From contig CAMVGT010000020.1 of NCBI GenBank assembly GCA_947167125.1, forward strand, positions 1 to 38,757: 38,757 nucleotides of DNA, in the 5' to 3' direction. Shown here one piece after another: positions 1 through 38,757 of this stretch; within the stretch, counting starts at the first letter, position 1, and every line of letters begins with the position of its first letter. The DNA is from an uncultured Erysipelotrichaceae bacterium. Its GTDB lineage: Bacteria > Bacillota_I > Bacilli_A > Erysipelotrichales > Erysipelotrichaceae. A program made the position numbers and the translations under genes. The notes under the pieces are model-generated. The model saw only the letters and a list, made by a program, of their open reading frames with translations. It was not told where the DNA came from and ran no database searches.

Positions 1-512
1 ATTATGTCCCGGAAAGTCTCGTCACTCCTTATATTAACAGTACTTCCGATGTCATTCAGGTGAATGAAAAAGCAGCTGACGCACTGAAATCAATGGCAAC
101 AGCAGCTTCCGACAGCGGCGTTACCCTGTATCTGACTGCCGGATATATCTCCTATGAGACACAGGATGACTATTTCAATGACAGAGCGGGAATGGTCGGC
201 GAAGCGGAAGCGAACAAAACAATCGCAAAAGCCGGCTTCAGCGAACACCAGACCGGTCTTGCGTTTGATTTCAGCGATGAACCCAGCGGCACCAATACAA
301 CCGTCGCGTTTGCGGATACAGACGCAGGCAAATGGCTGATTGAACATGCATGGGAATACGGATTCATCATGCGCTATCCGGAAGGCAAAGAAGCTGTTAC
401 CGGATATACCTACCAGCCATGGCATTACCGCTACATCGGCAAAGATGTCGCAAAAGCGATTCATGAGGCCGGTGAAAACTACACATTAGAGGAATATTAC
501 AAGATCAAATAA
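1..512 (+). CDS. VanY-family D,D-carboxypeptidase, 5' end cut by the window
   Basis: Zinc D-alanyl-D-alanine carboxypeptidase (peptidase M15B family), which trims the terminal D-Ala of peptidoglycan stems outside the cell membrane. The reading frame is open from base 3, so the start and any signal or membrane anchor lie upstream; the GTG at 60 is only an internal codon. Visible motifs are AGYISYETQ, SEHQTGLAFDF and PWHYRY, giving the His-Asp-His zinc ligands, with WEYGFIMRYPEGKE between them. The usual family motif is SGYRSYxxQ; here the arginine is replaced by isoleucine, which may alter substrate binding. A hairpin terminator follows directly. Family assignment is firm; the exact substrate (D-Ala-D-Ala or an L,D-type bond) is not resolved. 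Confidence 0.9.
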   Translation, partial: YVPESLVTPYINSTSDVIQVNEKAADALKSMATAASDSGVTLYLTAGYISYETQDDYFNDRAGMVGEAEANKTIAKAGFSEHQTGLAFDFSDEPSGTNTTVAFADTDAGKWLIEHAWEYGFIMRYPEGKEAVTGYTYQPWHYRYIGKDVAKAIHEAGENYTLEEYYKIK

Positions 513-545
513 TCGGCTGAAATATGCCGATTTTCTTTGTTTTGG
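512..545 (+). terminator. Rho-independent terminator of the carboxypeptidase gene
   Basis: Stem ATCGGC/GCCGAT around an 8-base loop, followed by a T-rich run. It starts at the last base of the stop codon. Confidence 0.75.
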
Positions 546-596
546 CATCAATTGAAGAGAAATTATGTGAAATGTCCCTCATTTTGAATCATTCAA

Positions 597-625
597 TTGA
601 CTTTTCAAGCCTAAAACCTTAATAT
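597..625 (+). promoter_or_regulatory. Sigma-A promoter of rpmH-rnpA-yidC-jag
   Basis: TTGACT (597-602), an exact 17-base spacer, and TAATAT (620-625), about 45 bases upstream of the rpmH Shine-Dalgarno. It is the best-matching promoter in the window and suits a ribosomal protein gene. Confidence 0.8.
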
Positions 626-674
626 ATTTACGCGTTGTTTTCTACATGTAAAAAGACTGGAGGTGGCATGTATT

Positions 675-809
675 ATGAAGAGAACATACCAGCCAAGCAA
701 GAGAAAAACCAAAGCTACTCATGGCTTTAGAGCCCGTATGGCTACAGTCGGCGGCCGTAAGGTCCTGGCAAGACGCCGCGCTAAGGGCAGAAAGGTCTTA
801 TCTGCTTAA
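675..809 (+). CDS. rpmH: 50S ribosomal protein L34
   Basis: A 44-residue, very basic protein starting [11 protein letters not shown], with the family's GFRARMAT and [11 protein letters not shown] segments, full length for L34. It is a structural protein of the large ribosomal subunit. The start is fixed by the strong TGGAGGTGG at 658-666; the ATG at 668 is out of frame. It is first in the operon and separated from rnpA by a hairpin terminator, so more rpmH than rnpA transcript is expected, as in other bacteria. Confidence 0.97.
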
Positions 810-810
810 C

Positions 811-836
811 AAGCCACCTTACGGTGGTTTTTTTCT
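811..836 (+). terminator. Intra-operon terminator/attenuator between rpmH and rnpA
   Basis: Stem CCACC/GGTGG (814-818 and 823-827) with loop TTAC, extended by A-U and G-U pairs and followed by seven T. No promoter is evident before rnpA, so partial read-through is the likely mode. Confidence 0.75.
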
Positions 837-859
837 ACAGGAAATAATGCCGGAGATTT

Positions 860-1189
860 ATGAAAAAGAAAAACAGAGTAAAAAAACACGAAGAATTCCA
901 GAAGCTGATTCACAGCGGAAAAAAAGCGGCGAATCATTCTTTTGTATTCTATTGGCTTCCTAAAAAAGAAGATGAGGGAAGAATCGGAATCACTCTGTCG
1001 AAGAAAACCGGCAACGCAGTGAAACGAAACCTTATCAAACGGCAGGTAAGAATGATGTGTCAGGACCTGATTGACTTCGATCAGCAGAAAATTGACGGTG
1101 TTCTGATTGTCCGTTTCGGCTATCTTTCCAACACATTTGAACAGAACAAAAAGAACTTGGAAAAACTGCTGTCAAAAGCTACAATGTAG
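860..1189 (+). CDS. rnpA: Ribonuclease P protein component
   Basis: A 109-residue basic protein that binds RNase P RNA for maturation of tRNA 5' ends. The conserved RNA-binding helix KKTGNAVKRNLIKRQVR is present around residues 49-65, and the protein starts KKKNRVKKHEEF as is typical. Length is normal for the family. GGAG at 853-856 sets the ATG at 860. It lies between L34 and YidC, the standard arrangement beside bacterial origins. Confidence 0.96.
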   Translation: MKKKNRVKKHEEFQKLIHSGKKAANHSFVFYWLPKKEDEGRIGITLSKKTGNAVKRNLIKRQVRMMCQDLIDFDQQKIDGVLIVRFGYLSNTFEQNKKNLEKLLSKATM

Positions 1190-1192
1190 GAG

Positions 1193-1206
1193 TTATTACG
1201 TAATAA
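1193..1206. repeat. Perfect 14-bp palindrome at the yidC ribosome binding site
   Basis: TTATTACGTAATAA is a perfect palindrome in the 26-base rnpA-yidC gap and runs into the yidC Shine-Dalgarno AAGGAG. It could be a protein site or a weak RNA hairpin affecting yidC initiation. No function can be assigned. Confidence 0.5.
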
Positions 1207-1215
1207 GGAGAAAAT

Positions 1216-2157
1216 ATGAAGCTTACCCCCAGAAGAAAGAAAATATTCATGGTGGCAGCTCTGGTGTTTGCCGCTGTAATATTGACAGGCTGTGCAATCC
1301 CTCGTGATGCGAATAACCAGATTATTTATATCTGGAAAGAGCAGGTCGAAGGATATACAGTCAGAACCTCTTTCTCGGATGTCATGAAGAATGAAAACTG
1401 GTTCAGTGCCATCTTCGTCTATCCGCTGTCTTATGTCATCAACCTGCTTGCCCCGGTTATTTCCGTAGGCGGAGCGATCGCAGTTGTCACAATTATCGTC
1501 AACGGTATTCTCGCAGCTGCGACAATCAAATCTTCCATCGCCACTCAGCAGATGCAGCTGATTCAGCCGGAACTTGAAAAGATCCAGAGAAAATACGAAG
1601 GACGTGACGATCAGACCGCAAAGATGCGCCAGGCGCAGGAAATGCAGGCTCTGTACTCCAAGTATCAGATCAATCCCGGATCTGTCATGCTGGTAACATT
1701 CCTTCAGTTCCCGATTATCATGGCAATGTATATGTCCGTACAGCGTTCATTCGCAGTAGCGACAGGTACATTCCTCGGCGCAGATCTTCAGACAACACCG
1801 ATGACCGGTTTCCAGAACCTCTTCTCCGGAAACACAGCAGGCCTCACACTTGTCATCCTTTGGATCGTGATGGGTGTCTGCCAGTTTATTTCCATGAAAA
1901 TTCCTCAGATTCTGCAGAAGAGACGTGCCGAGCAGGAAGCTGCGAAGCATCACCGCAGACCGGAAATTGCTAAAAACAGTCAGAACACAATCATGCAGAT
2001 CTATATGATGGGTATGATCTGTGTATTCGGTCTCATGTGGCCGGCAGCGATGTCCCTCTACTGGGCAATCAACTCACTTGTCAACATCGTTAAGACATTA
2101 ATCGTTCAGAAAATTATCGACAGCAGAAGTCCTGTAACCGGAGGTGCCCGCAGATGA
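1216..2157 (+). CDS. yidC: YidC/Oxa1 membrane protein insertase, lipoprotein form
   Basis: Inserts and folds membrane proteins, such as the ATP synthase a and c subunits, alone or with SecYEG. The 313-residue protein has a basic N-terminus, a hydrophobic stretch and lipobox LTGC with the lipidated Cys at residue 26, typical of Gram-positive YidC1/SpoIIIJ. Five membrane segments can be traced: one near residues 70-100, then others between about 150 and 295, with the cytoplasmic charged hairpin (IQPELEKIQRKYEGRDD) between the first two. The gene overlaps jag by 4 bases (ATGA). It uses AAGGAG just upstream. Confidence 0.96.
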   Translation: MKLTPRRKKIFMVAALVFAAVILTGCAIPRDANNQIIYIWKEQVEGYTVRTSFSDVMKNENWFSAIFVYPLSYVINLLAPVISVGGAIAVVTIIVNGILAAATIKSSIATQQMQLIQPELEKIQRKYEGRDDQTAKMRQAQEMQALYSKYQINPGSVMLVTFLQFPIIMAMYMSVQRSFAVATGTFLGADLQTTPMTGFQNLFSGNTAGLTLVILWIVMGVCQFISMKIPQILQKRRAEQEAAKHHRRPEIAKNSQNTIMQIYMMGMICVFGLMWPAAMSLYWAINSLVNIVKTLIVQKIIDSRSPVTGGARR

Positions 2158-2789
2158 CCGTATATACAGCAAAAACTCTCGAAGAGCTTCTCGCGATTGC
2201 CGCAGAAGAAAAGAACTGTTCTGTAGAAGATCTTCAGTACACTGTCACAGAAGAAAAGAAGGGAATCCTCGGAATCGGAAACTCCGTTACCGCGGAAGTC
2301 TTCAATATGGATGACGTCAAGGAATTCCTGTTTGATTATCTCGGAAATTTCTTCACCAGCATCGACCAGGATATTGAAGTCGCAATTGAAGAAAGAACTG
2401 ACGGATTCATCGTCAACCTCAACGCTGACAACAACGCAGTACTCATCGGAAAGATGGGAAAGACACTCGCAGCATTCAACACTGTTGTAAGAGCAGCTGT
2501 CAACGCGGAATTCAAAAAGAGAATCGACATTCTGATCGATATCAACCATTATAAAGAAGAACGCTACGCTAAACTCCGTTCCATGGCAAAGAGAATTGCC
2601 AAGCAGGTACAGAGATCCAAGGTGGATGTTGAACTTGATCCGATGCCCAACGATGAGCGCAAGGTCATTCATAAAACACTCAATGACTGGAGAAACATCC
2701 GCACAGAATCTGAAGGAGAAGCTTCAGCCCGTCACATCTGCATCAAATACGCTCCTGATAACAGCAGCGAACCTGCAGCAGAAGAATAA
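2154..2789 (+). CDS. jag: Jag/KhpB (EloR) RNA-binding protein
   Basis: A 211-residue cytoplasmic RNA-binding protein of the Jag/EloR/KhpB family, which in other Firmicutes pairs with KhpA and influences cell elongation. Three domains are visible: Jag-N (residues 1-50, with KKGILGIG), a type II KH domain (about 75-145, with IGKMGKT in place of the more usual GKRGxT-type loop), and C-terminal R3H (about 150-205, with LNDWRNIRTESEG). Its SD, GGAGGTG at 2140-2146, lies inside yidC, so translation is coupled. A strong terminator follows. It sits immediately left of oriC; mnmE, often next to jag, is absent. Confidence 0.95.
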   Translation: MTVYTAKTLEELLAIAAEEKNCSVEDLQYTVTEEKKGILGIGNSVTAEVFNMDDVKEFLFDYLGNFFTSIDQDIEVAIEERTDGFIVNLNADNNAVLIGKMGKTLAAFNTVVRAAVNAEFKKRIDILIDINHYKEERYAKLRSMAKRIAKQVQRSKVDVELDPMPNDERKVIHKTLNDWRNIRTESEGEASARHICIKYAPDNSSEPAAEE

Positions 2790-2798
2790 GAATCACTT

Positions 2799-2828
2799 AA
2801 AAATCCGGACAATCCGGATTTTTTTTAT
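2799..2828 (+). terminator. Terminator after jag
   Basis: Perfect 8-bp stem AATCCGGA/TCCGGATT with a 3-base loop, preceded by an A-run and followed by eight or more T. It ends the rpmH-jag transcript before oriC. Confidence 0.85.
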
Positions 2829-3059
2829 TTCATCAGGATCGGAAACTGAATATGATTCCAATACAAATCATCTTTGTCCGGTGTTGGTTTTAATAAACAT
2901 GCATGAATGTATTATCGGATCGGGCAGCTGCCTGAAGTAATAAATCCTGATCAGCGCTTAATCTCCATAACGGTCTTTTTTACCTTTCAGTCATGATGAT
3001 TCCCGGTGCCGGTATCCGCCTGCAGATTTCCGCTATTTTCCGGTGAAACTGTCTTTACA
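2829..3059. other. Left part of the jag-dnaA gap, no feature recognised
   Basis: About 230 bases between the jag terminator and the first clear DnaA box. I see no convincing gene, promoter or structured RNA. Base composition is less AT-rich than the DnaA-box zone that follows. Confidence 0.5.
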
Positions 3060-3165
3060 GAGGAATTGTGGAAAAACCACACCGGTTTATTCTGCATGAT
3101 CTGTGTGTTTCCACGATGGAATTTCCACATGAAACTCACATTTCAAAACAATGAGTTTTCCACAA

Positions 3166-3218
3166 CTGTGGAAAAGTGTTGAAAGTTCAAAAAAGCCTTT
3201 ATTTACCGAATATTTTTG
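3166..3218 (+). repeat. oriC imperfect direct repeat, copy 1
   Basis: This ~50-bp unit runs TGTGGAAAA, TGT, GAAA, TCAAAAA, GCC, TTTATT, then an ATATTTTT tract. It matches a second unit exactly 160 bases downstream, with scattered substitutions. It contains a DnaA box of the TGTGGAAAA type at its left edge. Confidence 0.75.
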
Positions 3219-3325
3219 ATTGTTTATAACTGTGTGTTTCATTTTTTCATTTCTTACTTTTCAACATTTTTCCGACTTATTCACAGTGTGGAATCTTTTT
3301 CCACTTTTTATCCACTTTCACAAAG

Positions 3326-3378
3326 ATGTGGAAAACTGTGGAAAACTTCAAAAAGCCCTTTATTCATAATATTTTTTT
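3326..3378 (+). repeat. oriC imperfect direct repeat, copy 2
   Basis: Second copy of the unit at 3166-3218. It has two TGTGGAAAA boxes (3327-3335, 3337-3345) where copy 1 has one plus a degraded one, and leads straight into the AT-rich tract. Confidence 0.75.
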
Positions 3379-3495
3379 ATACTTTCAAATATTGTGGATA
3401 AATTTTTTTTCAACAATTTTCAAGTGGATTTTCTTCTGCAGCGAGCCTAAAATTGATAATGCATCATTATGCATGCATCAGGCAGGAGCACCAAA

Positions 3496-4866
3496 ATGAG
3501 TATAAACAGAGATCAGTATCTGGTAGATCTATGGAACAATCTGCTGGGATACATTATTGACAACAGAATACTCGAGCCTGAAATTATCAACAACTTTTAC
3601 GAACCGTGTTCATTATATGAACTGACTGACGAAAAGGCGATTATTCTGGCTCCGAATATAGTTTCAAAACAGATTATCAAAAGCCAGGCGGATATAGTTA
3701 ATAACGCTCTGATCGATATTCTGAAACTGGATCATTCTTTAATCGTGGAAATTTATCAGAAAACAGAACTCCCTGACCGTTCTGTTCTGACGAAACCGAT
3801 TCCTCTTTATGATGAATCCGACTTTGTTTCCATGCCGATTCAGAAAGACAGGACTTTTGATAACTTTGTTGTAGGCGACTGCAACAAAGAAAGCCAGGCA
3901 GCTGCGCTTGCATGCGCTCTGAACCCCGGCAAATTCTTCAACCCTTTATTCATCTACGGAAATTCAGGACTCGGCAAGACCCATCTGCTGATGGCAATTG
4001 CAAACTACGTTCTGAATGCAGATCCGACCAAGAAAGTTTATTATACAGAGTCTCTGAAATTCGTTGAGACCGTTGTCAACGCGATCCGTGACAATAAAAT
4101 CGACGCATTTAAACAGTATATGTATAGTATCGATCTTCTTCTTGTCGATGATATCCAGTTCCTCGCCGGCAAAGAAAAGTCTCATGAAGTCTTCTTTACC
4201 GTCTATAACGAACTGGTCAATAACGGAAAACAGGTATGTATCGCATCTGACCGGCAGCCTAAGGAGATCAAAGGTCTGGAAGACCGTCTGATCAGCCGCT
4301 TTTCCAGCGGACTTTCCGTCGGTATTGACTCACCTGAATTTGAAACAAGCCTTGCGATTCTGCAGATGAAGATCAAACAGAACGGCTACGGCATCGATGA
4401 AGTCGATTCAGAAGGTCTTGCCTATATCGCTTCCAACTTCTCAGGCAATGTCAGAGATCTGGAAGGGGCGTGGAACCGTGTTCTTTTCTATGCGATCCAG
4501 TTCCAGCAGGACGGCGGCGCAATCCGCTTTGAAACCGTCATGAATGCATTGAAAAACCAGGCGGTTGTATCGGATAAAACCGGTCTTTCACCGAAGAAGA
4601 TTATTAAAGCAGTCGCTGACTATTACGGTCTGACCAGACAGCAGATCACATCCAAGACACGTACAAAGAATATTGCCAACGCAAGGCATATTTCGATCTA
4701 TCTGTGCCGTCAGATGCTGGATCTGCCTTATATCAAAATCGGAGATGAATTCGGCGGACGCGATCATTCGACGATTATGAGCGCATGTTCAAAGGTGGAA
4801 AAGCAGATTGCTGAAGACAGAACCTTCTCTACCGCGATCGAAGAAATCAAAAAGATGATTGTGTAA
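3496..4866 (+). CDS. dnaA: Chromosomal replication initiator DnaA
   Basis: An AAA+ ATPase that binds DnaA boxes and melts oriC. The ATG at 3496 (MSINRDQYLVDLW) is preferred over one at 3469 because AGGAG lies at 3484-3488; this gives 456 residues, normal for the family. Domain I spans about 1-85. Domain III carries Walker A GNSGLGKTH (usually GGVGLGKTH) and Walker B LLLVDDIQFL. Domain IV ends with the DNA-binding signature GGRDHSTIMSACSKVEK near residues 415-433, preceded by SKTRTKNIANARHI. DnaA boxes on both sides suggest autoregulation. No strong promoter is obvious; TAAAAT at 3448-3453 is one candidate -10. Confidence 0.97.
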   Translation: MSINRDQYLVDLWNNLLGYIIDNRILEPEIINNFYEPCSLYELTDEKAIILAPNIVSKQIIKSQADIVNNALIDILKLDHSLIVEIYQKTELPDRSVLTKPIPLYDESDFVSMPIQKDRTFDNFVVGDCNKESQAAALACALNPGKFFNPLFIYGNSGLGKTHLLMAIANYVLNADPTKKVYYTESLKFVETVVNAIRDNKIDAFKQYMYSIDLLLVDDIQFLAGKEKSHEVFFTVYNELVNNGKQVCIASDRQPKEIKGLEDRLISRFSSGLSVGIDSPEFETSLAILQMKIKQNGYGIDEVDSEGLAYIASNFSGNVRDLEGAWNRVLFYAIQFQQDGGAIRFETVMNALKNQAVVSDKTGLSPKKIIKAVADYYGLTRQQITSKTRTKNIANARHISIYLCRQMLDLPYIKIGDEFGGRDHSTIMSACSKVEKQIAEDRTFSTAIEEIKKMIV

Positions 4867-4907
4867 GCAGAACTGTCCACTTTTTTCTCCACTTCTGTTC
4901 AACATCG

Positions 4908-4967
4908 TAAAATGGTAAAATAGACAGGAAAATTCAGCACTTTTCTGAGTTTTCCACAATATCCACA
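4908..4967 (+). promoter_or_regulatory. Candidate dnaN promoter and two DnaA boxes
   Basis: In the 158-base dnaA-dnaN gap, TGG-TAAAAT (4913-4921) looks like an extended -10, with another TAAAAT at 4908-4913. Two abutting DnaA-box-like sequences, TTTTCCACA (4950-4958) and ATATCCACA (4959-4967), follow. This resembles the downstream origin element of Bacillus, but the boxes are imperfect. Confidence 0.5.
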
Positions 4968-5024
4968 AACTTAATAACAATAAGTCTTAAAAAGAAATAT
5001 TACATATAAGCAGGGAGGCACTCC

Positions 5025-6146
5025 ATGAACATTACGATTGCAAAAAGCGAACTTCTCGCAGCTCTTCAGGACGCTGCGCATGCCATCTCACCGAATTCAC
5101 CTCAGGCTTCATTGAGAGGGATCAAGGTTGAGGCAAAAGAAAACAGACTTGTCATTACCGGAAGCGATGCAGATATTTCCATCCGCCGGGTTCTTGAAAA
5201 AGATGACATCAATAATCTGAATATCATCGAAGAGGGTGAAATCCTCGTTGAATCCAGATATCTTCTTGAAATTGTCAGAAAGATTGATGCGGAACAGATC
5301 CAGGTTGAAGTCATTGACGGATCCCTGACAAAATTCTCCGGCGGATCCGCTGTATTCAAGATCAACGGAATGAGAGCGGATGATTATCCTTCCATCGACT
5401 TCACAAAACCTTCTTCTTCCGTATCCCTTACAGCAGCAGAGCTTCTGTCCATCATTGAACAGACCGCATTCGCTGCTTCCGCAAAAGACACAAGACCTGT
5501 ACTGACAGGTGTCAATTTCAAACTTGAAAACGGAATTCTCAGCTGCACAGCTACCGACTCCTACAGACTTGCGAAAAAGACAATGCCGTTTGCGTCGGCT
5601 GACAGCTTCAATATCACAATCCCGGCAAAGAGCCTCAATGAAGTCAGGGGAACCATGCTGGGTGATCTGAATGAAACAATCACAATCTCACTCAATGACA
5701 AGAAAGCGCAGTTTGAATCAAAAGATATGCTGCTGCAGACAAGACTGCTTGACGGCGGATATCCGGAAACAGACAGACTGATTCCGAAAGAATTCAAATA
5801 TGTTCTGAGCGTAAACAGAAACGATCTGATTCATGCGATTGACAGAACAACATTCATCAAGAATGACAACATGACAATCAACCGTCTTTCTCTCAGCGAA
5901 GGTGAGATCATTCTCTCCAACCGCTCCCAGGAAATCGGTGAATCAACAGAAACACTTGCCGGAACATTCACAGGCGAACCTCTTGAAATCAGCTTTGCAG
6001 GAAACTATGTGATGTCAGCCGCAAGAGCACTGCGCGGCAATGAGCTGAAGATCAGCTTCACCGGTGAAATGAAGCCGTTCATCATGACATGCGAAGAAGA
6101 CCAGACAATCATTCAGCTGGTTCTTCCGGTCAGAACATACAACTGA
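5025..6146 (+). CDS. dnaN: DNA polymerase III beta sliding clamp
   Basis: A 373-residue ring-forming processivity clamp of full family length, made of three similar clamp domains. Recognisable segments are the start MNITIAKSELLAAL, TDSYRLA near residue 175, and the C-terminal QLVLPVRTYN, which corresponds to the family's hallmark end (LPVR). The ATG follows AGGGAGG closely. A strong terminator lies downstream, so it is probably expressed with dnaA and from its own promoter. Confidence 0.97.
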   Translation: MNITIAKSELLAALQDAAHAISPNSPQASLRGIKVEAKENRLVITGSDADISIRRVLEKDDINNLNIIEEGEILVESRYLLEIVRKIDAEQIQVEVIDGSLTKFSGGSAVFKINGMRADDYPSIDFTKPSSSVSLTAAELLSIIEQTAFAASAKDTRPVLTGVNFKLENGILSCTATDSYRLAKKTMPFASADSFNITIPAKSLNEVRGTMLGDLNETITISLNDKKAQFESKDMLLQTRLLDGGYPETDRLIPKEFKYVLSVNRNDLIHAIDRTTFIKNDNMTINRLSLSEGEIILSNRSQEIGESTETLAGTFTGEPLEISFAGNYVMSAARALRGNELKISFTGEMKPFIMTCEEDQTIIQLVLPVRTYN

Positions 6147-6172
6147 TTTCACACACGGAAATAAGCATTTCG

Positions 6173-6199
6173 GGATACCTTTCAAAGGTATCCTTTTTT
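6173..6199 (+). terminator. Terminator after dnaN
   Basis: Stem GGATACCTTT/AAAGGTATCC, nearly without loop in its fully paired form, followed by six T. Confidence 0.85.
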
Positions 6200-6300
6200 G
6201 ATTCTGCAGAGGTGATAAAAATATGCAGAAAATGCGCATAAAATCAGCGTTTTTTCAGTTGAAAGAAGGCACAGTCAGAAGGGAAAAACAGGGCTTTTTA

Positions 6301-6309
6301 TGATATAAT
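6301..6309 (+). promoter_or_regulatory. Extended -10 promoter of yaaA-recF-gyrB-gyrA
   Basis: TGA-TATAAT is a perfect -10 with the TGn extension. No -35 match is found at the right distance. It lies 42 bases before the S4-protein start and after the dnaN terminator. Confidence 0.65.
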
Positions 6310-6350
6310 AAGGAAGGCTTTTTTTCTCTATGGCCCTGAAGGAGGATCGG

Positions 6351-6554
6351 ATGGCAAAAATCACGACAGATTACATCACGCTTCAGCAGTTTCTGAAACT
6401 GGAAGGCATTGCCTCAACAGGAGGCGAAGCGAAGATCCTTGTATCGCAGCTCGATATTGAAGTTAACGGCGAAAAGGAAAACCGCCGCGGCAAAAAGCTG
6501 TATCCGGGCGATGTGATTTCTGTGGAAGGAAAAAAGTATACGGTGGAGAAATGA
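6351..6554 (+). CDS. yaaA: S4-domain RNA-binding protein (YaaA/RlbA type)
   Basis: A 67-residue protein consisting of one S4 RNA-binding domain: FLKLEGIASTGGEAKILV, then the strand-turn VNGEKENRRGKKLYPGDVI. Small S4 proteins of this kind sit between dnaN and recF throughout Firmicutes and are linked to ribosome maturation. The ATG at 6351 is chosen over the one at 6330 because AAGGAGGA (6339-6346) directly precedes it and because MAKITTDYITL is the natural start. It overlaps recF by 4 bases (ATGA). Confidence 0.92.
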   Translation: MAKITTDYITLQQFLKLEGIASTGGEAKILVSQLDIEVNGEKENRRGKKLYPGDVISVEGKKYTVEK

Positions 6555-7648
6555 TTGTCAGAAGTCTGCGCCTGAGAAACTTCCGGAATTATGAATATGT
6601 GTCTTTGGACCTGTGCGAAGGGATGAACATCATTACCGGAGAAAACGCGCAGGGAAAGACAAATCTTCTGGAAAGTCTTGTCTATCTTTCTCTGACAAGA
6701 TCCCACCGGATTGCCGATGAAAAGAAACTGATCAGAGAAGATATGCCGTTTGCGGATATCGCCTGCAGGGTTGAAGATAACGATTCTGAAACAGAAATCC
6801 AGGCGATTATTCATAACCATGGCAAAACACTTCTTATCAACCGCAATCCTGTTAAGAAAAGCAGCGATTTCATCGGCAGGCTGAATGTTGTTCTCTTCGC
6901 TCCGGATGATCTGTATATCTTCAATGATCAGCCGCGGGAAAGAAGAAGAATCATGAACCAGGAGATCACCAAGATCTCACCGCAGTATCTGCTGAGCCTG
7001 AATCAGTATCAGAGCCTTCTCAGAGAACGAAATGTTCTTCTGAAGCAGGAAAAAACAGATGAAAGATATCTGGAAGTTCTTGAGGAAAAGATGGCTGAGG
7101 CTGAAACAATCATAGTGGGGATGCGCAGTGAGTTCATTGACACGGTCAATGAGGTCATGCCGGATCTCTACAGGGAAATCTCCGGCGATGACATTCATGT
7201 CGGAGTCAGATACCGCTGCTGCATCGAAAATAAAGGCGATCTGAGAGCGGAATTGATTCAGATGCACAGAGAATCAAGACAGCGTGATATCGAGCGCAGA
7301 ATGACTTTAAACGGCATTCACAGGGAAGATATTGTTTTTGAGAAGGACGGAGTCAATGTGATTCAGACCGCTTCTCAGGGACAGAAGAGAATGACAATGC
7401 TGGCATTCAAGATGGCATTGCTGAGATATATCGGGAAAAAGACCGGGAAGAAACCGGTTCTTCTTCTGGATGACGTCCTGTCTGAACTTGATGAAACCAG
7501 ACAGAAAAAACTTCTGGAAATGGTGCAGGAACCGTATCAGTGTCTGATTACGGCAACTTCCTTTCCGGAAGAAATCAGAAAAAGAAACTACCGTGAATTC
7601 CGGATTGAAAACGGAACGGCAGCGGCAGTTTCAGGAGGTGGAAGATGA
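6551..7648 (+). CDS. recF: DNA replication and repair protein RecF
   Basis: A 365-residue SMC-like ATPase that helps load RecA at gaps together with RecO and RecR. Walker [10 protein letters not shown] lies near residue 30, the ABC-type signature SQGQKRM near 275, and Walker [14 protein letters not shown] near 303-315. [14 protein letters not shown] is a typical RecF start. The gene is coupled to the S4 gene upstream and to gyrB downstream through 4-base overlaps; recR lies about 10 kb further right. Confidence 0.96.
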
Positions 7649-9630
7649 GTGAAGAAGTAAAAGAAATCCAGGAACAGGAAACCGATCTTGTTCTGAACGA
7701 AGAACTTGATACAAAAGTAACGCATACCTATGACGATTCGGATATTCAGGTCCTTGACGGCCTGGAGGCTGTCCGCAAGCGTCCGGGTATGTACATCGCT
7801 TCCACATCCGCAAAAGGTCTCCATCATCTGGTATGGGAACTTGTAGACAACGGAATCGACGAAGCAATGGCCGGCTATGCGTCCACAGTCACCGTGACAG
7901 TCGATCAGAACAATATCGTCACTGTTGAAGATGACGGCCGCGGTATGCCGACCGGAATGAATGAAAAGACAGGCAAATCAACGATCGAAACAATCTATAC
8001 CGTTCTTCATGCCGGCGGTAAGTTCGGCGGCGGCGCATATAAGGTTTCCGGCGGTCTGCACGGTGTCGGTGCGTCTGTTGTAAACGCGCTTTCCGAATGG
8101 CTGGAAGTTTCTGTTTTCCATGACGGAAGCATCTTTTACATCCGCTTTGAAAACGGCGGACATGCGGTTGAACCGCTGAAGGTGATCGGCAAATGCGATC
8201 CTGCAAAACACGGATCCAAGGTAAGCTTCAAGGCAGATCCGACAATCTTCACCGAAACAACTGTCTATGATCATGAAACCCTTCGTGACAGACTGAGACA
8301 GCTGGCTTTCCTGAACAAGGGAATCCGTCTTGTTTTCAATGATGAAAGAGAAGAAAAAGAAGAAAAACGCCATCATGAATTCATGTATGAAGGCGGTCTG
8401 AAGGAATATGTCAAATTCCTGAATAAAAACAGAACCGCGGTTCATCCTGAAATCATTTATTCCGAAGGACATGACAAAGGAATCCAGGTTGAAGTCGCAT
8501 GTCAGTACAATGACGGTTTCAATCCGAATGTGTATACCTTCTGCAACAACATCAATACCGTTGAAGGCGGTACACATGAAGAAGGCTTTCGTATGGCTTT
8601 AAACCGCATTATCAACAAATATGCGCGTGAAACCAATGTACTGAAGGATAAAGACGACAACCTGACTACTGATGACTGCAAAGAAGGCATCACAGCCATC
8701 ATCAGCGTCAAGCATCCGGATCCCCAGTACGAAGGACAGACAAAGACAAAGCTCGGAAACAGTGAAGTAAGAAAGATCGTTTCCGATATCTTCGGCACCC
8801 AGCTTGAACGCTTCCTGATGGAAAATCCCGATCAGGCAAAGGCGATCATGGAAAAAGCTGCTCTTGCCTCACAGGCAAGAATGGCTGCGAAAAAGGCAAG
8901 AGAACTGACAAGAAGAAAGAGTTCTCTGGAAATCAGTTCACTGCCCGGCAAACTTTCCGACTGCTCATCCAAAGACGCTTCGATCTGTGAAATCTATATC
9001 GTCGAGGGTGACTCCGCCGGCGGCTCTGCCAAGCAGGGAAGAGACTCTCATTACCAGGCAATTCTTCCGTTAAGAGGAAAGATTCTGAACGTGGAAAAGG
9101 CCAGACAGCACAGAGTATTCGAAAATGCGGAAATCAGATCGATGATCACCGCGTTCGGATGCGGATTTATGGATGAAATCGATGTATCGAAGCTCAGATA
9201 CAACAAGATTGTCATCATGACCGATGCCGACGTCGACGGTTCGCATATCCGTATTCTGCTGCTGACATTCTTCTACAGATATCTGAGACCTGTTATTGAG
9301 CAGGGACATATTTACATCGCTCAGCCGCCTCTGTACAAAGCGCAGAAGGGCAATACCGTCCGCTATGCATATACAGAGCAGCAGATGGAACGCCTCAGAG
9401 AAGAAATGGGAGACAGACTCAGCGTTCAGAGATACAAGGGTCTTGGTGAAATGAATCCGGAACAGCTTTGGGAAACAACCATGGATCCGAAGAACAGAAC
9501 ATTGATCAGAGTCAATATCGATGATGCCGAAAAGGCGGATCAGTACTTCTCAATCATGATGGGTGAAGAAGTCGAACCGAGAAAGAATTTCATCATCGAG
9601 AAAGCAAAGTTTGCGGAACTTGATATCTGA
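7645..9630 (+). CDS. gyrB: DNA gyrase subunit B
   Basis: ATPase subunit of gyrase, the type IIA topoisomerase that introduces negative supercoils. The 661-residue protein begins with an acidic leader of about 25 residues not seen in shorter homologues. The GHKL domain then follows, with [17 protein letters not shown] and [15 protein letters not shown]. The TOPRIM domain contains [14 protein letters not shown] near residue 455 and [10 protein letters not shown] near 525, and the C-terminus has [19 protein letters not shown]. Its SD, GGAGGTGG, lies inside the end of recF, so translation is coupled. Confidence 0.97.
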
Positions 9631-9644
9631 TACAGGAGGACCTT

Positions 9645-12194
9645 ATGGCATTAGATGATTTTATGGAATTTGACGAGGAAAATTTTGACCCCGGAAATAT
9701 TACCGAAACAAATCTGACCAGAGAAATGGAGAGAGACTTTATTGACTACTCCATGTCGGTAATCGTTGCCAGAGCGCTTCCTGATGTAAGAGACGGCCTC
9801 AAGCCGGTTCAGAGAAGAATTCTCTTCGCAATGAATGAAATGAACAACGGTCCGGATAAGGCATACCGTAAATGTGCGCGTATTGTCGGTGACACGATGG
9901 GTAAATATCATCCTCACGGCGACAGTTCAATCTACGGCGCGCTTGTATACATGGCACAGCCCTGGAATATGAGAACGGTACTTGTCGACGGTCACGGAAA
10001 CTTCGGTTCAATGGATGGTGACGGTGCAGCGGCGATGCGTTATACCGAAGCGCGTATGGCAAAGATCGCGGTGGAAATGCTCAGGGATATCGATAAAGAT
10101 ACCGTAAACATGACACCGAACTATGATAACGAAGAACTCGAACCGAGCGTACTTCCTGCCCGTTTCCCGAACCTGGTTGTCAACGGTTCCACCGGTATTG
10201 CGGTCGGTATGGCTACAAATATCGCTCCGCATAACCTCGGTGAGACAATTGACGCATGTGTCGCATTAATCGACAATCCGGATCTGACCACTGTTGAACT
10301 GATGCAGTACATCAAGGGACCGGATTTCCCGACCGGAGGATATATTCTCGGCCGTTCCGGCATCCGTCAGGCTTTTGAAACCGGACGCGGAACGATTATC
10401 ATGAGATCCAAGACAAAAATCGAGGAAATGCCGAACGGCAAATCCAGGATTGTTGTCTATGAGATTCCTTACATGGTCAATAAAGCATCCATGGTGGAAA
10501 GAATCGCGTCTTTGGCAAGGGATAAAGTGATTGAAGGAATTACTGATCTTCGTGATGAATCCAATATGGACGGTATCCGTATCGTTATGGAACTGCGAAA
10601 GGATGTACAGCCGGAAGTACTGCTGAATCAGCTGTATAAGCTTTCACCGCTGCAGTCCAACTTCGGTGTAAATAATGTTGTATTATTCAACAATATTCCG
10701 AGACTTGCAAGCATGAAAGAGCTGCTGCAGGGCTATATCGCGCATCAGGAAGAAGTCATTGTCAGAAGAACACAGTTCGATCTGAAAAAAGCAAAAGACC
10801 GTGCCCATATCCTGGAAGGATTGAGAATTGCCGTTGATAATCTTGACGCAGTGATTCATACAATCCGTGATTCCAAGGATGCCAATGAAGCAATGAGCAG
10901 ATTGATGAGCGAATTCGCGCTGGATGAAATTCAGGCTAAGGCAATCCTGGACATGCAGTTCAGAAGACTGACCGGTTTGGAACGCGACAGAATCGAGCGC
11001 GAATACAATGAACTCCTTGTAAAGATCGCAGATCTGCAGGATATCCTGGATCATCATGAAAGAGTCATGACCATCATCAAGGAAGAACTGATGGAGATCC
11101 GTGATAAATATGCAGACGCGCGCAGAAGTGAAATTATCGACGCTCCTGCGGATATGGAAGATGAAGACCTGATTCCGGTTGAGAACATTGTCATCACACT
11201 TTCCGCAAACGGATATATCAAGAGAATGACAACGGATAACTACCGCGTTCAGAACAGAGGCGGCAAGGGTATCAAGGGAATGGAACTGAACAAAGATGAT
11301 GTCATTGATCAGTTTGTGTCCATGTCCACCCATGACAATCTGCTTGTACTGACTGATAAAGGACGTGTATTCCGTATTAAGGGCTACAATATTCCTGAAT
11401 TCAGCCGTACCAGCAAAGGCATTCCGGCAGTCAACCTGATTCAGATTGACAGAACAGAGAAAATCAAGGCATTCGTACCGTATTCCAATGACGACAATGC
11501 AAGTTTCCTGTTCTTTGTCACAAAGAACGGTCTGATCAAGAAGACTTCCATCGAAGAATTCAAGAACATCAACCGCAACGGCAAGATCGCAATCAAGCTG
11601 AACGACGATGATGAACTTGTGGAAGTCAAGGCAACCAATGGCGAAGCTGAAATCATCATTGCCGGATCGAACGGAAAAGCTGTCAGATTCAAGGAAGATA
11701 CTGTACGTCCTCTCGGCAGAACCGCAAGAGGTGTCAGAGGCTTCAATACAGACGGCGGCAAAGTCATCGGCATGGCAACCAGTGAAGAAGGAAATTACAT
11801 CCTTACAGTCACTGAAAACGGCTATGGCAAGAAGTCGCTGCTGGATGATTACCGTATGACCAGCAGAGGCGCGAAGGGTGTCAAGACAGTCAATGTCAAT
11901 GAAAAGACCGGCAATCTGGTATGCATGAAGGCAGTCAACGGCGATGAAGACTGCATGATCATGACAGATTCAGGTATTATCATCCGTATTTCCCTGAAAC
12001 AGGTTTCTGTATACAACCGTTCCGCAAGAGGTGTCCATCTGATTAATGTTAAGGATGATCAGAAGGTATCGACAGTTGAAATTCTGGCAGCGGAACCGGA
12101 AGAAACAGAAACAGTGACAGAAACCGCTGAAACTCCGGAAGCTCCTGCAGAAGCAGAAGTCATCCAGGAAGAAACTGAAACAACTGAAGAATAA
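9645..12194 (+). CDS. gyrA: DNA gyrase subunit A
   Basis: DNA-cleaving and wrapping subunit of gyrase, 849 residues. The active-site tyrosine is Y133 in AMRYTEAR. The quinolone pocket reads HPHGDSSIYG: Ser94 is the usual sensitive serine, and Gly98 occupies the position of E. coli Asp87 or S. aureus Glu88. The C-terminal beta-pinwheel has the GyrA box as QNRGGKG rather than QRRGGKG. The protein ends in an acidic Glu/Thr-rich tail of about 30 residues. AGGAGG precedes the start, 14 bases after gyrB. A terminator follows. Confidence 0.97.
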   Translation: MALDDFMEFDEENFDPGNITETNLTREMERDFIDYSMSVIVARALPDVRDGLKPVQRRILFAMNEMNNGPDKAYRKCARIVGDTMGKYHPHGDSSIYGALVYMAQPWNMRTVLVDGHGNFGSMDGDGAAAMRYTEARMAKIAVEMLRDIDKDTVNMTPNYDNEELEPSVLPARFPNLVVNGSTGIAVGMATNIAPHNLGETIDACVALIDNPDLTTVELMQYIKGPDFPTGGYILGRSGIRQAFETGRGTIIMRSKTKIEEMPNGKSRIVVYEIPYMVNKASMVERIASLARDKVIEGITDLRDESNMDGIRIVMELRKDVQPEVLLNQLYKLSPLQSNFGVNNVVLFNNIPRLASMKELLQGYIAHQEEVIVRRTQFDLKKAKDRAHILEGLRIAVDNLDAVIHTIRDSKDANEAMSRLMSEFALDEIQAKAILDMQFRRLTGLERDRIEREYNELLVKIADLQDILDHHERVMTIIKEELMEIRDKYADARRSEIIDAPADMEDEDLIPVENIVITLSANGYIKRMTTDNYRVQNRGGKGIKGMELNKDDVIDQFVSMSTHDNLLVLTDKGRVFRIKGYNIPEFSRTSKGIPAVNLIQIDRTEKIKAFVPYSNDDNASFLFFVTKNGLIKKTSIEEFKNINRNGKIAIKLNDDDELVEVKATNGEAEIIIAGSNGKAVRFKEDTVRPLGRTARGVRGFNTDGGKVIGMATSEEGNYILTVTENGYGKKSLLDDYRMTSRGAKGVKTVNVNEKTGNLVCMKAVNGDEDCMIMTDSGIIIRISLKQVSVYNRSARGVHLINVKDDQKVSTVEILAAEPEETETVTETAETPEAPAEAEVIQEETETTEE

Positions 12195-12218
12195 AAACTT
12201 CAAAAATCACATTTGAAC

Positions 12219-12264
12219 AAAGAGGCTGATCAGGATCTGAATGATGCGGTTCAGCCTCTTTTCA
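12219..12264 (+). terminator. Terminator after gyrA
   Basis: Perfect 10-bp stem AAGAGGCTGA/TCAGCCTCTT (12220-12229 and 12251-12260) around a 21-base loop, followed by a short T-run. Confidence 0.65.
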
Positions 12265-12300
12265 TGTGGCACAAAAAAGAAACAGCAACAGAACATGCAT

Positions 12301-12332
12301 ACAAAAAAACGGCCGGTCATGATAACCGGCCG
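12301..12332 (-). terminator. Terminator of the minus-strand small gene
   Basis: Perfect 8-bp GC-rich stem CGGCCGGT/ACCGGCCG (12310-12317 and 12325-12332) with a 7-base loop. On the minus strand it is followed by seven T, which sets its direction. Confidence 0.85.
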
Positions 12333-12368
12333 CAAACATATGACAGATATGTTTTTCTACGGAATCTA

Positions 12369-12590
12369 TTACTGCTTTTTAGAAGCCGCTCTTTTCTTTT
12401 TTTCCTGTTTTTTGATATCTGCTTCAATCAGAGAGGTGAGATATCCTTTAATGCTGTCCTGGCTCTCGAGCCATTCAATAATGTTTGTTTCAGATTTATT
12501 GTTGAAACGTACAGAAAAAGAACGGTAATTATTTCTGTTATAAGTATTGTTATATTCTAATTTATTCTGATATTGATCTTTATTTGGCAT
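12369..12590 (-). CDS. Small protein of unknown function, ribbon-helix-helix-like
   Basis: A 73-residue basic protein, the only minus-strand gene in the first 32 kb. After an Asn/Tyr-rich N-terminus, a strand-like YRSFSVRF (residues 23-30) is followed by two predicted helices with the phrases IIEWLESQDSIKGYLTSLI, then a very basic Lys-rich tail. That order fits a CopG/Arc-type ribbon-helix-helix DNA-binding protein, but the match is by pattern only. Its own promoter (12626-12653), an AGAGGAAG ribosome site and a strong terminator support it as a real gene. No toxin or other partner gene lies beside it. Lower GC upstream and opposite orientation hint at later insertion. Confidence 0.8.
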   Translation of the reverse strand: MPNKDQYQNKLEYNNTYNRNNYRSFSVRFNNKSETNIIEWLESQDSIKGYLTSLIEADIKKQEKKKRAASKKQ

Positions 12591-12625
12591 GTCTTCCTCT
12601 TCTATTGAAAATTTCTACTAATTTA

Positions 12626-12653
12626 ATTATAAACGATATTCATAGAAATTAAA
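12626..12653 (-). promoter_or_regulatory. Promoter of the minus-strand small gene
   Basis: Read on the minus strand: TTTAAT, a 16-base spacer, then TATAAT (plus-strand 12626-12631). The -10 is perfect and about 36 bases upstream of the ATG. Confidence 0.6.
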
Positions 12654-12695
12654 GCAAAAAGTGTATTTGTTCTAATGTTTTGAATTTTACGATTC

Positions 12696-12724
12696 TTGAC
12701 AAACAATAATCACGATGCTTAAAT
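12696..12724 (+). promoter_or_regulatory. serS promoter
   Basis: Perfect -35 TTGACA (12696-12701), a 17-base spacer, and TTAAAT (12719-12724). Transcription would start near 12731, immediately before the T-box leader. Confidence 0.75.
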
Positions 12725-12737
12725 AAGTTTAACGCGT

Positions 12738-12962
12738 TGACGGGGAACAGTAATTTCGGATTGTAAAGCCAGAAAGACAGTGGATGATGAGAACTGTCAC
12801 ATGAAGAAATGAATCCACCCCTGAGTGAAAGTAATGACTTCCGGTCTGGCGGCCGTTATCGCCGAATGAAGTGGCTCATAAATGTTTCACGTGAAACATT
12901 TTGAACAAAAAGGGTGGCACCGCGATTCACATCGTCCCTTTACAGGACGATGTTTTATTTTT
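12738..12962 (+). promoter_or_regulatory. T-box riboswitch (tRNA-Ser) controlling serS
   Basis: The T-box sequence AGGGTGGCACCGCG lies at 12911-12924. The antiterminator forms by pairing AAAGGG with CCCTTT around 12936-12941, and the competing terminator is CATCGTCC/GGACGATG (12930-12937 and 12945-12952) followed by T-rich sequence. Stem I can be closed by GAC..GGGA (12739-12746) with TTCCGGTC (12839-12846). Its specifier loop contains AGTA on the left and GTGAA-AGT-A on the right, so the specifier is AGT (12830-12832), a serine codon, agreeing with serS. Uncharged tRNA-Ser would favour read-through. A parS site lies in the linker between stem III and the T-box. Confidence 0.9.
12881..12900. 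other. parS: parS centromere site 1 (inside the serS leader)
   Basis: The 16-bp palindrome TGTTTCACGTGAAACA (12883-12898) matches the bacterial parS consensus, and the palindrome extends to 20 bp. ParB would load here. The site is also transcribed as part of the T-box leader, where it could fold as a hairpin. Confidence 0.92.
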
Positions 12963-12975
12963 GAAAGGAGAAATC

Positions 12976-14277
12976 ATGATTGACATCAAACTGATCCGTG
13001 AAAATCCGGAAATTGTTAAGGAAAACATTAAGAAGAAATTCCAGGATGAAAAACTGAAGCTTGTTGATGAAGTAGCTGAAATGGATACAGAATACCGTGC
13101 AGCGAAAACAAAAGGCGACGGACTTCGTGCTGACCGCAACAGACTTTCCAAAATGATCGGCGGACTCATGAAGGAAGGTAAGAGAGAAGAAGCAGAACAG
13201 GTTAAGCAGCAGGTTAAAGATCTGGGAACTGAACTCGAAAACCTCGAAAAGAGAGAAGCTGAGCTGGAAGAAGAAATCAAATCCAGAATGATGCTGATTC
13301 CGAATATCATCGATCCGTCCGTACCGATCGGAAAAGACGATTCTGAAAACGTTGAAATTCAGAGATTCGGCGAACCGTTCGTACCGGATTATGAAATTCC
13401 GTATCATACAGATATTATTGAAAAGCTTGCCGGTATCGACCTTGACAGTTCAGGCAGAACTTCCGGAAACGGCTTCTATTATCTGAAAGGCGATATTGCC
13501 AGACTCCATTCTTCCATTCTGTCTTATGCAAGAGACTTCATGATCAACAGAGGATTCGAATACTTCATTCCGCCGTTCATGATTCACGGAAGTGTTGTTA
13601 ACGGCGTTATGAGCTTCGCGGAAATGCAGAACATGATGTATAAGATCGAAGGCGAAGACCTGTATCTGATCGGAACATCCGAACATTCCATGATCGGACG
13701 TTTCATGGGACAGATCCTCAGAAAAGAAGATCTTCCTTATACACTGACATCCTACAGCCCCTGCTTCAGAAAAGAAGTCGGTGCACACGGAATTGAAGAA
13801 AGAGGTCTTTACAGAGTACACCAGTTCGAAAAGCAGGAAATGGTTGTAGTCTGCGAGCCGGAAGATTCACCTTACTGGTATGACCAGCTCTGGCAGAACA
13901 GTGTCGACTTCTTCCGTACACTCGATATTCCTGTCAGAACACTGGAATGCTGCTCAGGTGACCTGGCTGACCTGAAAGTGAAGAGCTGTGACGTCGAAGC
14001 ATGGTCACCGCGTCAGAAGAAGTATTTCGAAGTCGGCAGCTGCTCCAACCTCGGCGATGCACAGGCAAGAAGACTTGGAATCAGAATCAAGGGAGAAAAG
14101 GGCAATTACTTTGCACATACACTGAACAACACAGTAGTTGCGCCTCCCAGAATGCTGATCAGCTTCCTTGAAAACAACCTGAACGAAGACGGAAGCGTCA
14201 GAATTCCTGAACCTCTGAGACCTTACATGGGAGGTCAGGATAAGATTGTTCCTCCGACAAACGTCAAAAACTTCTAA
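12976..14277 (+). CDS. serS: Seryl-tRNA synthetase
   Basis: Class II synthetase charging tRNA-Ser, 433 residues. The ATG at 12976 (MIDIKLIRENPEIV) follows AAAGGAG; the open frame extends upstream only through the leader. The N-terminal coiled-coil arm covers about residues 25-105. Motif 2 is seen as SPCFRKEVGAHGIEERGLYRVHQFEK. The motif 3 region reads HTLNNTVVAPPRMLISFLEN and is preceded by EVGSCSNLGDAQARRLGIR. These differ from the common bacterial forms (HTLNGSGLAVGRT and EISSCSN), placing it in a divergent SerRS branch. A terminator and parS follow. Confidence 0.96.
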   Translation: MIDIKLIRENPEIVKENIKKKFQDEKLKLVDEVAEMDTEYRAAKTKGDGLRADRNRLSKMIGGLMKEGKREEAEQVKQQVKDLGTELENLEKREAELEEEIKSRMMLIPNIIDPSVPIGKDDSENVEIQRFGEPFVPDYEIPYHTDIIEKLAGIDLDSSGRTSGNGFYYLKGDIARLHSSILSYARDFMINRGFEYFIPPFMIHGSVVNGVMSFAEMQNMMYKIEGEDLYLIGTSEHSMIGRFMGQILRKEDLPYTLTSYSPCFRKEVGAHGIEERGLYRVHQFEKQEMVVVCEPEDSPYWYDQLWQNSVDFFRTLDIPVRTLECCSGDLADLKVKSCDVEAWSPRQKKYFEVGSCSNLGDAQARRLGIRIKGEKGNYFAHTLNNTVVAPPRMLISFLENNLNEDGSVRIPEPLRPYMGGQDKIVPPTNVKNF

Positions 14278-14287
14278 AAAAGGGTAT

Positions 14288-14325
14288 ATAAGCGTGGATT
14301 TTGATGGATTCACGCTTATTTTTTG
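14288..14325 (+). terminator. Terminator of serS
   Basis: Perfect 9-bp stem ATAAGCGTG/CACGCTTAT (14288-14296 and 14311-14319), then a run of T that merges into parS site 2. Confidence 0.85.
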
Positions 14326-14340
14326 TTTCACGTGAAACAA
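14323..14340. other. parS: parS centromere site 2 (at the serS terminator)
   Basis: Second exact TGTTTCACGTGAAACA (14324-14339) inside an 18-bp palindrome. Its first bases are the U-tract of the serS terminator. With site 1 it brackets serS, about 1.44 kb apart. Confidence 0.92.
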
Positions 14341-14373
14341 TCGAGTGTTACAAAATGTGAAACAAGCACATAC

Positions 14374-14402
14374 TTGTATAATTAATCAAAATCCTATACA
14401 AT
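14374..14402 (+). promoter_or_regulatory. Promoter of the SRP RNA
   Basis: TTGTAT (14374-14379), a 17-base spacer, and TACAAT (14397-14402), which would start transcription at about 14408. A separate TATAAT at 14377-14382 has no -35 partner. Confidence 0.6.
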
Positions 14403-14404
14403 AA

Positions 14405-14489
14405 GACACGGCACAGCAAACATGGATAGAATCTGGTCAGGACCGGAAGGTAGCAGCCATACAACCCTCTGTCTGCGTGTGCCGCTTTT
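14405..14489 (+). ncRNA. ffs: Signal recognition particle RNA, small bacterial type
   Basis: Contains the conserved SRP apical segment GGTCAGGACCGGAAGGTAGC with GCC following, the Ffh-binding hairpin. The ends pair through CGGCACA (14409-14415) and TGTGCCG (14478-14484), followed by a run of six T as terminator. The size of about 80-85 bases indicates the short 4.5S-like form without an Alu domain. It lies between serS and tadA, near dnaX as in other Firmicutes. Confidence 0.92.
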
Positions 14490-14497
14490 TTATATCT

Positions 14498-14983
14498 ATG
14501 AAGACTGATGAAGAATACATGAGACTCGCTTTGAAAGAAGCAGAGAAGGCAGCGAAAGCAGATGAGGTGCCTGTCGGATGCGTAATTGTCCGTGATGGTG
14601 AAGTAATCGCGAAGGCTCATAACCTGCGTGAGAAGAATCAGCAGGCAAATGCGCATGCGGAAATGCTCGCAATTCAGAAAGCCAGCAAAAAACTCGGTAC
14701 CTGGTGCCTGCAGGACTGCGATCTGTATGTAACACTGGAACCGTGTATGATGTGCACCGGAGTGATCGGACATGCCAGAATCAAAAGACTGATTTATGGA
14801 ACTGCCGATCCGAAAGGCGGGACAATTGACACTTTAATTCAGATTAAAGAGATTCCGCACCTGAAAACATACCCGAAAGAGATCGTTTCCGGCGTTTTAC
14901 AGCCGGAATGTGCGCAGATTCTCACGAATTTCTTCAGAGAAAAGAGAAAAAAACCAAAAAAGGATAAAACCCAGTTTCTGTGA
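14498..14983 (+). CDS. tadA: tRNA-specific adenosine deaminase
   Basis: Deaminates A34 to inosine in tRNA-Arg(ACG). The 161-residue protein has the cytidine-deaminase-type zinc motifs NAHAEM (His and catalytic Glu) and PCMMC (two Cys) and starts MKTDEEYMRLALKEAEKA. An upstream ATG in the same frame at 14477 falls inside the SRP RNA and is unlikely. The chosen ATG has no Shine-Dalgarno and begins only a few bases after the SRP RNA T-run, so expression may depend on read-through of that terminator. It ends in a Lys-rich tail. Confidence 0.94.
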   Translation: MKTDEEYMRLALKEAEKAAKADEVPVGCVIVRDGEVIAKAHNLREKNQQANAHAEMLAIQKASKKLGTWCLQDCDLYVTLEPCMMCTGVIGHARIKRLIYGTADPKGGTIDTLIQIKEIPHLKTYPKEIVSGVLQPECAQILTNFFREKRKKPKKDKTQFL

Positions 14984-14989
14984 ATGAAT

Positions 14990-15014
14990 AACCCTGCCGA
15001 CAGACAGGGTTTTT
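14990..15014 (+). terminator. Terminator after tadA
   Basis: Stem ACCCTG/CAGGGT (14991-14996 and 15005-15010) with an 8-base loop and a five-T run. Its T-run runs into the TG of the dnaX extended -10. Confidence 0.75.
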
Positions 15015-15022
15015 GTTATAAT
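15014..15022 (+). promoter_or_regulatory. Extended -10 promoter of dnaX-ybaB-recR
   Basis: TGT-TATAAT: perfect -10 with TGn extension, no good -35. It sits directly on the preceding terminator, 21 bases before the dnaX ATG. Confidence 0.65.
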
Positions 15023-15042
15023 AAGGAACACAGGAGTGAAAT

Positions 15043-16788
15043 ATGGCAAAAACAGCGCTGTATCAGAAATACAGATCCGGAACTTTTGAAGAAGTAGTCG
15101 GACAGGAATATGTGGTCAGATCGATTAAAAATGCGGTCAGAACCGGAAAAATCGGCCATGCGTACCTTTTCTGCGGCCCAAGAGGCACCGGAAAGACAAC
15201 AATGGCACGTCTTCTGGCTAAATCAGTCAACTGTACCAATCCGGATCACGCGCCATGCGGTGAATGTGAAAATTGCCGTGCCGCAATGAACGGCACACAT
15301 CCGGATATTGTGGAAATCAACGCGGCGAATGAAACGCATGTCGAGGATATCCGCGATCTGATTGAACGGTCCAGGCTCGCACCGATGATGGGCAGACATA
15401 AAATCTATATTGTCGACGAGGTTCACCAGCTTTCCAGCGCTGCGTCCAGTGCGCTTCTGAAAACTCTGGAAGAACCGCCGGAGAATGTAATTTTCGTATT
15501 AGCTACTACAGATCCTCAGAAATTGCTGCCGACGATCATTTCAAGATGCCAGAGATTTGATTTTTCAAAGGTGAAGAAGAATCAGATCACAAATCATCTC
15601 CTTTCCATTGCGGAAAAGGAAAACATCCGGATGGAAGAAAGTGCTGCTGAAATGATTGCAGTTCTGGCAGACGGCGGAATGAGAGACGCATTGAGTATTA
15701 TGGATCAGTGCGCTTCCTATACAGGTGACAATATTACGCTCAATGCAATTGATCAGATCTACGGTCTGGCAACGACACGTGAAAAAATCGACCTGATTAA
15801 GAATATCCTGACTAAGAGTCTTGAAGGAATGCTGAGCCAGATCTCTTCTTATGAAGAAAGAGGAATCGATCTGCAGAGATTCACGGAAGGAATGGTTGAT
15901 ATTCTGAAAGAATGCGTGATCTGGCAGAATACGCACAAATCCGATCTTCTGAAAGTACTGACTATGGAAGAAGCAAATGAAATCAGTGAAATTGCGGACT
16001 CCTCGGTATGCATGCATATAGCAGAAGAGATGCTTTATGCAAAAGAAAGATTTAAAAATGCGGTATCTGCAGTCAGTGCGTTTGAAGTGATCTGTCTTTC
16101 TCTTGCGACAGAAGGTACTAAACCGCAGAAAGTCCAGGAGACTGCACCTGTAAGCATGCCGCAGAGAATTCAGCCTGCTCCTGTTCCTGTAAGGCCATCA
16201 CAGGAAACGGTATCTGCGCAGAATGTAAATACTGCAGTAAATAAGGAAGAAAAATCACCGATTCCGGAGATTCCTGAACAGCCGGCAGTACAAAAACCGG
16301 TCATTCCGGTACAAACAGTTGAAAAAATCGATCAATTGAAGATTATTCAGCTGCTTGTGCAATGCTCGAAAGCAGAAAAAGTGAAAGTAGAGGCGGCATT
16401 TACGCAGATGCGCTCGATGATGAACCTGGAAAGCAGAAAATATATCTCGATGCTGCAGGATACTGTGATCGGCGCAAGCGGAGAAGACTGCATTGTACTT
16501 GTGACAAAACAGCAGGCAGTCGCAAACAGGATCAATGAACCGTCATTCAACAGAGATCTTTACGAATTTACAAAAACACAGCTGAATACAGATAAGATCG
16601 TATTTGCGATTACAGAGGATGATTTCCGCGAAGCTTCTGCACAGTTCCGCATCATGATGCGGGATAACAGTCTTCCGGAAGCATGCAAAGTTGAAAAGTA
16701 TTCAGAACAGACAGTCAGAGAAGAAACCCCCGAAGATAAGGTAATTGCCCTTTTCGGTAAAGAAAATGTAGAAATCATAGGAGGATAA
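15043..16788 (+). CDS. dnaX: DNA polymerase III gamma/tau subunit
   Basis: Clamp-loader ATPase of the replicative polymerase, 581 residues. The AAA+ domain (residues 1-220) shows Walker A GPRGTGKTT, the zinc-binding C-x8-C-x2-C-x2-C cluster (CTNPDHAPCGECENC), Walker B IYIVDEVHQL and the sensor phrase FVLATTDPQK. A Pro/Gln-rich linker covers about 365-430, followed by a C-terminal tau-type domain. AGGAG lies before the start. The downstream genes ybaB and recR follow almost without gaps, a standard operon. No obvious slippery A-run suggests a programmed frameshift. Confidence 0.96.
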   Translation: MAKTALYQKYRSGTFEEVVGQEYVVRSIKNAVRTGKIGHAYLFCGPRGTGKTTMARLLAKSVNCTNPDHAPCGECENCRAAMNGTHPDIVEINAANETHVEDIRDLIERSRLAPMMGRHKIYIVDEVHQLSSAASSALLKTLEEPPENVIFVLATTDPQKLLPTIISRCQRFDFSKVKKNQITNHLLSIAEKENIRMEESAAEMIAVLADGGMRDALSIMDQCASYTGDNITLNAIDQIYGLATTREKIDLIKNILTKSLEGMLSQISSYEERGIDLQRFTEGMVDILKECVIWQNTHKSDLLKVLTMEEANEISEIADSSVCMHIAEEMLYAKERFKNAVSAVSAFEVICLSLATEGTKPQKVQETAPVSMPQRIQPAPVPVRPSQETVSAQNVNTAVNKEEKSPIPEIPEQPAVQKPVIPVQTVEKIDQLKIIQLLVQCSKAEKVKVEAAFTQMRSMMNLESRKYISMLQDTVIGASGEDCIVLVTKQQAVANRINEPSFNRDLYEFTKTQLNTDKIVFAITEDDFREASAQFRIMMRDNSLPEACKVEKYSEQTVREETPEDKVIALFGKENVEIIGG

Positions 16789-16790
16789 CT

Positions 16791-17096
16791 ATGGATTTTT
16801 CAAAACTGATGGAACAGGCACAGAAAATGCAGCAGGATCTGACAGAGATGCAGTCAGAACTGGCCGAAACAATCTATACAGGAAAATGCGGTAACGGCGA
16901 AGTGGTTGTAAAAATCAACGGTCGTAACGAGATGCAGGAAATCCAGATTGCGGACGATCTGATGACCCTTGATAACAAGGAAATGCTGCAGGATATGATT
17001 CTGATCGCTCAGAATGCTGCAGTTGAAAAAGCGGCTAAGGACCGTGAAGAAAAGATGGGTGCCGCAACAGCAGGCATCAATATCCCGGGGTTATAA
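16791..17096 (+). CDS. ybaB: YbaB/EbfC family nucleoid-associated protein
   Basis: A 101-residue protein of the YbaB/EbfC family, dimeric DNA-binding proteins of uncertain role. The N-terminus MDFSKLMEQAQKMQQDLTEMQ is the long amphipathic helix of the family, followed by GNGEVVVKINGRNEMQEI. It is preceded by ATAGGAGG and lies 2 bases after dnaX. The invariant dnaX-ybaB-recR order supports the call. Confidence 0.94.
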   Translation: MDFSKLMEQAQKMQQDLTEMQSELAETIYTGKCGNGEVVVKINGRNEMQEIQIADDLMTLDNKEMLQDMILIAQNAAVEKAAKDREEKMGAATAGINIPGL

Positions 17097-17099
17097 GAA

Positions 17100-17696
17100 A
17101 TGTACCCCTCAAGTCTTCAGAAACTGATCGAAAGTTTCCGTCTTCTTCCCGGTGTGGGAGAAAAAACAGCGGAGCGCTATGCACTTGCAGTGAGTGAAAT
17201 GGATCCTGAAAAAGTCCGTGTATTTGCGGATTCACTTGCAGGAGTCAAAACAACTCTGCGCCGCTGCTCAATCTGCGGAAATCTTTCCGATCATGAAGAA
17301 TGTGAAATCTGCCGGAATCCCGACCGTTCACATAAGCTGATTTTCGTTGTGCAGTCGCCGAAAGACGTGATTGCAATGGAGAAAACAGGTGAATACCGGG
17401 GTGTCTATCATGTTTTAAACGGCGTAATATCACCATCCAAGGGCGTTATGCCGGAAGATCTGGATATTGATCAGCTTGTAGCACGCGCAAAAGACGCGGA
17501 AGAAGTGATTCTTGCGACAAGCAATACGATGGATGGAGAAACCACAGCAATGTATCTGGACAGACTGTTAAAAGAACAGTGTCCGGGTGTGCTGGTAACC
17601 AGAATTGCCCACGGTCTGCCGGCAGGCGGACTGCTGGATTACGCTGATGAGATGACCCTTGCATATGCGTTAAGCAACAGACGCAGCATGCAGTAA
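17100..17696 (+). CDS. recR: Recombination protein RecR
   Basis: A 198-residue ring-forming repair protein that works with RecF and RecO to load RecA. The HhH region (RLLPGVGEKTAERYAL), the four-cysteine zinc finger (CSICGNLSDHEECEIC, residues 58-73) and a TOPRIM domain starting with LIFVVQSPKDV are all visible, as is the C-terminal ARIAHGLPAGGLLDYAD-type loop (here TRIAHGLPAGG). It starts 3 bases after the ybaB stop and has no clear SD, so translation is probably coupled. Confidence 0.96.
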   Translation: MYPSSLQKLIESFRLLPGVGEKTAERYALAVSEMDPEKVRVFADSLAGVKTTLRRCSICGNLSDHEECEICRNPDRSHKLIFVVQSPKDVIAMEKTGEYRGVYHVLNGVISPSKGVMPEDLDIDQLVARAKDAEEVILATSNTMDGETTAMYLDRLLKEQCPGVLVTRIAHGLPAGGLLDYADEMTLAYALSNRRSMQ

Positions 17697-17720
17697 AAAT
17701 ACTGGAGGAGGACAAACTAC

Positions 17721-19388
17721 ATGAACAATGATCTTATGATCGCACAGGCCGCAACACTGGAAGACATTTACAAGATTGCGGAAAAAGCAGGAATTTCAGC
17801 CGATTCACTCGAACCCTACGGAAAAGACAAAGCAAAAATCTCTCAGGACTTTATCAACAGCTGTGCTGACCGCAAAGACGGCAAGCTGATTCTCGTTACA
17901 GCAATTACACCGACAAAGGCAGGTGAAGGCAAGAGTACAACAACAATCGGTCTGGCAGACGGTCTGTCACTGATCGGAAAGAATGTCATGGCTGCTTTAA
18001 GAGAACCTTCCCTCGGACCTGTATTCGGACTCAAGGGCGGCGCAACCGGCGGCGGCTACGCACAGGTTGTACCGATGGAATCCATCAACCTTCATTTCAC
18101 CGGCGACATGCATGCAATCACAACCTGCAACAACCTGATTGCGGCAATGCTCGACAACAGCATTTTCCAGGGCAATCCTCTCAATATCGACCCTGAACAG
18201 GTCGTCTGGAAGAGATGTCTTGATATGAATGACCGTACACTGCGTGATATCACAATCGGTCAGCTCAAGAAATCCAACGGTGTCGAAAGACCTGACCATT
18301 TCGTTATTACAGTTGCGACAGAAGTTATGGCAATCCTCTGCCTCTCCAACGATCTGAAAGACTTTGAAGAAAGAATCGGCAGATGCGTTGTCGCTTACAC
18401 ATATGATCACAAGCCTGTAACAGTCAAGGACATTGATGCGGCAGGTGCTGCAACAGTCACAATGAAGGAAGCTCTGAAGCCGAATCTGGTTCAGACTCTG
18501 GAACATACACCGGTTCTGATCCATGGCGGACCTTTCGCAAATATCGCTCACGGCTGCAACTCCGTTATCGCTACAAAGCTCGCTCTCAAGCTGGCTGATT
18601 ATGTTGTAACAGAAGCAGGATTCGGCGCAGATCTCGGTGCTGAAAAGTTCCTCGACATCAAGTGCAGAGCAGCAGGCCTCAAGCCGAACGCAGTTGTTAT
18701 TGTCGCTACAGTACGTGCTCTTAAGATGCATGGCGGCGTCGATGTCAAAGAACTCGAAAACGAGAATGTTGAAGCGATGCTGGCAGGTGCCGCAAACCTT
18801 CAGAAACATATCGAATCCATCCAGGCATTCGGTGTACCGTATATCGTTGCCATCAACAAGTTCTCCAAGGATACAGAAGCTGAAGTCAAGGCTCTGCTGA
18901 ACTGGTGCCGTGAAAACGGCCATCCGGTCGAAGAAGCTGACGGCTGGGCAAGAGGCGGCAAGGGTATGACAGACCTTGCGGAACATGTAGTTCAGATTGT
19001 TGACGGAGAAACACACTATGCTCCGATCTATGATGTCAATGAAACAATCGAAGAAAAGATCACAAAGATCGCTCAGATTGTCTATGGCGCAAAAGATGTT
19101 GAATTCTCTGAAGAAGCAATGAACAAGATTGAAACATTCAAGGAAAACGGATGGGACAAACTGCCTGTATGCATGGCAAAAACACAGAATTCCATCACAG
19201 ATGACGCCAACCTCAAAGGCAGACCTGTCGGATTCACCATTCATGTCAAAGATCTTTCCATTTCCGCCGGCGCAGGATTCGTTGTCGCATATACCGGCAG
19301 CATCCTGACAATGCCGGGTCTGCCGAAGGTACCGGCAGCCGTTAATATGGGAGTTGACGAAAACGGAAAGACATACGGTTTATTCTGA
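17721..19388 (+). CDS. fhs: Formate-tetrahydrofolate ligase
   Basis: ATP-dependent synthesis of 10-formyl-tetrahydrofolate from formate, feeding purine synthesis and formyl-Met. The 555-residue length is typical. The nucleotide-binding loop TPTKAGEGKSTTTIG lies near residue 58, REPSLGPVFGLKGGATGGGYAQV near 95-117, and the C-terminus has the usual LTMPGLPKVPAA. The GGAGGAGG ribosome site is very strong. It lies 24 bases after recR with no promoter or terminator seen between, so it may be read from the dnaX operon. Confidence 0.96.
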   Translation: MNNDLMIAQAATLEDIYKIAEKAGISADSLEPYGKDKAKISQDFINSCADRKDGKLILVTAITPTKAGEGKSTTTIGLADGLSLIGKNVMAALREPSLGPVFGLKGGATGGGYAQVVPMESINLHFTGDMHAITTCNNLIAAMLDNSIFQGNPLNIDPEQVVWKRCLDMNDRTLRDITIGQLKKSNGVERPDHFVITVATEVMAILCLSNDLKDFEERIGRCVVAYTYDHKPVTVKDIDAAGAATVTMKEALKPNLVQTLEHTPVLIHGGPFANIAHGCNSVIATKLALKLADYVVTEAGFGADLGAEKFLDIKCRAAGLKPNAVVIVATVRALKMHGGVDVKELENENVEAMLAGAANLQKHIESIQAFGVPYIVAINKFSKDTEAEVKALLNWCRENGHPVEEADGWARGGKGMTDLAEHVVQIVDGETHYAPIYDVNETIEEKITKIAQIVYGAKDVEFSEEAMNKIETFKENGWDKLPVCMAKTQNSITDDANLKGRPVGFTIHVKDLSISAGAGFVVAYTGSILTMPGLPKVPAAVNMGVDENGKTYGLF

Positions 19389-19420
19389 TTCTTTCGGGCA
19401 GATAAGAAAGTGAACAGACA

Positions 19421-20326
19421 ATGAGTTCAATTGCATATGTAACAGATGAAAGCATGCTGGAGTACCACAGGCTCTGCCGGAACAGGGCGATCCTTTTCTG
19501 GCGCCTCTCCAACAGGAGAAAGTTTACTGATTTCCATAAAGGAGACCTTCTCTTCTTTTTCGCGCGGCCGAGAAACGGACGCAAAAAAGGACTCATCGGA
19601 TATGCGCATTTTGATTCCATTGTCAGATTATCTTTAAACAAAATGTGGAGTGAGTACGGACAGTTCACCGGCTACGATTCACAGAATCTTCTCAGGGAAG
19701 CGATTGAAAAAGCTTCCAAGGGAAGTATTCCGAAGCAGATGAGCTGTCTGTATCTGACCGATGTTGTTTTCTTCCTCTCTCCGATCTATCCGGAAGAAGT
19801 CGGATTAAGCATCCCTTCGAATCTGGAAAGCTACTGCTATCTGGACCGTTCGGATCCTTCCGTGACAGTCCGGATTCTCAAAAAGGCAGAGGAAAGAGGA
19901 ATTGATCTCTGGAGCGCGTCCAATGCCACATCCCCGGAGATTATATTTTCAAATGATGAAATCAGACACCAGCTTGCCGTGATTCACAAGAATCTTGGAA
20001 AAGAGGACGGAAGCGAAAAAGAACGCACCAAAATCCATCGCTTTGCCAAGATGCAGTGTGAAATTCCCGGATGGGAAATGATCCGCGGCAGCCGCACGGA
20101 CTGTCTGAAAATTGAAAGAGACAATATAGTGATAGGCATACCGTATACTTCGCAGGCCAATGACCGCGATCTCAGGATGCGTGAAGCAGCCGGACGGATG
20201 CTGATCTACCGTCTTTATGCACAGCGGGCCGGAATTGAAAAGGAAATCCGGTTCGAACTGATCGGAAACAATATTCCTGATGAAGTCAGGGATCTGGCGG
20301 AACAGTTTAACAATGAACAGATTTGA
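19421..20326 (+). CDS. Unrecognised protein: PUA-like N-terminus, degenerate nuclease-like C-terminus
   Basis: A 301-residue soluble protein not recognised by name. Residues 1-125 have a PUA/EVE-like look: FHKGDLLFFFARP (39-50), KKGLIGYAHF, MWSEYGQFTGY, and a later LYLTDVVFF strand. Residues 180-300 follow the order of a PD-(D/E)XK nuclease fold: RTD (D227), a beta-hairpin ending in NIVIGIPY (235-242) where the active E-x-K would sit, a helix REAAGRMLIYRLY (254-266), and a final strand and helix IRFELIGNNIPDEVRDLAEQ. The catalytic Glu and Lys are absent, so a binding rather than cutting role is suggested. It starts 32 bases after fhs with only a weak SD and overlaps mnmG by 14 bases. Domain calls are by eye. 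Confidence 0.88.
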   Translation: MSSIAYVTDESMLEYHRLCRNRAILFWRLSNRRKFTDFHKGDLLFFFARPRNGRKKGLIGYAHFDSIVRLSLNKMWSEYGQFTGYDSQNLLREAIEKASKGSIPKQMSCLYLTDVVFFLSPIYPEEVGLSIPSNLESYCYLDRSDPSVTVRILKKAEERGIDLWSASNATSPEIIFSNDEIRHQLAVIHKNLGKEDGSEKERTKIHRFAKMQCEIPGWEMIRGSRTDCLKIERDNIVIGIPYTSQANDRDLRMREAAGRMLIYRLYAQRAGIEKEIRFELIGNNIPDEVRDLAEQFNNEQI

Positions 20327-22187
20327 TATTATCGTCATCGGCGGAGGCCATGCCGGCATTGAAGCGGCACTGGCAGCGGCGAGACTGAATAAAAAAACAA
20401 TGCTGCTGACACTGAGCATTGAAAATATCGGAAAAATGCCCTGCAACCCTTCCGTCGGAGGTCCCGCGAAAGGAATTGTTGTCAGGGAAATTGATGCGTT
20501 GGGCGGACAGATGCCGATTACGGCAGACCGCACAGCGCTTCAGTTCAAAATGCTCAACAGCGCAAAAGGACCGGGTGTCAGAGCACTCCGTGTACAGTCG
20601 GATAAGCTTGCTTATAAGAAAATGATGCAGGACGTCTGTCTTCATCAGGAAAATCTGACTGTGATGGAAGGCATGGCAGTCCGTCTCAATACACAGAATC
20701 AGAAAGTGACAGGCATCACACTGAAGGACGGTTCCTTCATCGGTGCGGAAATTGTCATTATGACCACCGGAACCTATATGGCCGGCGTCAATATGATCTC
20801 TGATGAAGTGACTCCGGGAGGACCGGATCTTGAAAAAACAACGGAAGATCTTTCCGCATCCTTAAGAGATGCCGGAATCCGTACATTCCGTCTGAAAACA
20901 GGAACGCCTCCGCGTGTACTGACAAAGTCGATCGACTTTTCCAAAACAAAATATGAACCGGGAACAGACGCGTTCCTGCGTTTTTCCGAAACCACAAAAT
21001 CCATCAGGCCTTTCTCAGAGCAGGTTCCCTGCTATATGACTTATACAACTGCTGAAACCCATGAGATTATCATGAATAATCTGAACCGTTCCAGCATGTA
21101 TTCGGGTGTTGTAAAAGGAGTCGGACCGAGATACTGTCCATCCATTGAAGACAAGCTGGTACGCTTTAAAGACAAACCGCGCCACCTTCTCTTCCTGGAA
21201 CCGGAATCTCTTCAGCTTGATACAACCTATGTACAGGGATTCTCCACTTCACTGCCGCGGGATGTACAGGAAAAAATGACCCATACACTTCCGGGCTTTG
21301 AAAACTGTGTGATCAAAAAATACGCATATGCGATTGAATATGACGCAATCGATCCTCTGCAGATGAACCGCTCCCTGGAATCAAGAGTGATTGAAAATCT
21401 GTTCACAGCCGGACAGATCAACGGCACTTCCGGATATGAGGAAGCTGCCGGACAGGGAATTGTGGCAGGCATCAACGCCGTGCGGAAACTGGATGGAAAA
21501 GAACCGCTCATTTTCGGCAGGGATGAAGCCTATATCGGTGTTCTGATTGATGATTTAACCACAAAGGGAACACTGGAACCGTACCGTCTGCTGACATCGA
21601 GAGCAGAATTCAGACTTCTTCTGCGTCATGACAACGCCGATGTCCGTCTGATTGAAAAAGGACATGAATGCGGTCTTGTCAGTGATGAAAGATATGAAGA
21701 ATATCTGAAGAAGATGAGTGATCTTGCAGAACTGAAGGAACACCTCGGCGGAACGCTGCTGGAACTGGATGATCCGGCAGTCATGAATTATCTGGAACCG
21801 CTTGGATATTCGGCCGGCGAACACAAAGGTGTCAGCTGTCTGGATCTCATCAGGAGACCGTCTGTCACAACCGAAGAAATCATGAAGCTGTGCAATGAAC
21901 AGATTGATTCCGAACTTGCCGCAAGATTCGATATTGAAGTCAAATATGAAGGATATATCGAAAAGGCAAAACGGGAAGCAGCCAAGATGGCTTCCATGGA
22001 AAACATGAAGCTCGGCGTCAATTTCAACTATGATGAAGTTGATAATCTTTCTATTGAAGGAAGACAGAAGCTGATGAAATACCGTCCTGAAACAATGGGT
22101 CAGGCATCCCGTATTTCCGGAGTCAATCCGGCGGATCTTGCGGTATTGGCAATTGCATTGAAACAAATGAAAGGAAGGCAGTCATGA
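20313..22187 (+). CDS. mnmG: tRNA uridine 34 carboxymethylaminomethyl-modifying enzyme MnmG
   Basis: FAD enzyme that with MnmE installs cmnm5 at U34 of tRNAs, using methylene-tetrahydrofolate. The start ATG at 20313 (MNRFDIIVIGGGHAGIEAA) is chosen because the dinucleotide-binding GGGHAG motif must be near the N-terminus; 624 residues is normal. Other signatures are CNPSVGGPAKG near residue 46, TGTPPRV, GPRYCPSIEDK and the FTAGQINGTSGYEEAAGQG segment. It overlaps the upstream gene by 14 bases and the downstream one by 4. MnmE is not encoded in this window, and neither is its usual neighbourhood with jag preserved. Confidence 0.96.
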   Translation: MNRFDIIVIGGGHAGIEAALAAARLNKKTMLLTLSIENIGKMPCNPSVGGPAKGIVVREIDALGGQMPITADRTALQFKMLNSAKGPGVRALRVQSDKLAYKKMMQDVCLHQENLTVMEGMAVRLNTQNQKVTGITLKDGSFIGAEIVIMTTGTYMAGVNMISDEVTPGGPDLEKTTEDLSASLRDAGIRTFRLKTGTPPRVLTKSIDFSKTKYEPGTDAFLRFSETTKSIRPFSEQVPCYMTYTTAETHEIIMNNLNRSSMYSGVVKGVGPRYCPSIEDKLVRFKDKPRHLLFLEPESLQLDTTYVQGFSTSLPRDVQEKMTHTLPGFENCVIKKYAYAIEYDAIDPLQMNRSLESRVIENLFTAGQINGTSGYEEAAGQGIVAGINAVRKLDGKEPLIFGRDEAYIGVLIDDLTTKGTLEPYRLLTSRAEFRLLLRHDNADVRLIEKGHECGLVSDERYEEYLKKMSDLAELKEHLGGTLLELDDPAVMNYLEPLGYSAGEHKGVSCLDLIRRPSVTTEEIMKLCNEQIDSELAARFDIEVKYEGYIEKAKREAAKMASMENMKLGVNFNYDEVDNLSIEGRQKLMKYRPETMGQASRISGVNPADLAVLAIALKQMKGRQS

Positions 22188-22813
22188 ATTACGAGGATGT
22201 TGTATCTAACGTAAATGTTTACGGACTGGAAGAGTCCGTAAAAGGTTCAAAATATCCGATGGCAGTGGATCTTTCAAAAGTAACAGGAGAAGTCACAGAC
22301 CGGACAAGAAAGCTTGCCGCTGAAAAAGCCGGAAGCGGAAATGACAGTTTTCTCAACGGCATTATTGTTCAGTTTGATCTGACATTTACAAACAAGGCAT
22401 GGGTGGAAGCCGAACGCTACCATTTCCTGGATTTTGTCAGTTCACAGTCAACGATGCACAGAATCACAAAGTTCGATCTCGATCAGGCATATAACGAATA
22501 TGTAGATCCGAGAATTGTCGAAATCATGAAGGAAAAGGTGCTCGCCTACAACGAACTGCAGCGGGATATCAAGAAGCTGAAAGAGGAAGGAAAAGATGTT
22601 ACAACCCTGAATGATCTTGCGGCTGTAAGATATCTTGAAATCCTTTATTCCAATCCTGCAGGATTCCGTCTGACAGCGAGAATGACCACAAACTACAGGC
22701 AGCTCAAGACAATCTATCATCAGAGAAGAACACACCGTCTTCCTGAATGGAGGGCATTCTGTTCATGGATTGAGACGCTCCCGCACAGTGAATTTCTGAC
22801 ATCTGCCCAGTAA
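22184..22813 (+). CDS. Unknown protein with ThyX-like features
   Basis: A 209-residue protein without a confident family. Residues 74-93 contain ERYHFLDFVSSQSTMHR, which echoes the flavin-dependent thymidylate synthase (ThyX) signature RHRxxSxxxxSxR in layout, but with RYH for RHR. The C-terminus, QRRTHRLPEWRAFCSWIETLP (180-200), resembles the ThyX 'EIR' helix region. The helical centre is charged. If it is ThyX-like, the active site deviates and activity cannot be assumed. The ATGA overlap with mnmG implies co-translation. The gene precedes a DnaA-box cluster and no terminator is seen. The gene itself is certain; the family is a guess. Confidence 0.9.
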   Translation: MNYEDVVSNVNVYGLEESVKGSKYPMAVDLSKVTGEVTDRTRKLAAEKAGSGNDSFLNGIIVQFDLTFTNKAWVEAERYHFLDFVSSQSTMHRITKFDLDQAYNEYVDPRIVEIMKEKVLAYNELQRDIKKLKEEGKDVTTLNDLAAVRYLEILYSNPAGFRLTARMTTNYRQLKTIYHQRRTHRLPEWRAFCSWIETLPHSEFLTSAQ

Positions 22814-22824
22814 GTATCTAAAAA

Positions 22825-22893
22825 TGTGGAAAATAAATTTATCCACAAAATCAGTAATTTCAACTGAAAATGTGGATAAAAAAGTTTTCCACA
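22825..22893. promoter_or_regulatory. Second DnaA-box cluster, two inverted pairs
   Basis: Four boxes: TGTGGAAAA 22825-22833, TTATCCACA 22839-22847 (perfect), TGTGGATAA 22871-22879 (perfect), TTTTCCACA 22885-22893. They form two 23-bp inverted pairs, each with a 5-base centre, repeated at a 46-base interval. They lie just upstream of rsmG-noc-parA-parB. Confidence 0.85.
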
Positions 22894-22923
22894 TATTTTA
22901 TCCTTTTTTATCAGGAACCATGA

Positions 22924-22932
22924 TGATAAAAT
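22924..22932 (+). promoter_or_regulatory. Candidate promoter of rsmG-noc-parA-parB
   Basis: TGA-TAAAAT, an extended -10, 20 bases before the rsmG ATG. No good -35. The DnaA boxes end about 30 bases upstream. Confidence 0.5.
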
Positions 22933-22951
22933 TAGGCTTAACGGAGGAAAA

Positions 22952-23650
22952 ATGCGTATTAATGAACTTTCCGAAATCTGTGAAAATAACGGTCTGAACC
23001 TTGATTCCGCACAGTTAAGGCAATTGGAAACCTACATGAACCTTCTGACTGAATGGAATGAAAAAATCAATCTGACTGCTATTACAGAACCGGAAGAAAT
23101 AATCGAAAAACACTTTTATGACTGCATTCTTCCTCTTTCAGAAGGAAAGATTTCAGGACGGACTGCGGATGTCGGCAGCGGCGCCGGATTCCCGGGACTT
23201 GTCTGGAAGATTGTCAGACCCGATCTTGATGTTGTGCTGATTGAGCCGACAGGCAAAAGATGCACATTTCTCAATACCGTGATCCGGGAGCTCGGTCTCA
23301 GCGGAATCGAAGCAGTCAATGAGAGAAGCGAAGACTATGTCCGCGGAAACAGGGAATCCTTTGATACAGTAACCGCCAGGGCTGTCGCCAATCTGCGTGT
23401 TCTTTCCGAACTCTGCGTACCGCTTGTAAAAAAAGGCGGTGTCTTTGTGCCGATGAAAGGCAGTGCCGCAGAAGAAGAAGCCAAAGCTGCGGAACATGCC
23501 ATGAAGATTCTCGGTGCTTCACTGGAATCGGTTCAGAAAACATCTCTTCCCAACGGGGATCCGAGAATCAATCTTTTCTATCGCAAAACAGCCAATACTC
23601 CGCCGGAGTATCCGCGCAATTACGGGCGTATAAAAAAACAGCCTTTATAA
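22952..23650 (+). CDS. rsmG: 16S rRNA (guanine527-N7)-methyltransferase
   Basis: SAM-dependent methyltransferase acting on G527 of 16S rRNA; its loss gives low-level streptomycin resistance in other bacteria. 232 residues. Family features are YMNLLTEWNEKINLTAI (28-44), HFYDCI, the SAM loop DVGSGAGFPG (about 71-80) and TARAVANLRVLSELCVPLVKKGG. ACGGAGG precedes the start. First gene of a run rsmG-noc-parA-parB, the order typical of Bacillus. Confidence 0.96.
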   Translation: MRINELSEICENNGLNLDSAQLRQLETYMNLLTEWNEKINLTAITEPEEIIEKHFYDCILPLSEGKISGRTADVGSGAGFPGLVWKIVRPDLDVVLIEPTGKRCTFLNTVIRELGLSGIEAVNERSEDYVRGNRESFDTVTARAVANLRVLSELCVPLVKKGGVFVPMKGSAAEEEAKAAEHAMKILGASLESVQKTSLPNGDPRINLFYRKTANTPPEYPRNYGRIKKQPL

Positions 23651-23666
23651 ATAAAAGGAGGCAGGA

Positions 23667-24479
23667 ATGAGAAAATCAAAAAGCATTCTCGATCTGTTTG
23701 ACCGTCAGGACACGAACAGAATCGTCATGATCGCCTCTTCAAGAATCCGTCCGTCGCGCTATCAGCCGCGTCTCCGCTTCGATGAGGAAGCTCTGGAGGA
23801 ACTGGCCGCATCCATTAAGGAAAACGGACTGATTCAGCCGATCACAGTCAGGAAGATGGGTGATCAGTATGAAATTATTGCAGGAGAAAGAAGATACCGT
23901 GCCTGCATGATGGCAGGGTATAAGGAAATTCCCTGCTACATCATGACACCGACAGAAGAACAGGCCGCCCAGATGGCGCTTGTGGAAAATGTGCAGAGAG
24001 AAAATCTCAGCGCGATTGAAGAAGCGAAAAGCTATGTGCAGATCATGCGCCAGTCCGGAATGACACAGGAACAGGTTGCCAAACGGATCGGAAAGTCACA
24101 GTCTGCAGTCGCAAATAAAATCCGTCTTCTGAATCTGCCGGAAGAAATCCAGCAGTCGGTTATCGAAGGAAAGATTTCCGAGCGTCATGCCAGGGCACTT
24201 CTGAGTGCGCCGGAAGATAAGCAGAAGGAAGTATTCCGGACAATTGTCGACAAAGGAATGAATGTCCGGGAATCTGAAGAATATATCGAAAAAGTAAACG
24301 GACCGAAGAAAACAGTCCGCCGCCGTCAGAAGACGAAAGGATTTACAAGAAATATCCAGATCGCAATCAACTCCGTCATCCAATGCGCGAAGATGATCGA
24401 AAAGATGGGAATTAAAACGAAAGTGGAAACGGAAGACCGTGATGATGAAGTCAGAATGATCATCCGGATTCCCAAATAA
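23667..24479 (+). CDS. noc: Nucleoid occlusion protein Noc (ParB paralogue)
   Basis: A 270-residue ParB-family CTPase. [17 protein letters not shown] and [14 protein letters not shown] are the CTP-binding motifs. It is assigned to Noc rather than ParB on three grounds. The recognition segment reads KSQSAVANK followed by ISERHAR, carrying the Noc-type Gln, Lys and Arg at the positions known to switch ParB/Noc specificity. The C-terminus ([19 protein letters not shown], ending IRIPK) resembles Bacillus Noc. It lies between rsmG and parA. The first residues, [14 protein letters not shown], could form the amphipathic membrane-binding helix used by Noc. AGGAGG precedes the start. Confidence 0.88.
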
Positions 24480-24493
24480 ATGAGGAGATATAT

Positions 24494-25273
24494 ATGGGCA
24501 AGATCATCGCAATCGCAAACCAGAAGGGAGGCGTAGGAAAGACAACGACAGCTATGAACCTGGCTGCCGGACTTTCCTATGTAAATAGAAAAGTTCTTCT
24601 TGTGGATTTTGATCCGCAGGGAAACGCAACACACGGCATCGGAGCCAATAAAGTGGGCTATACCAAAACAGTCTATGATGTGCTGATGTCGGATGCCACC
24701 GTGGATGAATGCAAAATCACACTGCAGATGCCGCCGCTGGATGTCATTCCCGCTACCAGCGGACTGGCTGGCGCGGATGTAGACATGGCATCCTATGAAA
24801 TGGGCAGGGAACAGCTGCTGAAAAAGAAGCTGGACGCTGTAAAGGATCAGTATGATTACATCATCATTGACTGCCCGCCGGCTCTCGGTCTCCTCAACAC
24901 CAATGCATTAACCGCAACTGACACAGTTATGATTCCGGTACAGTGCGAATACTTCGCTCTGGAAGGACTGACACAGCTGCTCAGCACAATTCGTCTTGTA
25001 CAGAGACTCTGGAATCCCCGTCTTTCCATTGAAGGGGTTCTGCTTACGATGTTTGATGTAAGAACAAAGCTCTCTGTGGAAGTACAGCAGGAAGTACGCA
25101 AGTATTTCAAGGAAAAGGTTTACCGCTGCTATATTCCCAGAAATGTAAGGCTCTCCGAAGCACCTTCCCGTGAAGAATCAATTTTCGAATATGACACAAG
25201 ATCGGAAGGCGCAAAAGCTTACGCACAGCTTGTAAAGGAAGTCATCACGCAGAATGAGAAAGGAAAGCGATAA
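24494..25273 (+). CDS. parA: Chromosome-partitioning ATPase ParA (Soj)
   Basis: A 259-residue Walker-type ATPase with the deviant P-loop [14 protein letters not shown] starting near residue 11, [13 protein letters not shown] (switch I region) and [14 protein letters not shown]. It acts with ParB-parS in origin segregation and, in Bacillus, controls DnaA. An SD (TGAGGAG) lies just upstream. The stop shares one base with the parB start (TAATG), so the pair is tightly coupled. Confidence 0.96.
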
Positions 25274-26178
25274 TGGCTGAAAAAAGAAACAGACCGGGAC
25301 TTGGCGGAAGAGGTCTGGATTCGATCTTCGGAACCGATGTCAATCAGTTCCTGGACGACATTCAGAACAACGCTTCCGAAGTTCCGGGAAGAAAAGAAGT
25401 AGAAATACGGATTGAAGAAATCAGACCGAACCCGTATCAGCCCCGAAAAGAATTTGATCAGGCTGCTCTGAATGAACTCGCTGATTCAATCCGCACACAC
25501 GGTATTTTCACACCGCTGCTTGTCAGAAAAAGTGTGCAGGGCTATGACCTGATTACCGGTGAAAGAAGATTAAGGGCCGCGAAGATTGCCGGACTGACAT
25601 CCGTACCGGCGATCTCTGTTGATTTCACAGATGAACAGATGATGGAAATCTCCATCCTCGAAAATGTTCAGCGTGAAGATCTTAATCCGATTGAAGAAGC
25701 AGCCGCTTATGATTCACTGGTCAGAAATCTCGGCTATACGCAGGAGAAGCTGGCGGAGCGGGTAGGAAAATCCCGTGAATACTGTGCCAACATCATGCGT
25801 CTTCTGAAACTTCCTTCCGAAGTTCAGAAAATGGTTGTGGATAAGAAACTGACAATGAGCCATGTCAGACCCTTGCTTTCTCTGAAAGATGAGGATCAGA
25901 TCTATGAAGCAGCACAGCAGGTCATGAAGAAAAAGATGTCGGTCAGAGAGGTCGAATCCTATGTTCATGATCTTGCCGGAACAGAAGTGAAACCGCAGAA
26001 GAAAAAAATGACTGCGGAAAAGGATCCGTGGATCAGGGATCTGGAAAACAGAATGCAGGAGAAGCTTTCCACCGGTGTATCCGTCTCAAAGAAAGCGATT
26101 CAGATCTCCTACAGCGATACCGAGGATCTCAACAGAATCCTGGAAATCCTCGGATGTATTGAAGAAAGCAGTATGTAA
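25273..26178 (+). CDS. parB: Chromosome-partitioning protein ParB (Spo0J)
   Basis: A 301-residue CTP-dependent DNA clamp that loads at parS. The N-terminus (RPGLGGRGLDSIFG) is the usual ParA-interacting start. CTP motifs are GERRLRAAKIAG and ENVQREDLNPIEEA. The helix-turn-helix reads KSREYCANIMRLL, with the ParB-type Arg where Noc has Gln. The segment usually reading GHxR is SHVR here. Two perfect parS sites lie at 12883 and 14324, about 11-12 kb upstream; no parS is seen within parB itself, unlike Bacillus. Confidence 0.95.
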   Translation: MAEKRNRPGLGGRGLDSIFGTDVNQFLDDIQNNASEVPGRKEVEIRIEEIRPNPYQPRKEFDQAALNELADSIRTHGIFTPLLVRKSVQGYDLITGERRLRAAKIAGLTSVPAISVDFTDEQMMEISILENVQREDLNPIEEAAAYDSLVRNLGYTQEKLAERVGKSREYCANIMRLLKLPSEVQKMVVDKKLTMSHVRPLLSLKDEDQIYEAAQQVMKKKMSVREVESYVHDLAGTEVKPQKKKMTAEKDPWIRDLENRMQEKLSTGVSVSKKAIQISYSDTEDLNRILEILGCIEESSM

Positions 26179-26213
26179 TCAGTTCAAATTAGTCAAAGCC
26201 GGCACTGTGTCGG

Positions 26214-26242
26214 TTGTGATTAAAAAGAATTGATTATAAAAT
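26214..26242 (+). promoter_or_regulatory. Promoter of the ATP synthase operon
   Basis: TTGTGA (26214-26219), a 17-base spacer, and TAAAAT (26237-26242), about 27 bases before the atpI start. No other promoter is seen before any atp gene. Confidence 0.6.
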
Positions 26243-26268
26243 ATTGCATGTGTTCAGAAGGTTTTAAT

Positions 26269-26613
26269 ATGACAAAACGGACATGGACCATCGCTGCTGT
26301 TCTGATGGTGATCGGAACATGTACGCTGCTGATCAGCAGACCGGTCGGATTCGGATTTCTTCTTGGGGCAAGTACTGCAGTTCTCTTATACAAAAGAAAT
26401 GAAAGCTACTGGACTTCCATCCTGAATCAGGGATCCGCGACAAAGTGGACAGGATTTTTCCACTTTATCATCAACTACGCGCTGATGGCAGGCGTGCTTC
26501 TGATCTGCGCAATGAAGCAGGAATATCTCAATATCTTCGCATGCGCAATCGGGTTGTTTCTGATCAAAATTACAGTAACAGTTGACGTTTTGGTTAACAG
26601 GGAAGGAGAGTGA
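26269..26613 (+). CDS. atpI: ATP synthase accessory protein AtpI
   Basis: A 114-residue membrane protein with four hydrophobic segments (about 4-22, 24-40, 60-78 and 84-106). Small proteins of this type lead bacterial atp operons and aid c-ring assembly or ion supply. The ATG at 26269 (MTKRTWTIAAV) has AGAAGG upstream; the earlier ATG at 26230 would sit on the promoter. Sequence conservation in this family is low, so the call rests mainly on position, size and topology. Confidence 0.82.
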   Translation: MTKRTWTIAAVLMVIGTCTLLISRPVGFGFLLGASTAVLLYKRNESYWTSILNQGSATKWTGFFHFIINYALMAGVLLICAMKQEYLNIFACAIGLFLIKITVTVDVLVNREGE

Positions 26614-26618
26614 TCCAA

Positions 26619-27329
26619 TTGACAGTTCAGTCGGATGTATATGTCATTATCCTGATCACGATCATTCTGGCGGCAGCTATCATCCTGCTGTCAAAGAAAT
26701 TCGACCAGGCTGATCCGCTGGAAAAACCGAAAGGAATTCTGGTACCGATCCTGTGGGCTGTGCAGACAGTTTACGGAACGGTAAAAGACAATGTCGGTGA
26801 AAACTACGCGAAGAGGCTGACGCCGTACGTTCTGGTTTTATGGGTATACATCTTTGTTTCAAACATTATCTCGCTGTTCGGATTCTCATCTCCGACAGCC
26901 AACCTGTCGGTCACATTGCTGCTGGCATTCCTGACATGGCTGATGATCCAGGTTGTGGAACTCAAATATCAGGGAATCGGAGGATATCTCCATGGATTCC
27001 TTGAACCGATTCCGGTAATGCTGCCGATGAATATCTTCGGCAAATTCTCAACCATGGTATCAATGTCGCTCCGTCTTTTCGGAAATATTCTCTGCGGCGG
27101 TATCATGATGCAGCTGATTTATTCATTCTGCCAGTTTATTTCCAATAAGCTTGTAGGTCTGGTTGTCGGTTCGAACATCCAGGCATTCAACTTCATCGCG
27201 CCGATTCTGGCTCCGCTCCTGCACGCCTATTTCGATCTGTTTGCAGGATTCATCCAGACATTGGTATTCGTCACTCTGACAATCGTATTAATTGGTAATG
27301 ATATACCTGAAGATGTAAAGAAAGCATAA
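26619..27329 (+). CDS. atpB: ATP synthase F0 subunit a
   Basis: Stator channel subunit of F0. The essential arginine lies in SMSLRLFGNI, and the C-terminal half has LLHAYFDLFAGFIQTLVFVTL. GGAAGGAG at 26601-26608 would be only 1-2 bases from the GTG at 26610 but 10 from the TTG at 26619, so the TTG is favoured (MTVQSDVYVII, 236 residues). With the GTG, the protein would be three residues longer and overlap atpI by 4 bases. The hydrophobic profile gives five to six membrane segments. First structural gene of the operon, order B-E-F-H-A-G-D-C. Confidence 0.94.
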   Translation: MTVQSDVYVIILITIILAAAIILLSKKFDQADPLEKPKGILVPILWAVQTVYGTVKDNVGENYAKRLTPYVLVLWVYIFVSNIISLFGFSSPTANLSVTLLLAFLTWLMIQVVELKYQGIGGYLHGFLEPIPVMLPMNIFGKFSTMVSMSLRLFGNILCGGIMMQLIYSFCQFISNKLVGLVVGSNIQAFNFIAPILAPLLHAYFDLFAGFIQTLVFVTLTIVLIGNDIPEDVKKA

Positions 27330-27345
27330 GGTAAGGAGGATCTAT

Positions 27346-27579
27346 ATGGATATCACACGTGGTTTAATCGCAATCGGTGCGGGACTCGCAGTATGCGCGG
27401 GTATGATGACAGGTCTTGGTGAAGGTACCTGTGCAGCTCATGCCTGTGATGCAATCGGTAAGAATCCGGAAGCAGAATCTAAAATTCGTTCAACAATGAT
27501 TCTTGGTATTGCGCTGTCTGAAACTGTTGCTATTTACGGACTGCTTGTTTCAATTCTGCTGATGTTCGTCTTCAACTAA
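27346..27579 (+). CDS. atpE: ATP synthase F0 subunit c, two-carboxylate type
   Basis: A 77-residue hairpin forming the rotor ring. The ion-binding carboxylate is E59 in ALSETVAIYGL, followed by Thr60 and with Tyr64 five residues on; these correspond to Glu65, Ser66 and Tyr70 of the Ilyobacter Na+ ring. The helix 1 position of Gln32 is Glu26 here (GLGEGT), exactly 33 residues before E59, giving two carboxylates per subunit as described for Fusobacterium. Na+ coupling is therefore likely but unproven; Val61 replaces the usual Thr67. The SD, AAGGAGG, is the strongest in the operon, which suits a high-copy subunit. The polar loop is KNPEAE. Confidence 0.95.
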   Translation: MDITRGLIAIGAGLAVCAGMMTGLGEGTCAAHACDAIGKNPEAESKIRSTMILGIALSETVAIYGLLVSILLMFVFN

Positions 27580-27591
27580 TCAGGTAGATCA

Positions 27592-28096
27592 ATGATTGAT
27601 ATCGATGTACTAAGTCAGCTGATTCCCAATCCGCTGACGATGCTCGTGCAGCTGTGCAGTACATTAGTCCTGTTTCTGTTGATGAAGAAGTTCCTGTGGA
27701 GTTCGGTTGAAAACTTCCTGGAACAGCGCTCTCTCAAAATGCAGTCCGATCTTGAAGCAAGTGAGCAGGCAAAACAGGAAGCTTTAAGCGACCGCCAGAA
27801 AGCACTTGCACAGCTCAATGAAGCTTCTGACAAGGCAGAGCAGATTGTCAGTGCCGCAGTGAAGCAGGCCAAGGATGAAAAGGCCGGCATTCTCGCGCAG
27901 GCTGACAAGGAAGCTGACGCTGCCAGAAAGAAAGCGCATGAGCAGATTGAAGCAGAGCGTCAGGCAATGTACGCAGATATGAAGAAAGAAATGGTTGAAG
28001 TCGCACTGGCCGCAGCCGGCAAACTGCTGGGCGATCAGAATCCGGAAGATCTGGACCGCGACGCAATTGATGCTTTCGTAAAGGGAACGGGCAGCT

Positions 28097-28107
<11 letters not shown>
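27592..28107 (+). CDS. atpF: ATP synthase F0 subunit b
   Basis: Peripheral stalk subunit, 171 residues. One N-terminal membrane helix (residues 16-38) precedes a long charged, Ala/Lys/Glu/Gln-rich coiled coil (about 45-150). The SD is weak. Overlaps atpH by 11 bases. Confidence 0.94.
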
Positions 28108-30165
<2,058 letters not shown>

Positions 30166-30166
30166 T

Positions 30167-31033
30167 ATGGCACAGTCATCTCAGGCACTGAGAACACGCA
30201 TCAAGTCGGTCAACTCCACCCGCAAGATCACAAAAGCGATGGAGATGATCGCGAATGCGAAGCTGTTCAAGCAGCGCGGCAAGATGGAAGCCAACCGTGA
30301 GTACGCACAGAGACTTCAGGATACGGTTGATGAGATCGTTGAAAAGAATCCCGGTGTGGAAAGCAGATATACAAGAAAGAATTCCGGCGACAGAAAGATG
30401 ACGATCATCTTCTGTTCCGACCTCGGTCTTTGCGGCGGTTACAACGCCAATATCATGAAGTTCGCGAAGGATCATCTCAATCCGGAAGATCCCTGCTATC
30501 TGATCGGAACAGCTCTGACCAGACAGCTGAAGGAGAACGGCTTCAATCTGATCAATGAAGAACCGATGTCCAGTGACAGAGCGACATTTCTGGGAATCAA
30601 GGACGCAGTCAGAACAGGCGTCAAAATGTACCAGAAGGGTGAGATCAGCTGTCTGCAGCTTCTCTATACACGCTTTGTCAACACAATGACATTCCGTCCT
30701 GATTTCGATATTCTTCTTCCCTGCAACCTGACACCGGGTGAAACAAGGACAGTTGAGCAGGAAGAACCGGGAATGCATGTTGAAACACTGTTTGAACCGG
30801 ATCCGGAAACAATTCTGAATGAACTGATTCCAATGATGATCGACAATGTCGCATTCGCGGACTGGATGGAATCCACTACAGCGGAACAGGGCAGCCGCCG
30901 TGTTGCAATGAAAACCGCAACCGATAACGCAGATGAATTGAGCCAGAGCCTGAAGCTTGAATACAACAAGGTAAGACAGGCGAATATCACGCAGGAAATC
31001 ACCGAAATTGTCGGCGGTTCTGCGGCAGTATAG
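30167..31033 (+). CDS. atpG: ATP synthase F1 subunit gamma
   Basis: A 288-residue rotary shaft. The N-terminal helix contains INSTRKITKAMEMIA-like sequence (here VNSTRKITKAMEMIANAKL), a Rossmann-type middle carries DLGLCGGYNANIMK, and the C-terminal helix has SLKLEYNKVRQANITQEITEIVGG, the hallmark end. One base separates it from atpA; AAAGGAG precedes the start. Confidence 0.96.
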   Translation: MAQSSQALRTRIKSVNSTRKITKAMEMIANAKLFKQRGKMEANREYAQRLQDTVDEIVEKNPGVESRYTRKNSGDRKMTIIFCSDLGLCGGYNANIMKFAKDHLNPEDPCYLIGTALTRQLKENGFNLINEEPMSSDRATFLGIKDAVRTGVKMYQKGEISCLQLLYTRFVNTMTFRPDFDILLPCNLTPGETRTVEQEEPGMHVETLFEPDPETILNELIPMMIDNVAFADWMESTTAEQGSRRVAMKTATDNADELSQSLKLEYNKVRQANITQEITEIVGGSAAV

Positions 31034-31045
31034 GAAAGAAGGTAA

Positions 31046-32841
<1,796 letters not shown>

Positions 32842-32854
32842 TCAAGCATCATAT

Positions 32855-32889
32855 AAAAGGGATTGCCGGACCGGCAATCCCTTTTAATA
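32855..32889. terminator. Convergent terminator between atpC and the LysR gene
   Basis: Perfect 15-bp stem AAAAGGGATTGCCGG/CCGGCAATCCCTTTT (32855-32869 and 32871-32885) with a single-base centre. The A- and T-rich ends on both sides let it serve both strands, which end within 70 bases of each other. Confidence 0.85.
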
Positions 32890-32906
32890 TTGTTCAATAT
32901 ACAGAA

Positions 32907-33875
32907 TCAGAAGACATACGGATGCTTGTTCAGAGTATACGGATAGCATTCAATAAATACTTCATAGAAAGCTTTCATGGCTTTTGATATGTAATGATTT
33001 TCCGACATGATCATTTCAAATTTTCTTGCGGTCAGATCAGAATCAGGCTTGAAGAACAGTACATCCTCACTGCTGGATGTCACAAGATGATCCGAAATAA
33101 ACGCAATCCCGAGACCGGCACAGGAAAGATGCCATGCGGTCGCAAGCTGATTCACCTGCATCACAACTTTGGGCTCCAGGTTTTCTTCCGCAAACATTTT
33201 TGTGCTTCTTTCATAAAGGTTATTTCCCGGGGAAAGAAGGATGAAGGGAAGATGCACAAAGGAAGAAAGCTTTACGGAAGGAACATGATCATCCAGATGC
33301 TTCAGATTCATAATATCCTTATTCGTCATTGCGGCATTTCTGAGCGATTCAGGAAGATCGAATGTTTTGGGTACACTCAGCAGAACACGGTCTTCAAAAC
33401 AAGGAATTCTGTAGAAAGGATCTTTCGAAGAAAGACCGGCATGAAATGCAATATCAATCCGGTGCTCCTTTAACAAATCCACCAGAACATGCGACCCGGC
33501 TTCCTGCAGATGCAGATGAATGCCCGGGTATTTTTTCTGATAGGCGACAATGACCCGCGGAAGAATATAGGAATTGAAATAATTCGTTCCGCCGATCGTC
33601 AGTGATCCCGCCTTCAGAGAAGAAAGATCATTCAGCTGTTTCTCCAGCTCTGTTTCAAGATCCCGGATTTCCCTGTATTTGCGGATATAGAGTTCTCCGG
33701 CTTCTGTGAGCTGGAGTTTTTTGCTGGAGCGGTCAAAGATCTGTGCTCCTATTTTTTCTTCCGTTCTTTTTACGGCAAGACTGAGTGCCGGCTGGGTAAT
33801 ATACAGCTCTTCCGCCGCTTTGGAAAAGCTGCCGTTTTTATAAACCGACCAGATATATTTCATTTCCTGTTCCAT
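32907..33875 (-). CDS. LysR-family transcriptional regulator
   Basis: A 322-residue regulator: winged helix-turn-helix at residues 3-60 (NGSFSKAAEELYITQPALSLAVKRTEE) and a periplasmic-binding-like effector domain from about 90 to 310, which starts LTIGGTNYFNSYILP. Divergent from the dehydratase-esterase-permease operon, the usual arrangement for a LysR activator of its neighbour. The effector cannot be read from sequence. The ATG at 33875 lacks a clear Shine-Dalgarno. The downstream end converges on the atp operon. Confidence 0.94.
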   Translation of the reverse strand: MEQEMKYIWSVYKNGSFSKAAEELYITQPALSLAVKRTEEKIGAQIFDRSSKKLQLTEAGELYIRKYREIRDLETELEKQLNDLSSLKAGSLTIGGTNYFNSYILPRVIVAYQKKYPGIHLHLQEAGSHVLVDLLKEHRIDIAFHAGLSSKDPFYRIPCFEDRVLLSVPKTFDLPESLRNAAMTNKDIMNLKHLDDHVPSVKLSSFVHLPFILLSPGNNLYERSTKMFAEENLEPKVVMQVNQLATAWHLSCAGLGIAFISDHLVTSSSEDVLFFKPDSDLTARKFEMIMSENHYISKAMKAFYEVFIECYPYTLNKHPYVF

Positions 33876-34005
33876 ACATTCACATATAAATTCAATTAAT
33901 AGATTTATATTTTCTATAAATTTTATATTAATTCAAATGAATGCTATTTTCTAGGTGTAAAGAGATTGATTCCGGAAATATCTCAAAGAATTCAGGAGGA
34001 AACAT
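33876..34005. promoter_or_regulatory. Divergent control region with candidate LysR operator
   Basis: A very AT-rich 130-base gap. A perfect inverted repeat, ATTTATA-N5-TATAAAT (33903-33921), contains the T-N11-A pattern of LysR sites. A second small one, ATTCA-AA-TGAAT (33931-33942), is nearby. A weak promoter toward the dehydratase is TTTATA (33922-33927) with TATTTT (33945-33950), 17 bases apart, placing the large repeat just upstream of -35 as expected for an activator. AGGAGG lies before the dehydratase start. Confidence 0.55.
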
Positions 34006-35517
34006 ATGAAGGTCAACGCATTGATGATGGATCCGACCGACAATGTTGTCACAACGATTACAGAAATCAAAGCCGGTGAGCAGATCATATACCGCAATGG
34101 TGATGAATATAAGGAACTGACAGCAGTCAATGACATTCCTTACTGCCACAAAGCAGCGCTTACGGATCTTGCAAAGGGTGACAAGGTCATCAAATACGGT
34201 GAAAGTCTCGGTGAAGTAAACGAAGAGATCAGAACCGGTGAATGGGTGGCTGACCACAATCTGTTCAGCGTACCGCGTGATTATGACAGTGAACTTGCGG
34301 ATGACACATTTGAAATGTGCGCAAAGCAGTCGGCAAGCAGAAAAGACAGAGAAGGATTCAGGTTCTGGGGCTACCGCAGAGCGGAAGGAAGACCCGGCAT
34401 CCGGAATCATGTGCTGATTCTGCCGACATGCGCGTGCGGAAGCGAGAGCTGCCGGATTGTCGCAAGCCAGGTAAGAGGTGCAGTGAACATTGTCTTCAAC
34501 ACCGGATGTTCGGATGTGGCCGCAAATACAGAAATGAGCCAGAAGGTTCTGACCGGATTTGCCTGCAACCCCAATGTGTACGGTGTTGTCATTATCGGTC
34601 TTGGATGTGAAACAGTCCCGCATAACAAACTGCGTGAAAAGATTCAGAAGATGACAAGCAAGCCGGTTGTCTCCTTCGGAATTCAGGATGAGGGCGGAAC
34701 ATTAAAAACGATTGAAAAAGCAGTCAGAGCAGCCCGTGACATGGCGATGGAAGCAGGAATGCAGCAGAAGGAACTCTTCGATGTTTCCGAATTCTTCCTC
34801 GGCATTGAATGCGGCGGATCAGACGCGACTTCAGGTATTGCGTCAAACCCTGCAGTCGGTGAAATGAGCGACATCCTGGTCGACATGGGTGCCACTTCCA
34901 TGATGAGCGAATCCATTGAATGGATCGGCGGCGAACATGTTCTTGCAAAGCGTGCCGCAGACAAGGAAGTCCATGATCAGATCATCGAAGTATGCCGCGC
35001 ATATGAAGATCATCTCAAAGCAGCCGGTCAGGACTGCAGAGCCGGTCAGCCGACTCCCGGCAATAAAGCTGGCGGACTTTCCACTCTGGATGAAAAGAGT
35101 CTTGGATGTATCCGCAAAGGCGGCACAAGACCGATCGTGGAAGTTCTTGAACAGGCACAGCGTCCGACCAAAAAAGGCGCGATTGTTATGGATACAGCAG
35201 GCTACGATATTTCTTCCGTCACTTCAATGGTTGCGGCAGGATGCCAGGCTGTCATCTTTACAACCGGCAGAGGAACGCCGACCGGAAACGCAATTGTACC
35301 GGTGCTGAAAGTAACTGCCAATGAAAGAACCTATCAGAAGATGGAAGACAACATGGATGTCGATCTCAGCCCGATCGTAAGAGGAGAAAAGACATACCAG
35401 GAGATGGGTGAAGAATTAGTCAATGTGATGGAGAACATCTGCAGCGGAAAAATGACAAAGGCGGAAGCGTTCGGCTTCTCCGACATCGCTGTCGATCACG
35501 TCTGCAGATACGTATAA
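34006..35517 (+). CDS. UxaA-family hydroxy-acid dehydratase (altronate/galactarate/sulfolactate type)
   Basis: A 503-residue fused enzyme of the UxaA/GarD/SuyAB family, which removes water (or sulfite) from sugar acids using a metal. The N-terminal SAF domain (residues 1-85) has the metal-ligand His48 in PYCHKAAL. The main domain begins GFRFWGYRRAEGRPGIRNHVLILPTCACGS, with later GLGCETVPHNKL, ECGGSDATSGIASNPAVG, and GGTRPIVEVLE. The length fits UxaA (about 500) slightly better than GarD. The substrate cannot be settled. AGGAGG precedes the start, and the esterase follows after 24 bases. Confidence 0.88.
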   Translation: MKVNALMMDPTDNVVTTITEIKAGEQIIYRNGDEYKELTAVNDIPYCHKAALTDLAKGDKVIKYGESLGEVNEEIRTGEWVADHNLFSVPRDYDSELADDTFEMCAKQSASRKDREGFRFWGYRRAEGRPGIRNHVLILPTCACGSESCRIVASQVRGAVNIVFNTGCSDVAANTEMSQKVLTGFACNPNVYGVVIIGLGCETVPHNKLREKIQKMTSKPVVSFGIQDEGGTLKTIEKAVRAARDMAMEAGMQQKELFDVSEFFLGIECGGSDATSGIASNPAVGEMSDILVDMGATSMMSESIEWIGGEHVLAKRAADKEVHDQIIEVCRAYEDHLKAAGQDCRAGQPTPGNKAGGLSTLDEKSLGCIRKGGTRPIVEVLEQAQRPTKKGAIVMDTAGYDISSVTSMVAAGCQAVIFTTGRGTPTGNAIVPVLKVTANERTYQKMEDNMDVDLSPIVRGEKTYQEMGEELVNVMENICSGKMTKAEAFGFSDIAVDHVCRYV

Positions 35518-35541
35518 AGAGATAATCCGGAGGAACCAGCA

Positions 35542-37269
35542 ATGATGGAAATTCAGAAGTTCCCGGCAAATATGGGGGAGCTGGAAATTGATTTCAAACA
35601 TCCGAACCGTGCATTAATCAGCGGTCTCTACGAAGAAACACTCACAGCAGCAGGAAAGCAGAGAACCTTCCTTACCTATATTCCTGAAAACCAGGAATAC
35701 TGCCGTCCCTGCCTTGTTACAGCAATTCCTTCCGGTGAAAATCCGGCAGAATGGATCGAAACTTCCGGAATGAAAGCATTCGCGGACAGAAATGAACTGT
35801 TCCTGCATATTGCATACTGCGATGGTGAAAAATGGGATAACAGCGGAGCTGACGCGGAATATATCAACGGCGTCTATGTGAAGATCCAGGCACGTGATTA
35901 TTACATTACAATGCAGGACAACATTTACCTCTGCGCATTCGGCGACGCGTCATTTGCGGCTCATCAGGCCGCAAAGAGAATGGCCAGCGAATGGAGCGGA
36001 ATGATGACCTTCGGAGATCTTGCGGAAGATCTGAGATTTGACCGCAATATCGAAAGAGGCGAAGAAGATCAGGGGCAGCTGGAACTGAAGATTCAGGGAT
36101 CCGCTGCACAGCTTCCGGTCTGGATGCTGGTATCTTCTTACGAAGGAAACAACAAAGAAGCAGCTGAATACTGGAAAGAACAGAATCATGTCAAAGGAGA
36201 ACCGTACTCCGGACAGGGCTGTGATTATATCTGGGCACCTGATCCTGTCAGACGCCTGAATGAAATCAATGAAGAACATATTTCACAGGTCCGCGTTGCC
36301 GTATCCGAAAAGGGATGCACAGCGGAAGATCTGGAAAATGCTTGGGGCTATATCCGTCTTGCCAGACGCCACCGCGGTCAGGGCGGCAAGTGCCTGAGAT
36401 ACTACAAGGATCCGATCGACTGCGGCGCAGTGCTGAAAACCATGGAAGTCGACGGCATGACACGCACCTGGTATGAATATGTACCTGCTTCCTGCACACC
36501 GGATCAGAAGTGGCCGCTGGTTGTCACAATGCACGGCAGAGGCGGAAGCGCGGAAACATTCTTCGATCTCAGCGGTATTTCAGTTGTGGCTGAAGAAAGA
36601 AAATTCATTGCGGTTATCCCCCAGGCAGGAATTCACCAGCAGAAGAAAAACGGTCTGCGCAATGTCCTGCTGTGGTGCGGAGAGTATAAAGGACAGCCGG
36701 TTGATGATGTGAAATTCATCCGTGAAATGATTGCGGACATCGAAACACGCCTTCCGGTTGATCACAGCAGAATCTATGCATGCGGTCAGAGTTCCGGCGG
36801 AATGATGAGCGATGTTCTGGGATACAGTGCCGGCGATCTCTTCGCGGCAGTCGCTCCCTGGTCCGCACTCCGCTCACCGAGCCGTATGTGCGGCACATTC
36901 GAAGAGAGTGAAGTGAAGACTCCGACCATGTGGATCTATGGCGACAAAGACTTCCTGTGCGCAGGAAAAGGAGAAGATCCCGATCTTCCTTTCCCGCTCG
37001 ATCAGGAATTAAGAGATGTATTTGCGGAAAAGCTGGAACATATGAATCTCGATATTCATAAGCAGCTCCTCCATGAAACATATCCGATCTCATGGTGCAC
37101 ATTCACCAACGATGAAGGTGTTCCTCTGGCTGTCATCGGAAAAGTGGACAACATGGTCCATGCCAATTATCCCGAACTCAGCTGGATCAGCTACGACCAG
37201 TTCCTCAGCCGCTATTCCAAAGATGAAAACGGCAATCTCTATTACTGCGGAAGAAAAGTGAATTTATAA
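35542..37269 (+). CDS. Tandem alpha/beta-hydrolase esterase (PHB-depolymerase/feruloyl-esterase-like)
   Basis: A 575-residue cytoplasmic protein (no signal peptide) with two related halves. The C-terminal half (about 310-575) is an active-looking esterase of the PHB-depolymerase/LpqC group: TRTWYEYVP, oxyanion-type VVTMHGRGGSAETFF, nucleophile Ser417 in CGQSSGGMMS, likely acid Asp470 in YGDKDFL, and His540 in NMVHANYPE. The N-terminal half (about 35-210) repeats the layout (QRTFLTYIP, a WIETSGMKAFADRNELFL stretch, LCAFGDASFAAHQAAKR, LPVWMLVSSYEG) but the elbow is GDASF, without the nucleophile serine, so it is probably inactive. GGAGGA at 35529-35534 supports the ATG at 35542. Confidence 0.88.
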   Translation: MMEIQKFPANMGELEIDFKHPNRALISGLYEETLTAAGKQRTFLTYIPENQEYCRPCLVTAIPSGENPAEWIETSGMKAFADRNELFLHIAYCDGEKWDNSGADAEYINGVYVKIQARDYYITMQDNIYLCAFGDASFAAHQAAKRMASEWSGMMTFGDLAEDLRFDRNIERGEEDQGQLELKIQGSAAQLPVWMLVSSYEGNNKEAAEYWKEQNHVKGEPYSGQGCDYIWAPDPVRRLNEINEEHISQVRVAVSEKGCTAEDLENAWGYIRLARRHRGQGGKCLRYYKDPIDCGAVLKTMEVDGMTRTWYEYVPASCTPDQKWPLVVTMHGRGGSAETFFDLSGISVVAEERKFIAVIPQAGIHQQKKNGLRNVLLWCGEYKGQPVDDVKFIREMIADIETRLPVDHSRIYACGQSSGGMMSDVLGYSAGDLFAAVAPWSALRSPSRMCGTFEESEVKTPTMWIYGDKDFLCAGKGEDPDLPFPLDQELRDVFAEKLEHMNLDIHKQLLHETYPISWCTFTNDEGVPLAVIGKVDNMVHANYPELSWISYDQFLSRYSKDENGNLYYCGRKVNL

Positions 37270-37286
37270 GCGAAAGGTGAATCAAA

Positions 37287-38612
37287 ATGAATACACAGCT
37301 CATCATCTGTCTGGCAATCAGTGTTATGGTCATTGCCGGCTATATCTGGAACAAACTCTCTGTCGGAACTGTCGGATACCTCGGTATCGTCCTGTTCCTG
37401 ATTACCGGATGTATTTCTCCCAAAGACGTTCTCGGCAACATCGGAAATGCCAACCTGATCATGATCTCCAGCATGTTCATCATCTCGGAAGGCTTCAAGA
37501 GAACACAGGCAATCCGTCTGGTTGCGGATACCGTCCGTAAGATTTCCAAGGGATCCATGACCATGGTCATGTTAGGATTCACACTCGCTTCCGTGATTGC
37601 CGCAACATTCACAGGCTCCGCAGTCGCTGCATTCTGTATCGTTGCCCCGATCGTAACTGCTACATGCGAAGAAATGAATATCTCCGTTTCCAAAGCAATC
37701 TTCTCTGTCGGTCTTACCTGCATCGCCGCATGCGGAATCATCCCGGTCGGCGGTTCCCTGTCCATGCTCGCTGAACTCAACGGCTATGTCGCAGCCAACG
37801 GATATGAACAGTACACACTGGCTGTTATGGATCTCTTCAAGAGCAGAGGCCTCAGCCTTGTCGCATTGATTATCTATTCAACATTCCTCGGCTTCCGCTT
37901 CGCTCCGGAAAAGCCGGTTGTCGCTACAACCGACAGCGATGATCTCTCCAAGAGAGTTGCTCATCACGAAAAGCTGAACAGCACACGTGAAACAATCGCA
38001 ATCGTCGTATTCTGCCTTGTCACACTCCTGCTGGTCTTCAACACACAGCTCAACGCACTTCTGACTTCTGCCGGCATTCAGGCTCTGGCATCGTGGGAAA
38101 TTGCATTCATCGGCGCAGTCATTCTGGTTGCGACAGGCGTTCTCTCTTCCAAAGAAGCATGCGGCTCCATTCCGATTGACCTCTGCTTAATGGTTGTAGG
38201 CGGTCTCTGCATGGGTACAGCACTTGCCAACACAGGTGCCGGTGATCTGATCGGCGGTGCAATCGCGAATGTCGCTACCAAGCTGGGCAATCCGTACCTT
38301 ATCGGCGCAGTCTTCTATCTGATTCCGTTCTTACTGACACAGGTTATGCAGAACAGAACCGTCATGGCTGTCTTCGCTCCGATCGCAATTCTTGCCTGCA
38401 AGAGCATGGGCGTTGACTGCACAGGTCCTCTGATGCTGGTTGCAAGCGCATGCTGCACAGCATTCATGACACCGATGGCCACTCCGACCGTACCGCTTGT
38501 CATGGGAATCGGCGGATATGATATGAGTTCCAACCTCAAGCAGTCACTGCTTCCGGCACTGATCCTCTCAGTTGTCAATATCTTCTGGATCATGACAGTC
38601 TATCCGCTTTGA
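37287..38612 (+). CDS. SLC13/DASS-type anion permease
   Basis: A 441-residue polytopic membrane protein with 10 to 12 hydrophobic segments and a central cytoplasmic loop (about 205-230, KPVVATTDSDDLSKRVAHHEK). The two similar halves and the conserved small-residue loops (FTGSAVAAFCIVAPIV near 110, FMTPMATPTVPLVMG near 395-410) fit the SLC13/CitM/ArsB ion-transporter group, secondary carriers for di- or tricarboxylates, usually with Na+. It probably brings in the substrate of the two preceding enzymes. AAGGTGA precedes the start; a terminator follows. Confidence 0.9.
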   Translation: MNTQLIICLAISVMVIAGYIWNKLSVGTVGYLGIVLFLITGCISPKDVLGNIGNANLIMISSMFIISEGFKRTQAIRLVADTVRKISKGSMTMVMLGFTLASVIAATFTGSAVAAFCIVAPIVTATCEEMNISVSKAIFSVGLTCIAACGIIPVGGSLSMLAELNGYVAANGYEQYTLAVMDLFKSRGLSLVALIIYSTFLGFRFAPEKPVVATTDSDDLSKRVAHHEKLNSTRETIAIVVFCLVTLLLVFNTQLNALLTSAGIQALASWEIAFIGAVILVATGVLSSKEACGSIPIDLCLMVVGGLCMGTALANTGAGDLIGGAIANVATKLGNPYLIGAVFYLIPFLLTQVMQNRTVMAVFAPIAILACKSMGVDCTGPLMLVASACCTAFMTPMATPTVPLVMGIGGYDMSSNLKQSLLPALILSVVNIFWIMTVYPL

Positions 38613-38633
38613 TCCGGATAAACGAAAACTCCA

Positions 38634-38672
38634 CGAAAAAAACACCTGTCAGCTGATGACAGGTGTTTTTTG
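38634..38672. terminator. Bidirectional terminator between convergent genes
   Basis: Stem AACACCTGTCA/TGACAGGTGTT (38641-38651 and 38657-38667) with a 5-base loop, A-run on the left and T-run on the right, so it serves both strands. Confidence 0.9.
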
Positions 38673-38684
38673 GAAAACTGAATC

Positions 38685-38757
38685 TTACTTCTGAGCGTCG
38701 AAGTATTCGAGGTTCTTTCCGGACCACGGGTCAAATACATGAACCGCTGTCGGAGCG
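38685..38757 (-). CDS. C-terminus of an ABC transporter ATPase (UgpC/MsmX type), partial
   Basis: Only the last 24 residues are in the window, ending in TAA at 38685-38687. The phrase VHVFDPWSGKNLEYF matches the conserved 'HxFDPxTGxxL' end of the OB-fold (TOBE) domain in carbohydrate ABC ATPases such as UgpC, MsmX or MalK. The assignment is from this short end alone. Confidence 0.65.
   Translation of the reverse strand, partial: APTAVHVFDPWSGKNLEYFDAQK

What the first reader, a model, noticed from the sequence alone, without database searches (positions are those of the whole stretch)
32907..38612. LysR-controlled operon combining a UxaA-family dehydratase, a tandem-domain intracellular esterase and an anion permease
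The sequence shows a divergent LysR gene, an AT-rich inverted-repeat control region, then three tightly spaced genes with good ribosome sites and a terminator. UxaA/GarD/SuyAB enzymes dehydrate sugar acids or cleave sulfolactate, and SLC13-type carriers import organic anions. I infer a pathway for an esterified hydroxy acid (for example an acylated sugar acid) taken up intact, hydrolysed inside, and dehydrated. Kinase and aldolase steps are not in the window and could lie elsewhere. I do not know of a described pathway with exactly this trio.
Basis: partly seen in the sequence, partly recalled or inferred. Interest (0 to 1): 0.7.

Follow-up and report, generated by a model that had tools for sequence, protein, structure and literature searches.

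The report
Gut operon for acylated plant acids
A small gene cluster shared by distantly related gut bacteria most likely imports a plant acid carrying an attached ester group, cuts the ester inside the cell and turns the freed acid (probably tartrate) into central-metabolism fuel, which would name candidate genes for a step in plant-food breakdown.

Summary
Of 79 public loci holding the esterase, 44 carry dehydratase and permease within five genes, in Bacillota families and Spirochaetota. The dehydratase belongs to a tight clade without a characterised member, outside E. coli UxaA and GarD and a SuyB, and keeps the four-cysteine site that SuyB lacks. In two sister genomes it is paired with a DctA-type C4-dicarboxylate carrier instead of the esterase, which lies elsewhere there; its sister clade sits with threonate-type genes. 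That points to tartrate, dehydrated to oxaloacetate. The esterase looks cytosolic, with a dead and a live alpha/beta-hydrolase domain, the live one like acetylxylan and feruloyl esterases. Other branches sit with DcuC and malic enzyme, or with GarD/GudD-like genes. An enoate-reductase-like flavoenzyme lies near 18 of 79. Best reading: import and catabolism of acyl-tartrates such as caftaric acid. Context evidence only. Against: the flavoenzyme does not track the esterase across 60 related genomes (P 0.19), and the dehydratase also occurs without the esterase.

The parts
32907..33875 (-). LysR-family regulator, divergent
   Evidence: PF00126 71 bits and PF03466 109.1 bits, both over cut-off; a LysR gene lies within five genes of the esterase in 48 of 79 loci
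33876..34005 (.). AT-rich divergent control region, dyad ATATAAAT-N11-ATTTATAT from 33884
   Evidence: 23% G+C, partly conserved block in relatives; weak evidence
34006..35517 (+). UxaA/GarD-superfamily dehydratase (503 aa), proposed tartrate dehydratase
   Evidence: PF20629 312.2 bits, PF04295 126.7 bits; below the galactarate dehydratase equivalog cut-off (295.4 against 730.85); own clade; four-Cys site C144, C168, C201, C269
35542..37269 (+). tandem-domain serine esterase (575 aa), no leader seen; N domain inactive copy, C domain catalytic (S417, D470, H540)
37287..38612 (+). CitMHS/DASS-type anion permease (441 aa)
   Evidence: PF03600 138.7 bits over cut-off; TIGR00785 90.2 under cut-off 198.6; 38.9 bits at best to VcINDY-type chains
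38636..38671 (+). terminator-like hairpin with T run
   Evidence: read by eye from the sequence; not listed by the scan

Best explanation
The operon feeds on an acylated hydroxydicarboxylate, most likely a hydroxycinnamoyl tartrate of plant food (caftaric, coutaric, chicoric acid type). Proposed steps: (1) the DASS/CitMHS-type permease imports the ester as a dicarboxylate; (2) the cytosolic tandem-domain serine esterase (S417/D470/H540) releases the acyl acid and free tartrate; (3) the four-Cys UxaA/GarD-type dehydratase turns tartrate into oxaloacetate; (4) malic-enzyme- or RraA-type proteins, encoded next door in some relatives, take the C4 acid on; (5) an enoate-reductase-like flavoenzyme, next door in some relatives and on another contig of this genome, may reduce the freed cinnamate; (6) the LysR protein switches the operon. 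Shown: gene content, families, conservation, domain structure (predicted model). Inferred: substrate, direction of transport, order of steps, inducer.
For: Trio conserved: 44 of 79 esterase loci have dehydratase and permease within five genes; among 35 close-family loci with at least 5 kb on both sides, 27 have both. Among 60 related genomes all 6 with the dehydratase clade also have the esterase, which 9 have at E 1e-100 or better (counted; genomes are kin, so not independent). In G018 and G019 a copy of the clade's dehydratase (83% identity) is in a LysR-dehydratase-DctA unit; G018 has a second, partial copy on another contig whose context I did not read. Sister clade (SH-aLRT 99) sits with threonate-kinase-like (3) or PdxA-like (1) genes in the four of 12 members annotated; three more have a gene of the PdxA-like cluster by BLAST. 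Dehydratases of this superfamily act on altronate, galactarate, idonate and arabinonate (PMC6336799, passages), which I read as 2,3-dihydroxy acids; of C4 dicarboxylates that leaves tartrate (inference). Esterase branches track partner genes: six DcuC-linked esterases form one clade, SH-aLRT 98, one change; all 7 DcuC loci lack dehydratase and permease, 3 have malic enzyme; distant branch member L107 lies with GarD (771.7, over cut-off 730.85), GudD-like and aldolase-like genes. Catalytic domain nearest to acetylxylan, PHB and feruloyl esterases. OYE/enoate-reductase-like gene near in 18 of 79 loci. No leader-like or membrane segment in the esterase by a hydropathy count. E. coli ttdR-ttdA-ttdB-ttdT has the same layout of LysR, dehydratase and anion carrier.
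Against: No activity or metabolite evidence. The DctA argument rests on two sister genomes plus two trio loci (L063, L085) that also have a DctA gene. Three Lachnospirales genomes (G549, G512, G605) have the clade's dehydratase and no esterase match, so the dehydratase works without it. Over 60 related genomes the OYE orthologue does not track the esterase: 4 of 9 esterase genomes against 10 of 51 others, P 0.19. The window's own locus has no OYE, malic enzyme or DUF3237 gene beside it (contig ends at 38757). CitMHS-type genes beside some members (5 of 79) fit tricarboxylates too. The permease and regulator share little sequence with TtdT and TtdR. The genome has a TtdAB/fumarase-like pair with a malic-enzyme-like gene behind it, which could be a tartrate dehydratase or a fumarase.
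Confidence: 0.42

Rival explanations
1. Same logic, other acid: the operon uses acyl esters of a C6 aldarate or another sugar acid, and the dehydratase is a galactarate/altronate-like enzyme.
For: The superfamily is UxaA/GarD. A distant branch member of the esterase family lies in a galactarate/glucarate-type operon (L107).
Against: The window dehydratase scores 295.4 against a galactarate cut-off of 730.85 and lies far from GarD and UxaA in the tree. With the reference set used, no GarL, GarK, GarR, GudD or DHDPS-type gene was found within five genes of any esterase except at L107.
Confidence: 0.2
2. Esterase and dehydratase serve two different compounds that share an inducer: the dehydratase handles a free acid, the esterase clears an unrelated ester.
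For: The dehydratase occurs without the esterase (G549, G512, G605; alone on a Prevotella plasmid), and the esterase without the dehydratase nearby (DcuC loci; Solobacterium loci L043, L058).
Against: Co-conservation in two gene orders and across phyla; all 6 dehydratase-clade genomes among 60 relatives also carry the esterase.
Confidence: 0.18
3. The dehydratase acts on threonate/erythronate or a close C4 monocarboxylate, and the ester is of that acid.
For: Sister clade sits with threonate-kinase-like and PdxA-like genes.
Against: Carriers of dicarboxylate type (DctA, DcuC, CitMHS/DASS superfamily) accompany the module; no kinase accompanies the trio, and only one PdxA-like hit, 701 bases away at L088.
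Confidence: 0.1
4. A sulfonate pathway: the dehydratase-like protein is a sulfolactate sulfo-lyase.
For: SuyAB is in the superfamily and has two chains, as the map shows in 16 of the 44 trio loci.
Against: All four cysteines of the site that the SuyB reference has mostly lost (three of four changed) are present; SuyB from an hpsN-hpsO locus falls outside the clade (long branch, place unsure).
Confidence: 0.03

Closest known systems
E. coli L-tartrate operon ttdR-ttdA-ttdB-ttdT
   Same: Divergent LysR regulator, dehydratase, anion carrier in one unit; proposed product oxaloacetate
   Different: TtdAB is a fumarase-type enzyme, not UxaA/GarD type; no esterase; carrier and regulator share little sequence
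UxaA/GarD superfamily dehydratases (altronate, galactarate, arabinonate, idonate)
   Same: Domains PF04295 and PF20629, four-Cys site
   Different: Separate clade from the references used; C4 context
CE1-like esterases: feruloyl, acetylxylan and PHB esterases
   Different: Extra inactive N-terminal hydrolase domain, no leader seen; about 21% identity to the best; below the PHB depolymerase cut-off (117 against 150)
Cinnamoyl esterase activity of Oenococcus oeni on caftaric acid (PMC6857119; abstract passages and discussion section read)
   Same: Cell-extract activity that frees caffeate from a tartrate ester; the authors suggest that the acid part may be needed
   Different: Gene not identified there; I did not look for this esterase in O. 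oeni
Gut gud/gar aldarate pathway (PMC11775122, passages)
   Same: Dehydratase of the same superfamily feeding central metabolism in gut Bacillota; a distant esterase branch member sits in such an operon (L107)
   Different: No esterase mentioned in the passages seen; uses GarD/GudD, aldolase, GarR

Membership tests
UxaA/GarD superfamily dehydratase | GD_AH second and C-terminal domains over Pfam cut-off | tested here: met
   126.7 against 27.3 and 312.2 against 26.8 bits; the SAF domain is just under (20.8 against 21)
UxaA/GarD superfamily dehydratase | Four conserved cysteines of the iron site (PMC6336799, passages) | tested here: met
   C144, C168, C201, C269 aligned with UxaA, GarD and relatives; the match to the paper's numbering is by my alignment
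Galactarate dehydratase (TIGR03248) | Equivalog cut-off | tested here: not met
   295.4 against 730.85
Sulfolactate sulfo-lyase SuyB | Four-Cys site not conserved; clade with SuyB | tested here: not met
   Site kept in the window protein, three of four positions changed in the SuyB reference; outside clade
Tartrate dehydratase (activity) | Converts tartrate to oxaloacetate | not testable with these tools
   Context only
L-tartrate dehydratase TtdAB (fumarase type) | Fumarase-type alpha/beta subunits | tested here: not met
   Pfam hits of the window protein are GD_AH and SAF domains, none of fumarase type
PHB depolymerase type 1 (NF050058) | Model cut-off | tested here: not met
   117 against 150
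CE1-like serine esterase | Alpha/beta-hydrolase fold with Ser-Asp-His triad | tested here: met
Hydroxycinnamoyl (feruloyl) esterase | Hydrolyses hydroxycinnamate esters | not testable with these tools
   Only fold kinship and neighbouring OYE genes in relatives
DASS anion symporter (TIGR00785) | Model cut-off | tested here: not met
   90.2 against 198.6
Citrate transporter superfamily (PF03600) | Pfam cut-off | tested here: met
   138.7 against 31.9
LysR regulators | HTH_1 and LysR_substrate domains | tested here: met
   71 against 26.6 and 109.1 against 28 bits

The most novel reading that the evidence does not exclude
A previously undescribed family of cytosolic tandem-domain esterases in gut anaerobes that specialises in acyl esters of hydroxydicarboxylic acids, with branches matched to the freed acid: tartrate (a new UxaA/GarD-type tartrate dehydratase), malate (DcuC and malic enzyme) and aldarates (GarD/GudD). 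It would be a missing route by which gut and rumen bacteria take up and consume caftaric, chicoric and phaselic acids whole, with the freed cinnamate reduced by a linked enoate reductase.
Probability: 0.3. Interest if true: 0.72.

Novelty: new variant of a known kind. Interest (0 to 1): 0.55.

Why it matters
Tartrate and malate esters of hydroxycinnamates are common in plant food and forage (recalled), and the Oenococcus paper states that the microbial cinnamoyl esterases characterised by then did not have tartrate esters as recognised substrates (PMC6857119, 2019, discussion section). This module names a candidate esterase gene, carrier and dehydratase together, in named gut isolates among others, so the question becomes directly testable. 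If the dehydratase is a tartrate dehydratase, it is a new activity for the UxaA/GarD superfamily as far as two searches of open-licence papers show (15 of 4,592 papers listed, one paper, listing only).

Tried and rejected
Sulfolactate reading: rejected on the four-Cys site and the tree. Galactarate reading for this branch: below cut-off and away from GarD. TtdT/TtdR homology: only weak matches, 29.6 and 30.4 bits, so I claim the layout, not kinship. Link between OYE orthologue and esterase over 60 related genomes: not significant (P 0.19). Enrichment close to the esterase: DUF3237 not significant (P 0.087), RraA and DctA too few. Literature: no paper found that describes this trio, a UxaA-type tartrate dehydratase or the gene of a tartrate-ester cleaving enzyme (ten searches; open-licence papers only, capped lists; listings and abstract starts seen, passages, one section). 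The GarD structure paper is not held.

First gene maps used a longest-ORF rule and showed long antisense ORFs as genes (clusters c8, c9, c46); these lie opposite OYE, malic enzyme, DUF3237 or DcuC genes in the loci compared. The maps give priority to ORFs that match references and replace them. Counts are within five genes at over 80 bits; one search uses within four genes and other cut-offs. The 18 OYE hits include two of low score (L039 274 bits, L092 159 bits). Loci are related, so the P values overstate independence.

Rows dropped: four duplicate rows before the dehydratase tree (91 to 87), where rows also needed over 300 aligned positions; esterases under 540 aa before the esterase tree (72 rows: 71 of 79 loci plus the window). 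Both trees are quick ones with SH-aLRT support only. The search for related loci kept 79 distinct loci of 107 relatives. The fold search compared mostly residues 240-573; the N-terminal domain was not searched alone. A profile comparison of the esterase with L107 was circular because the alignment held L107; I repeated it with an alignment without it. One structure job and a second protein-database search remained unused.
Full report
What is there. The window is contig C20 of an assembly of 2.87 Mb in 130 contigs; the loci nearest to it come from Erysipelotrichaceae and Solobacterium assemblies, many of them from rumen and gut samples by their titles. Behind ATP synthase genes lie a LysR gene (32907-33875, minus) and, divergent, a UxaA/GarD-type dehydratase (34006-35517), a 575-residue esterase (35542-37269) and a CitMHS/DASS-type permease (37287-38612).

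Is it a unit? A scan of GTDB genomes with an alignment of the esterase gave 79 distinct loci of 107 relatives. With a reference-guided gene map, within five genes of the esterase at over 80 bits: permease in 58 of 79, LysR in 48, dehydratase in 46, an Oxidored_FMN (OYE/enoate-reductase-like) flavoenzyme in 18, DUF3237 in 11, malic enzyme in 9, DcuC in 7, a CitMHS citrate-transporter-like gene in 5, DctA in 2, RraA in 2. Both dehydratase and permease: 44 of 79, of which 39 Bacillota and 5 Spirochaetota; other loci are in part cut by contig ends. Of 35 close-family loci with 5 kb on both sides, 27 have both, 1 has the dehydratase without the permease, 4 have DcuC instead, 3 have neither dehydratase nor DcuC. 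The order is dehydratase-esterase-permease (as here) or dehydratase-permease-esterase, with rarer forms, so the association survives rearrangement. In 16 of the 44 the map shows two dehydratase chains. Among 60 relatives, 6 genomes have the dehydratase clade and all 6 have the esterase, which 9 have at E 1e-100 or better.

The dehydratase. All esterase-linked copies in the tree, except the GarD of L107, form one clade with SH-aLRT 100, 50 of 87 rows, short branches. E. coli UxaA and GarD and a SuyB from an hpsN-hpsO locus lie outside on long branches, so their exact places are unsure. The four cysteines of the iron site reported for the superfamily except SuyAB (PMC6336799, passages) are kept. 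In sister genomes G018 and G019 a copy of the clade's dehydratase stands with a divergent LysR gene and a DctA-type C4-dicarboxylate symporter (PF00375, 384.5 bits for L025); both genomes hold the esterase on other contigs, and G018 has a second, partial dehydratase copy whose context I did not read. Two trio loci also carry a DctA gene (L063, L085). The sister clade (SH-aLRT 99, 12 rows) stands with threonate-kinase-like (3) or PdxA-like (1) genes in the four members annotated, and three more have a gene of the PdxA-like cluster by BLAST. The known members dehydrate altronate, galactarate, idonate and arabinonate, which are 2,3-dihydroxy acids; among C4 dicarboxylates this leaves tartrate, giving oxaloacetate. 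That step is inference. Results that do not fit simply: the clade's dehydratase also occurs in G549, G512 and G605, where no esterase match was found, and alone on a Prevotella plasmid; next to it lie a beta-lactamase-fold hydrolase in G549 and, divergent, an Fe-S protein and an Ldh_2-type (malate/L-lactate dehydrogenase) gene in G512.

The acyl part. The flavoenzyme near 18 of 79 esterases has Oxidored_FMN plus pyridine-nucleotide domains; for the member tested its nearest NCBIfam model is BaiCD, under cut-off (379.7 against 825). Within four genes at 200 bits or more it occurs 17 times against once further out. Enzymes of this kind reduce activated double bonds (recalled), which fits a cinnamate; this is inference. 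Against it: the orthologue is present in 4 of 9 esterase genomes and 10 of 51 others (P 0.19); in the window's genome it lies on another contig (C69, 64% identity), next to a ROK-type gene and gcpE. The acyl group therefore stays open.

Comparison with what is known. The layout of LysR, dehydratase and anion carrier is that of E. coli ttdR-ttdABT, but the dehydratase is of another superfamily and carrier and regulator are not close. Oenococcus oeni cell extracts cleave caftaric acid; the gene was not found, and the authors note that the cinnamoyl esterases characterised by then did not have tartrate esters as recognised substrates (PMC6857119). Gut Bacillota are known to use aldarates through GudD/GarD (PMC11775122, passages). 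My literature searches found no description of this trio (calls listed under tried and rejected).

Verdict. A real, conserved and apparently undescribed catabolic module. An acyl ester of a hydroxydicarboxylate as substrate is supported by context (I put this wider claim at about 0.65); tartrate as the acid is the best single guess; a hydroxycinnamate as the acyl group is plausible and untested.

Noticed in passing
window 30167-32886: ATP synthase gamma and beta (recognised by eye at 30167-31033 and 31049-32446) and a short gene to 32841 are followed by a strong hairpin terminator at 32854-32886 just before the module.
   Followed up: no
window 12728-12942 and 14400-14497: T-box leader and small SRP RNA (Rfam, over gathering score).
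   Followed up: no
L107 5754-17701: Distant esterase paralogue inside an operon-like cluster with GarD (divergent), two GudD-like genes, a DHDPS-family aldolase-like gene and GarR-like genes: a candidate route for acylated aldarates.
   Followed up: partly
L117 11926-13506 (Prevotella sp. E2-28 plasmid): A clade member of the dehydratase (76.5% identity) alone on a sheep-derived Bacteroidota plasmid, beside conjugation genes: a likely transfer between phyla.
   Followed up: partly
L125, L126, L129, L134: Sister clade of UxaA-type dehydratases next to threonate-kinase-like or PdxA-like genes in Lachnospirales, with no characterised member among the references used.
   Followed up: no
L047 14124-16934, L051 4269-5749: A CitMHS-type transporter gene lies between (L047) or after (L051, contig cut) the small and large dehydratase chains.
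   Followed up: no
L166 6672-9677: In G549 the dehydratase is next to a beta-lactamase-fold serine hydrolase instead of the esterase, perhaps a non-homologous replacement.
   Followed up: partly
L063, L066, L068, L072, L075, L077, L081, L092, L093, L102, L103: DUF3237 proteins recur within five genes of the esterase (11 of 79; one more just beyond at L087); function unknown, enrichment not significant.
   Followed up: partly
L109 2057-3211 and L110 11855-12985: Two distant esterases are followed by a D-2-hydroxyacid-dehydrogenase-like gene; might suit esters of aromatic lactates such as rosmarinic acid (speculation).
   Followed up: no
L160 (G005:C45): Two distant esterase paralogues in tandem.
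   Followed up: no
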